Source: Blattabacterium cuenoti (GTDB lineage: Bacteria > Bacteroidota > Bacteroidia > Flavobacteriales > Blattabacteriaceae). From it: a DNA stretch of 64,000 nucleotides. Below the pieces are notes generated by a model. The model did not search any database. It was not told the origin of the DNA and saw only the letters and a list, made by a program, of their open reading frames with translations. The translations under genes and the position numbers were made by a program. Positions within the stretch are counted from its first letter, which is position 1. Each line of letters begins with the position of its first letter. The stretch is from assembly GCF_014252295.1 (NCBI RefSeq), contig NZ_CP059215.1, forward strand, positions 248,001 through 312,000. The letters run 5' to 3'. Positions 1 to 64,000 of the stretch are shown piece by piece.

Positions 1-1
1 A

Positions 2-973
2 TTTTTTAACTTTATTTCAAATTCGAAAGTTTTATCAGGAAATTTTCCTTTTTGTACTATAGAACCCAATTATGGAATGACAAAAATTCCAGATAAAAGA
101 CTATATGAACTTAAAAAAATAGTTGATCCTATGAAAATAATTCCATCCGAGATAAAAATAGTGGATATAGCTGGTCTCATTAAAGGTTCTCATAAAGGAG
201 ATGGATTAGGGAATAAATTTTTATCTCATATTCGTGAAACAAATCTCATAATCCATATGATACGTTGTTTTAATGATATGAATGTTTTGCATGTAGAAGG
301 TTCTATAAATCCTATCAGGGATAAAGAAATTATTGATATGGAATTACAGTTAAAAGATCTAGAAACAATAGAAAAAAGATTGAACAATATAAAAAAGAAA
401 AACGAAATTAATAGATCTGTAAATACACTACAAAAAATTCTATCTTTTTTAAAAAAAGGAAAAAATATTAGAATGTATCCGTTTCAAGAAAATGAAAAAG
501 AACATATAAAGGATTTACAATTATTAACAGTTAAACCTGTTCTTTATGTATGTAATACTGATGAAAAATTGAATGATAAAACTAATTTTCATATAAAAAG
601 AATGAAAAAAATAGTAGAAATGGAAAATTCTATTTTGGTTATTTTATCGTTGAAAAAAAACTGTATATCCTATGAACTCAAAAAAATTTTGAATGAATCT
701 TATAAGTTATTAAACTTGCAAAGTTTTTTTACAATAGGAAAAAAAGAGATAAGATCTTGGACTATTTCCAATAAATGTACAGCATATGAAGCTTCTTCAG
801 TGATTCATACAGATTTTAAAAAAGGATTTATAAGAGCAGAAGTAATTCATTACGAAGATTTTATAAAATATAAATCAGAGGAAAAAATAAAAAAATTAGG
901 AAAAGTTTTTCTAGCAGGAAAAAACTATCTTATTCAAGATGGAGATATTATTCATTTTCGATTTAATCGATAA
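2..973 (+). CDS. ychF: YchF/OLA1-type ribosome-associated ATPase, 3' part
   Basis: The frame is open from base 2, before the first ATG at 77. The bases ahead of that ATG encode the typical YchF run NFPFCTIEPN, so the gene begins outside the window and its P-loop is not visible. The next conserved block is the G3 region DIAGLIKGSHKGDGLGNKF. A C-terminal TGS domain follows (SWTISNKCTAYEASSVIH and onward). About 324 residues are present, against about 363 usual. YchF binds ribosomes and prefers ATP to GTP; this is family knowledge. The stop overlaps the convergent M42 peptidase gene by 11 bases. Confidence 0.93.
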   Translation, partial: FFNFISNSKVLSGNFPFCTIEPNYGMTKIPDKRLYELKKIVDPMKIIPSEIKIVDIAGLIKGSHKGDGLGNKFLSHIRETNLIIHMIRCFNDMNVLHVEGSINPIRDKEIIDMELQLKDLETIEKRLNNIKKKNEINRSVNTLQKILSFLKKGKNIRMYPFQENEKEHIKDLQLLTVKPVLYVCNTDEKLNDKTNFHIKRMKKIVEMENSILVILSLKKNCISYELKKILNESYKLLNLQSFFTIGKKEIRSWTISNKCTAYEASSVIHTDFKKGFIRAEVIHYEDFIKYKSEEKIKKLGKVFLAGKNYLIQDGDIIHFRFNR

Positions 974-2054
974 AAAATTTTTTAGAGTTATTAATTTCTT
1001 GTAAAGTTTCGAATATTAATAATATAGTTTTTTCTACATCTTTTTTATGAACCATTTCTACTGTAGTATGCATGTATTTTAATGGTATAGATATCAAAGC
1101 AGATGATACTCCTTTGTTGGAATAAGCAAAAGCATCTGTATCTGTTCCTGTATATCTAGGTGATACTAAACGTTGAAAAGGAATTTTATTATTATTAGCA
1201 GTATGAACAATAAATTCTCTGATATTTTTTTTTATCGATGGAGAATAACCAATAACTGGTCCTAACCCACATTTTATATCTCCTTGTATTTTTTTATCAA
1301 TCATAGGACTATATGTGTCATGCGTTACATCAGTGACAATAGCCATATTTGGTCGTATTTCTTGAGAAATCATTTTAGCTCCTCTAAATCCTACTTCTTC
1401 TTGAACAGAATTTACTATATATAATCCAAATTTTAAACGAATGTTATTCTCCATAATTATCTTTGCAATTTCTGCTATTATAAATCCTCCTATTTTATTA
1501 TCTAACGCTCTGGATACAAAATAATTTTTATTCATGATAAAAAATTCGTCAGGATAAGTAATAATACAACCTACATGAACTCCTAAGTTCATAACTTCAG
1601 TTTTACTAGAAGCACCAATATCTATAAATATATTATCTATACTAGGATATTTTTCTTCTGAAGATTTTCTTGTATGAATAGCTGGCCATCCAAATATTCC
1701 GTGAACAAATCCCATTTCTGTATGAATAAGAACTTTTTTAGATGGAGCTATTTGATGATCGGATCCTCCATTACGAGAAACATATATAATACCATCTTCT
1801 GTTATATAATTTACATACCAAGATATTTCATCAACATGAGCTTCAATAATTAATTTGTATGGAGAATCCACATTTATAATTCCTACGGCTGTTCCATATA
1901 AATCTGTTTGAATTTTATCTACATAAGAATTAATATAATCCATCCATATTTTTTGTCCTTCACTTTCACATCCTGTTGGAGAAGTTCCATTTAAATATTT
2001 TTTCAGAAATTTTAAAGATTCACTGCTAATTGAATAGTTATTTTTCATTTTCAT
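963..2054 (-). CDS. M42-family metallo-aminopeptidase
   Basis: A 363-residue cytosolic protein with the di-metal ligands of the M42 (glutamyl aminopeptidase/FrvX) family in order: H73 in AHVDEIS, D185 in ALDNK, E219-E220 in QEEVG, D242 in TDVTHD and H329 near the C terminus. The length is normal for the family. The enzyme trims N-terminal residues from peptides and probably recycles amino acids; the exact specificity cannot be read from sequence. It is followed on the same strand, with dapF upstream at a 4-base gap, so the two are probably co-transcribed. Starting at the second Met (2048) is equally possible. Its 3' end overlaps ychF by 11 bases. Confidence 0.88.
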   Translation of the reverse strand: MKMKNNYSISSESLKFLKKYLNGTSPTGCESEGQKIWMDYINSYVDKIQTDLYGTAVGIINVDSPYKLIIEAHVDEISWYVNYITEDGIIYVSRNGGSDHQIAPSKKVLIHTEMGFVHGIFGWPAIHTRKSSEEKYPSIDNIFIDIGASSKTEVMNLGVHVGCIITYPDEFFIMNKNYFVSRALDNKIGGFIIAEIAKIIMENNIRLKFGLYIVNSVQEEVGFRGAKMISQEIRPNMAIVTDVTHDTYSPMIDKKIQGDIKCGLGPVIGYSPSIKKNIREFIVHTANNNKIPFQRLVSPRYTGTDTDAFAYSNKGVSSALISIPLKYMHTTVEMVHKKDVEKTILLIFETLQEINNSKKFFID

Positions 2055-2058
2055 TATT

Positions 2059-2850
2059 TTATATTTCTATATATCCTTTAAATATAAATTTAACAGATCC
2101 AGTTAAATAAATATTTTTATATTCGTTTTTTTTTTCTTCGAATGAAACCCACAATTTTCCTCCCATAGTATTAACAAGAATTTTTGCAGCATAATGAATT
2201 TTATTCGTTTTATATGCTGCAATGACAGAAGCGACCACTCCTGTTCCGCATGATAAAGTTTCATTTTCTACTCCTCTTTCATAAGTTCTTACCTTTAATG
2301 TAGTCTTATTCAATACTTCTACGAAGTTAACATTAACTCCTTGTTTCAAATAAGGATTTTGAAATCTAATTTTTCTTCCTTCTTGAAACACGTTTATTTT
2401 ACTTATGTTTTTTACAAATAAAATATGATGAGGAGATCCAGTATTTAAAAATACATTTTCTGAATTAATTTCTATTTTATTTTTTTGAATATCGAGTAAA
2501 CTTATAGAGACAAAATTGTTATGATTATTTTTTATCATTCCGAAATGATATCCATCTATAGCTCCAAAATAAATTTTCTTTTTTTGTAGTAATTCCATAG
2601 CGAAAAAAACTGCACACCTTCCTCCATTTCCACACATCGTACTTTCTTTTCCATCTGAATTGTAATACTGCATATAAAAATCACTTTTATAGTCATTTTG
2701 TATGAAAATAATTCCATCTGAACCAATTCCAAAATGTCTATCGCATAATTTTTTTAAATGTTCCTTCTCTATTTTTATTCTTTTTTTTCTAGAATCTATT
2801 AGTATAAAATCATTACCTGTTCCCTGATATTTAAAAAAATTCAATTTCAT
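2059..2850 (-). CDS. dapF: diaminopimelate epimerase
   Basis: Converts LL- to meso-diaminopimelate for lysine synthesis and peptidoglycan. Both catalytic cysteines are present: C73 in MCGNGGRC and C201 in LSCGTGV (263-residue numbering). I start at 2850, where the protein reads MKLNFFKYQGTGNDF like other DapF N termini. An in-frame ATG at 2877 would add nine unsupported residues. A run of ten A on the coding strand (2126-2135) near the 3' end stays in frame. The MurE in this window carries the meso-DAP motif, so this enzyme feeds the same wall chemistry. Confidence 0.95.
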   Translation of the reverse strand: MKLNFFKYQGTGNDFILIDSRKKRIKIEKEHLKKLCDRHFGIGSDGIIFIQNDYKSDFYMQYYNSDGKESTMCGNGGRCAVFFAMELLQKKKIYFGAIDGYHFGMIKNNHNNFVSISLLDIQKNKIEINSENVFLNTGSPHHILFVKNISKINVFQEGRKIRFQNPYLKQGVNVNFVEVLNKTTLKVRTYERGVENETLSCGTGVVASVIAAYKTNKIHYAAKILVNTMGGKLWVSFEEKKNEYKNIYLTGSVKFIFKGYIEI

Positions 2851-2937
2851 AATTTCAAAAAAAAACGAAGTTAACATTTATTTTTCATAATAAAGTTTTA
2901 TTTTATTGATCCCTTTCTATCTATTCTAGATATTCTA

Positions 2938-2945
2938 TATATTTG
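2938..2945 (+). promoter_or_regulatory. candidate Bacteroidota-type -7 box upstream of htrA
   Basis: TATATTTG matches the Bacteroidota primary sigma factor -7 consensus TAnnTTTG. It lies 42 bases before the chosen htrA start, in the spacer divergent from dapF. The bases about 20 upstream read TTTC rather than the expected TTTG/TTG, so the -33 element is weak. Confidence 0.4.
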
Positions 2946-2987
2946 TTTTTTTTCGAAGAAAAATTAACTATAATTCAAAATCAAAAT

Positions 2988-4550
2988 ATGAAGAAAATAG
3001 TTTTTTACATTGTACTTAGTAGTATTATGAGTTCGATTATAACCATTGCAGGGTATAAAAAATACACCAAAGAAACCAAAGAAGAACTTAATAATACAAC
3101 ATATCCATTATCTTTAGCACAAACAAAACTTATATCTTCTTCTCCTTCTTCTCCTTCTTCTCCTTCTTCTCCTTCTTCTCATTCTTCTCATTCTTCTCCA
3201 ACATTAGTTCGTCCTACAGTATATCCTGATTTTACTAAAGTTGTGGAGAAAACAATACATGCAGTAGTTAATGTGAAGAATTATTCAAGAAGATACAATA
3301 ATCAATTTGATCCATTTGATTTCTTTTTTGGATTTCCCGATGATTTTGGATATAAAGAAAAAAAACCTAAAAGAAATGATATTCCTGGACTTCATGGATC
3401 AGGAGTAATCATATCTCCTGATGGGTATATTGTAACTAATAATCATGTTATCAAAGATGCAGAAAAGATTGAAATTACTCTTAATGATCAAAGAACTTAT
3501 AAAGCTGATTTAATAGGAACAGATTCTAGCACGGATATAGCTTTATTAAAAATAAGTGATAAAAATTTACCTTTTATTTATTTTTCGGATTCTAATAAAG
3601 TAAAGGTAGGGGAGTGGGTTTTAGCAATAGGAAACCCTTTTGATTTAAATTCTACTGTTACAGCTGGTATAATTAGTGCAAAAAATAGAAGTTTAGGAAT
3701 ATTAAAAGGAGAAGCTCAATCAGCTATTGAATCTTTTTTTCAAACGGATGCAGCAGTAAACCCTGGAAACAGTGGAGGAGCATTAGTTAACACTAATGGA
3801 GAGTTAATTGGAATTAATACAGCTATTTCTTCATCATCAGGAAATTTTATAGGGTATAGTTTTGCAGCACCTTCTAATTTAGTAGCAAAAGTTATACAGG
3901 ATATAAAAAATTATGGAACAGTACAACGTGCATATTTAGGAATAAGAGGAATGGATCTTTCTAAAACAGAACATTTAAAAGACTATAATAAAGAAGCAAA
4001 TCAAAGTATAAAACCGCAACAAGGGTTTTTAATAGGAGAAGTATTTGATAAAAGTGGAGCTTCAGATGCAGGATTAAGAAAAGGGGATATCATAAAAAGT
4101 ATAGACGGAATAACTATACAAAATATTGCAGATTTATCATTTATTGTTGGAACCAAACATCCAGGAGATAAAATTAAAGTAAACATTATACGTAATGGAT
4201 ATAAAAAAACTTTTAACGTTACTTTAAAAGATTTACAAGGAAGAAAAAAAATAAGAAATAGAGATGAAATTGGTTTGTCTGAATTATTAGGGATAAAAGT
4301 GGAACCACTTAGCAAAGAATCTAAAAGATATTTCGGAATTGATTGTGGAATTAGAATAATAGAAATTAAAACAGGTCGACTAAGTTCTATAGGAATGGAA
4401 GAAGGAGACATTATTTTATTGATTAACGGGAAAAAAATAAAAAAAGCTAATGATATTGATCGTGTTTTAAAAAAATACTCAGGAGATGTTACCATAAAAT
4501 TTATTAAACAAAATGGACAAGTATATATAGCAGGATTTGAAATGAATTAA
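2988..4550 (+). CDS. degP: HtrA/Deg-family periplasmic serine protease
   Basis: A 520-residue envelope quality-control protease and chaperone. The N terminus (MKKIVFYIVLSSIMSS) is an export signal or anchor. A low-complexity Ser-Ser-Pro/His linker follows, at about residues 51-71. The trypsin-like domain carries the triad H153 (NNHV), D183 (STDIAL) and S262 (NPGNSGG). Two PDZ domains follow. I start at 2988; the upstream in-frame TTG at 2943 would put a charged segment ahead of the signal. The stop overlaps the convergent permease gene by four bases. Confidence 0.94.
   Translation: MKKIVFYIVLSSIMSSIITIAGYKKYTKETKEELNNTTYPLSLAQTKLISSSPSSPSSPSSPSSHSSHSSPTLVRPTVYPDFTKVVEKTIHAVVNVKNYSRRYNNQFDPFDFFFGFPDDFGYKEKKPKRNDIPGLHGSGVIISPDGYIVTNNHVIKDAEKIEITLNDQRTYKADLIGTDSSTDIALLKISDKNLPFIYFSDSNKVKVGEWVLAIGNPFDLNSTVTAGIISAKNRSLGILKGEAQSAIESFFQTDAAVNPGNSGGALVNTNGELIGINTAISSSSGNFIGYSFAAPSNLVAKVIQDIKNYGTVQRAYLGIRGMDLSKTEHLKDYNKEANQSIKPQQGFLIGEVFDKSGASDAGLRKGDIIKSIDGITIQNIADLSFIVGTKHPGDKIKVNIIRNGYKKTFNVTLKDLQGRKKIRNRDEIGLSELLGIKVEPLSKESKRYFGIDCGIRIIEIKTGRLSSIGMEEGDIILLINGKKIKKANDIDRVLKKYSGDVTIKFIKQNGQVYIAGFEMN
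3138..3200 (+). repeat. 9-base tandem repeat coding Ser-Ser-Pro/His
   Basis: Seven consecutive 9-base units inside degP: four TCTTCTCCT (SSP), two TCTTCTCAT (SSH), and a final SSP unit ending in CCA. The unit is a multiple of three, so copy changes would lengthen or shorten the linker between signal anchor and protease domain without a frameshift. Confidence 0.95.
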
Positions 4551-5629
4551 TTAATATTATTATTCCAATAAAAATAAAAAAATGATGTAATTATTCCTAA
4601 AATTCCATTAGGAAGCCAAATAGATAAAAACGAAGGAATATAATCTTTTGCTGAATATATTTTTGTAATTTCCATAAAAAAAATGTAAAGAACAGACAAT
4701 GTAATTCCTATAATAATACCTATTTCACTTTTTTTTCTTTTTGAGGATAAAGACAATCCTAGAATAGTGAATATAAAAGTGGAAAAGGGTAAACTTGTTC
4801 TTTGATAATATTCATTTAAATGAATATTTACATTTCTGTTCTTTTTTTCTATATCTATAAATTTTCTCAGATCACAAATATTCATAGTTTCTGCTATATA
4901 TTCTTCCGGTAAAAGTTCTTCAGGAGTGAAAGAAAATTTTTTGATTTTATAATCACCATTCACAAAAAAATCATAATTTTTTTTTAATAGAGTTTCTCTA
5001 TAATCATACAAAACATATATTCTATTTCTTTTCCAAAAAATATTTTTGGATTTTAAAATATATATTAATTTTTTACCATGAAATTTTTGATAAACAAAAT
5101 CTTTTCCTAAATTTTTTTTTCTTGAGAAATTTCTAATGAAAATATATTCATTTTTTGAAATTTGAATACTTATAGATTGATTTCTCTCGTACTTATTTTT
5201 ATATCTTGTACTTAACATGTATTGATAATGAAATTGATTTTTTTTCCTGTTAGCTACAGGAAGAAAATAATAGTTCACTAATAATGATACAATTCCTATG
5301 ATAAAAGCCGATATTAAATAAGGAATAGTTAATCTGCTGAAACTTATTCCGCTTGATAAAATGGCCGTAATCTCTGAATTTTTTTCTAATTTATATGTAA
5401 AAAAAATGACAGATAAAAAAACGGAAATAGGAGAGAAAGTATTAGCTAACCATATGGACCAAAAAGGATAATAAAAAATTAGAGCTTTTTTAATTGACCC
5501 TTGATTATTTTCTAAACGATGCATGCGTTGAGAAATGTCTATCACTACAGATATTAATTGCATAGAAACAGTAATAAATATAAAAGTAAATAAAAGATTA
5601 CGAATAATATAGCGATCAAGAATTTTCAT
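4547..5629 (-). CDS. LptF/LptG-family inner-membrane permease
   Basis: A 360-residue protein with the YjgP/YjgQ layout: about three N-terminal membrane segments, a soluble central domain, then three C-terminal membrane segments. The family forms the membrane part of the LptB2FG transporter that extracts lipopolysaccharide; I cannot tell F from G here. I start at 5629 (MKILDRYIIRNLL), typical of the family, which gives an ATGA overlap with the tgt stop; an in-frame ATG further upstream at 5668 would run into tgt. Translation is probably coupled to tgt. The 3' end overlaps degP by four bases. Confidence 0.85.
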   Translation of the reverse strand: MKILDRYIIRNLLFTFIFITVSMQLISVVIDISQRMHRLENNQGSIKKALIFYYPFWSIWLANTFSPISVFLSVIFFTYKLEKNSEITAILSSGISFSRLTIPYLISAFIIGIVSLLVNYYFLPVANRKKNQFHYQYMLSTRYKNKYERNQSISIQISKNEYIFIRNFSRKKNLGKDFVYQKFHGKKLIYILKSKNIFWKRNRIYVLYDYRETLLKKNYDFFVNGDYKIKKFSFTPEELLPEEYIAETMNICDLRKFIDIEKKNRNVNIHLNEYYQRTSLPFSTFIFTILGLSLSSKRKKSEIGIIIGITLSVLYIFFMEITKIYSAKDYIPSFLSIWLPNGILGIITSFFYFYWNNNIN

Positions 5630-6750
5630 AAACGTTCTTGTAACAAAGAAATAACAGACTTCTTCCAAAAAGAAAATTTATTGTGCATGATATGGATTCT
5701 CGCTTGTTTCATTAAATTGGAATAAAAAGATAGATTATGTATAGAAGCTATCTCCTTAGCTAAATTATCTTTGGATAAAAAAAGATGTCTTACATAAGAT
5801 TTGCTATATAATCTATCTACATAAGAGTCTCCGAATTCATCTAAACATGAAAAATCTTTTTCCCATTTTTTATTTTTTATATTGATGATTCCCTTCCATG
5901 TGAATAACATTCCGTGACGTCCATTTCTTGTAGGAATAACACAATCAAATATATCTATTCCTAGGGAAATTCCCTCCAAAATATCTACGGGATTCCCTAC
6001 CCCCATTAGATACCTTGGTTTTTCTTTAGGTAAAAAATTCGTCAATAAATCAATGATATTATGTGTTTGTTCTTTTTCTTCTCCTAAACTTAATCCACCT
6101 ATGGCATACCCTTCAGGATCTAATAAGGATATTTTTTCTGCAGAATACTTTCTTAAATCAGGATAAACACTTCCTTGTAGAATAGGAAAAAAACTTTGCT
6201 TATAATCGTATATTTCTGGATTCTTTTGTAAATAAGAAAGACATTTTTTTAACCAAAAATGCGTATTTTCCATAGATTTTTTAGATTCTCGATAACTACA
6301 AGGAAAAGGAGGGCAATCATCGAAAGCCATAATAATGTCTCCTCCAATAAAACGTTGAATTTCCATGGATTTTTCTGGAGAAAAAAAATGATAGGATCCA
6401 TTTATAAAAGATTGAAATACTACTCCATCTTCTGTAATTTTATTAAATTTTCTGAGAGAAAAAACTTGAAATCCTCCACTATCCGTTAGTATAGATTTTT
6501 TCCAATTCATGAAAGAATGAATTCCTCCTACTTTATGTAATACTTCAACTCCAGGTTGGAAGTATAAATGGTAGGTATTTCCAAGAATTATTTTTGATAT
6601 TTTATGTAATTCGTTGATTGGAACTGTTTTAACGCCTCCTTTTGAAGCAACTGGCATAAAAGCAGGAGTTTTTATTTTCCCATGATCTGTTTCTAAAATA
6701 CCAGTTCTTCCTTTAGAAAGGGGATCTGTTTTAATTAAATGAAATTTCAT
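5626..6750 (-). CDS. tgt: tRNA-guanine transglycosylase (Tgt)
   Basis: Exchanges the wobble guanine of GUN-anticodon tRNAs (such as the tRNA-His here) for the preQ1 base. The 374-residue protein has the two catalytic aspartates, D90 in TDSGGFQVFSL and D269 in IDIFDCVIPTRNGRHG. The usual zinc cluster CxCxxC is replaced by G307, S309 and D312, while the fourth ligand H338 (SIHNL) remains. The fold may therefore not need zinc in this lineage. tgt is the first gene of a leftward pair with the LptF/G-type permease, and is divergent from the dcw operon. Confidence 0.94.
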   Translation of the reverse strand: MKFHLIKTDPLSKGRTGILETDHGKIKTPAFMPVASKGGVKTVPINELHKISKIILGNTYHLYFQPGVEVLHKVGGIHSFMNWKKSILTDSGGFQVFSLRKFNKITEDGVVFQSFINGSYHFFSPEKSMEIQRFIGGDIIMAFDDCPPFPCSYRESKKSMENTHFWLKKCLSYLQKNPEIYDYKQSFFPILQGSVYPDLRKYSAEKISLLDPEGYAIGGLSLGEEKEQTHNIIDLLTNFLPKEKPRYLMGVGNPVDILEGISLGIDIFDCVIPTRNGRHGMLFTWKGIINIKNKKWEKDFSCLDEFGDSYVDRLYSKSYVRHLFLSKDNLAKEIASIHNLSFYSNLMKQARIHIMHNKFSFWKKSVISLLQERL

Positions 6751-6788
6751 TTGAAAAAATTTTTTATGATAAATGAAATATATATTAA

Positions 6789-6817
6789 TTGTATCAAATC
6801 ATAAATATATAGATTTG
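6789..6817 (+). promoter_or_regulatory. candidate promoter of the dcw operon
   Basis: TTG at 6789-6791, an 18-base spacer, then TAGATTTG at 6810-6817. This fits the Bacteroidota -33 TTG / -7 TAnnTTTG pattern. The box ends only eight bases before the rsmH ATG, implying a transcript with almost no 5' leader. Confidence 0.5.
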
Positions 6818-6825
6818 TAAAAAAA

Positions 6826-7731
6826 ATGTATTTTCGGCATCTTGACTACCATCATGAACCAGTTCTTCTAAAAGAAAGTATAGAAAATTTAATTACAGAT
6901 AAAAATGGAATTTATATAGATGCAACATTCGGTGGAGGAGGACATTCTTATACTATTTTAAAAAAATTAAATAAAAGAGGAATTTTAATTTCTTTAGATA
7001 AAGATAAAGAATCTATAGAAAGAAATATTATTAAGGATAAACGTCTTCATCTATTTCACAGTAATTTTATTCATATACGTAATATTTTGAACCAAAATAA
7101 TATTAAAAAAGTATCAGGGATATTAGCTGATTTAGGTGTTTCGTCTTTACAAATAGAAAATCCAAATAGAGGATTTTCAAATCAATTAAATTGTCCTTTA
7201 GACATGAGAATGAACCAAGAATCTTCTTTGTCTGCAAAAAACGTTATAAACGAATGTTCAGGAAAAGAGTTGTTTCATATATTTCGCGAATATGGAGATT
7301 TTAAAAATGCACAAAAAATTGTGAAAAAAGTACTAAAAAAACGTTTTCAAAAAAAAATTGATAATACTTTTGATTTAAGTAACCTTTTTTTTGTTCAAGG
7401 ATCTTTCAAAAAAAGAAAAAGATTCATTTCCAGACTGTTCCAGTCAATACGAATAAAAGTGAATGATGAAATAAATGTTTTAAAGGATTTTTTATTAGAA
7501 TCATCTAAAGTTATTCGACCAGGAGGTAGAATAGCTATAATTTCATATCATTCTATCGAAGACAGAGTCGTAAAACATTTTTTTAAAAAGGGTATTTTAA
7601 TAAACAAAATTAATTGTGAAACTCTTCCATTTAGAATGATCCATAAAAAAGTTATAAAACCAAGTATTCAGGAGATTATAAAAAATACAAGATCCAGAAG
7701 CGCTAGGCTAAGAATAGCGGAAAAAATTTAA
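6826..7731 (+). CDS. rsmH: 16S rRNA (cytosine1402-N4)-methyltransferase
   Basis: First gene of the division and cell-wall operon. The 301-residue protein has the MraW/RsmH signature HxPVLLKES near residue 10, a SAM-binding segment DATFGGGGHS, the DMRM motif and the C-terminal SYHSIEDRVVK block. It methylates C1402 of 16S rRNA together with RsmI. No mraZ precedes it: only 75 bases separate it from divergent tgt. The start codon lies just downstream of a promoter-like TAGATTTG. Confidence 0.96.
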   Translation: MYFRHLDYHHEPVLLKESIENLITDKNGIYIDATFGGGGHSYTILKKLNKRGILISLDKDKESIERNIIKDKRLHLFHSNFIHIRNILNQNNIKKVSGILADLGVSSLQIENPNRGFSNQLNCPLDMRMNQESSLSAKNVINECSGKELFHIFREYGDFKNAQKIVKKVLKKRFQKKIDNTFDLSNLFFVQGSFKKRKRFISRLFQSIRIKVNDEINVLKDFLLESSKVIRPGGRIAIISYHSIEDRVVKHFFKKGILINKINCETLPFRMIHKKVIKPSIQEIIKNTRSRSARLRIAEKI

Positions 7732-7755
7732 TAATTATTATTTTTTTTAAATAAA

Positions 7756-8094
7756 ATGAAAATGAAAAATAACATGAGAAAAAATATAAAAGATATCCTA
7801 AAAGGAAAATTCTTAGTCAAAGACTATGCCTACCGTAGTTGGAATTTCATTCTTTTTCTGACATTTTTATCTTTAATCAGTATTACTAGTTCACACATGA
7901 TGGATAGAAAAATTAGAAAAATAAATAAAATAAGCGAAGAAATTAAAGAATTAAAATCTGAATATGCAAATTTACATAGTAAATGTATGAAAATGCAATT
8001 AGCTTCTTTTCTTAAAAAAAAATTAGTGAATGAATTAAAATATTTAGAGGAACCTCCATATGAATTAATATTAGAAAATAAACAAGAAAAATAA
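7756..8094 (+). CDS. FtsL-like division protein
   Basis: A small 112-residue bitopic protein in the position of ftsL between rsmH and ftsI. It has a short basic N terminus, one membrane segment at about residues 31-46, and a charged helical part likely to form a coiled coil (residues 50-90). The block DILKGKFLV before the membrane segment is typical of the Bacteroidota FtsL-like family; this is from memory. It presumably joins FtsQ and FtsI at the septum. The downstream ATG at 7774 gives MRKNIKDIL and is an equally good start. Confidence 0.8.
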   Translation: MKMKNNMRKNIKDILKGKFLVKDYAYRSWNFILFLTFLSLISITSSHMMDRKIRKINKISEEIKELKSEYANLHSKCMKMQLASFLKKKLVNELKYLEEPPYELILENKQEK

Positions 8095-8120
8095 TTATAG
8101 ATACAAGAATCAAATGAAGA

Positions 8121-10094
8121 ATGAATCGAAAAAGGTATATTTTATTATATAAATCTTATTTAATTGGTTTTTTATTCATCTTTATTGCAGCATTAATTAT
8201 TTTTAATTTGTTCTATATTCAAAATTCTTCAGAAAGATACAAAAAATCTGTGATAGAAAAAACAATTAGAACTAATTTAATTAAGGCTAAACGAGGAAAT
8301 ATTTATTCATCGGATAATAGTATTTTAGTTATGTCTGTAATAAGATATGATATTCACATTGATTTTAGGTCCATATCTGAAAAATTATTTCAAGAAAATG
8401 TTCATTCTTTGTGTAACTCATTAGAATATTTATTTAAAAAACCAAAATTTTTTTTCTATAAAAAATTTCAGTTGGAAAAAAAAAGGGGGAACAGATATTT
8501 TTTGTTAGCAAAAAATTTAGATTATTCACTTTTCAAAAACTTACGAAAGTTTCCAATTTTCAATAAAGGACAAATAAGAGGTGGTTTTATTGTAGAAAAA
8601 AAAATATGCAGAATACATACATTAGAAAATATTGGAAAAAGAACTTTAGGATATGATGATCATAGAGGAAAAGCAGGATTAGAAGGAGCGTTTAGTAAAT
8701 ATTTAAAAGGAAAAGATGGAAAAAGGTTAGAACAGAGGATCAGTTCTAAAATATGGAAACCATTAAAATTAAAAAATGAAATAGATCCAGAAGATGGAAA
8801 AGATGTTTATTCAACTATAAATACATCTTTTCAGGATATAGCATATCATGCCTTACTTCAAGAATTGTATATATCTCAAGCAGATCATGGATGTGTTATT
8901 CTTATGAATGTAAAAAGTGGAGAAATATCTGCTATGATTAATTTAGAAAAAACAAAAAGAAATACTTACGAAGATTTAAGAAATTTTTCAGTGTGGGAAG
9001 GGAATGAACCAGGATCAACGTTCAAAACAATGGCTATTCTTGCAGCCCTGGAAGATAAAAAAATAAATCTTGATATGATCGTTGATGTTAAAGGTGGAGT
9101 AATGCAATTAAGAGGAAAAAAAATACGTGATAGTCATTATAATGGATATACAGAAATTAATCCGAAAAAAATTTTGGAATTATCTTCAAATGTAGGAATA
9201 GCAAAAATTATTTATGATAATTATAAAAATAATCCAGGAAAATTCATAAAGCACTTATGCAATTGGAAATTAGATAAAAAAATAGGTATAGATATTCCAG
9301 GAGAAAGCATTCCTTTCATTCCAAAACCTGGTGGAAAGAATTGGAGTGGTATTACACTACCATGGATGACTTTTGGATATAATATTAAATTAACTCCTTT
9401 ACAAATACTTACTTTTTATAACGCTATAGCTAATCAAGGTATAATGATTAAACCTTTGTTTATTAGAGAAGTAAAATATCATGGAAAGAGCATAAAAAAA
9501 TATACAAAACCTATTATAATGAATCCTTCTATAGCGGATAAGTCTTCTCTTATTAAAATTCAAGATATGTTAGAAGGAGTAGTTAAAAATGGAACAGCGA
9601 AAAAATATTATAATTCAGAATATCCTTATGCGGGAAAAACTGGAACAACACAGTTAGAATACTGGATTAAAGGTAAACGACTAACTTATAATAGTTCTTT
9701 TGTAGGATACTTTCCTGCTAAAAAACCAAAATATTCTTGTATTGTAGTTATTTCAAAACCAAAAAAAGGATACTACGGAATTGAAGTTGCGGTTCCTGTT
9801 TTTGATAAGATAGCTAAATCCATTTATCCAAAAATAGAAAAAAAAAAGTTTACTGAAAAAAAAGTAATTCAAAAAAATTTACTGAAAACAATTAGAAAAT
9901 CAAAAAATTTTTTTGGGGAAAAATGGGTTATGCCTAATTTAATATCCCTTCCTGGAAAAGAAATTATACCTCTATTAGAAAATAGAGGGTTTCATGTTAA
10001 ATATCAAGGAGTGGGAAAAATTGTTCATCAATCTGTTAAGATAGGACGTCAATTGAAAAAAAATCAGATTATATTTCTTAAACTAGAAGAATGA
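8121..10094 (+). CDS. ftsI: penicillin-binding protein, septal transpeptidase (FtsI/PBP3)
   Basis: Cross-links septal peptidoglycan. The 657-residue class B PBP has an N-terminal membrane anchor (about residues 11-32) and a dimerisation domain. The transpeptidase domain shows the three active-site motifs: S299-T-F-K302, S355-S-N357 and K506-T-G508. A C-terminal PASTA-like domain (about 595-657) is also present, as is common in Bacteroidota FtsI. The gene ends in a four-base overlap with murE. Confidence 0.95.
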   Translation: MNRKRYILLYKSYLIGFLFIFIAALIIFNLFYIQNSSERYKKSVIEKTIRTNLIKAKRGNIYSSDNSILVMSVIRYDIHIDFRSISEKLFQENVHSLCNSLEYLFKKPKFFFYKKFQLEKKRGNRYFLLAKNLDYSLFKNLRKFPIFNKGQIRGGFIVEKKICRIHTLENIGKRTLGYDDHRGKAGLEGAFSKYLKGKDGKRLEQRISSKIWKPLKLKNEIDPEDGKDVYSTINTSFQDIAYHALLQELYISQADHGCVILMNVKSGEISAMINLEKTKRNTYEDLRNFSVWEGNEPGSTFKTMAILAALEDKKINLDMIVDVKGGVMQLRGKKIRDSHYNGYTEINPKKILELSSNVGIAKIIYDNYKNNPGKFIKHLCNWKLDKKIGIDIPGESIPFIPKPGGKNWSGITLPWMTFGYNIKLTPLQILTFYNAIANQGIMIKPLFIREVKYHGKSIKKYTKPIIMNPSIADKSSLIKIQDMLEGVVKNGTAKKYYNSEYPYAGKTGTTQLEYWIKGKRLTYNSSFVGYFPAKKPKYSCIVVISKPKKGYYGIEVAVPVFDKIAKSIYPKIEKKKFTEKKVIQKNLLKTIRKSKNFFGEKWVMPNLISLPGKEIIPLLENRGFHVKYQGVGKIVHQSVKIGRQLKKNQIIFLKLEE

Positions 10095-11554
10095 AAAAGA
10101 AATTAAAAGATCTTATACAAAGAGTTAATGTGTTAAAAATAATGGGTGAAAATTCTTCCTTGATAGAAGGAATTTCTATGTATTCCAAAATCATACAAAA
10201 AAATATGATTTTTGTAGCAAAAAAAGGGAAAATAACAGATGGACATAAATTTATTACAGATGCCATAAAAAATGGAGCTAATACTATAGTTTGTGAAAAA
10301 CTACCATATCCCCTTTTTCAAAATATTACTTATGTACTTGTTCCTGATTCTATGAATGCTTTAGGAATTATATCCTCTAATTTTTATGATAATCCTACAA
10401 AAAATATAAAATTAATAGGCATTACCGGAACAAATGGAAAAACATCTGTAGCAACGATACTTCATCAGTTATTCTCTAAAATGGGAGAAAAAAATATTCT
10501 TATTTCTACTATGGGAATAAAAATATTATCTAACAAATATACAAGTACAACACATACTACTCCAAATATTATTGAAATCAATAAATATTTAAATCTATCA
10601 ATCCGTAAAGGGTGTAAATATGCTTTTATGGAAGTGAGTTCACATGGAATTCATCAAAAAAGAATTGAAGGATTATTATTTCAAGGTGGAGTTTTTACTA
10701 ATATTACACATGATCACTTAGATTACCATGAATCTTTTGATCGTTATTTATCTACTAAAAAGTTTTTTTTTGAAAATTTATCTGAGAAAGCTTTTGCATT
10801 AATTAATTTGGACGATAAAAATTCGGATAAAATTATAAAAAATATTTTATCTAAAATCTATTTTTATGGTTTGAAAAAAGATGCAAATTTTAAAATTAAA
10901 GTTTTAAAAAAAAGTATTCATGGAAGTCAATTACTCATTGATGGTCATACAATTTTTACGAGTTTAATTGGAACATTTAATATTTATAATTTACTAGCAA
11001 GCTACGCAACAGCGATTTTGCTAGGAGGAAAAAAAGATTCTATTTTAAAAGAAATAAAAAATATCAAACCTATCAGAGGGCGTTTTGAACAATTTCTATC
11101 GAATTCAGGAATTCGTGTTATTGTAGATTATGCTCATAATCCAGATGGATTAAAAACCGTTTTAAATACCATTAATGAAATAAAAAATGATGATAGTAAA
11201 TTAATTTGTGTTATAGGTTGTGGAGGTAATAGAGATATAAAAAAACGTTCTTTAATGGGAAAAATTGTTTATGAGAAATGTGATGTATCTATCTTTACAT
11301 CAGATAATCCTAGAGAAGAGGATATAGAAAAAATATTAATTGATATGAAAAATTTTCAATCATTTCTCAAAAAGAAATCTATTTTAACTTTTGTCAGAAG
11401 AAAAAAAGCTATTGAAACTGCAATTCGAATTGCAAAAAAAAAAGATATTATTCTAATTGCTGGGAAAGGACATGAAACTTATCAAGATATAAAAGGAAAA
11501 CGTTTCCCATTTAATGATATGAAAATTGCTAAAGATTTATTAGCAATAAATTAA
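10091..11554 (+). CDS. murE: UDP-MurNAc-tripeptide synthetase (meso-DAP adding)
   Basis: Adds meso-diaminopimelate to UDP-MurNAc-L-Ala-D-Glu in the cytoplasm. The ATP loop GTNGKT is at residues 113-118. The DNPR motif at 405-408 marks DAP-type rather than lysine-type MurE, in agreement with dapF in this window. The length of 487 is normal. ATGA overlap with ftsI couples translation. A run of ten A at 11434-11443 remains in frame. Confidence 0.96.
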   Translation: MKKKLKDLIQRVNVLKIMGENSSLIEGISMYSKIIQKNMIFVAKKGKITDGHKFITDAIKNGANTIVCEKLPYPLFQNITYVLVPDSMNALGIISSNFYDNPTKNIKLIGITGTNGKTSVATILHQLFSKMGEKNILISTMGIKILSNKYTSTTHTTPNIIEINKYLNLSIRKGCKYAFMEVSSHGIHQKRIEGLLFQGGVFTNITHDHLDYHESFDRYLSTKKFFFENLSEKAFALINLDDKNSDKIIKNILSKIYFYGLKKDANFKIKVLKKSIHGSQLLIDGHTIFTSLIGTFNIYNLLASYATAILLGGKKDSILKEIKNIKPIRGRFEQFLSNSGIRVIVDYAHNPDGLKTVLNTINEIKNDDSKLICVIGCGGNRDIKKRSLMGKIVYEKCDVSIFTSDNPREEDIEKILIDMKNFQSFLKKKSILTFVRRKKAIETAIRIAKKKDIILIAGKGHETYQDIKGKRFPFNDMKIAKDLLAIN

Positions 11555-11571
11555 CTCAATTTTTGAGTGTA

Positions 11572-11589
11572 TTCTAATTTAAATTAGAA
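11572..11589. repeat. 18-base perfect palindrome between murE and mraY
   Basis: TTCTAATTT followed by its exact reverse complement AAATTAGAA. A smaller dyad, ACTCA/TGAGT (11554-11568), sits directly upstream and starts at the murE stop. Both lie in the only sizeable gap (50 bases) between murE and mraY. They could be an RNA processing or weak attenuation site, or an operator; all-A/T arms make chance plausible. Confidence 0.45.
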
Positions 11590-11604
11590 GTGTAAAGAGA
11601 TAAG

Positions 11605-12798
11605 ATGATGATTTCTTATATTTTCAAAGACAGAATTTATTTCTCTTTTTTAAGAGAGACAAATTCTGTCTTTTTAAGATCTGCAGTTGCTTTTTTTTTA
11701 TCATTTTGTATAGCATTGATTTGTTATAAAAAAATTATATGTTGGAATAAGAGAAAAAAGAATGGAATAGGAGAACAAATACGAGATCTTGGACTCATTG
11801 GACAAAAAGAAAAAGAAGGAGTACCAACGATGGGAGGAGTTGTAATGATATTTTCTACATTAATTTCTACAATTATTTTTTCTTCTTTGAAAAACATATA
11901 CGTAATAATGTTGATTACAACAATGTTAATTATGGGGATTGTTGGATTTTTAGATGATTATATTAAAATAAAATATAATAAAAGAGGACTTAGTATAATG
12001 GGAAAAATATTAAGTCAGATTTTATTAGGATTTTTGATTGGAAATATTATGTATTTCTTTACAAATACAAATGAATCTATTTTAGATTCAAAATTTTTAG
12101 TTAAAAAAGAACATGGTTTTAAAACCACTCTTCCAATTTTTTATTCTAGTCATAATAATGAATTTGATTATGCTTTTTTTTTAAGTTGGTACAATAAAAA
12201 ATGGAAAAAATATACATGGATTGTTTTTATTCCTATGGTCATTTTAATTATGACATTTCTGTCTAATGGAGCTAATTTAACAGATGGAATAGACGGATTA
12301 ACAGCCGGAATTTCTTCAATTATTTTTGCTACTTTATCTTTATTATCTATCATATCCAGCAATAAAACATATTCTTCTCATCTTCATTTGATATATATTC
12401 CTCATTTGGATGAAATAAGCATATTTTCTTTTTCTTTTATAGGTACTTTGATAAGTTTTCTTTGGTACAATGTTTATCCTGCTCAAATATTCATGGGAGA
12501 TACTGGTAGTTTAACTATAGGAGCTGTCATCGCAACTTTAGCTTTTATAAATAGAAAAGAACTAATATTACCAATATTGTGTGGAATTTTTTTTATAGAA
12601 AATATTTCTGTTATAATACAAGTATTGTATTTTAGATATTCTAAAAAAAAATATGGAATAGGAAAAAGAATTTTTCTCATGACTCCTTTACACCATCATT
12701 TTCAAAAACTAGGATATCATGAAAATAAAATTTTTAACCGTTGTCTCATCATACAAATGATTCTTTCTATGTTAGTGTTTATTTTATTAATTATATAA
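11605..12798 (+). CDS. mraY: phospho-MurNAc-pentapeptide transferase
   Basis: Transfers phospho-MurNAc-pentapeptide to undecaprenyl phosphate, forming lipid I. This 397-residue polytopic membrane protein has the family's cytosolic acidic motifs: FLDDYIK, NLTDGIDGL and FMGDTGSL, plus the late histidine block MTPLHHHFQ. The length is slightly above the roughly 360 of E. coli, as in other Bacteroidota, owing to a larger cytosolic loop at about residues 150-200. It is followed by murD after three bases. Confidence 0.95.
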   Translation: MMISYIFKDRIYFSFLRETNSVFLRSAVAFFLSFCIALICYKKIICWNKRKKNGIGEQIRDLGLIGQKEKEGVPTMGGVVMIFSTLISTIIFSSLKNIYVIMLITTMLIMGIVGFLDDYIKIKYNKRGLSIMGKILSQILLGFLIGNIMYFFTNTNESILDSKFLVKKEHGFKTTLPIFYSSHNNEFDYAFFLSWYNKKWKKYTWIVFIPMVILIMTFLSNGANLTDGIDGLTAGISSIIFATLSLLSIISSNKTYSSHLHLIYIPHLDEISIFSFSFIGTLISFLWYNVYPAQIFMGDTGSLTIGAVIATLAFINRKELILPILCGIFFIENISVIIQVLYFRYSKKKYGIGKRIFLMTPLHHHFQKLGYHENKIFNRCLIIQMILSMLVFILLII

Positions 12799-12801
12799 AC
12801 T

Positions 12802-14168
12802 ATGAAAAAAAAATTAATAGTAATCCTAGGAGGAGGAGAAAGTGGGGTAGGGGCCGCTTTATTAGCAAAAAAAAATAGATTAAAAGTATTTTTGTCTGAT
12901 TCAGGAATTATTTTAAATAAATACAAAAGAATTTTAATGAAAAACAAAATTCCTTTTGAAGAGAAAGGACATACAGAAAGTATAATAGAAAAAAAAGCTA
13001 TTAAAGTAATAAAAAGCCCTGGAATTGATAGAAAAAATTCTCTTATAAAAAAAATTAATTTTTTGAAAATTCCTATTCAATCCGAATTGGAATTTGGAAT
13101 AAGTTATCTAGATAAAGAGAAGCCCTGTATTATAAGCGTGACAGGAAGTAATGGGAAAACAACAACCAGTTCAATAATTTATAAAATACTTCAAAGTAAT
13201 GGAATTAATGTAGGAATAGCAGGAAATATTGGACATAGTTTTTCCAAAGAAGTTTTAAAAAAAAAAACGTTTATGTATTGGAAGTTAGTAGTTTTCAATT
13301 AGATGATTGTTTCAATTTTAGATCAAATATTTCAGTATTATTAAATATTACACAAGATCATTTAAATAGATATGATAATATTGAAAGTTACATGTACTCT
13401 AAATTTAAAATAGCAACTTTACAGAAAAAAGAAGATATTTTCATTTACAATTATGATGATCCTATCATCAGAAAGGGATTAAAAAAATATCCTATTTTTT
13501 CTATTTGTATTCCTTTTTCCATAAAAAAAGAATTAAATATTGGATCTTATATAAGAAGTAATAAAATATTTATTCGGAATCAAAAAAATCAAGAAATATG
13601 TTTCTTAAATATAAGAGATATTCCTTTAATAGGAGATCATAATTTATACAACATTATGGCTTCATTAATTATATCAGAAATATTAAATGTCCAAAAAAAA
13701 TCAGTACTTCCTATCATATTAAAGTTAAACCCTATAGAACATCGTATGGAAAAAATACTAAATATAAATGGAGTTCAATTTATTAACGATTCTAAAGCAA
13801 CAAATGTTAATGCTGTTTTTTATGCATTAAAAAGCATAAATGGACCTGTTATATGGATAGCAGGGGGAAAAGATAAAGGGAATGATTATGTAGAACTAAT
13901 TCCTATGGTTCAAAAAAAAGTGAAAGCCATAATTTGTTTAGGAAAAAACAATGAAAAAATTATCAATTTTTTTAAAAATATTATTGATATTATTTTGGAA
14001 ACGAAAGATATTCAAAAAGCTGTTTACATGGCTTACATATTATCTTCTCATGGAGATAAGATTCTCCTCTCTCCTTCCTGTTCTAGTTTTGATCTTTTTA
14101 AAAATTATGAAGATAGAGGGAATAAATTTAAAAAAGAAGTCATAAAGCTTTTATATGAAAAAATATGA
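12802..14168 (+). pseudogene. murD: UDP-MurNAc-L-alanine:D-glutamate ligase, frameshifted in a poly(A) tract but probably functional
   Basis: The first frame (12802-13302) holds the ATP loop TGSNGKTT (about residues 114-121) and ends soon after an A11 tract at 13257-13267. The second frame runs to 14168 and carries the rest of MurD: VYVLEVSSFQLD, GDHNLYN, HRMEK, NDSKATN, GGKDKG and LSPSCSSFD. The downstream frame has no good start, only TTG at 13278. Reading twelve or nine A would join the parts; with twelve, the protein has 455 residues, a normal length. Everything after the break is conserved, which argues for rescue by transcriptional or -1 ribosomal slippage rather than decay. Sequencing error is the alternative. 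The four-base overlap with ftsW is intact. Confidence 0.85.
13257..13267 (+). other. A11 slippage tract within murD
   Basis: Eleven consecutive A after TTTT. One extra A, two fewer, or a -1 ribosomal slip on AAAAAAA restores the frame (…AAC GTT TAT GTA TTG GAA…, reading NVYVLE). Without correction, translation stops at 13300-13302. Confidence 0.9.
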
Positions 14169-15361
14169 AGAAATTAAGTGTTATTTTTAATAGGTCTCTA
14201 AAAGGAGATAGGTATTTATGGGCTTTTATCTCTTTATTAGCTATATTTTCTTTTTTACCAGTATATTCCGCTAGTACTAATTTAGTTAGTACATATGGAG
14301 GGACAAATACAGTTTTTAGTTATTTATTAAAACATGCTTTTTTCTTGTTAATTGGTTTTTGTATTCTTTTTTTTACTCAATTTATAGACTATAAATATTT
14401 TTACAGAGTGTCTCTACTATCTATTCCGATAGTATTCATTTTATTAGTTTTGACTATTAGTCAGGGAAAAGAATTAGATGGAATAAATGCTTCACGTTGG
14501 TTACATATTCCTATTATAAATATATCTTTTCAAACTTCCAGCATTGCTGGATTAGTTCTTTTTATTTATTGTGCTAGATATTTATCAAAGAAAGAAAATA
14601 TAAATTTCATGAACTCTTTTTTACCTTTATTGTTCCCTATATTTGTTATTATTGGGCTTATTTTTCCAGATAATGGTTCTACTGCAGTTATTGTTTTTAT
14701 TTCTGTTTTAATTTTGCTTTTTATAGGAGGATATCCATTAACAGGTGTTATGGGAGTTTTATTGATGGGTATTTTATTTGCAGGAATCTATATTTACTCG
14801 GTTATAAAATGGGGCGATAAAAATCCAATGAATAGAGTTTACACATGGAAAAGCCGTATAGAACAATTTTTAGATCACGAATCTGAAGAAAGTTATCAAA
14901 TGAAACAGTCTAAAACGGCAATTGTATTAGGAAATAAATTTGGTCGTGGTCCTGGAAAAAGTGTTTCAAAAGCATTTCTTCCTCAATCTTCTTCTGATTT
15001 TATTTATGCTATTATAATAGAGGAATATGGATCTTTTGGAGGAGTAATACTTTTATTTATTTATCTTCTAATTTTGCTTAGGATCATGGTTATAGCGACG
15101 AAAGTAAAAAATTATTTTTGCTCTTTATTGGTATTAGCTGTTGGGTTACCTATTATTAATCAAGCACTCATTAATATGGGGATTGCTGTAGGTTTATTTC
15201 CAGTAACAGGACAAACTTTACCATTAATTAGTGCTGGAGGTACTTCTATGTGGGTTACTTTTTTTAGTTTTGGTATCATATTAAGTGTTAGTAGAATTAT
15301 ATATAATAATTCAAATAATGATAATTCAACTAATAAAATTATAATTAATCATGAACAATAA
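14165..15361 (+). CDS. ftsW: SEDS-family septal glycan polymerase FtsW
   Basis: Polymerises glycan strands from lipid II at the septum, partnered with FtsI. The 398-residue polytopic protein (about ten membrane segments) has the SEDS signatures NASRWL, the periplasmic-loop region GRGPGKSVSKAFLPQSSSDFI and the C-terminal TGQTLPLISAGGTS. Its start overlaps the murD stop by four bases, and its end overlaps murG by eleven. Confidence 0.95.
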   Translation: MKKLSVIFNRSLKGDRYLWAFISLLAIFSFLPVYSASTNLVSTYGGTNTVFSYLLKHAFFLLIGFCILFFTQFIDYKYFYRVSLLSIPIVFILLVLTISQGKELDGINASRWLHIPIINISFQTSSIAGLVLFIYCARYLSKKENINFMNSFLPLLFPIFVIIGLIFPDNGSTAVIVFISVLILLFIGGYPLTGVMGVLLMGILFAGIYIYSVIKWGDKNPMNRVYTWKSRIEQFLDHESEESYQMKQSKTAIVLGNKFGRGPGKSVSKAFLPQSSSDFIYAIIIEEYGSFGGVILLFIYLLILLRIMVIATKVKNYFCSLLVLAVGLPIINQALINMGIAVGLFPVTGQTLPLISAGGTSMWVTFFSFGIILSVSRIIYNNSNNDNSTNKIIINHEQ

Positions 15362-16457
15362 TATTTCACCGAGAATAATTATTGGGAGTGGAGGAACTGG
15401 TGGACATATATATCCTGGAATAGCTATTGCAGATGAGATGAAAAAACAAATTCCAAAAACCAATATTTTGTTTATTGGATCTAAGAATCATATGGAAATG
15501 AAAGAAATTCCTAAATTCGGATATTCTATTAAAGAAATTTGTATTTCAGGAGGAAAAGATAAATTTTTTTCCATAGAAGGTTTTATTTTATCTATCAAAT
15601 TGATATATAGTTTATTTGTGGCAAATAAAATTATCAAAAAATTCTCTCCAGATGTAGTTGTTGGAACAGGTGGATTTGTAAGTTTCCCTACTTTATATGC
15701 TGCAAAAAAAAATAAAATACCTATTTTGATTCAAGAACAAAATTCTTTTCCTGGATTAACTAACAGAATATTTTCTCGTTATGCTCATAAAATATGTGTT
15801 GCTTATGAGCAAACAAAAAAATACTTCCCAAAAGAAAAAACCATAATAACTGGAAATCCAGTTCGATCTGAAATATTTCAATTACCTAGTAAAAAAAAAG
15901 CTTGTATTCATTTAGGACTAAAAATAGAAAGACCTATTATTTTATCTATAGGAGGAAGTCAAGGTTCTAATAGTATGAATAATGCTTGGATAAAAGGGTT
16001 AAAAAAACTAATAGAATTAGATATGCAGCTCATTTGGCAAATTGGAAAATTTGATATTCATAAAATAAAAAAAAATAAAATGTCTCATCATTCAAATTTT
16101 ATTTTAATGGATTTTATTGAAAATATACAGATATGTTATGCTGCAGCAGATATTATTGTCTCTAGAGCTGGAGCTTTAACTATATCAGAAATATGTTTAA
16201 TAGGAAAACCATATATATTAATTCCTTTTCCTTGGTCCTCTGATGATCATCAGAATAAAAATGCCAAAATATTAGAAGAAAAAGAGGCAGCTTTACTTAT
16301 TAAAAATGAGGAAATAGAGAAAAAATTAGTGGATTCAACTATTCAATTAGTTAATGATTCCAAAATGAAAAAAAAAATGAGTCAAAACATCCTTAGATTA
16401 GGAAAACCTAGAGCTACAAATGATATTGTTAATGAAATTTTACAAATTATTTTATGA
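15351..16457 (+). CDS. murG: UDP-GlcNAc:lipid I GlcNAc transferase
   Basis: Makes lipid II at the inner face of the membrane. The 368-residue GT-B enzyme starts with the glycine-rich loop GSGGTGGH at residues 12-19. It contains the donor-binding segments GGSQGSN and SRAGALTISE, and the loop FPWSSDDHQNKNA that contacts the sugar nucleotide. Eleven-base overlap with ftsW and four-base overlap with murC suggest translational coupling. Confidence 0.96.
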   Translation: MNNNISPRIIIGSGGTGGHIYPGIAIADEMKKQIPKTNILFIGSKNHMEMKEIPKFGYSIKEICISGGKDKFFSIEGFILSIKLIYSLFVANKIIKKFSPDVVVGTGGFVSFPTLYAAKKNKIPILIQEQNSFPGLTNRIFSRYAHKICVAYEQTKKYFPKEKTIITGNPVRSEIFQLPSKKKACIHLGLKIERPIILSIGGSQGSNSMNNAWIKGLKKLIELDMQLIWQIGKFDIHKIKKNKMSHHSNFILMDFIENIQICYAAADIIVSRAGALTISEICLIGKPYILIPFPWSSDDHQNKNAKILEEKEAALLIKNEEIEKKLVDSTIQLVNDSKMKKKMSQNILRLGKPRATNDIVNEILQIIL

Positions 16458-17830
16458 ATTTAAATAAATTTGATTTTTTTTATTTTCTAGGAATAGGAGG
16501 AATGGGGATGAGTTCTCTTGCTAGATATTTTAATTCTGTGGGGAAAACAGTTTGTGGACATGATAGAAATAGAACTTTTTTGACTGAAAAATTAGAAAAA
16601 GAAGGAATATACATTAATTATCATGATTCAATAGAATTGTTACCAAAATGGACGATTTCTAAACAATGTTTGATTGTGTATACTCCAGCAATTCCGAATC
16701 ATCATAAACAATGGATTTATTTAAAGAAATATGGAAAAAATATAAAAAAACGTTCTCAAGTATTGTCCTTTATTGCAGAAAATGGAATTTGTATAGCAAT
16801 AGGAGGTACACATGGAAAAACAACTACTTGTACTTTTCTAGGACATATTTTATATAGTGCAGGAATTCATATTACTGCTTTGTTAGGAGGAATATCTGAA
16901 AATTATAAATCTAATATTATATTGAGTGGCACTCATATTTTTTTGGTAGAAGCAGATGAATTTGATCGTTCTTTTTTATATTTATCACCTAATATTGCAT
17001 GTGTTACGTCTATTGAACAGGATCATGTGGATACTTATCCAAAAAAAGAAATTTTAAAAAAATCTTATATAGCTTTTTTGAATAGAATAAAAAAACCATA
17101 TAAAAAAATATTTCTTTGTCAGGAAGAATCTTTTCCACTCATAAAAAATGCTATATATTATTCCGTTATAGGAAAAGCGAATTATTATTCGAATCATATA
17201 TCTATAAAAGGAAATAAATGGTATTTTGATTTTCATACTCCTACAGAAACATGGAAATTTTTACCTTTACCTATTCCAGGTATACACAATTTAAAAAACG
17301 TAACAGCAGCATTAGCTATATCTGACTATCTAAAAATTGATAAAGAAAAAGTAAGAAAAGCTTTGTTTTTATTTAAAGGAATCAAAAGAAGATACTCTAT
17401 TCATTATCAATCTAAAAAAAAAATATATATAGATGATTATGCGCATCATCCTACAGAAATAAATGCTTTGATTCACACTGTTAAAAAGTGTTTCCCAAAT
17501 AAAAAGATATTGGGTATTTTTCAACCTCATTTATTTAGTAGAACAAAATTTTTTGAAGAGTCTTTTGCAAGAAGTTTAGAAAATCTTGATATTTTAATCT
17601 TATTAGATATTTATCCTGCTAGAGAATTTTATACATATGGAACAATGAATTCCAATAGTTTATTAGAAAAAATAAAAATAAGTTCTAAAAATAAAGAAAT
17701 ATCTACCTTATCCAAGGTTTTGGAAAAAGTTAAAAAAAAACATTTTGATGTTCTTCTTACAATAGGTGCTGGTGATATAGATACCTTAATCATTCCTATA
17801 AAAAAATGGTTGTATAAACGATATGGATAA
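16454..17830 (+). CDS. murC: UDP-MurNAc:L-alanine ligase
   Basis: First amino-acid-adding Mur ligase. The 458-residue protein has the N-terminal Rossmann motif GIGGMGMSSLA (13-23), the ATP loop GGTHGKTTT (117-125), the EADEFDRSF metal/ATP block and the C-terminal FQPHLFSRTK. The stop is immediately followed by the ftsQ start with no spacer. Confidence 0.96.
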   Translation: MNLNKFDFFYFLGIGGMGMSSLARYFNSVGKTVCGHDRNRTFLTEKLEKEGIYINYHDSIELLPKWTISKQCLIVYTPAIPNHHKQWIYLKKYGKNIKKRSQVLSFIAENGICIAIGGTHGKTTTCTFLGHILYSAGIHITALLGGISENYKSNIILSGTHIFLVEADEFDRSFLYLSPNIACVTSIEQDHVDTYPKKEILKKSYIAFLNRIKKPYKKIFLCQEESFPLIKNAIYYSVIGKANYYSNHISIKGNKWYFDFHTPTETWKFLPLPIPGIHNLKNVTAALAISDYLKIDKEKVRKALFLFKGIKRRYSIHYQSKKKIYIDDYAHHPTEINALIHTVKKCFPNKKILGIFQPHLFSRTKFFEESFARSLENLDILILLDIYPAREFYTYGTMNSNSLLEKIKISSKNKEISTLSKVLEKVKKKHFDVLLTIGAGDIDTLIIPIKKWLYKRYG

Positions 17831-18553
17831 ATGAAAAATAAATTCTTTATCCTTATTTTGTTTTTATATGTAATTTGTATGGTATCTCTTTTGTCTTTTT
17901 CTCAAAAAATACATCAAAATAGAACTTTGAATAAGTTTAACATTATATTTGATCCCTTATCAAGGGATCATTTTGTAAATGAAGAAATTATTAAAAATAT
18001 TCTATTTTCTAAAATAGAAAAAATTGAAAAAAAAATCGGTCAATTATGTATATTGAGAATGGAAAAAAAATTAAATAATTATCCTTTTATAAAAAAATCT
18101 GAAGTATTTCTTAGTATAGATGGAACTTTGAATATTAAAATTTGGCAGAAAGAACCACTTTTAAGAGTGAAAGATGGAAATCAAGAATATTATTTTACTA
18201 AAGATGCAGAAAGTTTAAAACTTTCTCCTTTTTTTTCGTCAAAAGTTATTTTAGCAAAAGGACCTTTTTCCAAAAAAGAAAAAAAATATTTAGTTGATTT
18301 GGTCAATTTTATAAATTCTGATGAATTACTCAAAAATCAAATTATTAGCATAAAAAAAAATGATCAAAACTCATTCATTTTAATCCCAAAAATAGGAAAT
18401 CATCATATTATACTAGGAAATATAAAGAATTTTAAAAATAAATTGAATAAATTAAAAGCATTTTACAAGCAATACCTAAATAGAATAGATATTAGTAAAT
18501 ATAAAAGTATTGATTTACAATATAAAGACCAAATAGTCGCAAAAAAAAGATAA
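17831..18553 (+). CDS. ftsQ: division protein FtsQ/DivIB
   Basis: A 240-residue bitopic protein between murC and ftsA, the conserved place of ftsQ. It has one N-terminal membrane segment (about residues 5-23), then a POTRA-like and beta-domain region containing the family-like stretch NYPFIKKSEVFLSIDGTLNIKIWQKEPL. It bridges cytosolic and periplasmic division proteins. Sequence conservation is low, as usual for FtsQ, so identity rests partly on position. Confidence 0.87.
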   Translation: MKNKFFILILFLYVICMVSLLSFSQKIHQNRTLNKFNIIFDPLSRDHFVNEEIIKNILFSKIEKIEKKIGQLCILRMEKKLNNYPFIKKSEVFLSIDGTLNIKIWQKEPLLRVKDGNQEYYFTKDAESLKLSPFFSSKVILAKGPFSKKEKKYLVDLVNFINSDELLKNQIISIKKNDQNSFILIPKIGNHHIILGNIKNFKNKLNKLKAFYKQYLNRIDISKYKSIDLQYKDQIVAKKR

Positions 18554-18557
18554 GTCT

Positions 18558-19928
18558 ATGGAATATCAAGATATAGCTATAGGTCTTGATGTGGGAACCA
18601 CAAAGATTGTAGCTATGGTAGGAAGGAGAAATGAATATAATAAAATTGAGATCTTAGGCATAGGGAGATCTAAAAGTATAGGTGTTCATAGGGGGGTTGT
18701 AAATAACATAACTCAGACAATTGAAGCTATTCGTGAAGCCGTATCTGAAGCAGAACATAGTTCTGGATTAAAAATAAAAGAAGTTGTTGTTGGAATAGCA
18801 GGTCAACATATTAGAAGTCTACAACATAATGATTATATTACTAGATTAGATTTTGAAAATGTAATTAATCAAAAAGATATACAAAAATTAATAGATCAAG
18901 TTCATAAATTGGTGATGCTTCCAGGAGAAGAAATAATTCATGTTCTTCCACAAGAATATAAAGTGGATAGTCAAGCAGAAATCGGGGAACCGATAGGAAT
19001 GTATGGAAGTCGTTTAGAAGCAAATTTTCATGTAGTTGTAGGGCAAATTTCTTCTATTCGTAATATTGGAAGATGTGTTAAAGCAGCAGGATTAAATTTA
19101 TCTGGAATGACTTTGGAACCTTTAGCTTCTGCAGAAGCTGTATTAAGTACAGAAGAAAGAGAAGCAGGTGTAGCTTTAGTGGATATAGGTGGAGGGACCA
19201 CTGATATTGCCATATTTAAAGATAACATTATTCGTCACACTGCTGTTATACCTTTCGGAGGAAATGTCATAACTGAAAATATTAAAACAGATTGTTTGAT
19301 TATTGAAAGACAAGCAGAATTACTAAAAATAAAATTTGGATCTGCATGGCCTGGAGAAAATAAAGAAACGGAAATTGTTTGTATTCCTGGATTAAGAGGT
19401 CGTGATCCTAAAGAAATTTCTTTGAAAGATCTTTCTCATATTATCCATAACAGAGTATGTGAGATTTTAGAACAAGTAAATTTGGAAATAAAAAATTATG
19501 GAAATGAAGAACAAAAGAAAAGACTGATTGCAGGTTTAGTTATGACTGGAGGTGGATCTCAATTAAACCATATTCGTCCTTTGACAGAATATATTACTGG
19601 AATGGATGTTCGTATAGGTTATTCTAATGAATATATTGCAGGAGGAGAAAACGGTCTTATAAGTAATCCAGAATATGCTACATCTATAGGTTTAGTTATT
19701 AAGGGACTGAATGATAAGAAAAAATATCTTTGTACAACTGATATGGTACATAGACATGATGCAAATCATACTTCAGAATTTATTTCTAAAAAGTTTTATA
19801 ACAAAAATCATAAATCAAATAATGATAATTCGGATCATTCAAAAAAGAAAGAAAATCAAAAAAAATCAAAATCGTTTCTTGAAATTTGGGCAGATAAATT
19901 CCGTCAAATATTGAATGATACAGAATAA
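18558..19928 (+). CDS. ftsA: actin-like division protein FtsA
   Basis: Membrane tether and activator of FtsZ. The 456-residue protein has the actin-fold phosphate loops DVGTTK (about residue 10) and DIGGGTTD (about 213), and the adenosine loop GLVMTGGGSQL. The tail after a Lys/Asn-rich linker, SFLEIWADKFRQILND, looks like the amphipathic membrane-binding helix. It lies four bases after ftsQ and eleven before ftsZ. Confidence 0.96.
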   Translation: MEYQDIAIGLDVGTTKIVAMVGRRNEYNKIEILGIGRSKSIGVHRGVVNNITQTIEAIREAVSEAEHSSGLKIKEVVVGIAGQHIRSLQHNDYITRLDFENVINQKDIQKLIDQVHKLVMLPGEEIIHVLPQEYKVDSQAEIGEPIGMYGSRLEANFHVVVGQISSIRNIGRCVKAAGLNLSGMTLEPLASAEAVLSTEEREAGVALVDIGGGTTDIAIFKDNIIRHTAVIPFGGNVITENIKTDCLIIERQAELLKIKFGSAWPGENKETEIVCIPGLRGRDPKEISLKDLSHIIHNRVCEILEQVNLEIKNYGNEEQKKRLIAGLVMTGGGSQLNHIRPLTEYITGMDVRIGYSNEYIAGGENGLISNPEYATSIGLVIKGLNDKKKYLCTTDMVHRHDANHTSEFISKKFYNKNHKSNNDNSDHSKKKENQKKSKSFLEIWADKFRQILNDTE

Positions 19929-19939
19929 TCAAAAATGAA

Positions 19940-21295
19940 ATGAAAAAAGAAGATTTTATACAACAAAAAAAGGAGAACGTTCAATTTGGATTTCCTAAAA
20001 ATCGTTCCGCTGCGATTAAAGTAATTGGAGTAGGAGGTGGAGGAAGTAATGCTTTAAGTCACATGTTTGAACAAGGAATTACTGGTGTCGATTTTATAGC
20101 ATGTAATACAGATGCACAAGCTTTAAAAAACAACCCAGTTCCTGTAAAAATTCAATTAGGAGCTTCTATTACAGAAGGGTTAGGCGCTGGTGCAGATCCA
20201 GAAGTAGGAGAAAAAGCGGCTTTAGAAAGTCTAGAAGAAATAAAGAGTGTTCTAGATTCGAATACTAAGATGACATTTATAACAGCAGGTATGGGAGGAG
20301 GTACGGGAACTGGTGCTGCTCCAATTATTGCAGGAATTTCTAAAGAAAAAGGAATTTTAACTGTGGGAATTGTTACAATCCCATTTCATTTCGAAGGGAA
20401 AATGAGATTGCAACAAGCTCACAAAGGAATAGAATCATTAAGAAAAAACGTGGATTCTCTCATTGTGATTAATAATGACAAATTGAGAGAATTATACGGT
20501 AATTTAGGGTTCAAAGCTGGATTTGCAAAAGCAGACGAAGTTTTAACAACTGCAGCTAAAGGAATTGCAGAAGTAATCACTCATCATTATAAACAAAATA
20601 TAGATTTAAGAGATACTAGAACGGTTCTCAAAGAAAGTGGAACAGCTGTTATGGGTTCTTCCATTTCTGTTGGCGAAAACAGAGCAAAAGAAGCTGTTGT
20701 GCAAGCCTTGGATTCTCCATTATTGAATGATAATAAGATCACTGGTGCAAAAAATGTTCTTTTGCTTATTGTTTCAGGAAGAATAGAAATTACTATAGAT
20801 GAAATTGGAATTATCAGTGATTATATACAAGCAGAAGCAGGAAATAATGCTAACATTATTATGGGAATAGGAGAAGACGAAAGTTTGGAAGAAAGCATAT
20901 CAGTAACTATAGTAGCTACAGGATTTCCTACTGAAATTCAGAGAGCCATTAATCACGAAGAAAAAAAAATTTTTCATAGGTTAGAAGAACCTTACGAACA
21001 AAGATTAACAAAAATAAAAGAAGTTCATTCTTATTCTAAATCTCGAAAAATAGACCCTTTTTCTGTAAAAAAACCCTATCCAAGTCATTCAGATAATAAG
21101 AAAGAAAATTTTTTATTAAATCAAAAAAAAAGTGTTTTTGATCAATCTATTAATTCAAATTTTGTAGAAAAAAAACAAAATAAAAAATATATGATGCTAG
21201 AAGATAGTTTTGAGCTTCCTATTTCATATAATAAAAATGAAAAAATGTTAAAAAAAAAAGGAAATAATAAAAATGAAAAATTAAATGACTATTAA
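19940..21295 (+). CDS. ftsZ: tubulin-like division GTPase FtsZ
   Basis: Forms the Z ring. The 451-residue protein has the GTP loop GGGTGTGA (119-126), the N-terminal GVGGGGSNA, and the catalytic T7 loop with N220, D222 and D225. The variable tail from about residue 335 is Lys/Asn-rich, and I see no canonical DIPxFLR-type C-terminal peptide, so FtsA contact must use a diverged motif. A run of ten A at 21250-21259 near the end stays in frame. Confidence 0.96.
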   Translation: MKKEDFIQQKKENVQFGFPKNRSAAIKVIGVGGGGSNALSHMFEQGITGVDFIACNTDAQALKNNPVPVKIQLGASITEGLGAGADPEVGEKAALESLEEIKSVLDSNTKMTFITAGMGGGTGTGAAPIIAGISKEKGILTVGIVTIPFHFEGKMRLQQAHKGIESLRKNVDSLIVINNDKLRELYGNLGFKAGFAKADEVLTTAAKGIAEVITHHYKQNIDLRDTRTVLKESGTAVMGSSISVGENRAKEAVVQALDSPLLNDNKITGAKNVLLLIVSGRIEITIDEIGIISDYIQAEAGNNANIIMGIGEDESLEESISVTIVATGFPTEIQRAINHEEKKIFHRLEEPYEQRLTKIKEVHSYSKSRKIDPFSVKKPYPSHSDNKKENFLLNQKKSVFDQSINSNFVEKKQNKKYMMLEDSFELPISYNKNEKMLKKKGNNKNEKLNDY

Positions 21296-21309
21296 TTTTA
21301 TTTTAGATT

Positions 21310-22737
21310 ATGGAATCTAATAATATTCCTAAAGGAACGAGGGATTTTTCATTTATTGAGATGAGTAAACGTAATTATTTAATTAAAACTATTCGAAAAA
21401 AATTTGAGCTCTTTGGTTTTAATCCAATAGAAACCCCTTCTTTTGAAAATATTTCTACTCTTATTGGTAAATATGGAGAAGAAGGAGATTATTTAATGTT
21501 TAAGTTACTTCATTCAGGTAATGTTTTAAAAAAAAGAATTTCAGATTTTTTTCGAAAAAAAAATGAAAAAGAAAAAACGGTTGATCTTGCAAAATTTTTA
21601 ACTGAACAGATATCTAATAAAGCTCTTAGATATGATTTAACGGTTCCTTTTGTACGTTATGTAGTTATGCATAAAAATGAAATAGTTTTTCCTTTTAAAA
21701 GATATCAAATACAACCTGTATGGCGTGCTGATAAACCTCAGAAAGGAAGATTTAGAGAATTTTATCAATGTGATGCAGATATCATATCATCATCATCTTA
21801 TCAATCATTATGGGAAGAAATAGAATTAATTCAACTATGTGACGAAATTTTTACAAAATTGAACTTTCCTATTATCATCTATATTAATCATAGAGATATA
21901 TTGGGTGGATTAGTTGAAATTTCTGGAATAAACAATAATTTATTGAAAGATTTTACTACATCTTTAGATAAATGGAAGAAAATTGGACGAGATTTAGTCA
22001 AAAAAGAAATGTTATGCAAAGGTATTCCATCTCAGTCATTTGAAAAAATAGAATTTTTTTTCGATATGAAAGAAAATTTTTATAAAAAAGAAAAACACTT
22101 AACTGTAGCTTTTCAAGCTTCTCAAAAAGGGAAAAAGGGGATAAAAGATATTAGTTTTATTTATAAAAATATAAAGAACCTTTCTTTAAAGAACACAAAA
22201 TTGGAATTGGATATTTCTTTAGCTAGAGGAATGAACTATTATACAGGGACAATATTCGAAATTGTTCCATTTCATAGGAATAATGATCCTTCAAATTACA
22301 TTTCTATTGGTGGAGGAGGAAGATATGAAAAATTAGCCAATTTATTTGGAATGAAAAATATTTGTGGAGTAGGAGTTTCTTTAGGTTTGGATAGAATTTA
22401 TTTAGCTATGGAAAAAGAAAATTTGTTACAAACTATTTCTTACAATTATCCTTCAAAGGTTTTGTTTATTAATTTTGGAGATGAGGAGGTTTTATATGCA
22501 TATAAAATGATAAATTTTTTAAGAAAAAAAGGAATTTCCACTCAATTATATCCTCATGCTGTTAAAATAGAAAAACAATTTAGATATGCTAACGATAATA
22601 ATATTCCATTTACTATTAGTATAGGAAAAAATGAAATTAAGAGGAGTAAAATAAGAGTCAAAAATATTCAAGAAAGAACAGAAAAAGAATATAATAATAT
22701 CAGTGATGTTGTGAGCCAATTACAATTAATAAAATAA
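21310..22737 (+). CDS. hisS: histidyl-tRNA synthetase
   Basis: A 475-residue class II synthetase. Motif 1 region is PKGTRDFSF near the N terminus. Motif 2 is represented by RYQIQPVWRADKPQKGRFREFYQCD. The histidine-binding blocks are LARGMNYYTGTIFE and the motif 3 stretch GVGVSLGLDRIY. A C-terminal anticodon-binding domain follows. It is the last gene of the long rightward run and its substrate tRNA-His lies at 44546. It is convergent with pnuC, 18 bases away. Confidence 0.95.
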   Translation: MESNNIPKGTRDFSFIEMSKRNYLIKTIRKKFELFGFNPIETPSFENISTLIGKYGEEGDYLMFKLLHSGNVLKKRISDFFRKKNEKEKTVDLAKFLTEQISNKALRYDLTVPFVRYVVMHKNEIVFPFKRYQIQPVWRADKPQKGRFREFYQCDADIISSSSYQSLWEEIELIQLCDEIFTKLNFPIIIYINHRDILGGLVEISGINNNLLKDFTTSLDKWKKIGRDLVKKEMLCKGIPSQSFEKIEFFFDMKENFYKKEKHLTVAFQASQKGKKGIKDISFIYKNIKNLSLKNTKLELDISLARGMNYYTGTIFEIVPFHRNNDPSNYISIGGGGRYEKLANLFGMKNICGVGVSLGLDRIYLAMEKENLLQTISYNYPSKVLFINFGDEEVLYAYKMINFLRKKGISTQLYPHAVKIEKQFRYANDNNIPFTISIGKNEIKRSKIRVKNIQERTEKEYNNISDVVSQLQLIK

Positions 22738-22755
22738 ATCATCAAAAAATTATTT

Positions 22756-23403
22756 TTAATAAACTGATCGTACTGATCGTAGTGCTTTTTTCTTCCAAAT
22801 GAAAAATCCTCCTATAGCCAATAGAACAAGAATGATAAATAAAATTCCCGTTAATACAAAACCTTTTAAAAAATAAAGAGGTACGGAAATTATGTTTCCA
22901 ATTATCCAAAATATCCAGTTTTCTACTTTCTTAATAGCCATTTGATACATACCAGAAAAATAAATACCTGTAGTAAATACATCCATCCAATCAAAATGAG
23001 ATTTAAGTTTTCCATTAAAATAATAAACCATCATACTAAAAATACAGGTTAATAAAAATAAAATAGAGGTGTATAGATAATCTTTTTTATTGCAAAAAGT
23101 GATAGAGATTTTTTGATTAATCTTACTTTCTTTATTCATCCATACATACCATCCATAAAAACTCATTATCGTATAATAAATATTAATGATAAAATCACCG
23201 TAAAGAGAACTCACAAAAGTTAAATAACTATATATTACAGTACTTACTATTCCTATTGGATAGACCCATATACTATTTTTTTGAGCAAAAAAAACACTAA
23301 ATATTGTAAATGTTACAGCTATAAATTCTATAATTATATGAAAAATATTACTATTATAATAGGGGGATAAAATAATATTTATCCAATCATTCATCAGATT
23401 CAT
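22756..23403 (-). CDS. pnuC: PnuC-family nicotinamide riboside/vitamin transporter
   Basis: A 215-residue integral membrane protein with about seven hydrophobic segments and the PnuC hallmarks: WVYPIGI, YGDFIINIYYTIMSFYGWYVW and a WIFWIIGN block. PnuC proteins import unphosphorylated vitamins such as nicotinamide riboside; the substrate is not proven here. The last codons carry a tandem 9-base duplication (22763-22780) that ends the protein RSVRSVY. One base separates it from the phosphopantetheinyl transferase gene upstream. Confidence 0.87.
   Translation of the reverse strand: MNLMNDWINIILSPYYNSNIFHIIIEFIAVTFTIFSVFFAQKNSIWVYPIGIVSTVIYSYLTFVSSLYGDFIINIYYTIMSFYGWYVWMNKESKINQKISITFCNKKDYLYTSILFLLTCIFSMMVYYFNGKLKSHFDWMDVFTTGIYFSGMYQMAIKKVENWIFWIIGNIISVPLYFLKGFVLTGILFIILVLLAIGGFFIWKKKALRSVRSVY
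22763..22780 (-). repeat. tandem 9-base duplication at the pnuC 3' end
   Basis: ACTGATCGT occurs twice in direct succession on the plus strand, doubling Arg-Ser-Val at the PnuC C terminus. It looks like a recent slippage event. Confidence 0.85.
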
Positions 23404-23404
23404 A

Positions 23405-24067
23405 TTATTTATCTATAATATAAACTAAGTAATATTCTCCTATTTTTCTATAGAAAGCAGAAAATTTTTTACTATATGTTTTTTTTATTATCCAACATGA
23501 TATATAATAATCTTTTTTAATACAAAAAGTAGAAACTTTATAACGATCTAAAAAACTATAATAAATGTTATAAATTCCGCCTTCTAGTTTATACAAACTT
23601 TCCTTAATTCCCCATATGATATGCAAATAATCTTTTTCATAATTTGAATTAATAAAAATAGATTCATCTTCTCTAAGAAACTTTTTCTTTATCTTGACTA
23701 TTTTATTATCTTTTCGTAATTTTTCTATATCTACTCCTATATGATAAGAGCTTATAGCTATTGCTATTTTTTCAAAAGAATGACTTAAGGAAATATGTTC
23801 TTTTTCAGGGAAAAGAAAGGGTTTTCTTTTTTCATTGTAAAAAATATTTATTTTCATTCCTATATATCTAAGGGCATAACGTACTCCTAAATATTCTCTT
23901 TTTCTTTTTTCCGATAAAGAAAAAAAAAGAATTTTTTCTTTATCGGAAAGGATTTTTTTTTCGAAAAAATGTTCACACTTATCCCATCTAAAAACTAGAA
24001 TTTTTGTATGAAATTTATAAAAATTATAGAGACATGAATTCATATTCAATTTTAGTATTTTTTTCAT
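23405..24067 (-). CDS. Sfp-type 4'-phosphopantetheinyl transferase
   Basis: A 220-residue protein with the two signatures of the superfamily: GVDIEKLR with metal ligands D113 and E115, and WGIKESLYKLEGG with K155 and E156. A conserved HISLSHS block precedes them. The enzyme moves phosphopantetheine from CoA to acyl carrier protein, needed for FabI and LipB chemistry seen elsewhere in this window. It may replace AcpS; whether acpS exists elsewhere is not visible. It forms an operon with pnuC and is divergent from mrp by 59 bases. Confidence 0.86.
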   Translation of the reverse strand: MKKILKLNMNSCLYNFYKFHTKILVFRWDKCEHFFEKKILSDKEKILFFSLSEKRKREYLGVRYALRYIGMKINIFYNEKRKPFLFPEKEHISLSHSFEKIAIAISSYHIGVDIEKLRKDNKIVKIKKKFLREDESIFINSNYEKDYLHIIWGIKESLYKLEGGIYNIYYSFLDRYKVSTFCIKKDYYISCWIIKKTYSKKFSAFYRKIGEYYLVYIIDK

Positions 24068-24126
24068 TAAATCTAGTCATTTTTTTTGTACTATTGTGAA
24101 TTAAAAAATTCAATATTCTTTGATGT

Positions 24127-25149
24127 ATGAAAAAAAAAATTGAAAAGGCATTAGAAAATATTATTCTTCTTAATAAGAAAAATATTATGGAATCTGGATT
24201 TGTAAAAAAGATAGATATCTTATCTAATAAGATAGTAATCTATTTAAGTTTATCTAATCCTTCTCTACATTTCAAAAATAAATTAATAAAAGATATAACT
24301 CATTCTATAAAAAGAAAAAATATATTATATCCAATATGTATAAAAGTAGAAATGAAATCAGAATCATGTATCAACATAAAAACTAGAAAAACTGTTATAA
24401 AAAATATAATAGCTGTAGCTTCTGGAAAAGGAGGTGTTGGAAAATCGACAATAGCAACTAATATAGCTGTTTCTTTAGAAAGAATGGGCTTCCATGTTGG
24501 ATTATTAGATGCTGATATATATGGGCCTTCTATTCCATTAATGTTTAATATTAATCTTGATAAAGAAGATTTTCATACAAAAATACATAAAAATGGTATG
24601 ATAATTCCCGTTATTAGTTATGGAGTAAAAATTTTATCTATAGGTTTTTTTTCAAAAAATGGACAAGCTATTGTTTGGAGAGGCCCCATGGTTACTAAAG
24701 TTTTAAGACAATTTATTCATGAAACCGATTGGGGAGAGTTAGACTTTTTAATTGTGGATTTACCACCAGGTACAGGGGATATACATTTATCTCTCTTACA
24801 AGAGATCAGATTAAAAGGAATTGTTATAGTTAGTACATCTCAAAAAATAGCATTGACGGATGTAAATAGATCTGTAGAAATGTTTCGTATTAAATCTATT
24901 TACGTTCCAATTATAGGAATTATAGAAAATATGTCTTTTCTTCTTACAAAAGAAGAGAAATTCTATTTTTTTGGGGAAAATGGAGTAAAAAATTTTTCCA
25001 AAAAGATGAATATTTTTTTTCTTGGAGAAATTCCTATGTTACAAGAAATACGAAAATATTCAGATTTGGGAACTCCTGTAGTTTTAAGAAACGAAATAAT
25101 TAAAAATATTTTCCTAAAAATTACGAAAAATATCATCAATCAATTATAG
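24127..25149 (+). CDS. Mrp/ApbC-type iron-sulfur cluster carrier ATPase
   Basis: A 340-residue cytosolic protein: an N-terminal MIP18/DUF59-like domain (about 1-78), then a Mrp/NBP35 P-loop ATPase domain with deviant Walker A GKGGVGKST (100-108), DADIYGPS and DLPPGTGD. The C-terminal CxxC that holds the bridging cluster in E. coli Mrp is absent; NMSFLLTKEEKFYFFGENG occupies that region. It probably carries iron-sulfur clusters by another ligand set. Convergent with the phosphorylase-like gene, 16 bases away. Confidence 0.9.
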   Translation: MKKKIEKALENIILLNKKNIMESGFVKKIDILSNKIVIYLSLSNPSLHFKNKLIKDITHSIKRKNILYPICIKVEMKSESCINIKTRKTVIKNIIAVASGKGGVGKSTIATNIAVSLERMGFHVGLLDADIYGPSIPLMFNINLDKEDFHTKIHKNGMIIPVISYGVKILSIGFFSKNGQAIVWRGPMVTKVLRQFIHETDWGELDFLIVDLPPGTGDIHLSLLQEIRLKGIVIVSTSQKIALTDVNRSVEMFRIKSIYVPIIGIIENMSFLLTKEEKFYFFGENGVKNFSKKMNIFFLGEIPMLQEIRKYSDLGTPVVLRNEIIKNIFLKITKNIINQL

Positions 25150-25165
25150 AAAATTAATTCTAAAA

Positions 25166-25966
25166 TTAGAAACAAAGTTTTATAAATTCTTTGACTATTA
25201 ATATTAGAAGAGATATAGATTTTTCTGTTTCATGGAAAAATGTATTTCTAGAATATGAACTATTTTTCATATTCGATTCATATGAATCCATCACAATTAT
25301 GGATAGTGCAAACACTCGTATATCCATAGATCTAGCTGTAATCACATCTGTTACTATGTTCATTCCAACACTATCTCCACCCATAGATCGTATCATAGCA
25401 TATTCTGCGTAAGTTTTATAATTAAAATATGGAGAAGCTACATAAACCCCTTTCTGGATAATTATGTTATGATTCATGGCTATATTTTCTGCAATATCCA
25501 ACATTTTTCGATCATATGGTTCTATTATTTCAAAAAATCTATTCCTTATAAGATTATTTATATTAGTTTTTTCTGTAAAAAAATTTATATGATCTTTAAT
25601 AAACATAACATCTCCCATTTTATAATTTGGGTTAACTCCTCCAGAAATATTGATCAATATTAATTTATCAATTCCTATATTTTTACATAAAAAAATAGAA
25701 AAATAATTTCTACTATTCTCTTGATCTTCAGAAAAAGGTTCTATTAAAAAAACTACATTTTTTCCTTCTATCTTACCAAATAAGAATTTTCCATATAATT
25801 TTTCTTTCGAAAAAATGGGTATTTCTTTGTAAGAAATGTATATAGGATTTTTAATTTCCTCTATAAGTTTATCAAATTGATTTTCTAGTAATAAAATTCC
25901 AAATTCAGGTTTTTCTTTGATTTTGTTTTGTATGTATTGTTTTGATTTTTCTAAAATAATAGTCAT
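25166..25966 (-). CDS. purine nucleoside phosphorylase homologue with eroded active site
   Basis: A 266-residue protein with clear overall likeness to trimeric PNP: SGGVNPNYKMGDVMFIKDHIN, GVYVASP, SVGMNIVTDVITAR and HETEKS. Nearly every catalytic and phosphate-binding position differs, however. The N-terminal GSG loop reads LLENQF (26-31). GRFHxYEG is replaced by EPFSEDQEN (76-84). The FET region is FNYKT. The Ser of GMS is N203. The ITN asparagine position reads VMD (225-227). The frame is uninterrupted and of normal length. It may be a decaying gene, or a protein with new chemistry or a structural role. Classical phosphorolysis looks unlikely. Confidence 0.75.
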   Translation of the reverse strand: MTIILEKSKQYIQNKIKEKPEFGILLLENQFDKLIEEIKNPIYISYKEIPIFSKEKLYGKFLFGKIEGKNVVFLIEPFSEDQENSRNYFSIFLCKNIGIDKLILINISGGVNPNYKMGDVMFIKDHINFFTEKTNINNLIRNRFFEIIEPYDRKMLDIAENIAMNHNIIIQKGVYVASPYFNYKTYAEYAMIRSMGGDSVGMNIVTDVITARSMDIRVFALSIIVMDSYESNMKNSSYSRNTFFHETEKSISLLILIVKEFIKLCF

Positions 25967-26073
25967 TGATATAAATTCAATTTTTTATACGGAACGGAAC
26001 TTCAAAAAACTTTATGGTCAATGAAAAAAATGAGAAATTGTTTGATTGATTTTTTGAATTATTGGATTCATTC

Positions 26074-27096
26074 TTATCGTATGATGTTTACTTCTATTGA
26101 TAAAGGAATACTAAACTTTTTTTTTATGTCTTTCATTATTTTTTTGGAAAAAAAGTATATATCCATTCCACTAGCTTTTCCATAGTTTACTAAAACTATA
26201 GGTTGTTTTTTATATACTCCTACATTTCCAATTTTTTTATTTTTCCATCCTGTTTTTTCAATTAAGGAACTAGCAGATAGCTTCACTTTATCTTTAGAAA
26301 TATCATAACCAATAATATCGGGATATTTATATTTTAGTTTTTTAAAATCAAAAATATCTACTGTAGGATTCAGGAAAAAACTACCAGCATTTCCAATTTC
26401 TTTTGGATTTGGAAGTTTACGATATCTTATATTGAAAATAGCCTTCCTTAAATCATTAATAGTAGGTGTTTGAATATTCATATTTTCTAGTTCATTTTGA
26501 ATTTCCACATAGGATGTATTCAATTTTTTATATTTCTTTCTTAAAAGAAAATAAACAGATAAAATTAGAAATTTATTTATGTAATGAGGATCCTTGAAAA
26601 AAGAAGAACGATATTTGAATTGACATTCTTCACGTGTAAATTCTCGTATTTTTCGATGATTAGTTTCATATGCTTGTACTTTTAGTAAAGTATCTTTTAT
26701 TTCTGCTCCATATGCTCCAATATTTTGAATTGGTGCAGATCCAACTGTACCAGGAATGAATGATAAGTTTTCCAAACCTAGAAATCCTTTTTTTATAGTC
26801 CATTTAACAAATTCATTCCAATTTTCTCCAGCAAAAGCTTGAACAATTACTTTATAATCATTTTCCTGTATTATTTTTTTACCTTTAATCCCAATTTTCA
26901 TAACTAATCCTGGATAGTAATTTTTTAAAAAAAGAATATTACTTCCATTTCCTAAGAAAAGTTTCGGAATTGATGGATATATATCCAATATTTTTTGAAT
27001 ATCTCCTATACTTTTTAATTCTACAAAATAACGAGCATAAACATTTATTCCAAATGTATTAAATTTTTTAAGAGAAAAATTTTTTTTAATTAACAT
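26074..27096 (-). CDS. murB: UDP-N-acetylenolpyruvoylglucosamine reductase
   Basis: FAD/NADPH enzyme forming UDP-MurNAc, separate here from the dcw operon. The 340-residue protein has LGNGSNILF for FAD binding, FIPGTVGSAPIQNIGAYG, R163 in KYRSS and the proton-donor S239 in GNAGSFFLNP. The final part ends in the usual Glu region (LSIEVNII). I start at 27096 (MLIKKNFSLKKFNTFGI); a longer in-frame extension to 27240 overlaps the divergent gene and has no homology. Confidence 0.93.
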   Translation of the reverse strand: MLIKKNFSLKKFNTFGINVYARYFVELKSIGDIQKILDIYPSIPKLFLGNGSNILFLKNYYPGLVMKIGIKGKKIIQENDYKVIVQAFAGENWNEFVKWTIKKGFLGLENLSFIPGTVGSAPIQNIGAYGAEIKDTLLKVQAYETNHRKIREFTREECQFKYRSSFFKDPHYINKFLILSVYFLLRKKYKKLNTSYVEIQNELENMNIQTPTINDLRKAIFNIRYRKLPNPKEIGNAGSFFLNPTVDIFDFKKLKYKYPDIIGYDISKDKVKLSASSLIEKTGWKNKKIGNVGVYKKQPIVLVNYGKASGMDIYFFSKKIMKDIKKKFSIPLSIEVNIIR

Positions 27097-27123
27097 GTGA
27101 AGAATATTATATTTACTAAAATA

Positions 27124-27141
27124 CACAAATACAATTTTGTG
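27124..27141. repeat. dyad CACAAA-N6-TTTGTG between murB and ytxH-like gene
   Basis: A six-base inverted repeat with six-base spacer in the 91-base divergent spacer. It could be an operator, but the genome is A/T-rich and short dyads are common. Confidence 0.3.
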
Positions 27142-27187
27142 CGTAATATTGATTAAATTTATCAAAAACATAAAATTGTTATTCTTT

Positions 27188-27463
27188 ATGAATATGAAAA
27201 AAGGAGGAAATTTTTTTTTGGGAGTTATTATAGGAACCATGGCTGGCTTAATAATGGGAATTTTATTAGCTCCAAAAAAAGAGGAAAAAATAAAAAATAT
27301 ACTAGGAAAAAAAACAGAAGAATTAAGAGATAATTTTCAGAAAATTAGTAAAAAAATTGGAAAAAAAGTAGATCGAATAAAATCTAATTTTGAAGAAAGG
27401 TGGAAAAAAAACAAAATAGAGAAGGAAAAAATGGATAAAGTAGAAGATGAATTGGGGACTTAA
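27188..27463 (+). CDS. YtxH-domain small membrane protein
   Basis: A 91-residue protein: a Gly-rich N-terminal hydrophobic segment (GVIIGTMAGLIMGILLAPKK, about 11-30) then a very Lys/Glu-rich helix likely to be a coiled coil. This is the YtxH/GvpP-like layout found widely in Bacteroidota. The function is unknown; envelope stress roles have been suggested for the family. I start at 27188 (MNMKKGGNFF); the in-frame ATG at 27137 would add an unrelated hydrophobic stretch. It is followed 17 bases on by another membrane protein. Confidence 0.75.
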   Translation: MNMKKGGNFFLGVIIGTMAGLIMGILLAPKKEEKIKNILGKKTEELRDNFQKISKKIGKKVDRIKSNFEERWKKNKIEKEKMDKVEDELGT

Positions 27464-27480
27464 AAAAGTTTTTATTTTTT

Positions 27481-27819
27481 ATGTTGTTCATTTTCATTAA
27501 AAATTTTATCCATAGAAAATGGTGTCTTTTCAAAGATGAACTTGTTAAAGTATTGGTTTCCATCACAGGAGAGATCTTATTTAATTTTTTTTTGTTGATA
27601 TTTTGCATTATTATCTTTTTTTTAGGGAGTCTTTCTTTATGCTTTTTTCTTTCTTTTTATTTCGGAAATTATATTATTGGATTTGGATTTTTAACTATTT
27701 TATATTTTTTTCTTTTTCTTTTTATCTTCTTTTTCTTTAGAAAGATTTCACTTTTTTTTATAAAAAATTTATTAAGAAAATCTATTTTTAGAATTTTTGA
27801 AGAAAATAAAAAAAATTAG
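27481..27819 (+). CDS. hypothetical membrane protein, holin-like layout
   Basis: A 112-residue protein with two long, very Phe-rich hydrophobic segments (about 33-60 and 66-91) flanked by basic stretches. I see no catalytic motif. Its place after a YtxH gene matches a common Bacteroidota pairing with a small 'phage holin family' membrane protein; that label is structural and does not imply a phage. The start at 27481 follows the upstream gene by 17 bases; the stop at 27819 is 17 bases before the rlmB start. Function not recognised. Confidence 0.6.
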   Translation: MLFIFIKNFIHRKWCLFKDELVKVLVSITGEILFNFFLLIFCIIIFFLGSLSLCFFLSFYFGNYIIGFGFLTILYFFLFLFIFFFFRKISLFFIKNLLRKSIFRIFEENKKN

Positions 27820-27835
27820 AATTATCGACTTTTAT

Positions 27836-28597
27836 ATGAAAAAATTGGAAATTGTTTATGGAATACATCCTTTAATAGAAGCTCTTTTAGCTAAAAAAAT
27901 TATTAAAAAAATTTTTTTTCAAAGAGGATTTCAACAAGTATCAAATACTTACAAAAAAATAATACATCTTTCTAAAAAAGAAAATATTCCAATTCAAACA
28001 GTTACAAAACAAAAATTTTATCAATTAAAAAATAAAAATCATCAAGGAGTTTTTGGAATTCTTTCTCCTATAAAAACTTACAAAATAGAAAATTTGCTTC
28101 CTATGTTTTATGAAAAAGGAAAAAATCCACTTTTAGTCATTTTAGATCGCATTACAGATGTAAGAAATTTTGGATCTATAGTACGTACTTCTGCATGCGT
28201 TGGAGCAGACGCCATTATTATTCCAAAAAAATCAACAGCAATGATTGGATCAGATTCAATCAAAACTTCTTCAGGAGCTTTATTTAAGCTTCCAATATGT
28301 CAAGAAAAAAATATAAAAAACACTATAGAGTTTTTAATGAAATATGGATTTAAAATTGTTTCCGCTACGGAGAAATCCAATGTATATTGGTACGATATTG
28401 ATTTTTCAGGTCCAATAGCTGTAATATTAGGAAATGAGGAAAAAGGTATTTCTACAAAATATTTGGAAATTTCTTGCGAAAAAGTAAAAATTCCAGTAAT
28501 AAAAGGAATTTCTTCTTTAAATGTATCTGTAGCTTGTGGAATAATTTTATATGAAGTTTTCCGACAAAGAAAATATCACTCTAAAACTCACTTTTAA
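27836..28597 (+). CDS. rlmB: 23S rRNA (guanosine-2'-O)-methyltransferase, SpoU/TrmH family
   Basis: A 253-residue SPOUT methyltransferase. It has an N-terminal L30e-like substrate domain (YGIHPLIEAL, HQGVFG) and the three SpoU motifs: LDRITDVRNFGSIVRTSA, VILGNEEKGIS and IPVIKGISSLNVSVACGI. RlmB modifies G2251 of 23S rRNA; a paralogous target is possible. I start at 27836 (MKKLEIVYGIHPL); in-frame codons upstream overlap the previous gene. The 3' end overlaps convergent pheS by 17 bases. Confidence 0.9.
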   Translation: MKKLEIVYGIHPLIEALLAKKIIKKIFFQRGFQQVSNTYKKIIHLSKKENIPIQTVTKQKFYQLKNKNHQGVFGILSPIKTYKIENLLPMFYEKGKNPLLVILDRITDVRNFGSIVRTSACVGADAIIIPKKSTAMIGSDSIKTSSGALFKLPICQEKNIKNTIEFLMKYGFKIVSATEKSNVYWYDIDFSGPIAVILGNEEKGISTKYLEISCEKVKIPVIKGISSLNVSVACGIILYEVFRQRKYHSKTHF

Positions 28598-29573
28598 ATT
28601 GTCTTAGAAAACGAATATCATTATTAAAATAAATTCTAATATCTTTCATATCATAAATCATTAAAGATAAACGTTCTATTCCAACTCCAAAAGCAAATCC
28701 AGAATAAACTTCTGGATTAATATCTACATTTTTCAAAACTTCTGGATCTACCATTCCACAACCCATAATTTCTAACCATTCACTATTACAGTGTATATCT
28801 ACTTCCGCACTAGGTTCTGTAAATGGAAAATAAGAAGGACGAAATCTTATTTTTGCTTTTCCAAAAAGAGAAGTTATTAAATAATGAACCGTTTGCTTTA
28901 AATCTGAAAAGGAAACTTTTTTATCTATAAAAAATCCTTCTGCTTGATGAAACATGAAATTTGAACGTGATGAAATGGTTTCATTTCTATATACTTTTCC
29001 TATAGATAAAACACGAAAAGGAGGACGATGTTTTTTCATGTATCGTATTTGTATAGATGAAGTATGTGTCCGTAACAAAATATCTGGATTTTTGCATAAA
29101 AAAAATGTATCTTGCATATCTCGAGATGGATGATGAATTGGAATATTCAAAGCCGTAAAGTTGTGCCAATCATCTTCTATTTCTGGTCCGTCTACATAAG
29201 TAAATCCAATATTTAGAAAAATTTCTATTATTCTGTTTTTTATTATGGATAACGGATGTATAGACCCTATTTCTATAGATTTTCCAGGTATAGTAGGATC
29301 GTAGTCATGCTTTAGTCCTTTTTCATTTTTAATGATGTCGTTTTTTGATTGATAGTGAAAAATTTTTCTTTGAACTTCTTTTTTTAATTCATTAATAATT
29401 TTTCCATAAATTTTTCTTTTATAAATGGATATTTCTTTTAATTCTTTGAATAAATTTGTTAAAATTCCTCTTTTTTTTCCTAAAAATTTAATTCTAAACG
29501 TTTCTAAATCATCATATGTTTGAATATTAAAACATTTGATATACTTTTTTATTTCATCTATTTTTTGATACAT
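28581..29573 (-). CDS. pheS: phenylalanyl-tRNA synthetase alpha subunit
   Basis: A 330-residue class II synthetase subunit with N-terminal coiled coil. Motif 2 is FRVLSIGKVYRNE together with FHQAEGFFID, and motif 3 is GFAFGVGIERLSLMIYDM. The phenylalanine-binding segment SYFPFTEPSAEVDI is intact. It partners with PheT, which is not in this window. Two bases separate it from the unknown gene upstream, so both are likely on one transcript. Confidence 0.95.
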   Translation of the reverse strand: MYQKIDEIKKYIKCFNIQTYDDLETFRIKFLGKKRGILTNLFKELKEISIYKRKIYGKIINELKKEVQRKIFHYQSKNDIIKNEKGLKHDYDPTIPGKSIEIGSIHPLSIIKNRIIEIFLNIGFTYVDGPEIEDDWHNFTALNIPIHHPSRDMQDTFFLCKNPDILLRTHTSSIQIRYMKKHRPPFRVLSIGKVYRNETISSRSNFMFHQAEGFFIDKKVSFSDLKQTVHYLITSLFGKAKIRFRPSYFPFTEPSAEVDIHCNSEWLEIMGCGMVDPEVLKNVDINPEVYSGFAFGVGIERLSLMIYDMKDIRIYFNNDIRFLRQFKSEF

Positions 29574-29575
29574 AT

Positions 29576-29926
29576 TTATTCGATAATATTTTCTTCATTC
29601 ATATAACGAATGATAGCTTTTTGAATTAAAAACAATTGTTCCTCTTGATTAGAAAAAGGTATTTTTGATTTTAATATATAATGTGGCCATCCTTCCTTAT
29701 CTCTTCCTAGAAAAGAATAATAACCAAAAGGTTCTAAGATTCTACATATTGCAATATGCAAAATATTAATTTTATCTTCTTTATTTGAAAATCTATTTTT
29801 ACCTTTACCCAGCTCTTGAATTCCTATTAAGTAAATAATTCCAATAATATCAATTTTTTTTTCTATGAAAAAATGATTTTGTATGTATAATATTACTTTA
29901 TTCCAATTGATATGAAATCGTTTCAT
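29576..29926 (-). CDS. conserved Bacteroidota protein of unknown function
   Basis: A 116-residue soluble protein, mostly helical by composition. It contains the blocks IIYLIGIQELGKGK, LHIAICRILEPFGYYSFLGRD and GWPHY, which I recall in uncharacterised proteins next to cvpA in other Bacteroidota. I see no catalytic motif or export signal. It precedes pheS by two bases and is divergent from cvpA with only 14 bases between start codons. An AAGGAA lies directly before its ATG, closer than a normal ribosome site. Confidence 0.7.
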   Translation of the reverse strand: MKRFHINWNKVILYIQNHFFIEKKIDIIGIIYLIGIQELGKGKNRFSNKEDKINILHIAICRILEPFGYYSFLGRDKEGWPHYILKSKIPFSNQEEQLFLIQKAIIRYMNEENIIE

Positions 29927-29940
29927 TTCCTTATTAAATT

Positions 29941-30444
29941 ATGTTAACATTAGATATAATTATCGTCGTTATAGTTTTATATGGAGGATATCATGGCTAT
30001 CAAAAAGGTTTAATATCTCAATTTTTTGTATTCATGATATTTCTAATATTTATTTACAAAGGTCCTGTTGTATTTGATTTTGTCAAAAAAGTAAATGTGG
30101 TAAACAGAGAATCCTATTTTTTTTTAGCTTCTTCTCTAATCATTTCTTTTCTTTCTATAATTTTTTTATCTTTTTTTTCTAAAAAAATTATAGAATTTAT
30201 TATGATGATTACATGGATGAAACCTGTGGATAGATTTTTTGGTGTAATATTAGGCATGATTAAATATTTTTTTTGGATTTCAATATGTCTTTTTTTTCTA
30301 AAAGAAGTAAATAAAAAAATTTATGTCATTCCTGATAATTTTTTTCAAAATTCCTTTGAAAAAGAGTTTCAATTTTTTTTTTCTAGAAAAGGATATTTAT
30401 TTAATAAATTGAAAGAATTATATTTTTATTTTCAATATAAATAA
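29941..30444 (+). CDS. CvpA-family membrane protein
   Basis: A 167-residue protein with four hydrophobic segments starting MLTLDIIIVVIVLYGGYHGYQKGLI, the CvpA N-terminal pattern. A second signature segment WMKPVDRFFGVILGMIKYFFW is at about 91-111. E. coli CvpA affects colicin V export and envelope homeostasis; the molecular role is unknown. It is followed after five bases by the LuxE-family gene. Confidence 0.83.
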   Translation: MLTLDIIIVVIVLYGGYHGYQKGLISQFFVFMIFLIFIYKGPVVFDFVKKVNVVNRESYFFLASSLIISFLSIIFLSFFSKKIIEFIMMITWMKPVDRFFGVILGMIKYFFWISICLFFLKEVNKKIYVIPDNFFQNSFEKEFQFFFSRKGYLFNKLKELYFYFQYK

Positions 30445-30449
30445 ATAAA

Positions 30450-31418
30450 ATGATCTTTAAAAAAAAGGTTTTTTCGATCTCATCTAAGAATGAATTTGAA
30501 AATTTGACATTGGATATATTTCATTACCAAATGAAAAATAACATAGTTTATAAAAACTATCTTAAATCGTTAAAAATAAATCCAATGAAAATAAAAAATA
30601 TTTCTGAAATTCCTTTTTTACCTATTTCTTTTTTTAAAACACACTGTATTTGGAGTAGTTTAACTAGTATACCAGATATTGTTTTTACTAGTAGCGGAAC
30701 GACAGGAGAAAAGAGTAAACATTATGTAGCAGATTTAAGTATTTATATTAATAGTTTTATAAAAGGATTTGAGTTTTTCTATGGTCCAATAGAAAAATTC
30801 AAATTTTTAGGATTTTTTCCTACTTATAGAAAAAATTCTTCTTTAATTTATATGATAAAATATTTGATCCAAAAAACAATTCAAAATGGAAGTCGTTTTA
30901 TTTATTCCTATGATAAAAAGAAAAATATTATTATTTCTGATAAAAAAAATATTTTAATTTTTGGACTTAGTTTTTCTTTATTAGATTTTATAGAAAAAAT
31001 AGAAAAAAGTGGATATCAAGAAAATTTGATTATTATGGAAACAGGAGGAATGAAAGGAAAAAGAAAAGAAATGATTAGAGAAGAATTACACAATATCTTA
31101 AAAAATATTTTTTCTGTCAATGAAATTCACTCGGAATATGGTATGACAGAATTTCTTTCTCAGGCATATGCAAAAAAAAACGGTATTTTTCGATGTCCTC
31201 CTTGGATGAAAATATATATCAGAGACACGAAAGATCCTTTCATTCACATAGATAATAATAAAATAGGAGGTATTGATGTTATAGATTTATCGAATTATTT
31301 ATCTTGTCCTTTTATTTCTACCGAAGATTTAGGAAAAAAAATAAATGAAGAAGAATTCGAAGTCTTAGGAAGAATGGATTTTTCAGATATAAGAGGATGC
31401 AATATAATGACTATTTGA
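30450..31418 (+). CDS. LuxE-family acyl-protein synthetase (ANL fold)
   Basis: A 322-residue adenylate-forming enzyme. The phosphate-binding motif FTSSGTTGEKSKH is at about 79-91. METGGMKGKRKEMIREEL and SEYGMTEFLSQAY match the LuxE/PaaK adenylation fold, and TEDLG-x-GRMDFSDIRGCN matches the hinge. LuxE activates fatty acids and transfers the acyl group to a protein partner. No lux partner lies nearby; the substrate is unknown. Close spacing to cvpA suggests an operon. Confidence 0.8.
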   Translation: MIFKKKVFSISSKNEFENLTLDIFHYQMKNNIVYKNYLKSLKINPMKIKNISEIPFLPISFFKTHCIWSSLTSIPDIVFTSSGTTGEKSKHYVADLSIYINSFIKGFEFFYGPIEKFKFLGFFPTYRKNSSLIYMIKYLIQKTIQNGSRFIYSYDKKKNIIISDKKNILIFGLSFSLLDFIEKIEKSGYQENLIIMETGGMKGKRKEMIREELHNILKNIFSVNEIHSEYGMTEFLSQAYAKKNGIFRCPPWMKIYIRDTKDPFIHIDNNKIGGIDVIDLSNYLSCPFISTEDLGKKINEEEFEVLGRMDFSDIRGCNIMTI

Positions 31419-31427
31419 TTTAAAAAA

Positions 31428-31457
31428 TATAGAAAAGATGTATCTTTTGTTTCTATA
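31428..31457. terminator. imperfect hairpin between the convergent LuxE-family and phosphate transporter genes
   Basis: TATAGAAAAGAT pairs with ATCTTTT...TTCTATA after a two-base turn, with a small bulge. It lies at the 3' ends of two convergent genes and overlaps the transporter stop. It is probably a weak bidirectional terminator. Confidence 0.35.
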
Positions 31458-33708
31458 AACTATGTTGATACAATAAAAGAATACCTTCTATACTTTTTGT
31501 TATTCTTTTTGAATGTAAAAGAATATCTAACATTAATAAAGTGTTTTTTGTCCCATATTTATTATAAATAATACCCATGACCTGTTGATTCATTTGTTCC
31601 TCTATTTTTTTTATAATTTTATATTGGATAGAACAAGAAAGTTCTATTTTTTGACAATTTCTATCTATTGTTACTTTTTTGATGATGTGAAAATGTTCAC
31701 CCATTAGATTTTCAAGTGTTAATAAATTTTTCTTTTGCTGATATTTTAAAGGTTTATGGCTATTTATAACATGAAATAATGTATGATTAGTAATAATATC
31801 TGAGGATTCAATAATTTCTTTAGTTTTGTTATATATATGGAAATATATGATACCAACATTAGGTTCACTATTTTTTGTGTTTCGAATTACTCTGATTAAA
31901 GAGTTTTGTATACTTGTAAAATGTTCTTTTACTTTTAAAAAAGTATTTCTACTATTTTGAAGAGTTTTTAAATTTTCTTGAGTAATTCCTTCTATACTAT
32001 TTTTATAAATCTTCTCTACATATTCAAGTATAGGGTTGAGAATCTCAAAAGTTTTGTTTAAGGAAATTTCCAAATTAATATTTACTATATTAAACAATGG
32101 TTTTTCTTCTTTTATTATTTTTTTATAGTATTTTTTATAACTTTTGTAAAAAACGAATACAATTAAAAAAATAAGAGAGAATAAAGCCCATGCTTTAAAA
32201 AAGTACAAAAAAGCAGCGGTCATTCCAGACATTATAAAAGCCATTAACCCTGTTAAAAACCATCCTCTTATTACTTTTAATACACCTGATACTCGATAAA
32301 CAGCACTTTCTCTATCCCAAGCTCTATCTGAAAGGGAAGTCCCCATAGATACCATAAAAGTGACAAAAGTAGTAGACAATGGTAATTTTTGCACTGTAGC
32401 TATAGATATCAATATGCTAGATATGGTTAAATTAGCAGAAGCCCTAACTAGGTCAAAAGCTACGTTCCCTTCTTTTTCTGTTTTTTTTTGTTTAAAATTT
32501 TTTTCTATTTTAACTAAAAATCTTTTCGGAAAAAATTTAAAAAAATAATTTCCAAAATATAAAAAAAATCGAACGATTCCTCTAGAAAAAGAATTAGATA
32601 AAAATTTTTCTTGCCCTTCATTTTGTCTACTCAAATTAATCTCTGTGCTAGTAATGTTTTTTGTTTTTTTGGAAAACCAAAGAGTCAATATCATAATCAT
32701 TCCTGCAAAAATTAAAAATAAAGATGGAACCTGCACATTTCCAGATAAACTTTTCATATTAAATTTTTCAGCAGGAGGACTTCCCGATTCTTTCCATATA
32801 TTGTAAGATTGTATACCAGCTATAGGTATTCCGATAAAATTAACTAAATCATTTCCTGCAAAAGCCATAGCTAAAGAAAAAGTTCCATATAATACAACAA
32901 ACTTTAATATATTGTATCCGAAAGAAACAAATATTTTCGCTATAATTGTCCATGTTGAAAATAATATGATAAAAAAAACAAAAAAATTATGGTGAATCCA
33001 TTTTATGAAATTTTGAATAAAGAAGGAAAATCCTGATAACTGATTATCAGTAAAACCTTGTAAAGTGCTATGCATTCCTCTAACAATCAGGAAATAAGTC
33101 ATACAACTTAATGAAATAGAGGCCCATATGACTCCTGCATCTTTTAATTTTTTTTCATATTCAAAACTAAATAAAGAACGAATGAAATAGTGAATGAAAG
33201 TTCCAGAAGTAAAAGAAATTATAATAGATAAAAAAATTCCTATACTAATAGTTAATGTTTTTTCTGTTTTAATATAGAAAGTCAAATGATGAAAAGGCTC
33301 ATTATTTAAAGGAGAACTGATTTTAATCATGGCTATACTGAAAGCACCACCTAATAAACAAAAGACCATAGATACTGTAGTGGAAGTAGGTAATCCTAAA
33401 GTATTAAAAATATCCAGCAAAATGATATCGGATATCATAACCGCTAAAAAAATAAAAATGATATCTGAAAAGTAAAAATAGGAAGGATCAAAAACTCCTT
33501 TTCTTGCTACTTCCATCATACCACTAGATAAAAAAGCTCCTAAAAAAATACCTAAACTAGCGAAAATCATAATCGTTTTACGAGAAGCTACTTGAGATCC
33601 AATGGCAGAATTGAGAAAATTAACGGCATCGTTAATTAAACCAACAATCAAATCAAATATGGATAATAAAAAAAGAACCACTATAATTGAGGAATAAAAA
33701 AATTTCAT
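31453..33708 (-). CDS. pit: PiT-family inorganic phosphate transporter with PhoU-like tail
   Basis: A 751-residue protein. The two PiT signatures are GLINDAVNFLNSAIGSQVASRKT (starting at about residue 23) and a second copy around FAGNDLVNFIGIPIAG. About twelve membrane segments are followed by a soluble C-terminal part of roughly 220 residues, helical and PhoU-like. Such fusions are usual in Bacteroidota and about 250 residues longer than E. coli PitA. The transporter couples phosphate uptake to cations. Charged cytosolic loops separate the two halves. It is downstream of ruvA on the same strand. Confidence 0.9.
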   Translation of the reverse strand: MKFFYSSIIVVLFLLSIFDLIVGLINDAVNFLNSAIGSQVASRKTIMIFASLGIFLGAFLSSGMMEVARKGVFDPSYFYFSDIIFIFLAVMISDIILLDIFNTLGLPTSTTVSMVFCLLGGAFSIAMIKISSPLNNEPFHHLTFYIKTEKTLTISIGIFLSIIISFTSGTFIHYFIRSLFSFEYEKKLKDAGVIWASISLSCMTYFLIVRGMHSTLQGFTDNQLSGFSFFIQNFIKWIHHNFFVFFIILFSTWTIIAKIFVSFGYNILKFVVLYGTFSLAMAFAGNDLVNFIGIPIAGIQSYNIWKESGSPPAEKFNMKSLSGNVQVPSLFLIFAGMIMILTLWFSKKTKNITSTEINLSRQNEGQEKFLSNSFSRGIVRFFLYFGNYFFKFFPKRFLVKIEKNFKQKKTEKEGNVAFDLVRASANLTISSILISIATVQKLPLSTTFVTFMVSMGTSLSDRAWDRESAVYRVSGVLKVIRGWFLTGLMAFIMSGMTAAFLYFFKAWALFSLIFLIVFVFYKSYKKYYKKIIKEEKPLFNIVNINLEISLNKTFEILNPILEYVEKIYKNSIEGITQENLKTLQNSRNTFLKVKEHFTSIQNSLIRVIRNTKNSEPNVGIIYFHIYNKTKEIIESSDIITNHTLFHVINSHKPLKYQQKKNLLTLENLMGEHFHIIKKVTIDRNCQKIELSCSIQYKIIKKIEEQMNQQVMGIIYNKYGTKNTLLMLDILLHSKRITKSIEGILLLYQHSL

Positions 33709-33761
33709 AAGTAAGATTGAATTTACAAAATAAAGAAAAAATATATTATTTATTATGTAAT

Positions 33762-33793
33762 AAATTGTAAATATTAGAAATTATTTACAATTT
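33762..33793 (-). terminator. 12-base-pair A/T hairpin at the ruvA stop
   Basis: AAATTGTAAATA (33762-33773) and TATTTACAATTT (33782-33793) are exact complements around an eight-base loop. The arm covers the ruvA stop codon. No clean T run follows on the ruvA strand, so it may be a weak terminator or an RNA stability element before the transporter gene. Confidence 0.4.
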
Positions 33794-34396
33794 TTTTAAA
33801 AATTCTTTAATAATATTTTCTACAGAAAATTCTGGATGTTCATTCAAAATATCATCCAAAACATTTTTAGATACTGTAGGAGAAAAACCAAGTACGTTCA
33901 AAGCGTTTAAAGCTTCTTTTTTAATTAAATCAGATGTACTGCCCAAAAATTTTACGTTTTCTACCTTTCTATTACTAATTTCTTTAGTAAATTTATCTTT
34001 TAATTCAATAATAATTCTTTGAGCTGTTTTTGTTCCGATTCCTTTTACTTTTCTAAATGCCTTAACATCATTTTTATATATAGATTCTGCTATTTCATAT
34101 GGAGTTATAGAAGATAATAACATGATAGCAGAACTTGGACCTATTCCATTAACGGATATTAAATAAGAAAATATTTCTCTTTCTATTTTTTCAAAAAAAC
34201 CGTACAGAACATGTTTATTTTCTTTTATAAAGAGATAAGTATAGATGCTTATCTCTTTTCCTTCTTCTCTTTCTTTTTCTAACAAAAAAGAATAGGTATA
34301 TAATGAAATATGAATATGATATCCTACTCCATGACAATCTATTATTAAATAAGATTTATTTTTTTCTATTAACTTTCCTCTTAAATGTGTTATCAC
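33785..34396 (-). CDS. ruvA: Holliday junction branch migration subunit RuvA
   Basis: A 203-residue protein with OB-fold N domain (MITHLRGKLIEKN), tandem helix-hairpin-helix region (LISVNGIGPSSAIMLLSS and FRKVKGIGTKTAQRIIIELKDK) and a C-terminal domain that contacts RuvB. It tetramerises on four-way DNA junctions. Its retention means recombination intermediates are still processed in this reduced genome. The 64-base gap to der upstream contains no gene. Confidence 0.95.
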   Translation of the reverse strand: MITHLRGKLIEKNKSYLIIDCHGVGYHIHISLYTYSFLLEKEREEGKEISIYTYLFIKENKHVLYGFFEKIEREIFSYLISVNGIGPSSAIMLLSSITPYEIAESIYKNDVKAFRKVKGIGTKTAQRIIIELKDKFTKEISNRKVENVKFLGSTSDLIKKEALNALNVLGFSPTVSKNVLDDILNEHPEFSVENIIKEFLKKL

Positions 34397-34460
34397 AGTA
34401 TTATCGAAAAAGGTATTGTCAAAAAAAGTTATATTAAAGAATATAAAAAATACTAAGAAA

Positions 34461-35807
34461 TTATTTTTTTCTAAAGAAAATTTTCATAGGAACGCCTTTA
34501 AAACCAAAGTGATAACGAATTTTATTTTCAATAAATCTTTTATAAGATTCTTTTATATATTGAGGAAAATTAGAAAAAAAAAGAAATACGGGACTGCATG
34601 ATGGAATCTGAGTACAATATTTTATTGTTATTAATTTATTTTTTTTCTTAGAATGAGGAGGATTTTTTTTAAAAATTGGTAACATAATTTTATTTAAAAT
34701 ATTCGTTCTTAATCTGTTCTTACGTGATTTTAAAATTTGATCAGCTATGGGAATAATATGATGTATTCCATATTTATTCTTAGCAGATATAAAAAGAATG
34801 GGAACATTATCAAATGGAGATATTTTTTTTTGAATCAGAAATTGTAAATTTTTTTGCAACAAATGATTTTTATTATTAAATAAATCCCATTTGTTAATAA
34901 GAATTATAATACCTTTATGATTATTTTTTACTAATCTAAAAATATTCATATCCTGTCTTTCCCATCCACGAACTGCATCTACCATTAAAAGACAAACATC
35001 AGTGTTTTTGTCTTCTATTGTTTTTACCGTTCTTAAAGAAGAATAAAATTCAATGTTTTCTCCTATTTTTGATTTTTTTCTTACTCCTGGAGTATCAACT
35101 AAAATACATTCATATCCCAATTTTTTATAAAAAACATCTAGACTATCTCTAGTAGTACCAGAAATATTAGTTACAATATGATGAGGTTTATCTAGAAAAG
35201 AATTAATTAAAGTCGATTTTCCTACATTCGGACGTCCGACTATAGAAAAACGAGGAAGAAATTCTTTTTCTATGATATTTTCTTTTCTTTCAAAAAATTT
35301 ATCTTTAAATATTTCTACTATTTTATCTAGTAATTCTCCCGTTCCACTACCATTTATAGCTGATATATAGTAAAAGTTTCCAAATCCTAAATGAAAAAAA
35401 TATGTTTCTGAATATAAAGACGTAGATTCTACGTTATCCACTTTATTCACTACTAATAAAGTGACTTTTTGAAATTTTTTGAGTATTTTAGCAATTTCTC
35501 TATCTCTTTCTAAAATTCCCATTTTTATATCTACCAAAAATAAAATAACATCGGACTCTTTAATAGCTATGAAGATTTGATTTTTTATTTCTTTTTGAAG
35601 AATATCATTTTTTGAAATTGAAGAACTAAAACCACCTGTATCCAACACAGAGAATTTTAGTCCATTCCATTCTGAATTTCCAAAAACTCGATCTCTTGTG
35701 ACTCCACTTGTAATATGAACAATAGCTTTTCTTTTTCCTACAAGACGATTAAACAAAGTCGATTTTCCTACATTTGGACGTCCAACGATAGATACAGTAT
35801 AATTCAT
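34461..35807 (-). CDS. der: ribosome-assembly GTPase Der (EngA)
   Basis: A 448-residue protein with two tandem GTPase domains. The first has GRPNVGKSTLFN, DTGGF and NKVD; the second has GRPNVGKSTLIN, DTPGV and NKWD. A C-terminal KH-like domain ends GFKGVPMKIFFRKK. It is needed for 50S subunit maturation. The start follows a TACCTTTG box by 21 bases. Confidence 0.96.
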   Translation of the reverse strand: MNYTVSIVGRPNVGKSTLFNRLVGKRKAIVHITSGVTRDRVFGNSEWNGLKFSVLDTGGFSSSISKNDILQKEIKNQIFIAIKESDVILFLVDIKMGILERDREIAKILKKFQKVTLLVVNKVDNVESTSLYSETYFFHLGFGNFYYISAINGSGTGELLDKIVEIFKDKFFERKENIIEKEFLPRFSIVGRPNVGKSTLINSFLDKPHHIVTNISGTTRDSLDVFYKKLGYECILVDTPGVRKKSKIGENIEFYSSLRTVKTIEDKNTDVCLLMVDAVRGWERQDMNIFRLVKNNHKGIIILINKWDLFNNKNHLLQKNLQFLIQKKISPFDNVPILFISAKNKYGIHHIIPIADQILKSRKNRLRTNILNKIMLPIFKKNPPHSKKKNKLITIKYCTQIPSCSPVFLFFSNFPQYIKESYKRFIENKIRYHFGFKGVPMKIFFRKK

Positions 35808-35828
35808 TTGAATAAATTATTCGCATAA

Positions 35829-35836
35829 CAAAGGTA
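35829..35836 (-). promoter_or_regulatory. candidate -7 box upstream of der
   Basis: On the minus strand TACCTTTG fits TAnnTTTG and ends 21 bases before the der start. No clear TTG element is seen about 19 bases further upstream. Confidence 0.35.
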
Positions 35837-35898
35837 GAATTTTTTTATTAGTTTCATTACTAGATTCTTAGTCAAAGTGTATATTACTAAAAAAAATA

Positions 35899-36567
35899 AT
35901 GCGTATAGATATTGTTAGCGTAGTTCCTGAAATTTTACACGGTTCTTTTTCCAATTTTCTTATTAAGAGAGCAATTAATAAAGGATTAATTGATATTCAT
36001 ATCCATGATTTACGTTTATATGGCTTAGGTAAAAGAAAGAAAGTAGACGATTATCCCTATGGAGGAGGATCAGGAATGGTTATTCGAATAGAACCTGTAT
36101 ATCAGTGTTTTTCAGAATTATTGTCAAAAAGAGATTATGATGAAAAAATTTTTATGACTCCTGAAGGAAATCTTTTTTCACAAAAAAATGCAAAATCTCT
36201 AACAGAGAAAAAGAATATCATAATTCTTTGTGGACGTTACAAAGGAATTGATCAGAGAATCAGAGATCATTTAATTTCTAAAGAAATATCTATTGGAAAA
36301 TACATATTATCTGGAGGAGAATTAGCTGCCGCTGTTGTAGTAGAATCTATAGTAAGATTATTACCTGGAGTAATACAAAATCAAGATTCCATTCTCACTG
36401 ATTCCTTTCAAAAAAAATCCTTTGTAGCTCCTCCAATTTATACTAGACCATCTATTTATAAAGGATGGGCTGTTCCAGAAATACTTTTATCTGGTCATCA
36501 TAAAAAAATAAAAGATTGGTTTTATAAAAAATCCATGCAAGTTAAAAAAAGAAGATTGGATTCGTAA
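35899..36567 (+). CDS. trmD: tRNA (guanine37-N1)-methyltransferase
   Basis: A 222-residue SPOUT methyltransferase with DDYPYGGGSGMVI, the trefoil-knot SAM site CGRYKGIDQR and YILSGGELAA, and the C-terminal APPIYTRP and PEILLSGHHKKI. It methylates G37 next to the anticodon to prevent frameshifting. The position, apart from rpsP and rplS, differs from E. coli. Convergent with argH, 20 bases away. Confidence 0.95.
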   Translation: MRIDIVSVVPEILHGSFSNFLIKRAINKGLIDIHIHDLRLYGLGKRKKVDDYPYGGGSGMVIRIEPVYQCFSELLSKRDYDEKIFMTPEGNLFSQKNAKSLTEKKNIIILCGRYKGIDQRIRDHLISKEISIGKYILSGGELAAAVVVESIVRLLPGVIQNQDSILTDSFQKKSFVAPPIYTRPSIYKGWAVPEILLSGHHKKIKDWFYKKSMQVKKRRLDS

Positions 36568-36587
36568 CGTAAAATGTTTTAATACCC

Positions 36588-37952
36588 TTAAAAGGAAATT
36601 TTTCTGTAAATTAAGCGTTTGATAACATTTTGGATTTTATCAAAATCAAATCTTTTGATTACATTTTGCATCAAAATTCTAATTTCTTTGTTGCATAAAT
36701 TTCCTATGCTTCCTTCATGAGAATAAGAATTATTTGTCAAATATAATGGTTGAAAACATCCGTTCTGAATATCTAAACCTACTTTTTGATAGGCTTCTCT
36801 AAAAGAATATCCTTTTTCAATAACAAGTTTGTTTACTATTTCTACACTGAACAAATATTTATACTTCTCTTCCTGAAGAATGTTCTTTCTCACTATGATA
36901 TGATTCAACATATACTGAAACATAGAAAAACATTCTTTGATTTCTTCAAAAAGAGGAATAAATCTTTCTTTAATAATTTGAAAATCTCTATGATATCCAG
37001 AGCACAAATTAGAAGATATCAAAGAAATCTCATTAGGTAATGAAATCATTCTATTACATTTAGCTCGTATCATCTCAAAAACATCTGGATTTTTTTTATG
37101 AGGCATAATACTAGATCCGGTAGTTAGATAATCAGGGAAACTAATGAAATTGTAATTTTTACTTACATATAAGCAAATGTCTTGTGCCATTTTACTTAAA
37201 GTTCTTGCTAAAGAAGCAATAGATTCTGAAACTATTAGTTCCATCTTACTACGTCCCATTTGAGCGTATATTACATTATAATTTAAATTTTCAAATCCTA
37301 ATAAATCTGTTGTCATTTTTCTATTTAAAGGAAAAGTAGAACCATAACCAGCAGCAGATCCTAAAGGATTTTTGTTAACAATACGATATGCTGTGTGAAT
37401 TAATAGTAAATCATCTATTAAACTTTCTGCATATGCAGCAAACCAAAGTCCAAAGGAAGAAGGCATAGCTATTTGATAATGAGTATAACCAGGCATGAAT
37501 GTATTTTTGTGTTGTTCACTTAGTTTTAATAACAAATCAAAAAAAGAATAAGTTATCAAAACTATTTCTTTTATTTCTGCACGAATAAAAAGTTTCAAAT
37601 CCACCAATATTTGATCATTTCTGGATCTACCACTATGTATTTTTTTTCCTACATCTCCTAAACGATTTATTAATAAAAACTCTATCTGAGAATGAATATC
37701 TTCTATTCCTTCATCTATTCTAAAATTATTATTTAATATTTCGTGCACATAAATATGACGTAACTCCTGAATCAAAATTTTTAAGTCTCTTTGATTTAAT
37801 AATCCAACATTTTTTAACATAATGATATGAGCAATAGTTCCTATAACATCATGTGGAGCTAAAAGTAAATCTATTTTAGAATCCTTACCTGAAGTAAAAT
37901 TTTCTATTTTTTTATCAAAATTCGAATTAGTCTTTTTATCCCAAATTTTCAT
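36588..37952 (-). CDS. argH: argininosuccinate lyase
   Basis: Last step of arginine synthesis: splits argininosuccinate into arginine and fumarate. The 454-residue protein has HSGRSRNDQ, the TH motif in PGYTHYQIAMP and the fumarase-superfamily signature GSSIMPHKKNPD with the catalytic serine. I start at 37952 (MKIWDKKTNSNFDKKIENF), matching other ArgH N termini; the in-frame ATG at 38087 lies opposite gyrB. Divergent from gyrB with 66 bases between starts. Confidence 0.94.
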   Translation of the reverse strand: MKIWDKKTNSNFDKKIENFTSGKDSKIDLLLAPHDVIGTIAHIIMLKNVGLLNQRDLKILIQELRHIYVHEILNNNFRIDEGIEDIHSQIEFLLINRLGDVGKKIHSGRSRNDQILVDLKLFIRAEIKEIVLITYSFFDLLLKLSEQHKNTFMPGYTHYQIAMPSSFGLWFAAYAESLIDDLLLIHTAYRIVNKNPLGSAAGYGSTFPLNRKMTTDLLGFENLNYNVIYAQMGRSKMELIVSESIASLARTLSKMAQDICLYVSKNYNFISFPDYLTTGSSIMPHKKNPDVFEMIRAKCNRMISLPNEISLISSNLCSGYHRDFQIIKERFIPLFEEIKECFSMFQYMLNHIIVRKNILQEEKYKYLFSVEIVNKLVIEKGYSFREAYQKVGLDIQNGCFQPLYLTNNSYSHEGSIGNLCNKEIRILMQNVIKRFDFDKIQNVIKRLIYRKISF

Positions 37953-37963
37953 TTTTTTTATTC

Positions 37964-37971
37964 TATCTTTG
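37964..37971 (+). promoter_or_regulatory. candidate -7 box upstream of gyrB
   Basis: TATCTTTG matches TAnnTTTG and lies 47 bases before gyrB. About 18-20 bases upstream is a T-rich stretch (TTTTC) instead of a clear TTG. Confidence 0.4.
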
Positions 37972-38018
37972 AACAAAATAAGAAAAATTTCTAATAAAAA
38001 TGGATTAAATAATGGATT

Positions 38019-39947
38019 ATGAGTAAACAAAATACTACCAAAAATTATACAGCAGATAGTATTCAATCTCTTGAAGGAATAGAGCATATAAGACTTAGAC
38101 CTTCTATGTATATTGGAGATGTAGGAAGTAGAGGATTACATCATTTAGTCTACGAAGTAATAGATAATTCTGTGGATGAATCCTTAGCAGGTTTTTGCAA
38201 TAAAATATGGGTAAATATTCATAAAAATGGATTTATTACCGTACTTGACAATGGTCGTGGAATTCCAATAGATATTCATAAAAAAGAAGGAAAATCTGCT
38301 CTTGAAGTAGTTATGACTAAAATTGGAGCAGGTGGGAAATTTGATAAAAATGTTTATAAAATTTCTGGAGGATTGCATGGAGTGGGGATTTCCTGTGTAA
38401 ATGCTCTATCTCAAAAACTTATAGTTACAATTTATCGTAACAAAAAAATTTATCAACAAGAGTATTTAAAAGGAAAATCCGTTTCTACTGTAGAATGTAT
38501 AGGTACAACAGATATGCAAGGAACAAAAATTCATTATCTTGCTGATCGTTCTATTTTTCATTCTATCACATATAATTATGAAATCTTAGCTAATAGATTG
38601 AAAGAATTATCTTTTTTAAACAAAGGACTCTACTTATTTTTAGAAGATGAAAGAGAGAATATCAAAGAGTATTTTTTTTCTAAAAATGGATTAAAAGAAT
38701 ATCTTCCTATTTTGGATAAAAATCAAGAACCTTTAACAAAAGATGTCATTTTTATTGAAGGAGAAAAAGATAATACAATTGTAGAAGTTGCAATGCAGTA
38801 TAATACTTCCTTTAAAGAAAAAATTTATTCTTATGTTAACAATATCAATACTCATGAAGGTGGAACTCATCTTTCTGGATTTCGAAGAGCACTAACAAGA
38901 ACATTAAAAAAATATGTGGATGGATATGGAATTTTATCCAATAAAGATAAAATTGAGTTTACTGGAGATGATTTTAGGGAAGGAATTACAGCTATTATAT
39001 CTGTTAGAGTAATGAACCCCCAATTTGAAGGACAAACTAAAACAAAATTAAGTAATCACGAAGTAGGAGGAATTGTAGATAAAATTGTTGGGGAAATGCT
39101 GAGCAGTTATTTAGAAGAACATCCTAGTGATAGGAAAAAAATTATTGACAAAGTCATACTATCTGCTAAAGCACGTCAAGCTGCTAAAAAAGCTCGTGAA
39201 TTCATACAAAAAAAGAATCCAGTAAATAATAGTATTTTACCTGGTAAATTAGCAGATTGTTCTTTCAACAATCCAGAAAATTGTGAAATATATTTAGTTG
39301 AAGGAGATTCTGCTGGTGGAACAGCTAAACAAGGTAGAGATAGAAATTTTCAAGCTATTTTACCTTTGCGAGGAAAAATACTAAATGTTGAAAAAGCTAT
39401 GCCGCATAAAATATTTGAAAATGAAGAAATAAAAAATATATTTACTTCTTTAGGAGTTTCTATTATAACAGAAGAAGATCAAGAAATTTTAAATGTCAAA
39501 AAACTGAGATACAATAAAATTATTATTATGACAGATGCAGATATAGACGGAAGTCATATATCTACTCTGATTTTAACATTATTCTTTCGTTATATGAAAC
39601 CACTAATAGAAAAAGGACACATTTATATTGCAACACCTCCACTTTATTTAATACGAAAAGGCAATCATTCTCAATATGCTTGGAGCGATCAAGAAAGAGA
39701 AAATATTCTCAATCAATTAGGAGGAAGAAAATATGTTAATATACAACGTTATAAAGGATTAGGAGAAATGAATGCAGAACAACTTTGGGAGACAACTATG
39801 AATCCAAAAAATAGAACTCTACGAAAAGTAAAGATAGAAAATTATTCAGAAGCAGAAAAAATATTCTCTATTCTTATGGGAGATGAAGTTCCACCACGTA
39901 GAAATTTTATAGAAAAAAATGCAATACATGCAAAAATTGATGTATAA
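38019..39947 (+). CDS. gyrB: DNA gyrase subunit B
   Basis: ATPase half of gyrase, introducing negative supercoils with GyrA. The 642-residue protein has the GHKL ATP site (EVIDNSVDES, DNGRGIPID, GGLHGVG), the transducer domain, and the Toprim motifs VEGDSAGG and DADIDGSHI. It ends with QRYKGLGEMN and the short form of the tail, without the E. coli insert. uppP follows after five bases. Confidence 0.97.
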   Translation: MSKQNTTKNYTADSIQSLEGIEHIRLRPSMYIGDVGSRGLHHLVYEVIDNSVDESLAGFCNKIWVNIHKNGFITVLDNGRGIPIDIHKKEGKSALEVVMTKIGAGGKFDKNVYKISGGLHGVGISCVNALSQKLIVTIYRNKKIYQQEYLKGKSVSTVECIGTTDMQGTKIHYLADRSIFHSITYNYEILANRLKELSFLNKGLYLFLEDERENIKEYFFSKNGLKEYLPILDKNQEPLTKDVIFIEGEKDNTIVEVAMQYNTSFKEKIYSYVNNINTHEGGTHLSGFRRALTRTLKKYVDGYGILSNKDKIEFTGDDFREGITAIISVRVMNPQFEGQTKTKLSNHEVGGIVDKIVGEMLSSYLEEHPSDRKKIIDKVILSAKARQAAKKAREFIQKKNPVNNSILPGKLADCSFNNPENCEIYLVEGDSAGGTAKQGRDRNFQAILPLRGKILNVEKAMPHKIFENEEIKNIFTSLGVSIITEEDQEILNVKKLRYNKIIIMTDADIDGSHISTLILTLFFRYMKPLIEKGHIYIATPPLYLIRKGNHSQYAWSDQERENILNQLGGRKYVNIQRYKGLGEMNAEQLWETTMNPKNRTLRKVKIENYSEAEKIFSILMGDEVPPRRNFIEKNAIHAKIDV

Positions 39948-39952
39948 GTATC

Positions 39953-40735
39953 ATGAATTATATTCAATCAATCTTATTAGGGATTATTGAAGGAATTACA
40001 GAGTTTTTTCCTATTTCTTCTACAGGGCACATGGTTATTGTTGCTTCTATTCTGGGTATATTAAAAGATAAAATAACAAATTTATTTTTTGTTTCTGTTC
40101 AGTTTGGAGCAGTTTTATCAATTGTTTTTTTATATAGAAAAAAAATCTTCTTTCAAAAATTGGATTTTTACCTAAAAATTTTTGTAGCTATTTTTCCTGT
40201 AGGAGTTTTAGGATTTCTATCTTCTAAAAAAATAAATTATTTATTAGGAAATCCGATGATTGTCGCTATATCTCTTCTGATAGGAGGATTATCCATTCTG
40301 AAAGCAGAAAATTTTTATGTAAAAAATTACACTAATAAAAATAATAATATCACTTATTTAAAAGCTTTTATTATTGGATTATTTCAATGTATAGCTTTGA
40401 TACCAGGAGTATCTAGAAGTGCAACTACCATTATTTCTTGTATGTTACAAAATGTTAATAGAATAAAAGCTATTGAATTCTCCTTTTTTTTGTCTGTTCC
40501 TGTTATTGCAATTGCTACATGTAAAAAATTATTTGACTATTACTTCCAATTAAATTTTTTTACATTTAAAGAGATAGAATTATTATTGTTAGGGAATATA
40601 GCATCTTTTATAACTGGAATTATATCTGTTAAATGTTTCATGAAATACTTAAAAAAAAATAATTTCAAATTATTCGGATACTATAGAATCATAGTAGGTT
40701 TTTTTTCATTGTTATACAATACATTATTTTTATGA
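39953..40735 (+). CDS. uppP: undecaprenyl pyrophosphate phosphatase
   Basis: Recycles the C55 lipid carrier for peptidoglycan. The 260-residue polytopic protein has the BacA signatures GIIEGITEFFPISSTGH (about 10-26) and PGVSRSATTI (about 155), which carry the catalytic Glu, Ser and Arg. It ends with TGA and is followed by truB. Confidence 0.95.
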   Translation: MNYIQSILLGIIEGITEFFPISSTGHMVIVASILGILKDKITNLFFVSVQFGAVLSIVFLYRKKIFFQKLDFYLKIFVAIFPVGVLGFLSSKKINYLLGNPMIVAISLLIGGLSILKAENFYVKNYTNKNNNITYLKAFIIGLFQCIALIPGVSRSATTIISCMLQNVNRIKAIEFSFFLSVPVIAIATCKKLFDYYFQLNFFTFKEIELLLLGNIASFITGIISVKCFMKYLKKNNFKLFGYYRIIVGFFSLLYNTLFL

Positions 40736-40751
40736 AACTAATTGGAATATT

Positions 40752-41477
40752 TTGATCAATAATTTATTAGAATTCCAAAATGGAAAAATATTACTAATAG
40801 ATAAACCGTGGGGATGTACTTCCTTTGAAGTTGTGAAAAAAATTAGAAGTTCTATTCTAACGACTACTAATACAAAAAAAGAAAATTTAAAAATAGGACA
40901 TTCAGGAACTTTAGATCCTCTTGCTACAGGTTTATTAATTGTGCTCACAGGTAAATATACTAAAAAAGTAAATGATATTCAAAATTATAAAAAAACCTAT
41001 ACAGGTATCATAAAATTAGGTTGTGAAACATTGTCTTATGATTCAGAAACAGAAGAATATAATTTTTCTTCAACTTTGCACATTACTCCTAAACTTATTA
41101 GAAGTACATCTCAAAAATTTATGGGGGATATAGATCAATACCCCCCTTTCTTTTCTGCCTTAAAAACAAAAGGGAAAAGATACTATGAGTATGCTAGAAA
41201 AGGAAAAAAAATAAACTCTATGAAATCACGACGTGTCAAAATTTATCAATTTCATATTCTAAAAATAGTTATTCCATACATCAAATTTCTCATAGTATGT
41301 GGAAAAGGAACTTATATTAGATCGGTAGCTAAAGATTTTGGAAAAGAACTAAGAAGCGGAGCTTATCTTCTTTCTTTAAGAAGAGAACGTATTGGTAATT
41401 TTTCTCTAAAAAGTTCTGATTATATAGAACTAAATTTTTCAAAAAAATTAAAATTTCCATGTTACTTTACAAAGTAA
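40752..41477 (+). CDS. truB: tRNA pseudouridine55 synthase
   Basis: Makes pseudouridine in the T loop of tRNAs. The 241-residue protein has KILLIDKPWGCTSF (about 12-25), the catalytic aspartate D55 in GHSGTLDPLATG, a YPPFFSALK-type block and GTYIRSVAKD. There is no in-frame ATG before this conserved region. The TTG at 40752 is the only reasonable start and gives a normal N terminus. It lies 16 bases after uppP. Confidence 0.93.
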   Translation: MINNLLEFQNGKILLIDKPWGCTSFEVVKKIRSSILTTTNTKKENLKIGHSGTLDPLATGLLIVLTGKYTKKVNDIQNYKKTYTGIIKLGCETLSYDSETEEYNFSSTLHITPKLIRSTSQKFMGDIDQYPPFFSALKTKGKRYYEYARKGKKINSMKSRRVKIYQFHILKIVIPYIKFLIVCGKGTYIRSVAKDFGKELRSGAYLLSLRRERIGNFSLKSSDYIELNFSKKLKFPCYFTK

Positions 41478-41480
41478 ATC

Positions 41481-41819
41481 TTAAATTTTATATTTTTTGT
41501 ACCATACATGAAATTTTTTATTACATTCTTCATCAGTTAAAACTCCTTTTCTCACTCCTTCCAATAAATGTTTTTTTAGTAATACACCATTTTTAGAAAA
41601 AATGGATCTTACCGTGTTCGTAGGTTGAGCTCCTTTCATTAGCCATGAAACAGCATTTTCCATTTTTAATACAGTGGAAGGAGGATCCATATGAGGATTA
41701 TAAGTTCCTAATTTTTCAATAAATTTTCCATCTCTTGGAGAACGAGAGTCAGCCACAACTATATGATAAATAGGTTTATGTTTTTTTCCTATTCTTTTTA
41801 AACGAATTTTCACAGACAT
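41481..41819 (-). CDS. rpsP: 30S ribosomal protein S16
   Basis: A 112-residue protein with the S16 N terminus [24 protein letters not shown]-type pattern, [14 protein letters not shown] and the following [17 protein letters not shown]-terminal extension of about 30 residues beyond the E. coli protein is Lys-rich. It stands alone here, convergent with truB at three bases and not linked to rimM or trmD. Confidence 0.96.
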
Positions 41820-41917
41820 AATTTATGAATTTACAAAAAACCTTAATTTAGGCATAATTATAATGTTTTTGAAAAAAAAATGGTATATATTTACAATAGT
41901 GATAGTGATTAGTAGAT

Positions 41918-41988
41918 AGACCCGTTGTGTAACGGTAGCACAGCAGATTTTGGTTCTGTTAGTTGGGGTTCGAGTCCCTACGGGTCTG
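41918..41988 (+). tRNA. tRNA-Gln (anticodon UUG)
   Basis: A cloverleaf can be folded: acceptor AGACCCG/CGGGTCT, D arm around GTGTAACGGTAGCAC, anticodon stem GCAGA/TCTGT with loop TTTTGGT (anticodon TTG), T arm TGGGG-TTCGAGT-CCCTA and discriminator G. CCA is not encoded. Confidence 0.94.
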
Positions 41989-42033
41989 TTCCCGACCATA
42001 TAGTTTCGTGATAGATATGTTGAATTTTACAAA

Positions 42034-43437
42034 ATGAGTATGAAAGTAAAAAAAGAAAAAGTTTTGTTAATAGCTTTTTTAAGTGTTTTAGCATATATAT
42101 TGATTCATTTATCCAAATCTTTTTTAGGATTGGATAAATCTACTCTTTGCATGTTAAGATGCTTTGTCATATCTCTTTTCATATTGTATGCTTCAATGAA
42201 AAAAGATTTAACTACTTGGATTTTATTATCCATAATCATAGGAATAGAAATTGGATTAGATTTACCAAAGATTGCTGTAGAACTAAGATTTTTATCTCAA
42301 ATATTTTTGAGATTGATAAAAACTATTATTGCTCCAATATTATTTTCCACTTTAGTAGTCGGAATAGCAAGTCATTCTAATATTAAACAATTAGGTAGTA
42401 TGGGATGGAAATCCTTGCTATATTTTGAAGTTGTTACAACTTTAGCTTTGTTTGTTGGTCTTATTGCTATTAATGTATCTCAAGCTGGAGTAGGTATTGT
42501 GATTCCATCTGGAATCACAGAACAACAATTACCAAAAGTAGAAAGTAGAACGTTGCAAGAGACTATTCTTCATGTGTTCCCAGAAAATTTTATAAAATCC
42601 GTATATCATGGAGATGTGTTATCTATAGTAGTGTTTTCTGTTATTTTCGGTATATCAATGGTCTTTCTAGAAGAGAAAAAACGAGGACCTCTATTATTAT
42701 TTGCAGAGAGTCTTTCAGAAGTCATGTTTAAATTTACTAGAATTATCATGTATTTTGCTCCTATAGGAGTAGGATCTGCTATAGCCTATACAGTAGGACA
42801 TATGGGTTTGGATATTTTATATAATTTATTTCAATTATTGTTGACTCTTTACATTGCTTTACTTATTTTTTTGATAGTTGTTTTATTTCCTATTCTTTTA
42901 TGGATTAAAGTTCCTTTAAAAGGTTTTATAAAAGCATTAACTGAACCTGTATCATTGGCATTTGCAACCACAAGTTCAGAATCTGCCTTGCCTCTTCTTA
43001 TGGAAAATTTAGAAAAATTAGGGGTTCCTAGAAAAATTGTTGCTTTCGTGATTCCTACAGGTTATAGTTTCAATTTAGATGGTACTACTCTATATTTATC
43101 TTTAGCTACTATTTTTGTAGCACAAGCATCTGGTATTCCTTTGAGTTTTAGTCAACAAATATTCATAGGAATGACTTTAATTTTAACTAGCAAAGGAGTA
43201 GCAGGAGTTCCTAGAGCTTCTTTAGTGATTCTTTTAGCTACAGTAACTTCTTTTGGATTACCCACTTGGCCTATATTAGCTATTATAGGAATAGATGAAT
43301 TAATGGATATGGCTCGCACAACAGTGAATGTAATAGGAAATGGATTAGCTAGTTGTGTTTTAGCTCGTTCTGAAGGGGAGTTCGACGACAAAAAAATGTT
43401 AGATTATATTAAAAATAAAAATGAAAATGGTTTGTGA
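42034..43437 (+). CDS. gltP: DAACS-family glutamate/dicarboxylate:cation symporter
   Basis: A 467-residue inner-membrane carrier with the family signatures: the serine-rich hairpin AFATTSSESALPLL, TGYSFNLDGTTLYLS and SKGVAGVPRASL. Eight membrane spans and two re-entrant loops are expected. It likely imports glutamate or aspartate, a nitrogen donor for the amino acid pathways seen here; the substrate is inferred from family only. A nonstandard N-terminal part of about 50 residues includes an extra hydrophobic pair. The stop overlaps the mvaD GTG start by three bases. Confidence 0.9.
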   Translation: MSMKVKKEKVLLIAFLSVLAYILIHLSKSFLGLDKSTLCMLRCFVISLFILYASMKKDLTTWILLSIIIGIEIGLDLPKIAVELRFLSQIFLRLIKTIIAPILFSTLVVGIASHSNIKQLGSMGWKSLLYFEVVTTLALFVGLIAINVSQAGVGIVIPSGITEQQLPKVESRTLQETILHVFPENFIKSVYHGDVLSIVVFSVIFGISMVFLEEKKRGPLLLFAESLSEVMFKFTRIIMYFAPIGVGSAIAYTVGHMGLDILYNLFQLLLTLYIALLIFLIVVLFPILLWIKVPLKGFIKALTEPVSLAFATTSSESALPLLMENLEKLGVPRKIVAFVIPTGYSFNLDGTTLYLSLATIFVAQASGIPLSFSQQIFIGMTLILTSKGVAGVPRASLVILLATVTSFGLPTWPILAIIGIDELMDMARTTVNVIGNGLASCVLARSEGEFDDKKMLDYIKNKNENGL

Positions 43438-44501
43438 GAACCAATTGTTTTTTTTATAGAAAAAAAAAATATTCTATAGATCCAAATGGAGTAATCACAA
43501 GGAAAAGTCCCTCCAATATTGCTTTAATTAAATATTGGGGGAAACATAATAAAAAGATTCAAATTCCGTTGAATTCTTCTATTAGTTATTCCCTGGAAGG
43601 GGTATACACGGTAACACGATTAATTTATCATTTGAAAGAAAGAAAAAAAAGAAATCCATCCATAAAAATTTTTTTTTCAGGAAAAGAAAAAACTAGCTTT
43701 CTTCCAAAGATTTTTGAATTTTTTCATAGAATTTCATTCTATTGTTCTTATTTACTGGATTTTAATTTTATAATAGAAACCTATAACACTTTTCCACATA
43801 GTAGTGGAATAGCTTCTTCTGCTTCTTCTATGAGTGCTTTAGCATTATGTATTATGGAAATAGAAAAAAAATTAGTCTCTTCTTTAAAAGAAGATTTTTT
43901 TTTGAAAAAAGCTTCTTTTTTAGCCAGATTAGGTTCTGGAAGTGCTTGCAGATCTATTTATCCTGGACTTGTTGTATGGGGACATCACAAATCCATAAAA
44001 GGAAGTAATAATTTTTATGCTATTCCATATCCATATAAAGTACACCCCATTTTTACAAAAATGGTAGATACTATTTTAATTATAGATGAAAAACCTAAAA
44101 AAATATTAAGTTCAAAAGGGCATCAGTTAATGAATATCCACCCTTACGCTAAAGAAAGATTTAAATGTGCTAACAAAAATATGAATCATCTTATATCCAT
44201 ATTAAAAGTGGGAGACTTACAAGAATTTGGAGAATTGATAGAACATGAAGCTTTGACTCTTCATGCCATGATAATGACATCTCGTCCTTATTTTTTATGG
44301 ATGAAACCCAATACTCTGAACGTTCTTTACTCTGTATGGAATTTTAGAATACAAAGCAAAAAAAATATCTATTTTACACTAGATGCAGGTGCAAATGTTC
44401 ATCTATTATATCCTATTGAAGAAAAAAAATCCATCCTAAAATGGATATATAGTGATCTTATTTCTTTTTGTACAAAAATTATAGAAAGTTTTTGTTATTA
44501 A
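43434..44501 (+). CDS. mvaD: diphosphomevalonate decarboxylase
   Basis: Makes isopentenyl diphosphate in the mevalonate pathway, the Flavobacteriia route to isoprenoids and the C55 carrier. The 355-residue GHMP-kinase-fold protein has SNIALIKYWGKHN near residue 27, the ATP loop SGIASSASSMSALA, the GSGSACRSI block and the TLDAGANVH segment with the catalytic aspartate. No ATG is available before the conserved region. A GTG at 43434 in a GTGA overlap with gltP is the best start. Confidence 0.92.
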   Translation: MRTNCFFYRKKKYSIDPNGVITRKSPSNIALIKYWGKHNKKIQIPLNSSISYSLEGVYTVTRLIYHLKERKKRNPSIKIFFSGKEKTSFLPKIFEFFHRISFYCSYLLDFNFIIETYNTFPHSSGIASSASSMSALALCIMEIEKKLVSSLKEDFFLKKASFLARLGSGSACRSIYPGLVVWGHHKSIKGSNNFYAIPYPYKVHPIFTKMVDTILIIDEKPKKILSSKGHQLMNIHPYAKERFKCANKNMNHLISILKVGDLQEFGELIEHEALTLHAMIMTSRPYFLWMKPNTLNVLYSVWNFRIQSKKNIYFTLDAGANVHLLYPIEEKKSILKWIYSDLISFCTKIIESFCY

Positions 44502-44507
44502 TTTAAT

Positions 44508-44515
44508 TATATTTG
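44508..44515 (+). promoter_or_regulatory. candidate -7 box upstream of tRNA-His
   Basis: TATATTTG fits TAnnTTTG and ends 30 bases before the tRNA. A TTTG lies upstream, but with a spacer of only 13. Confidence 0.3.
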
Positions 44516-44545
44516 TGTCATATTATCATTTCTATAAAATAATAT

Positions 44546-44621
44546 GGTGGACGTAGCTCAGTTGGTTTAGAGCATCAGATTGTGGTTCTGAGGGGCGCCG
44601 GTTCGAATCCGGTCGTCCACC
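44546..44621 (+). tRNA. tRNA-His (anticodon GUG)
   Basis: Acceptor GTGGACG/CGTCCAC with the extra G-1 (44546) opposite discriminator C73, typical of tRNA-His. The anticodon stem TCAGA/TCTGA encloses TTGTGGT (anticodon GTG), and the T arm contains GGTTCGAATCC. CCA is not encoded. Confidence 0.96.
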
Positions 44622-44639
44622 CAATAAAACCATTATTCA

Positions 44640-45830
44640 TTAATGAAATGCCTTTTTGATTCTTGTAAATGCTTCTACGATTTTATCTTCTGAGGAAGCG
44701 TAAGAAATGCGCAAACATTCATGATTCCCGAAAGCACTTCCACTTACAGTAGCTACTTGAACATTATCAAGTAATAATTCAGAAAAATCATCTGCATTTT
44801 TAATAGTTTTTCCATATAATTTTTTCCCAAAAAAATATGAAATTTTTGGAAAAATATAAAAAGCTCCATTTGGTTGATTAAATTGAAACCCATCAATTTC
44901 TTTGATCATATCCATAACTAAATTTCTTCTTTTTTTAAACTCTTTTATCATATATCCTATTTCACTTGGATCATTTTTTAATGCAGAAATAGCTGCTCTT
45001 TGTGCAATAGAATTTGCACAAGAAGTAATTTGTCCCTGTATCTTATCACAAGATTTAGAAATCCATTCTGGAGCTCCAATATATCCAATTCTCCATCCAG
45101 TCATTGAAAAAGCCTTAGATAATCCATTTAGTGTTATTACTTGATTATGAATATCAGGAAATATAGCAATACTAGTAGGATGTTTTTCAGAGTAACAAAT
45201 GTGTTCATAAATCTCATCAGAAAGAATCATGACTTCTGGATATTTTTTAAAAATTTCCGATAAATTTCTTAATTCTTGATAAGAATAAACACTTCCTGTA
45301 GGATTACAAGGAGTACTGAAAATAAATAATTTAGTTTTAGAAGTTATTGCTCTTTCTAATTGCTCTGGATTAATTTTAAAATCGTTTTCCATGGTTGTTG
45401 GTACTACAACAGGATAAGATTCACATAATTTTACCATTTGTAAATAACTTACCCAATAAGGAGCTGGAATAATGACTTCATCATTTGGATTAAGCAAAGA
45501 TAAAAGTACATTCATTATAGCTTGTTTTGCTCCAGTAGAAACTACAATTTGAGAAGGTGTATATTTTAAATGATTATCACGGTAGAACTTTTCGCATATT
45601 ACTTTTCTAAGTTCTAAATATCCGGATACAGGAGTATAATAATGATATCCTTCATCTATCGCTTTTTTAGCGGCATCTAAAACAAAATTAGGAGGTAAAA
45701 AGTCTGGTTCTCCCAAACTTAAATTTATAATGTCATATCCTTTGTTTTTTAATTTTCTAGCTTTAGCTGACATAGCTATGGTTTGCGAATAAGATATATT
45801 ATTCAAACGATGGGACAATCTATTTTTCAT
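44640..45830 (-). CDS. aspC: class I aspartate aminotransferase
   Basis: A 396-residue PLP enzyme with NLSLGEPDF, TGAKQAIMN, PAPYWVSY, the CNPTG block, SDEIYEH and the PLP lysine K239 in GLSKAFSMTGWRIGY. The fold type and motifs fit subgroup Ib aspartate aminotransferases. It likely makes aspartate for DAP, arginine and pyrimidine synthesis. A second aminotransferase at 58604 is only distantly similar. The start follows a TAGATTTG box by 24 bases. Confidence 0.92.
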   Translation of the reverse strand: MKNRLSHRLNNISYSQTIAMSAKARKLKNKGYDIINLSLGEPDFLPPNFVLDAAKKAIDEGYHYYTPVSGYLELRKVICEKFYRDNHLKYTPSQIVVSTGAKQAIMNVLLSLLNPNDEVIIPAPYWVSYLQMVKLCESYPVVVPTTMENDFKINPEQLERAITSKTKLFIFSTPCNPTGSVYSYQELRNLSEIFKKYPEVMILSDEIYEHICYSEKHPTSIAIFPDIHNQVITLNGLSKAFSMTGWRIGYIGAPEWISKSCDKIQGQITSCANSIAQRAAISALKNDPSEIGYMIKEFKKRRNLVMDMIKEIDGFQFNQPNGAFYIFPKISYFFGKKLYGKTIKNADDFSELLLDNVQVATVSGSAFGNHECLRISYASSEDKIVEAFTRIKKAFH

Positions 45831-45854
45831 AGATATTAGAATTTGAAATGATTA

Positions 45855-45862
45855 CAAATCTA
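45855..45862 (-). promoter_or_regulatory. candidate -7 box upstream of aspC
   Basis: TAGATTTG on the minus strand fits TAnnTTTG, 24 bases before the start. The same spacer holds two TAAATTTG copies on the plus strand (45865-45872 and 45877-45884) facing rsmG. Confidence 0.4.
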
Positions 45863-45920
45863 AATAAATTTGGTTATAAATTTGTTGATCCATTCATTTA
45901 AAATTAATATGATTAACAAC

Positions 45921-46541
45921 ATGGAATTAATTAAAAAATATTTTCCAGACTTATTGAATCAACAAATCTATAAGTTGTCTTCTTTAAAAAATTTATACGG
46001 ATATTGGAATACACATGTTAATCTTCTTTCTAGAAAGACATTTTACGATTTTTATCAACAGCATGTTCTTTTTTGTTTAGGAATAGCTAAAGTATTTTCT
46101 TTTTTTCCTGGATCATGCGTTATGGATTTAGGAACAGGAGGAGGATTCCCAGGTATTCCTTTATCCATAATTTTTCCTCATACAGAGTTTATATTAGTAG
46201 ATTCTATTAGAAAAAAAATTAAAATTATAGAAAAAATTATACATAATCTTCATTTAAAAAATGTATATCCTATTTGGATACGTGCAGAAAAATTAGAAAA
46301 AAAATTTGATTTTGTGGTTACTAGGGCTGTCACTAAAATAGATATTATCCATAATTGGATAAAAAATAAATTTAAATGTCAATCTAATTCAAAAATTGTA
46401 AATGGATCTTTATATCTAAAAGGAGGAAATATTTCTGAGGAAATAAAAAAATTTCCTCATGCAATAGAATATCCTTTAAATCATTATTTTGAGGAACCGT
46501 TTTTTATAAATAAAAAAGTGATTTGGATTTCCAATATTTAA
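45921..46541 (+). CDS. rsmG: 16S rRNA (guanine527-N7)-methyltransferase
   Basis: A 206-residue SAM-dependent methyltransferase with the GidB signatures NLLSRKTFYDFYQQHVL, VMDLGTGGGFPGIPLSI and VTRAVTKI. I start at 45921 (MELIKKYFPDLL), as in related proteins. ATG at 45909 would add four residues and 45870 would add an unsupported leader. The following amidohydrolase begins 29 bases downstream. Confidence 0.92.
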   Translation: MELIKKYFPDLLNQQIYKLSSLKNLYGYWNTHVNLLSRKTFYDFYQQHVLFCLGIAKVFSFFPGSCVMDLGTGGGFPGIPLSIIFPHTEFILVDSIRKKIKIIEKIIHNLHLKNVYPIWIRAEKLEKKFDFVVTRAVTKIDIIHNWIKNKFKCQSNSKIVNGSLYLKGGNISEEIKKFPHAIEYPLNHYFEEPFFINKKVIWISNI

Positions 46542-46570
46542 AATATATTAAAAAAAAGATAGAATTAAAA

Positions 46571-47530
46571 ATGAATCCTAAGAAAATTTTTATAGAAAAA
46601 GTAAAAGAAAAAGGTGGATGGGTAAATGCTCATTCTCACTTAGACAGAGCTTATACTCTAACAAAAAAAAATTTCAAATATTCTTATTTTCCTCTAAAAA
46701 AAAAATGGTATCTGGTGGATGAAATGAAACGTTTAGCTACAGAAGAAGATATTTATATCCGTATGGAAAAAGCTTTAGAATATTTTTTAATGCAAGGAAC
46801 ACAAGCTTTATGCTCTTTTATAGATGTAGATGAAATTATTGAAGATCGTGCTTTGAAAGCAGCTCAAAAATTGAAGAATAATTATGGAAATTACATTTAT
46901 ATTCGTTTTGCTAATCAAGTACTGAAAGGAGTGTTAGATAACAAGTCCAGATATTGGTTCGATAAATCAGTAGATTTTGTGGATATTATTGGAGGATTAC
47001 CCGCCAAAGATTATGGAAGAGAAGATGAACATCTAGATGTTTTATTAAAAACAGCTAAAAAAAAGGAAAAAATAGTGCATGTACATGTTGATCAATTTAA
47101 TACTAGCGAAGAAAAAGAAACCGAAAAATTAGCAAAAAAGACGATTGAATATGGAATGCAAGGAAAAGTAGTAGCCATTCATAGCATTTCTTTGGCTGCA
47201 CATTTTAGAGATTATCGTTATGAAACATATCAATTGATGAAAAAAGCAAATTTAATGGTAATTTCTTGTCCAATTGCTTGGATTGATCACAACAGAAGTG
47301 AACGTTTGACTCCTAGCCATAATTCTATTACTCCAGTGGATGAAATGCTCCCTGAAGGAATAATAGTAGCATTTGGAACAGATAATATTTGTGATATATA
47401 CAAACCTTTTTCTGATGGAAATCTATGGATAGAATTACGTGTAATGTTAGAAGCTTGTCATTATTATAATATAGATCATTTGGTAGAAATTGCTACAATA
47501 AATGGATTAAAAGTATTAGGATTAGTCTAA
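46571..47530 (+). CDS. amidohydrolase, cytosine deaminase-like
   Basis: A 319-residue TIM-barrel amidohydrolase. Metal ligands fit the CodA type: H21 and H23 (HSHLD), H170/H172 (HVHVDQFN), H204 (AIHSISLAA) and D271 (FGTDNICD). The stretch SCPIAWID-x-R and ITPVDEMLPEGI follow CodA order. It is about 100 residues shorter than E. coli CodA and lacks the N-terminal beta sandwich typical of free deaminases, so the substrate may differ. I start at 46571, since the upstream TTG overlaps rsmG. Possible roles are pyrimidine salvage or another amide or amine hydrolysis. Confidence 0.72.
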   Translation: MNPKKIFIEKVKEKGGWVNAHSHLDRAYTLTKKNFKYSYFPLKKKWYLVDEMKRLATEEDIYIRMEKALEYFLMQGTQALCSFIDVDEIIEDRALKAAQKLKNNYGNYIYIRFANQVLKGVLDNKSRYWFDKSVDFVDIIGGLPAKDYGREDEHLDVLLKTAKKKEKIVHVHVDQFNTSEEKETEKLAKKTIEYGMQGKVVAIHSISLAAHFRDYRYETYQLMKKANLMVISCPIAWIDHNRSERLTPSHNSITPVDEMLPEGIIVAFGTDNICDIYKPFSDGNLWIELRVMLEACHYYNIDHLVEIATINGLKVLGLV

Positions 47531-47538
47531 TAAATAAT

Positions 47539-49044
47539 TTATTTTTTTCTCCATTTTTCTGGTCGCATTTGTGGAAAAAATAAAACTTCTTGAATAGAAT
47601 ATTTTTTAGTTAGTAACATCACTAAACGATCTATTCCAATTCCAATTCCTGCAGTAGGAGGCATTCCAAATTCTAAAGCACGTATAAAATCTTGATCAAT
47701 TGACATAAATTCATCTTTTTTATTTTTTTTGGATAACTTCATTTGTTTCCGTAAACGATCAAGCTGATCTATAGGATCATTAAGTTCTGAATATGCATTA
47801 GCAATTTCTTGTCCATTGATAAGAAGTTCAAAACGTTCTGATAAATTTTCTTTATGACGATGTCTTTTGGTTAAAGGACTCATTTCTATTGGATAATCAA
47901 TAATAAAAGTAGGATTAATGTAATTTTTTTCGCATTTTTCTTCGAAAATGTTCTCAATAAGTTTAGCTTTGCTCATTTTTACATTTTCTTCTATATGCAA
48001 TTTATGACATACTGTTCTTAACTCCTCTTCTTCCATTTTTTCTAAATCAAATCCTGTATATTTTTTAATAGAATCCAATATAGGAATACGGGGAAAAGGA
48101 GTATTAAAATTAATATGATTATTTTCTTTTTCTTGAAATTTATTCCATATATACTTCATCAGTTCTTCTGTAAAATTCATCATCCAATAATAGTCTTTAT
48201 AAGCTATATAAAGCTCTAATACAGTAAATTCTGGATTATGAATCCGATCCATCCCCTCATTTCTGAAGTTCCTGGAAAATTCATAAACCCCGTGGAATCC
48301 CCCAATTATAAGTCTTTTCAAATAAAGTTCATTAGCTATACGTAAATATAATGGAATTCCTAACGTATTGTGATAAGTTTCAAAAGGGCGAGCTACTGCT
48401 CCTCCAGGAATAGATTGTAAAATAGGTGTATCTACCTCTAAATAACCTTTGTTATCCAGATAATTTCTTATTTTCTGTATGATACTAGTTCTTTTCAAAA
48501 AAATTTCTTTGACATGATCATTTACTATAAGATCTACATAACGCATGCGATAACGTTGTTCCATATTGGAAAAGGCATCGTATATTTTTTTATTTTTTTT
48601 ATCCACTTTTACTTGTGGTAATGGTCGTATCGATTTGGATAACAAGGTTAATTTATGAACACGTATAGTGATCTCATTCATTTTTGTTTTAAATAAAAAA
48701 CCTGTTACTCCAATAATATCCCCTATATCTATAAGTTTTTTTAAAAAAATGTTGTAAGTATCCTCTTTTCCCATTTTATCTGAGTATAAATAGTTTTGAG
48801 AAAAGTATACTTGTATATAACCCGTATGATCTTTAATTTCTCCAAAAGAAGCTTTTCCTAAAAATCGAAAACGCATTAAACGTCCGGAAATACTAATGTT
48901 TTTTTTTTCGATAAAATTTTTTTTTATATCCAAAATAGAACTAGTTACACTGTATTCCTCTGATGGATAAGGATTTATTCCTAATGACTTAAGTTTATCT
49001 AGTTTTTTTCTACGTATGATTTGTTGTTCTGATAAATAGGGCAT
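47539..49044 (-). CDS. lysS: lysyl-tRNA synthetase, class II
   Basis: A 501-residue synthetase with N-terminal OB-fold anticodon domain (about 50-145), motif 2 [15 protein letters not shown], the lysine-binding stretch [15 protein letters not shown] and motif 3 [14 protein letters not shown]. The coding strand has a ten-A run at 48899-48908 that remains in frame. Convergent with the amidohydrolase gene at eight bases. Confidence 0.96.
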
Positions 49045-49065
49045 AGATTGTATTTATGAATGTAT

Positions 49066-49073
49066 CAAAAATA
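49066..49073 (-). promoter_or_regulatory. candidate -7 box upstream of lysS
   Basis: TATTTTTG on the minus strand fits TAnnTTTG and ends 21 bases before the lysS start, the same distance seen at der. Confidence 0.35.
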
Positions 49074-49095
49074 CCCAAAATGGACAAAACGAAGG

Positions 49096-49103
49096 TATAT
49101 TTG
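49096..49103 (+). promoter_or_regulatory. candidate -7 box upstream of lipB
   Basis: TATATTTG fits TAnnTTTG, 53 bases before the lipB start, in the spacer shared with lysS. Confidence 0.33.
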
Positions 49104-49156
49104 TTTTTTTACATTGCGTTATTATTTCTATTAAAATAAAGAAACTAAAGAAATTT

Positions 49157-49876
49157 ATGAAAAAAAAAATACTTTTTTTCGAAGATTTAGGAAAAAAAGA
49201 ATACGAAAAAACTTGGAAATATCAGAAAAGATTATTTGATGATATTATTCAAAAAAAAGTAAATAAAATTTTTTCTAAAAAAGCCGGATATTTTCTATTT
49301 GTAGAACACCCTCATGTATATACTATAGGAAAAAATGGAAAAAAAGATAAACATTTGTTGGTAACATCAGATTTTTTAAAAAAAATAAATGCAACCTATT
49401 ATCAAACAGACAGAGGGGGTGATATAACTTATCATGGACCTGGACAATTGATAGGATATCCCATTTTAAATATGGATTATTTCTTTACGGATATTCATAA
49501 ATACCTTCGTCTTTTAGAAGAAGTAATTATCCATTTTTTATGGAAAAATTATGAAATTAAAGGAGAACGAAAAAAAGGGCAAACAGGAGTATGGTTTCAT
49601 AATAAAAATGGAAAATCAAGAAAAATATGTGCAATAGGAATTAGAATGAGTCGTTGGGTTACCATGCACGGATTTGCTTTAAATGTAAATACAGATTTAC
49701 GGTATTTTGATCATATTATTCCTTGTGGAATTCATAATCAAGAAGTAACTTCTTTAAAAAAAGAATTAAAAAAAAATGATATCTCTTTTCAAGATGTGAA
49801 ACGTATGGTAAAAAAATCTTTTCAAGAAATTTTCGATGTAAAATTCATACCTATTCAAAAAAAATTAGATGAATAA
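49157..49876 (+). CDS. lipB: octanoyl-ACP:protein octanoyltransferase
   Basis: First step of lipoate synthesis: moves octanoyl from ACP to lipoyl domains. The 239-residue protein has FVEHPHVYTIGKNGK, DRGGDITYHGPGQLIGYP, the catalytic lysine K156 in RKICAIGIR and the catalytic cysteine C190 in IIPCGI. It depends on phosphopantetheinylated ACP, made by a transferase such as the one at 23405. Convergent with mtaB, two bases apart. Confidence 0.95.
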   Translation: MKKKILFFEDLGKKEYEKTWKYQKRLFDDIIQKKVNKIFSKKAGYFLFVEHPHVYTIGKNGKKDKHLLVTSDFLKKINATYYQTDRGGDITYHGPGQLIGYPILNMDYFFTDIHKYLRLLEEVIIHFLWKNYEIKGERKKGQTGVWFHNKNGKSRKICAIGIRMSRWVTMHGFALNVNTDLRYFDHIIPCGIHNQEVTSLKKELKKNDISFQDVKRMVKKSFQEIFDVKFIPIQKKLDE

Positions 49877-49878
49877 TT

Positions 49879-51210
49879 TCATAATTTATTTATGGGTTTG
49901 GCTATCATAATTCCATCTTTATCTCTTTTTGTGAGAAAAACATCTTGCAATGTGTTTATATATAATAAATTATATGAATTTAATGGGATCTTCACTCTAA
50001 GATAATTTTCTGTATATCCATATAAATATTCTTGATTTTTAGAATTTTTTTCAAACAAAACAGTTTTCTTCGTGTGAATTTGACTTTCGCAAAAAAAACG
50101 ATATTTTTTGTTTGATAGATTTCTCAAAATTTGATTTCGTTTCCATTGTATTTTTTTAGATACATGTCCCTGTATCATAATAGACTTTGTATTTGGTCTT
50201 GGAGAATAAGTAAATACGTGTAAAGATGAAATTTCTAATTTTTTCAAAAAATTGTAAGTTTCCAAAAAATGTTTATGTGTTTCTCCAGGAAACCCGACAA
50301 TAATATCTGAACCTATATAAGCATCTGGGATGAATCTTCGTATTTTTTTGATCTTTTCTTGATAAAGTTCGCGTTTATAACGTCTATGCATTTTTCCCAA
50401 TATATCGTTACTTCCAGACTGTAAAGGAATATGAAAATGAGGGACAAAATGTTTGCTTTGAGAAAAAAATTCAATATATTCATTTTTTAATAAATTAGGT
50501 TCTATAGATGATAAACGTATTCTTCCTTTCTCTTTGATTTGATCTATAGCTTTGATTAAATCAAAAAATGTATACAAACGACTACTTTTCCCATACATTT
50601 TTCCATAATCTCCAATATTAATACCTGTTAAAACGATTTCTTTTACCCCTTTACTAAAAATAAATCTAATATTTTTTAATATATTTTCTATGCTCTCAGA
50701 ACGAGATGCTCCCCTTAACATGGGAATAATGCAATAGCTGCACTTATAATCACAACCATCCTGTATTTTTAAAAAAGAACGAGTTCTTTCTCCAACAGAA
50801 AACGATGGAAAATAAGCATTTTTTGTCTCTGTATTTGAAATAATTGTTGGATAAGATTTTTTCAATAATTTTCCATCAATATAATCTATGATTTTAAATT
50901 TTTCGTTAGAACCTAAAACTAGATCTACTCCAATGAAAGACGAAATTTTTTTATAATTTAATTGAGCATAGCATCCTACTGCTATAATAAAAGCCTGTGA
51001 ATTTTTATTTCTAGCTGAACGTACAATATATTTAAATTCAAGTTCTGCATTTCTTGTAACAGAACAGCTATTAATTACATAAATATCTGCATAACTTTTA
51101 AAAGGAACATGTTGATAATATAAATTAGAAAATTTACTTGCTATAGTAGAGGTCTCTGCGTAATTTAGTTTACACCCCATTGTATAAAATGCTACTTTTT
51201 TTTTGACCAT
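49879..51210 (-). CDS. mtaB: MiaB-family tRNA methylthiotransferase (MtaB type)
   Basis: A 443-residue radical-SAM enzyme. The UPF0004 domain holds the three cysteines of the auxiliary cluster (TMGCKLN, NSCSVT, VGCYAQ). The radical SAM CxxxCxxC is in GCDYKCSYCIIP, followed by GASRSE, and a C-terminal TRAM-like part. The opening TMGCKLNYAET is typical of MtaB, which thiomethylates t6A37, rather than MiaB or RimO. A terminator hairpin separates it from the peroxiredoxin gene upstream. Confidence 0.87.
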   Translation of the reverse strand: MVKKKVAFYTMGCKLNYAETSTIASKFSNLYYQHVPFKSYADIYVINSCSVTRNAELEFKYIVRSARNKNSQAFIIAVGCYAQLNYKKISSFIGVDLVLGSNEKFKIIDYIDGKLLKKSYPTIISNTETKNAYFPSFSVGERTRSFLKIQDGCDYKCSYCIIPMLRGASRSESIENILKNIRFIFSKGVKEIVLTGINIGDYGKMYGKSSRLYTFFDLIKAIDQIKEKGRIRLSSIEPNLLKNEYIEFFSQSKHFVPHFHIPLQSGSNDILGKMHRRYKRELYQEKIKKIRRFIPDAYIGSDIIVGFPGETHKHFLETYNFLKKLEISSLHVFTYSPRPNTKSIMIQGHVSKKIQWKRNQILRNLSNKKYRFFCESQIHTKKTVLFEKNSKNQEYLYGYTENYLRVKIPLNSYNLLYINTLQDVFLTKRDKDGIMIAKPINKL

Positions 51211-51236
51211 TTATACCGATTATTTAGGAAAAATAA

Positions 51237-51262
51237 GGATCAGATTATTTTCAATCCGATCC
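51237..51262 (-). terminator. Rho-independent terminator downstream of the peroxiredoxin gene
   Basis: A ten-base stem, GGATCAGATT (51237-51246) with AATCCGATCC (51253-51262), one G-U-type mismatch and a six-base loop. On the minus strand it is followed by TTATTTTTCC; on the plus strand by ACTTTTTTTT, so it could work both ways. It lies 25 bases after the peroxiredoxin stop. Confidence 0.7.
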
Positions 51263-51287
51263 ACTTTTTTTTCTAACTTCTAAACTT

Positions 51288-51917
51288 CTAAGATGAAAAA
51301 TAATCTATAATTCCACTATGACTAGCTTTCATAGCTTTTTTTCCTTTTGTCCAATTTGCTGGACATACTTCTCCACTTTTTTCATAATATTGAATAGAAT
51401 CTACCATACGAATAGCCTCATGTACATTTCTACCTAAAGGAAAATCATTAACCAAAAAATGTCGTATAATACCTTTCTTATCTATTAAAAATAAACCTCT
51501 GTAAGCAATAAGTTCTCCATTTGCTTTCAATCCTTCATTTTGATTGCAAACCCAATCTCCAGATAAAACTCCATAGTTATAAGATATGGTTTTATTAATA
51601 TCAGAAACAAGAGGGTAGGTAACTCCATATATTCCACCTTTTTCTTTTGGCATCTGTAACCAAGACCAATGAGATTGCTCTGTGTCTGTAGATACAGCAA
51701 TAATTTGTACATTTCTATTCTCAAAATCCTTTATTTTTTCTTGAAATGCATAAATTTCTGTAGGACATACAAAAGTAAAATCTTTGGGATAGAAAAAAAG
51801 CAAAATATACTTTTTACCAAAAAATTGTTCTAAAGTAAAATTTTGTACAATATCTTTTCCATTTAATACCGCACTAGCCCTAAAATTAGGCGCTTTTTTT
51901 GAAATTAATGTCTTCAT
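51288..51917 (-). CDS. typical 2-Cys peroxiredoxin (AhpC/Prx1 family)
   Basis: Reduces hydrogen peroxide and organic peroxides. The 209-residue protein has the peroxidatic cysteine C51 in FTFVCPTEIYAF and the resolving cysteine C185 in GEVCPANW. I start at 51917 (MKTLISKKAPNF); the ATG at 51938 adds seven unsupported residues. No AhpF reductase is adjacent, so thioredoxin is the likely electron donor. Confidence 0.92.
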   Translation of the reverse strand: MKTLISKKAPNFRASAVLNGKDIVQNFTLEQFFGKKYILLFFYPKDFTFVCPTEIYAFQEKIKDFENRNVQIIAVSTDTEQSHWSWLQMPKEKGGIYGVTYPLVSDINKTISYNYGVLSGDWVCNQNEGLKANGELIAYRGLFLIDKKGIIRHFLVNDFPLGRNVHEAIRMVDSIQYYEKSGEVCPANWTKGKKAMKASHSGIIDYFSS

Positions 51918-51989
51918 TTTTCGAAAATTTATAAGCACGAATTTACCAAAAATTATTATTATTATGGAATTATGGTAAAAAGAAAAAAA

Positions 51990-53849
51990 TTACACATATC
52001 TATGTAACTTTTTATGAAGTTCATTTTTTATATTTGTTAAATCTATGATTTTTTTGAGAAAGTATTTTCTATCATCGTTTTTTGTTATATTATGATGAAT
52101 TATTTCTTTTTTAATCAATTTTGAAATACATAAAGATTTATATTTCAATATAATATCAATTATATATTGATAAATATGATCTTCTTGAGAAGGAACTTTT
52201 ATTCCTTTTTTATCCCATTTAGATAATGGATAAAAATTTTTTTCTCCTTTATCATCAGTATCACTCTTCAAGTTTGAAGAACCTGTTCCCCCCTTTTGTA
52301 AACAAATTTTATCAAAAATTACTTTATTTTTTTTCGAAGAAAAACGTAAATTCCAATATTTGAAGGCATGCAATATTTCTTCCAAAACTGTTGTATTGCA
52401 TTTTTCTTTTTCTATTATTTTATCTCCATAATTTAAAATCAATTGAATTAATTTCTCTTCAAGAATAAGAATAAGAGGGGTTTGATTGTTTTTTTTATCC
52501 TTAATTACTTGAATTTTATGAATTTTTTGTTCATTTTTTTTGTTGATTTTTTCCAATTCATGAATTAAAATTTCTTGACGAATTCTAAGGATTTTGGAAG
52601 CTTCTTGTAAGTATAATTCTTTTTGAAGAAGATTGGATATTTTTGAAATACTATTTAAAATGTTTAAAACAAAAAATGATTTTTTAATGGGATCATCTTT
52701 ATGGAATTTTCCATATATTTTTTGTTTAAAAGAAACGAAATTATAACTACTTTTCACCAAAAAATATCTTAGTCTAGAACGAGAATACTTTTTAGATATA
52801 GAATCTGGATCTTCTCCGTTAGAAATAAATAATATACGTAAATTCATCCCTTGTTCCAATATCATATTAATTCCTCTTAAAGAGGCTTTAATTCCAGAAC
52901 TATCCCCATCATAAAAAAGAACTATATTTTTCGTAAATTTTTTTATCAATAGTATTTGATCAACAGTCAGTGAAATTCCAGAAGAAGATACTACATTTTT
53001 TATTCCAGACTGATGTAAAGAAAGAACATCTGTATATCCTTCTACTAAATAACAAAGGTCCTCTTTGAGGATATTTCTTTTAGCTTGGAATAATCCATAT
53101 AATATTTTACCTTTTTGAAAAATATCACTTTCTGATGAATTGATATATTTTGTTGTAGAACATGAATAGCTAGAATCAATACTTCTTCCCCCAAAACCTA
53201 TCACTTTTCCTGATAAATTATGTATTGGAAACATCACACGTTGACGAAAACAATCATTATTATAATATTTCCTAGATACAGTAAAACCAGATTTTTTTAG
53301 ATACCGTATTTTAAATCCTTTTTCTAAGGCTTTGTTAGTGAAAAAACTCCAAGAAAGAGGAGCATATCCTAGTTCAAATTTATGAATTATTTTCATATTA
53401 AAACCTCTTTTTTGAGTCAGATAATTGAATCCATTTTTTTGTCCCTCTTTAGTAAAAAATAATTGATTTATGAAAAAACGTTTTGCATAATCCTGTATCA
53501 AGTATAATTTTTCATTTTCTTCATGATCTATATCTATTTTACTTTTGCTAAATTTTTCTATATATTCAATTTGAATATTATATTTTTTAGCAAGATAATG
53601 TAATGATTCAACATAAGTAAAATGTTCATGCTCCATAAGAAAAGTAATAATATTGCCACCTTTTCCAGAACTAAAATCCTTCCATATTTTTTTTATAGGA
53701 GAAACTATAAAAGAAGGTGTTTTTTCATTAGAAAAAGGACTAAGTCCCCTATAATTTAAACCACTTTTTTTTAACTCTACAAAATCTCCAATAATGTCTT
53801 CTATACAAGAAACAGAAAGTATTTTTTTTATAGTTTTTTTAGAAATCAT
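51990..53849 (-). CDS. dnaG: DNA primase
   Basis: Makes RNA primers for replication. The 619-residue protein has the N-terminal CHC2-type domain, the Toprim core (VEGYTDVLSLHQSG, FYDGDSSGIKAS) and a C-terminal helical region for helicase contact. The zinc ligands are gone: the usual Cys-His-Cys-Cys positions read S37, S40, D58 and S61, while the surrounding NEKTPSF and GKGGN are kept. I recall the same loss in other Flavobacteriia. The 5' end overlaps rpe by eleven bases. Confidence 0.93.
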   Translation of the reverse strand: MISKKTIKKILSVSCIEDIIGDFVELKKSGLNYRGLSPFSNEKTPSFIVSPIKKIWKDFSSGKGGNIITFLMEHEHFTYVESLHYLAKKYNIQIEYIEKFSKSKIDIDHEENEKLYLIQDYAKRFFINQLFFTKEGQKNGFNYLTQKRGFNMKIIHKFELGYAPLSWSFFTNKALEKGFKIRYLKKSGFTVSRKYYNNDCFRQRVMFPIHNLSGKVIGFGGRSIDSSYSCSTTKYINSSESDIFQKGKILYGLFQAKRNILKEDLCYLVEGYTDVLSLHQSGIKNVVSSSGISLTVDQILLIKKFTKNIVLFYDGDSSGIKASLRGINMILEQGMNLRILFISNGEDPDSISKKYSRSRLRYFLVKSSYNFVSFKQKIYGKFHKDDPIKKSFFVLNILNSISKISNLLQKELYLQEASKILRIRQEILIHELEKINKKNEQKIHKIQVIKDKKNNQTPLILILEEKLIQLILNYGDKIIEKEKCNTTVLEEILHAFKYWNLRFSSKKNKVIFDKICLQKGGTGSSNLKSDTDDKGEKNFYPLSKWDKKGIKVPSQEDHIYQYIIDIILKYKSLCISKLIKKEIIHHNITKNDDRKYFLKKIIDLTNIKNELHKKLHRYV

Positions 53850-54501
53850 TATTACAAAATTTCATTTTATGAATAATTTTTTTTGGATTAGAATTAGAAA
53901 AAATAGTAGTTCCTGCTACTAATATATCTGCTCCATTTCTGAATAAATAAGAAGCATTTTCTAAATTAATTCCTCCATCTACTTCTATAAGAGCAGAAGA
54001 ATTCTTCTTTAAGATCAAATCTTTAGTATCTTCTAACTTTTGATATGTTTGTTTAATAAACTTTTGCCCGCTAGAACCAGGATTTACACTCATCAATAAA
54101 ACAAAATCTAGATCTTTAATAATATCTTGCAAAAGAAAAATTGGAGTATGTGGATTTACAGCTACACCTACTTTCATTCCATATTCTTTAATAGAAGAAA
54201 TAGTTTTATTTAAGTGTATAGAGGCTTCGTAATGAATGTGTAAATGATCTGCTCCAGAATCTTTCAATTGTTCAATGTATGATTCTGGTTGTAATATCAT
54301 TAAATGAACATCGATAGGTTTATTCGCATACTTTTTGACATGTTTGGTAAATAATGATCCAAAAGAAATATTAGATACGAAAGAGGAATCCATAATGTCA
54401 ATATGAAACCAATCTGCTTCACTTTCATTCAGCATTTCTATTTCACGATGCAAAAACGCTAAATTTGCTGAGAGCAAGGATGGAGCTATAATTTTTTTCA
54501 T
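53839..54501 (-). CDS. rpe: ribulose-phosphate 3-epimerase
   Basis: Pentose phosphate pathway enzyme interconverting ribulose-5-P and xylulose-5-P. The 220-residue TIM barrel has IAPSLLSANLA, the metal-binding HIDIMDSSFVSNISFG, HLMI, VNPGSSGQKF and EVDGGI. I start at 54501 (MKKIIAPSLLS); the ATG at 54519 adds six residues. It is followed by dnaG with an 11-base overlap. Confidence 0.95.
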   Translation of the reverse strand: MKKIIAPSLLSANLAFLHREIEMLNESEADWFHIDIMDSSFVSNISFGSLFTKHVKKYANKPIDVHLMILQPESYIEQLKDSGADHLHIHYEASIHLNKTISSIKEYGMKVGVAVNPHTPIFLLQDIIKDLDFVLLMSVNPGSSGQKFIKQTYQKLEDTKDLILKKNSSALIEVDGGINLENASYLFRNGADILVAGTTIFSNSNPKKIIHKMKFCNNDF

Positions 54502-54543
54502 TTTTTTACATAAAATCATAAACTAATAGTTTTAGGAATTTTC

Positions 54544-55344
54544 TTATGAAATTATATATTCACTAATTCCAGTATTAGAAAACCCTCCATCATGATACAA
54601 GTTTTGCATCGTTACTTTTCTTGTTAAATCTGAAAAAAGTGTAATTATATAGTTTGCACAATCTTGTGCAGAAGCGTTTCCTAATGGAGACATTTTTCCT
54701 GAAAAAATAAAAAATTTATGAAAATCTTCTATAGCTTTTGCTGCTCTAGTTAGACTAGGAGACTGTGATACAGTATTAACCCTAACTTTTTCTTTTACTC
54801 CCCAATAATAACCAAAATTACGTGTGATACTTTCTAAGTAAGATTTATAGTCAGACATATCTCCATAAAATGGAAAACTTCGTTGAGAAGCAATATATGT
54901 TAGAGCAACAATAGACCCCCACTTATTCATCGCTTTTTTATTCCAAGCAGTTTGCATTATCTTATGATAAGAAACGGCAGATATTTCCCATCCTTTTCTT
55001 AAAAATTCATAATTTAGAGAGGTATAATTCAATCCTTTTCGGATATTCATAGACATAGCTATAGAATGCAACAAAAAATCTATTTTTCCTCCAAAATGAT
55101 CTAATGTTTTTTCAAACAAAATATTAAGATCTGATATAGAAGTGGCATCTGCCGGTATTACAATAGATTTTGTTTTGTTAGATAACTCATGAATTTTTCC
55201 AATTCTTAAAGAAGCTGGTGTATTAGTTAATACAAAAGAGGCTTTTTCTTCATAAGCACGTTCTGCAACCTTCCAAGCAATAGAATTTTCATCCAATGCT
55301 CCAAATATAATTCCTTTTTTTCCTTTCAATAAATTGTAATACAT
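54544..55344 (-). CDS. fabI: enoyl-ACP reductase (NADH)
   Basis: Last reduction of each fatty-acid elongation cycle. The 266-residue SDR-family protein has the variant cofactor segment FGALDENSIAW, LLHSIAMS, and the FabI catalytic pair Y160 and K167 (Tyr-x6-Lys). The C-terminal LYHDGGFSNTG is family-typical. Upstream metK is 26 bases away, so both are likely co-transcribed. Confidence 0.94.
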   Translation of the reverse strand: MYYNLLKGKKGIIFGALDENSIAWKVAERAYEEKASFVLTNTPASLRIGKIHELSNKTKSIVIPADATSISDLNILFEKTLDHFGGKIDFLLHSIAMSMNIRKGLNYTSLNYEFLRKGWEISAVSYHKIMQTAWNKKAMNKWGSIVALTYIASQRSFPFYGDMSDYKSYLESITRNFGYYWGVKEKVRVNTVSQSPSLTRAAKAIEDFHKFFIFSGKMSPLGNASAQDCANYIITLFSDLTRKVTMQNLYHDGGFSNTGISEYIIS

Positions 55345-55370
55345 AGATTAAAATATTAAACTAAAAATAT

Positions 55371-56630
55371 CTAATTTTTTGAATGATTAAAAATTTCCTT
55401 AATGACAGGCAAATAATCCAACTTTTCCCATGTAAAAAGTTCCACTTCTTGTTTTTTTTTATTTCCTTCTATATCCAAAAAATATTTATACACTTTGCTT
55501 GGAGTTTTTCCCATATGTCCATAGACAGATGTTTCTTCATATATTGGATTACGCAATTTCAATCTCTTTTCTATAGCATAAGGACATAAATCAAAAATTT
55601 TATTTATATTCAAAGCAATTTCTTCATTATCGATCTTTGATTTACCATAGTTATTGACAAAAATACCAATCGGTTTTGAAATTCCTGCTGCATAGGATAT
55701 TTGTATTAGTAATTCATCTGAAATTCCTGCAGCAACAATATTTTTAGCTATATGTCTAGCTGCATAGGCTCCAGACCTGTCCATCTTAGATGGATCCTTT
55801 CCAGAAAAAGCTCCTCCTCCATGAGATCCTCTTCCACCATAAGTATCTACTATAATCTTTCTCCCTGTTAGTCCAGTATCACCATGAGGTCCTCCAGTAA
55901 CAAACTTTCCTGTAGGATTTATGTAATATTTTGTTCTATCCGTAAATAATTTTTTTCCATTTTTTAATGGAATATTTTCTATTACCCTTGGAATAAGTAT
56001 GTTGATTACATCATAAATGATACGTTTTTGCATTCTTTCTTTTGTATCGAATTCATCATGCTGAGTGGAAATCACTATAGCGTGAACATGCACAGGTACA
56101 TTTTTTTCCGAATATTCCAAAGTAACTTGTGATTTTGCATCTGGACGTAAGTAAGTCATTTTTTCTCCTTCACTTCTAATTAAGGATAGTTCCTTTAATA
56201 TATGATGGGAGATCTCTAATGTAAGAGGCATATAATTTTCCGTTTCTTTCACAGCATAACCAAACACTATTCCTTGATCTCCAGATCCTTGATCTTCTTT
56301 TTTTGATCGAATAATCCCTTCCAATAGATCCGAAGACTGCTCTTGAATAGCAGAAATAATTCCACAAGAATCTGCATTAAATCTATATTCATTTTTAGTA
56401 TATCCTATTTTCCTTAGGATATTACGAGCTACTTTTTGAACATTTACCCAAATTTTAGAATTTACTTCTCCAGCTAATATGATTTGTCCAGTGGTCACTA
56501 AAGTTTCTATAGCTACCTTTGCATTGGAATCATACGCTAAAAAGTGATCTAATATAGAGTCCGATATTTGGTCTGAAATTTTATCAGGATGACCTTCTGA
56601 GACAGATTCGCTGGTAAACAAATAAGCCAT
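55371..56630 (-). CDS. metK: S-adenosylmethionine synthetase
   Basis: A 419-residue enzyme with SEGHPDKISDQISD, the metal-binding GDQGIVFGYA, GGPHGDTGLTGRK and the phosphate loop GGGAFSGKDPSKMDRS. It supplies SAM to the many methyltransferases here (RsmH, RsmG, RlmB, TrmD, MtaB). It lies 39 bases downstream of the DAHP synthase fusion gene. Confidence 0.97.
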   Translation of the reverse strand: MAYLFTSESVSEGHPDKISDQISDSILDHFLAYDSNAKVAIETLVTTGQIILAGEVNSKIWVNVQKVARNILRKIGYTKNEYRFNADSCGIISAIQEQSSDLLEGIIRSKKEDQGSGDQGIVFGYAVKETENYMPLTLEISHHILKELSLIRSEGEKMTYLRPDAKSQVTLEYSEKNVPVHVHAIVISTQHDEFDTKERMQKRIIYDVINILIPRVIENIPLKNGKKLFTDRTKYYINPTGKFVTGGPHGDTGLTGRKIIVDTYGGRGSHGGGAFSGKDPSKMDRSGAYAARHIAKNIVAAGISDELLIQISYAAGISKPIGIFVNNYGKSKIDNEEIALNINKIFDLCPYAIEKRLKLRNPIYEETSVYGHMGKTPSKVYKYFLDIEGNKKKQEVELFTWEKLDYLPVIKEIFNHSKN

Positions 56631-56669
56631 TTTAGTAATTAGTGACTGATATATTTAAGTTTTTTTAAG

Positions 56670-57746
56670 TTACCTTATTTGATTTTGAATTTTGATAGAT
56701 TCTTGATGCAAGAGTTTAAAAATCCCTTCAAGTAATTCCTCAGAAATTCCTAAACTTTTTCCTAATACAATAGATTTTTCCATGATATTTTCCCATCTGT
56801 TTGGTTGAAAAACAGCTACATCTGTAGATTTTTTCCAAGATCCTAATTCTTTTGAAATATTCATTCTTTCTGCTAGAAGCGCGATAATATTTTCATCTAT
56901 TTCATCAATAATAATTCTAAAAGAGTCTAAATCTTTTTGATTTTTTTGATCACATTTTCTGACATATGTTAATTCTTTTAACATTTTTACAAGATTTTCA
57001 GGAGTGATTTGTTGCTTAGAATCACTCCAAGCATGATCAGGATCACAATGACTTTCTATCATTAATCCTTCATATTGAAAATGATATGCTTTTTTTGCTA
57101 TATCGAAAATTCCCTTTTTATTTCCACAAATGTGTGAAGGATCACATATTATTGGTATTCTAGGAAGAATATCCCTAAAATTGAACAAAAGATTCCAATT
57201 AGGTTGATTACGATATTTAGAGTTTTTGTAGGTATAAAAACCACGATGGATAACGCCCAATTTTCTAATACCTTTATTTACAAAACGTTCTAACGCTCCT
57301 ATCCATAATTCTATATCAGGATGAATTGGGTTTTTTACCAAAATAATTTTATTATTTTCTCCTTCTAAAGCATCCGCTATTTTTTGAATAGTGAAAGGAC
57401 TAGCTGTACTTCTGGCTCCTATCCAAAGAACGTCTACTTCAAAAGAAATAGCTAGTTTAACGTGCTCTTCATTAGCTACTTCTGTGGCTGTCAGAAAATT
57501 CATATTTTTTTTAACCTTACGAAGCCATTCAAGTCCTTTTTTCCCAATCCCTTCAAAATTATTTGGTTTTGTTCTAGGTTTCCATATTCCTGCTCGAAAT
57601 ATTTTAACATAGGAAGGATTCAACCTGTTTGCTGTTTCTAATATTTGTTGTTCACTTTCTGCACTACAAGGACCAGATATAATTAAAGGTTTATCTAATT
57701 CATCAATCCAGGATCTATCTATACTATTATTCAGTTTTTCCATCAC
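56670..57746 (-). CDS. DAHP synthase (type I beta) fused to chorismate mutase
   Basis: A 358-residue bifunctional protein. The N-terminal part condenses PEP and erythrose-4-P (ISGPCSAES, FRAGIWKPRTKPNNFEG, GARSTASPFTIQ, CDPSHICGNK). The final 90 or so residues are an AroQ-type chorismate mutase (RIIIDEIDENIIALLAERM, then FQPNRWENIM). The order, mutase at the C terminus, is the Bacteroidota arrangement; the mutase domain may also sense prephenate. It controls entry to, and the Phe/Tyr exit from, the shikimate pathway. A start three bases in is also possible. Confidence 0.93.
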   Translation of the reverse strand: MMEKLNNSIDRSWIDELDKPLIISGPCSAESEQQILETANRLNPSYVKIFRAGIWKPRTKPNNFEGIGKKGLEWLRKVKKNMNFLTATEVANEEHVKLAISFEVDVLWIGARSTASPFTIQKIADALEGENNKIILVKNPIHPDIELWIGALERFVNKGIRKLGVIHRGFYTYKNSKYRNQPNWNLLFNFRDILPRIPIICDPSHICGNKKGIFDIAKKAYHFQYEGLMIESHCDPDHAWSDSKQQITPENLVKMLKELTYVRKCDQKNQKDLDSFRIIIDEIDENIIALLAERMNISKELGSWKKSTDVAVFQPNRWENIMEKSIVLGKSLGISEELLEGIFKLLHQESIKIQNQIR

Positions 57747-57758
57747 AATACATTTAAT

Positions 57759-58607
57759 TTACACATATTTTTTATCTTTTATATCGTTCGCTTTTTTCAT
57801 ATATTGATTTATTTTGTTAAACTCATTATTTATTAAATGATTACGAAATATTTTTAAATGATCAATATAAAAATTTATAGCTTGAATCATATTATCCCTA
57901 TTAGAAATAAAAATAGGTAACCACGTTTCAGGATTACTTTTTGCTAAACGTGTAGTTGAATCTAATCCACTTCCCATCATGTTATTAAAAATTTTTTCTT
58001 CATTTTTAAATTTTTTTAAAACTGTTCTAGCTAAAGAAAAGGAAACTACATGAGGTAAATGAGATATATAAGCAATATATAAATCATGAACTTTAGAGTT
58101 CATATAAATCATTCGCATTTCCATAATCGAATAAATCTTTTTCGCAATAAAAATTGCCTCTGGATCACTCATCTCATAATCACATATAATACAATTTTTT
58201 TGATAAAAAAGATCCGAATGGGCGGAAATAGGGCCAGAATTTTCAACTCCTGCAATAGGATGTGTAGCTACAAAACGACTTCTTTTTGGATGAGAGGAAA
58301 CCCTATTACAAATATCATATTTAGTAGATCCAGTATCTAAAATTACTGTATCCGAATGTATTCTATTAAGGATAATTGGAAGTATTTTTTTTATTCCATC
58401 TACGGGGATAGATAAAACAATTACTGAAGATTGCATAATAAGATCCTGTAAAGGAATTATTTCGTCTATAATTCCAAGTTTCACAGCATATGAAGCATTT
58501 TCCTGATTCAAATCTGTTCCTATAAATTTGTCTCCAAAATTGGATTTTCGCAATCTTAAACCAATGGATCCGCCAATTAACCCTAATCCTATAATTCCAA
58601 TATTCAT
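57759..58607 (-). CDS. tyrA: prephenate dehydrogenase
   Basis: Oxidative step to 4-hydroxyphenylpyruvate for tyrosine. The 282-residue protein begins with an NAD Rossmann loop GIIGLGLIGGSIG. It also has TGSTKYDI, ATHPIAGVENSGP with the catalytic histidine, and SHLPHVVSFSLA. There is no C-terminal ACT domain, so no tyrosine feedback through that route. Four-base overlap with the aminotransferase gene upstream. Confidence 0.94.
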   Translation of the reverse strand: MNIGIIGLGLIGGSIGLRLRKSNFGDKFIGTDLNQENASYAVKLGIIDEIIPLQDLIMQSSVIVLSIPVDGIKKILPIILNRIHSDTVILDTGSTKYDICNRVSSHPKRSRFVATHPIAGVENSGPISAHSDLFYQKNCIICDYEMSDPEAIFIAKKIYSIMEMRMIYMNSKVHDLYIAYISHLPHVVSFSLARTVLKKFKNEEKIFNNMMGSGLDSTTRLAKSNPETWLPIFISNRDNMIQAINFYIDHLKIFRNHLINNEFNKINQYMKKANDIKDKKYV

Positions 58608-59761
58608 GAAAAAATTCTATTTTTTGCTTGTTCCAAAATTTTTACCGGACAACACATAGAAAACCTTACATATCCTTTTCCATTATTCCCAAAAACTCTT
58701 CCAGGTGTAATAAATATGTGATGGTTTTTGAGAAATTCATTCGACCATATATAATCATTTTTTTCAGAACCGGTTATTCTTGCCCAAACAAAGATTCCGG
58801 AACTTTTTTTCATATATTTTAAGTTTAGATAATCACATATTTCCCATATGATTTTTCTTCGTTGAAGATATTCTCTATTAAGTTTATTAAACCACTTTAA
58901 ATCGTTATTCATAGCTTCTATAGAAGCAATTTGTAAGGGATAGTACATACCAGAATCCATTTGACTTTTCACTTTTAGTATATTCCGAATAAATTCTTTT
59001 TTTCCTATTATCATTCCAACACGCCATCCTGGCATATTGTAACTTTTGCTTAACGAATTCAATTCTAAAGCTATATTTTTAGCTCCTTTTACATTAAAAA
59101 TGCTTAAAGGAGGTTCATTATTCAATATGAAACTATAAGGATTATCGTGAACAAGTAAAATACGATTTTTTTTCGAAAACAAAACAAGTTCTTCTAACTT
59201 ATCCAAAGTGATTGTTGCACCCGTAGGCATGTGAGGGTAATTAACCCACATAATCTTTACCTTCTTAAGGTCGTTCATTTTTTCTAACAAATGAATATTA
59301 GGATACCAATTTTCATCTTCATAAAGATTATAATAAATAATTTCTGCTTCTAGAAGTTTTGATACAGAAGAATAAGTAGGATATCCAGGGTTTGGAACTA
59401 ATACCTTGTCGCCTTTATCTAAATAAGACATACTTATATGCATAATTCCTTCCTTAGAACCCATTAATGGAAGAATCTCACTTCTAGGATCTACATTCAC
59501 TTTATATTTCTTTCCATACCAATTAGAAATAGCATTACGGAATTCTTCTATTCCAATATAACTCTGATAAGTATTTGCAGTTTTAAGAACTGATGCTTTT
59601 TTCATTTCATTTATCACTCCTTTTGGAGGAAGTAAATCTGGATTTCCAATCCCCAAATTAATGACTTTTGCACCTTTTTTTTCAAGATCATTAATTTCCT
59701 TCATTTTTTCGGAAAAAAAGTATTCCGATATTTGATTCATTTTTTTTGCTGCTACAATCAT
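58604..59761 (-). CDS. class I aminotransferase, probably aromatic
   Basis: A 385-residue PLP enzyme with LGIGNPDLLPP, SKEGIMHIS, PNPGYPTY, D206 in VHDNPYS and the PLP lysine K239 in LSKSYNMPGWRVG. Sequence also resembles LL-DAP aminotransferase relatives. Its place between pheA and tyrA argues for transamination of phenylpyruvate and hydroxyphenylpyruvate to Phe and Tyr. Seven bases from pheA and overlapping tyrA by four. Confidence 0.85.
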   Translation of the reverse strand: MIVAAKKMNQISEYFFSEKMKEINDLEKKGAKVINLGIGNPDLLPPKGVINEMKKASVLKTANTYQSYIGIEEFRNAISNWYGKKYKVNVDPRSEILPLMGSKEGIMHISMSYLDKGDKVLVPNPGYPTYSSVSKLLEAEIIYYNLYEDENWYPNIHLLEKMNDLKKVKIMWVNYPHMPTGATITLDKLEELVLFSKKNRILLVHDNPYSFILNNEPPLSIFNVKGAKNIALELNSLSKSYNMPGWRVGMIIGKKEFIRNILKVKSQMDSGMYYPLQIASIEAMNNDLKWFNKLNREYLQRRKIIWEICDYLNLKYMKKSSGIFVWARITGSEKNDYIWSNEFLKNHHIFITPGRVFGNNGKGYVRFSMCCPVKILEQAKNRIFS

Positions 59762-59767
59762 TAGGCA

Positions 59768-60604
59768 TTAAGATCTAATTATACCATTTTTATATTCTCC
59801 CATAATAGATAATTTATGAAGACAGGGTATTTCTTGAATACGTTTTTTCATTTTTTCATAAGAATTCATATTATTGAATATAATATCTACATAAAACGAA
59901 TACTCCCAAGGTCTTTGTATTATAGGGATGGATTGTATTTTAGTCATATTTATTCCAAGACTAGATATAAGACTCAAAATCTGAGATAAACTTCCAGTAG
60001 TATGAAATATTTTGAATCTTAATGAAGCTTTATTAAAAAAATTATTTTCTTTCTTGTAACAATTTTTAATGATAAAAAATCTAGTAAAATTACTTGTAAT
60101 AGTCTGTATATTCTTAGATATTATTTCTAATCCATATTCTTTAGCTGCTTTTTCAGATGCTATGGCCGCTATTCCTTCCTTTTTACATATGGATATATAT
60201 TTAGCTGCAGCAGCTGTATCTGAATATTCGGATATTTTTATATAAGGATGCGCATCTATGAATAATTCACATTGTAAAATAGCCATAGGATGAGAATAAA
60301 TTTCTTTAATATTTTCTATATTTTGTCCTGGATAAGCCATGAGATGATGTTGTATGGGCATATAAATTTCCCCTACTATTTTCAAATTATATTTAGACAA
60401 AAGACTGTAATTAGTCAATATTGTACCCGCTATGGTATTTTCTATAGCCATAACCCCAATATCTACATTGGATCTTGCAACGGAAACAGCTAGTTCCCTG
60501 AAAGAAGAACACTCCATTAAATTATAATTACATCCCTCAAAATATCTGGAAACGGCTGCATGATGAAAACATCCTTTCACGCCTTGTATAGCTATTTTTT
60601 TCAT
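59768..60604 (-). CDS. pheA: prephenate dehydratase with ACT domain
   Basis: Makes phenylpyruvate for phenylalanine. The 278-residue protein has the dehydratase domain with IENTIAGT, the DTAAAAKYI region and the catalytic T174-R-F176 motif. The C-terminal ACT domain is from about residue 196. The Phe-binding motifs of the E. coli regulatory domain, GALV and ESRP, read GSLS (204-207) and QSIP (224-227), so feedback control may be weak. I start at 60604 (MKKIAIQGVKG); the ATG at 60640 adds twelve hydrophobic residues. First gene of the Phe/Tyr operon. Confidence 0.93.
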   Translation of the reverse strand: MKKIAIQGVKGCFHHAAVSRYFEGCNYNLMECSSFRELAVSVARSNVDIGVMAIENTIAGTILTNYSLLSKYNLKIVGEIYMPIQHHLMAYPGQNIENIKEIYSHPMAILQCELFIDAHPYIKISEYSDTAAAAKYISICKKEGIAAIASEKAAKEYGLEIISKNIQTITSNFTRFFIIKNCYKKENNFFNKASLRFKIFHTTGSLSQILSLISSLGINMTKIQSIPIIQRPWEYSFYVDIIFNNMNSYEKMKKRIQEIPCLHKLSIMGEYKNGIIRS

Positions 60605-60649
60605 GAAACTAAAGAAAAATTGAACCACTTGGAAGACCAAAAAAGTTTC

Positions 60650-60677
60650 ATTATAAATGAAGCGGAATTTGACACAA
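60650..60677 (-). promoter_or_regulatory. candidate promoter of the Phe/Tyr operon
   Basis: On the minus strand TTGTGT (60677-60672), a 16-base spacer and TATAAT (60655-60650), which puts a start site near 60643 and a leader of about 40 bases. I see no leader peptide, attenuator or T-box. An inverted repeat AGTTTCAT/ATGAAACT (60644-60651 and 60603-60610) links the -10 area with the pheA start codon. Confidence 0.45.
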
Positions 60678-60782
60678 ATATAAAAAATTATTCTATTTAA
60701 TGCAATTTATTCTTTTATTTTGATTTCTTTTTAAGATTGATTAAATCAGAATTGCCATGTAACTTTATATTTTCATATTCTA

Positions 60783-60804
60783 CTATTTTTATTCTATTTT
60801 TATT
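60783..60804 (+). repeat. tandem 11-base repeat before mntH
   Basis: CTATTTTTATT occurs twice in succession, followed by a partial third copy (CTATTATT), ending about ten bases before the mntH start. It could affect promoter or leader spacing. Confidence 0.7.
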
Positions 60805-60818
60805 CTATTATTCTGCTT

Positions 60819-62165
60819 ATGCAAAAAAAAAAATCATATCCATATCCAGAATGGAGAGGATGGAGAAAAGAGAACAAAACCCCTTCCCTTTCGGAAGTTT
60901 TTTCTTCCGTTTCTGTTCCTCAAAAAAAAGGAATATGGAAAAAACTTTTTGCTTTTACTGGTCCAGGATTATTAATTGCTGTAGGGTATATGGATCCAGG
61001 AAATTGGGCTACAGATATCGCTGGAGGGGCAAAGTTTGGTTATATGCTTTTATCCGTTATTTTTATATCCAATTTTTTCGCTATTATATTACAACATTTA
61101 GCTTTAAAATTAGGAATTGTTTGTGAGAGAGATTTAGCACAAGCTTGTAGAGACCATTATCCACCCTTTATTAGTTTTATATTATGGATTCTGTGCGAAA
61201 TATCTATTGCAGCTTGTGACTTGGCTGAAATTATTGGTTCTGTATTAGCCTTAAAACTACTTTTTGGAATTCCCATTACATGGGGTGTTCTAATTACAGT
61301 TGTTGATGTTTTAATTATTTTATTTTTTCAATATAAAGGATTTAGATATATTGAAAGTGTGGTTGCTGCTTTAATATTTACAATTTTAGTTTGTTTTAGT
61401 TTTGAAATTATTAGTTCAAAACCGGAAATATTTCCCATATTACAAGGCATTATTCCTAATATAGAAATAATTAAAAATTCACATTCTTTTTATATATCCA
61501 TTGGTATATTAGGTGCCACAGTAATGCCTCACAATCTTTACCTTCATTCCAGCATTATACAAACTAGAGATTATCCACGTACTACTATAGGTAAAAAAAT
61601 GGCTATAAAATATGCAACAATAGATAGTACATTATCTTTATCCTTAGCATTTTTTATTAATGCTGCTATACTAATCATATCTGCTGCCACTTTTCACAGA
61701 TCTGGATATACAGAAGTAGCAGATATTATGCATGCACACAAACTTTTAACTCCTATACTTGGCTCTAGCCTTGCTGGAGTTTTTTTTGCATTAGCTTTGC
61801 TAGCATCAGGACAAAATTCCACATTAACTGGAACTTTAGCTGGACAAATAGTTATGGAAGGATTTCTAAATATCCAATTAAAACCTTGGATAAGAAGATT
61901 AATAACAAGACTTATAGCTATTGTTCCAGCTATGATCGTTTCTATTTTTTATGGAGAAAAAGGAACAGCCGAATTATTAATAATAAGTCAAATAATTTTA
62001 TCAATACAATTAAGTTTTGCTATTATTCCATTAGTGTATTTTACAGGAGATTATGAAAAAATGGGACCATTTGCAAATGGTCCCATTCTCAAATTATCAT
62101 CGTGGTTAATCACGATGATAATTATATTATTAAATATATTTTTATTGTATGATATTTTACATTAA
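60819..62165 (+). CDS. mntH: Nramp-family manganese/divalent metal transporter
   Basis: A 448-residue inner-membrane, proton-coupled importer with about eleven spans. The metal-site motifs are present: MDPGNWATD in span 1 and MPHNLYLHS in span 6. Codons 2-5 contain an A11 tract (60823-60833) that reads in frame. The last 35 codons include two perfect inverted repeats (62061-62086, 62092-62123) that probably act as a terminator for the opposite strand. The spacer upstream, 214 bases to pheA, is the largest in the window and holds no gene that I can support. Confidence 0.93.
   Translation: MQKKKSYPYPEWRGWRKENKTPSLSEVFSSVSVPQKKGIWKKLFAFTGPGLLIAVGYMDPGNWATDIAGGAKFGYMLLSVIFISNFFAIILQHLALKLGIVCERDLAQACRDHYPPFISFILWILCEISIAACDLAEIIGSVLALKLLFGIPITWGVLITVVDVLIILFFQYKGFRYIESVVAALIFTILVCFSFEIISSKPEIFPILQGIIPNIEIIKNSHSFYISIGILGATVMPHNLYLHSSIIQTRDYPRTTIGKKMAIKYATIDSTLSLSLAFFINAAILIISAATFHRSGYTEVADIMHAHKLLTPILGSSLAGVFFALALLASGQNSTLTGTLAGQIVMEGFLNIQLKPWIRRLITRLIAIVPAMIVSIFYGEKGTAELLIISQIILSIQLSFAIIPLVYFTGDYEKMGPFANGPILKLSSWLITMIIILLNIFLLYDILH
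62061..62086 (-). terminator. 26-base perfect palindrome with T run: terminator of the rpsF-rpsR-rplI transcript
   Basis: ATGGGACCATTTG is followed by its exact reverse complement. On the minus strand the stem is followed at once by six T (TTTTTTCATAA, counting the last stem base), a classic intrinsic terminator, 82 bases after the rplI stop. It lies wholly inside the mntH coding sequence, where it encodes KMGPFANGPI. Confidence 0.75.
62092..62123 (-). repeat. 13-base inverted repeat, second hairpin inside mntH
   Basis: AATTATCATCGTG and CACGATGATAATT are exact complements around a six-base loop (62105-62110). Five bases separate it from the palindrome at 62061-62086. It precedes that palindrome for a polymerase leaving rplI, so it may slow it or protect the transcript end. 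Confidence 0.7.
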
Positions 62166-62167
62166 AC

Positions 62168-62620
62168 TTAAGAGGAAGCTAATACTTCAAAATTTAACGT
62201 AAAATCATGTTTGTGATGTAATCGGATACTTACTTGATGTTTTCCTATTGTTTTAATGACTTTATTCCCGGGAATTCTAATAAATTTTTTATCTATAGGA
62301 ATTCCTTTATCCTTCAAAATTTTCATAATCTTTTGATTATTAATAGAACCAAAAAATTTTCCTCCTTTTCCCACTTTAACTGGTATTTTAATAGTTAATT
62401 TTCTTAACTCATCTTCTATTTTTTTTGACTTTTCAACTAGAAAATTTTCTTTTTTAGAACGTTGATTCAAAATTTCACGAGTATCTTTTATAATTCCAGG
62501 TAACGCTAAAACAGCATATCCCTTAGGAATTAAATAATTTCTAGCATAACCAGGTTTAACATCTAATTCATCATATTGAAACCCTAAGTTTTCTACGTCT
62601 TTTTTTAAAAGAATTTTCAT
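62168..62620 (-). CDS. rplI: 50S ribosomal protein L9
   Basis: A 150-residue protein with the L9 N terminus MKILLKKDVENLG, GYARNYLIPKGYAV, the long connecting helix and the C-terminal domain with GKFFGSI. Third gene in the conserved rpsF-rpsR-rplI set, 13 bases after rpsR. Its stop is two bases from the convergent mntH stop; termination probably uses the hairpins inside mntH. Confidence 0.97.
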   Translation of the reverse strand: MKILLKKDVENLGFQYDELDVKPGYARNYLIPKGYAVLALPGIIKDTREILNQRSKKENFLVEKSKKIEDELRKLTIKIPVKVGKGGKFFGSINNQKIMKILKDKGIPIDKKFIRIPGNKVIKTIGKHQVSIRLHHKHDFTLNFEVLASS

Positions 62621-62633
62621 TTTTATTTTTATC

Positions 62634-62942
62634 TTATCTCAAATCATCTGTAACAAAAGGTAACAATCCAATTTGCCTACATCTCTTTATAGCAGAATTT
62701 AATTTGTTTTGATTTTTTTGCAAAGTTCCTGTTATACGACGTGGCAAAATTTTACCTTGTGCATTCAGAAATTTAATTAAAAATGTAGGATCTTTATAAT
62801 CTATGTATTTAATATTTCTTTTCTGAAAAAAACAATATTTTTTTTCTACTTTTGTTTCTATTTTAATAGGAGATAAATATCTTAAATCACTATCTCCTAT
62901 TTTTTGTTGTTTTGTATTTTTATGCTCTTCCTCTAATATCAT
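62634..62942 (-). CDS. rpsR: 30S ribosomal protein S18
   Basis: A 102-residue protein with the S18 core YCFFQKRNIKYIDYKD, FLNAQGKILPRRITG, and CRQIGLLPFV. An N-terminal charged extension of about 35 residues precedes the core, longer than in E. coli (75 residues in total). Two bases after rpsF and 13 before rplI. Confidence 0.96.
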   Translation of the reverse strand: MILEEEHKNTKQQKIGDSDLRYLSPIKIETKVEKKYCFFQKRNIKYIDYKDPTFLIKFLNAQGKILPRRITGTLQKNQNKLNSAIKRCRQIGLLPFVTDDLR

Positions 62943-62944
62943 AA

Positions 62945-63343
62945 TTATTCATCTTTTTTTAAAAATTTTTTTCTCCTTATTTCTGCATACTCTATTCCAT
63001 ATTTGTTTAATCTTACAGTTAAAAAACGTAAAATACGTTCATCTTGTCTTAATTTCAATTCTAAATCAGATACTAAATTAGATTTCAACAAAAATTCCAA
63101 TAAATGATAACAACCACTTTGTTTCTTGTGAATAGGATAAGCTAGTTTTTTCAATCCCCAATGTTCCTGATAAACAATTTTCCCTTCTTTTTGAATAAGA
63201 TAATTTTCATATTCTTTTGCAGTATCTTTTGCCTTATCATCAGATAATATGGGAGTGATTATCATGATATTCTCATAATGTTTAAGCATTAAATTTTTAT
63301 TTCTAAAATATTGTAAATCTATATTTTTATGTTCTTTTTTCAA
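62945..63343 (-). CDS. rpsF: 30S ribosomal protein S6
   Basis: A 132-residue protein with the S6 start (HYENIMIITPILSDD), WGLKKLAYPIHKKQSGCY and ERILRFLTVRL. It pairs with S18 on the 30S platform, encoded next. The first 15 or so residues form an extra lysine-rich leader; an internal Met at residue 14 (63304) would give a more usual N terminus. Nine bases from gltX. Confidence 0.94.
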   Translation of the reverse strand: MKKEHKNIDLQYFRNKNLMLKHYENIMIITPILSDDKAKDTAKEYENYLIQKEGKIVYQEHWGLKKLAYPIHKKQSGCYHLLEFLLKSNLVSDLELKLRQDERILRFLTVRLNKYGIEYAEIRRKKFLKKDE

Positions 63344-63352
63344 AAAAACATT

Positions 63353-64000
63353 CTAAATTTTTTCTTTAATTTTGTTTATTAGTTTCTCTATTCGTCTTAT
63401 ACTTTCTTCTTTTCCTAATATTTCAAAAATCATGAAAAGATCAATTCCTTTTAAAAATCCAACTAAAGATAAACGTAATAATTGCATAATTTCACGTTTA
63501 TTCTGATTATTCTTAAATAAGGATTTTAAATTTTCATACGTAAATTGACTTGTATTAGATAACAATATTTTTTCATTCTCTAAATGAGAGATAGATTTTT
63601 TATGACATATTTTATTGAAAAAACTAGATTCATAAGAACTGGGTGAAATAAAAAAATAAAAAGAATGTTCCCATATTTCATGAATAAAATGTATCCTATC
63701 AATGGTTTGATAAATAATTTTCCATAAAAAATCTTTTTTATATTGAATGGAACGTTTTTTAAGTTCTTTGCAAAGGAAGAAAAGTATTTCTTCTTTTTTT
63801 TTATTCAAATATTTTTTATTAAACCAATTAACTTTTTTTATATCAAAAAAAACACCTGACTTACTTATTTTTTCCAAAGAAAAAAAATTTTCTAATTCTC
63901 GCAAAGAAAAAATTTCCCTTTTTATTCCAGGATTCCATCCTAATAAAGCCAACATATTAACAAATGCCTCTGGAAAATAACCTAATTCTCTATATCCTGG
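63353..64000 (-). CDS. gltX: glutamyl-tRNA synthetase, 3' part
   Basis: The frame stays open past the ATG at 63955 to the window edge, where the coding strand reads PGYRELGYFPEAFVNMLALLGWNPG, the usual start of the GluRS anticodon-binding half, and continues with SLEKISKSG and WFNKKYL. About 215 C-terminal residues are present; the catalytic HIGH domain and KMSKS lie outside. It is the upstream neighbour of rpsF, nine bases away. Confidence 0.93.
   Translation of the reverse strand, partial: PGYRELGYFPEAFVNMLALLGWNPGIKREIFSLRELENFFSLEKISKSGVFFDIKKVNWFNKKYLNKKKEEILFFLCKELKKRSIQYKKDFLWKIIYQTIDRIHFIHEIWEHSFYFFISPSSYESSFFNKICHKKSISHLENEKILLSNTSQFTYENLKSLFKNNQNKREIMQLLRLSLVGFLKGIDLFMIFEILGKEESIRRIEKLINKIKEKI

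Follow-up and report, generated by a model that had tools for sequence, protein, structure and literature searches.

How might a bacterium that retains the peptidoglycan pathway obtain MurD from a murD gene written in two reading frames? The question arises in a 64,000-nucleotide stretch (hereafter, the window; positions 248001-312000) of the genome of the cockroach symbiont Blattabacterium, a single contig of 624,952 bp, where the two frames of murD meet at a run of eleven adenines (A11) and no further lesion is found. The window groups with Blattabacterium, its closest named match being Blattabacterium cuenoti ESCALves at 79% identity.

The split murD and its relatives

The gene lies in the division and cell-wall (dcw) cluster between mraY and ftsW (Table 1). 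Its 5' part matches MurD_N and the start of Mur_ligase_M (the P-loop start of the central domain), and its 3' part matches the remaining Mur_ligase_M (central ligase domain) together with Mur_ligase_C, the alignment beginning at residue 156 of the E. coli MurD structure. On the murD model TIGR01087, the two parts abut, covering profile positions 2-149 and 157-439, respectively, and the score of 262 bits over nearly the whole model (cut-off, 212) identifies the locus as a murD equivalog. The frames and the profile coverage confirm the first-pass annotation, made from the sequence alone, which had described a murD in two frames at A11 that was otherwise free of lesions and had proposed that a tract of twelve or nine A would join the frames into about 455 residues; a murD of 455 codons results if the tract is read with one A more, with two A fewer, or through a -1 ribosomal slip. 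A single homopolymer indel with no other lesion is the form expected of a frameshift rescued by slippage.

Table 1. Features of the murD locus (positions in the window)
Feature	Position	Strand	Remarks
mraY	11605..12798	+	intact upstream neighbour in the dcw cluster
murD, 5' part	12802..13302	+	frame 0, 166 aa; stop codon TAG at 13300-13302
murD, 3' part	13239..14168	+	-1 frame, stop-to-stop opening at 13239; stop codon TGA at 14166-14168
A11 tract	13257..13267	+	putative one-base deletion site and proposed slippage site; compared in 49 species
Two in-phase A_AAA_AAA heptamers	13257-13263 and 13260-13266	+	suit -1 ribosomal slippage
TTG	13278..13280	+	sole nearby start-like codon for the murD 3' part in the window strain
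ftsW	14165..15361	+	intact downstream neighbour; ATGA overlap with murD

Among the 62 ORFs of the window, which carry about 57 coding A/T tracts of at least nine bases, murD is the sole split gene. Four other homopolymer junctions were considered as split genes and rejected because the matched halves belong to different genes; these pairs involve rlmB, uppP/truB, prephenate dehydrogenase, or ftsQ/ftsA, and two short partner ORFs at such junctions of the window gave no match.

The tract was compared in the genomes of 49 Blattabacterium species (that of the window and 48 others), a check that the first-pass annotation had proposed. A break at this tract was present in 23 of the 49 species (22 of 48 without the window's), always in the phase seen in the window, and murD was in frame in the other 26. 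All 23 breaks are one base short modulo three, with the other wrong phase seen in none of the 49 species, and this repetition of both tract and phase exceeds what chance would produce. In a genus-wide search, too, the open frame holding the MurD C-terminal part measured about 305 aa in many genomes, while others had one of about 460 aa. Most split tracts consist of A9 followed by G, the rest being A10, A11, A13, or A14; an unbroken run of at least nine A (9-14) occurs in every split species, and a run shorter than nine in 6 of the 26 in-frame species. The longer runs in split species mostly look like the outcome of adjacent substitutions (GAT/GAC to AAA/AAC) that leave the spacing unchanged, and most clade relatives of the window strain have A_AAA_AAG where the window has A_AAA_AAA. 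Equally long tracts are in frame in other species (A10, A12, A13).

Two trees were built with murD left out, one from ten neighbouring proteins and one from seven, the latter rooted with free-living flavobacteria. Twenty of the split species belong to a single 24-species clade (UFBoot 100 for the bipartition in the ten-protein tree; SH-aLRT 71 in the fast rooted tree), which includes the symbionts of Blattella germanica (G042), Blaberus giganteus (G044), Nauphoeta cinerea (G046), Panesthia (G017), and Escala (G007); its named members live in Blaberoidea. The four in-frame members of the clade are G031 (A12), G042 and G044 (both A10), and G046 (A9). The first three sit among split relatives and are in frame through a single-base difference in spacing. 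The Nauphoeta symbiont (L150) has kept A9 and is in frame because two bases immediately 3' of the tract have been lost, apparently a compensating change rather than a reversion of the tract; its ftsA shows a frame change near the 3' end. Outside the clade, three split species (G030, G038, and G015) occupy a fast-evolving part of the tree, and their breaks are probably independent events.

Fitch parsimony required 8 changes for this distribution, against a mean of 16.7 over 2000 label shuffles, none of which gave so low a number. With the root fixed in frame, a two-state likelihood model placed the split state in the clade ancestor with P = 0.994, and this ancestor probably already carried a split murD. 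Among the hosts, the divergence of Blaberidae from the remaining Ectobiidae is dated to 134.7 Ma (110.6-162.0) and the first split within Blaberoidea to 183.6 Ma (PMC5478607). If the symbionts track their hosts, these dates make the break more than 100 million years old, and the split murD would probably have relied on slippage at expression for that long. Judged from the compared sequences, the break is probably ancient and clade-wide rather than particular to the window strain.

Selection on murD and frame breaks in neighbouring genes

In the 20 split species of the clade, the median pairwise dN/dS was 0.21 before the break and 0.20 after it, compared with 0.10-0.26 in ten neighbour genes and 0.21/0.27 in the murD of 15 in-frame species. 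The break is thus shared and followed by sequence under purifying selection, the pattern of a maintained homopolymer frameshift, and the relaxed selection and accumulating lesions of a pseudogene were not seen in murD. Even in G038, where mntH has numerous stops, the break in phase is the only lesion of murD. The window's genome contains no second murD, and the statement of the first-pass annotation that the remaining peptidoglycan pathway is present holds for murA, murB, murC, murE, murF, mraY, and murG, with ftsW and ftsI intact as well; across the 49 species, murA is intact in all and murB in 48. Because there is no second murD and the pathway is retained, MurD should be needed.

Losses of other kinds were also recorded. 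The gene for the Nramp metal transporter MntH (window 60741-62162) is missing in 7 of the 49 species, and in G038 (G038:C1:290581-291837) it has decayed and carries many stops. The murB of G008 (G008:C1:270530-271533, minus strand) is broken with stops, and murE of the same species has a poly-A break; together, these lesions possibly reflect real erosion of peptidoglycan synthesis there.

Our survey of other genes covered the window, a 20-kb region in the 49 species, and four further genes. Ten neighbour genes carry 815 A/T tracts of at least nine bases over the 49 genomes, yet only 7 frame breaks were found in their 490 copies, against 23 in the 49 copies of murD. Two further tract-bearing genes are full length wherever present in the 49 species, apart from the decay of mntH. 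Private poly-A breaks in otherwise intact genes were found in murE of G020 (L152) and G008 (L168), murG of G034 (L137) and G003 (L164), and a YjgP-like gene of G024 (L153). They affect mostly cell-wall genes, and murG is broken at an identical early tract in two distant species. All of these neighbour breaks are, like those in murD, one base short, as expected if only losses of one A are tolerated, being corrected by the addition of an A or by a -1 ribosomal slip; this direction argument rests on few independent events, and the pattern could look the same under a deletion bias in mutation or base-calling. The tract itself is conserved just weakly above expectation, given that AAA makes up 93% of Lys codons and that 198 of 356 conserved Lys columns contain nothing but AAA, which hints weakly at selection holding its synonymous positions.

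Possible routes to a full-length MurD

We consider it probable that murD suffered an ancient A deletion and that its function has been kept through transcriptional slippage restoring the phase at the tract. One A would have been lost from an A10-type tract before the radiation of the Blaberoidea-associated clade, with similar deletions arising up to three more times outside it. RNA polymerase would slip on the A run, so that a fraction of the mRNAs would gain one A (or lose two) and yield full-length MurD of about 455 residues, the other transcripts giving a fragment of 156-166 aa. Bacterial RNA polymerase is known to slip at runs of at least nine A (PMC5009743, PMC3711429), and in frameshifted genes of symbionts such slippage has been shown to correct 12-50% of the transcripts. 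We infer that full-length MurD is most likely produced and that transcription most likely slips more than the ribosome. The rescue by slippage suggested in the first-pass annotation agrees with the shared break, its constant phase, and the selection on both parts, evidence that suits slippage in transcription and in translation alike.

Ribosomal -1 frameshifting on A_AAA_AAA or A_AAA_AAG, as in dnaX, would make full-length MurD from unedited mRNA and is the strongest of the alternatives, albeit an unlikely one as the sole route. The heptamer is correctly phased both in the window and in the tracts of split species and conforms to X_XXY_YYZ; the 0-frame stop comes within a few codons of the tract; and the genome has one tRNA-Lys(UUU) (30 of 32 tRNAs inspected), a combination of heptamer and single tRNA that suits ribosomal slippage equally well. 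Against this, tracts of A9-A14 exceed what a heptamer needs, and the stimulators of the dnaX type were not seen: inspection by eye revealed no strong SD-like element directly 5' of the tract, and folding of 75 nt in the 49 species revealed no stable conserved hairpin 3' of it (shuffle z about 0 in most). The lack of a supporting downstream RNA hairpin favours transcriptional over programmed ribosomal slippage; slippage of the ribosome may possibly add to that of the polymerase.

The persistence of the split state bears on a further reading. The length of a poly-A run mutates easily, and a costly split state should therefore have reverted nearly everywhere; the clade instead holds 20 split species, 4 in frame, and none in the other phase, which suggests that being split is close to neutral or may even be of use. 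There is a slim chance that the frameshift is programmed, with the efficiency of slippage at the tract setting the amount of MurD, and so the output of peptidoglycan, throughout the clade; such a role would explain why the split phase is in the majority although a single base would revert it.

The genome copies within a host might instead be polymorphic at the tract in a manner resembling phase variation, a minority in frame supplying MurD while the consensus reports the majority length. Tract length does shift between close relatives, as in the in-frame G031, G042, and G044 amid split species, but a single majority phase in 20 of the 24 clade species, with no +1 state, is hard to obtain from free drift in length, and we regard this possibility as improbable.

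The remaining alternatives are made unlikely by the selection on murD, the neighbour control, the lack of a second murD, and missing start codons. The idea that MurD works as two polypeptides, with internal initiation of the second (for example, by termination-reinitiation), has little to recommend it. Of the 20 split clade species, 12 do have a -1-frame ATG immediately 3' of the tract, and where the 0-frame stop is TAG this ATG begins 2 nt after the stop. However, G025 and G024 offer the 3' part no usual start codon within its first 40 codons, and in G005, G007, G030, G038, and G015 none precedes SSFQ; because of such species, we rejected internal initiation as a general route. The break also cuts the central ATP-binding domain, and the same Met codon is present in the in-frame BGIGA and BNCIN. 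The TTG of the window strain is not conserved (TTA in most relatives) and is thus probably a mere Leu codon. In the split loci of the Blaberidae-type subclade (L088, L089, L097, and others), the -1-frame ATG, which in most of these species follows the 0-frame TAG by 2 nt, is a possible site of termination-reinitiation.

A homopolymer or assembly error was the caveat of the first-pass annotation. Poly-A runs of at least nine bases are error-prone in sequencing, and of the four clade members that are in frame, three come from older published genomes (Bge was sequenced by 454 and Sanger). We hold such an error to be very unlikely, since the break follows the phylogeny over 23 separate assemblies, equally long tracts are in frame elsewhere, and the neighbours are so seldom broken. 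Symbiont genomes do lose genes, as mntH in G038 illustrates, but decay of murD into a pseudogene is scarcely credible given a dN/dS of about 0.2 in both halves clade-wide, ligase domains without other stops, and the retained pathway.

Relation to known slippage systems

Our searches of the searchable papers, with subscription papers outside their scope, found neither an earlier report of a frameshift or slippage in Blattabacterium murD nor, among the searchable papers, a confirmed case of such rescue in Bacteroidota. If the rescue is confirmed, murD would be among the oldest known essential bacterial genes whose DNA does not give the correct reading and which depend on errors of expression. 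With 23 split and 26 in-frame species, repeated origins, and reversions (of the four apparent ones, three lie in older genomes, where tract length calls for caution), the genus is a natural experiment that may show how frameshifts are buffered by slippage while genomes decay. Automatic annotation could record a loss of murD in roughly half of the Blattabacterium species.

The slippery sequences of the murD tract are of the same kinds as those of dnaX, where Thermus thermophilus uses transcriptional slippage on A9 and E. coli uses ribosomal -1 frameshifting on A_AAA_AAG. Both products of dnaX are used, whereas only the full-length product of murD is expected to be functional, and no stimulatory hairpin was seen. 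Closer parallels come from Buchnera and Blochmannia, in which poly(A) frameshifts are rescued by transcriptional slippage (Tamas et al. 2008, as summarised in PMC5009743 and PMC3017870). As outlined there, these cases share with murD an AT-rich insect symbiont, a one-base indel in a long A tract, and an otherwise intact gene, and they also include cell-wall genes; they differ in that murD belongs to Bacteroidota, that its rescue is proposed from DNA sequence, and that its break recurs in 23 species. Ancient frameshifts kept by selection were described in Blochmannia (Wernegreen, Kauppinen and Degnan 2010, as related in PMC3017870 and PMC4389277), where, in those accounts, a homopolymer break is likewise conserved between species without decay. 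Blochmannia and its hosts are about 40 My old (PMC4389277), in contrast to more than 100 My for the murD break by host dating, and, as far as those accounts allow comparison, the reversions and repeated origins visible in the 49 Blattabacterium species set murD apart. The kind of system is already known; its age, breadth, and recurrence here are unusual.
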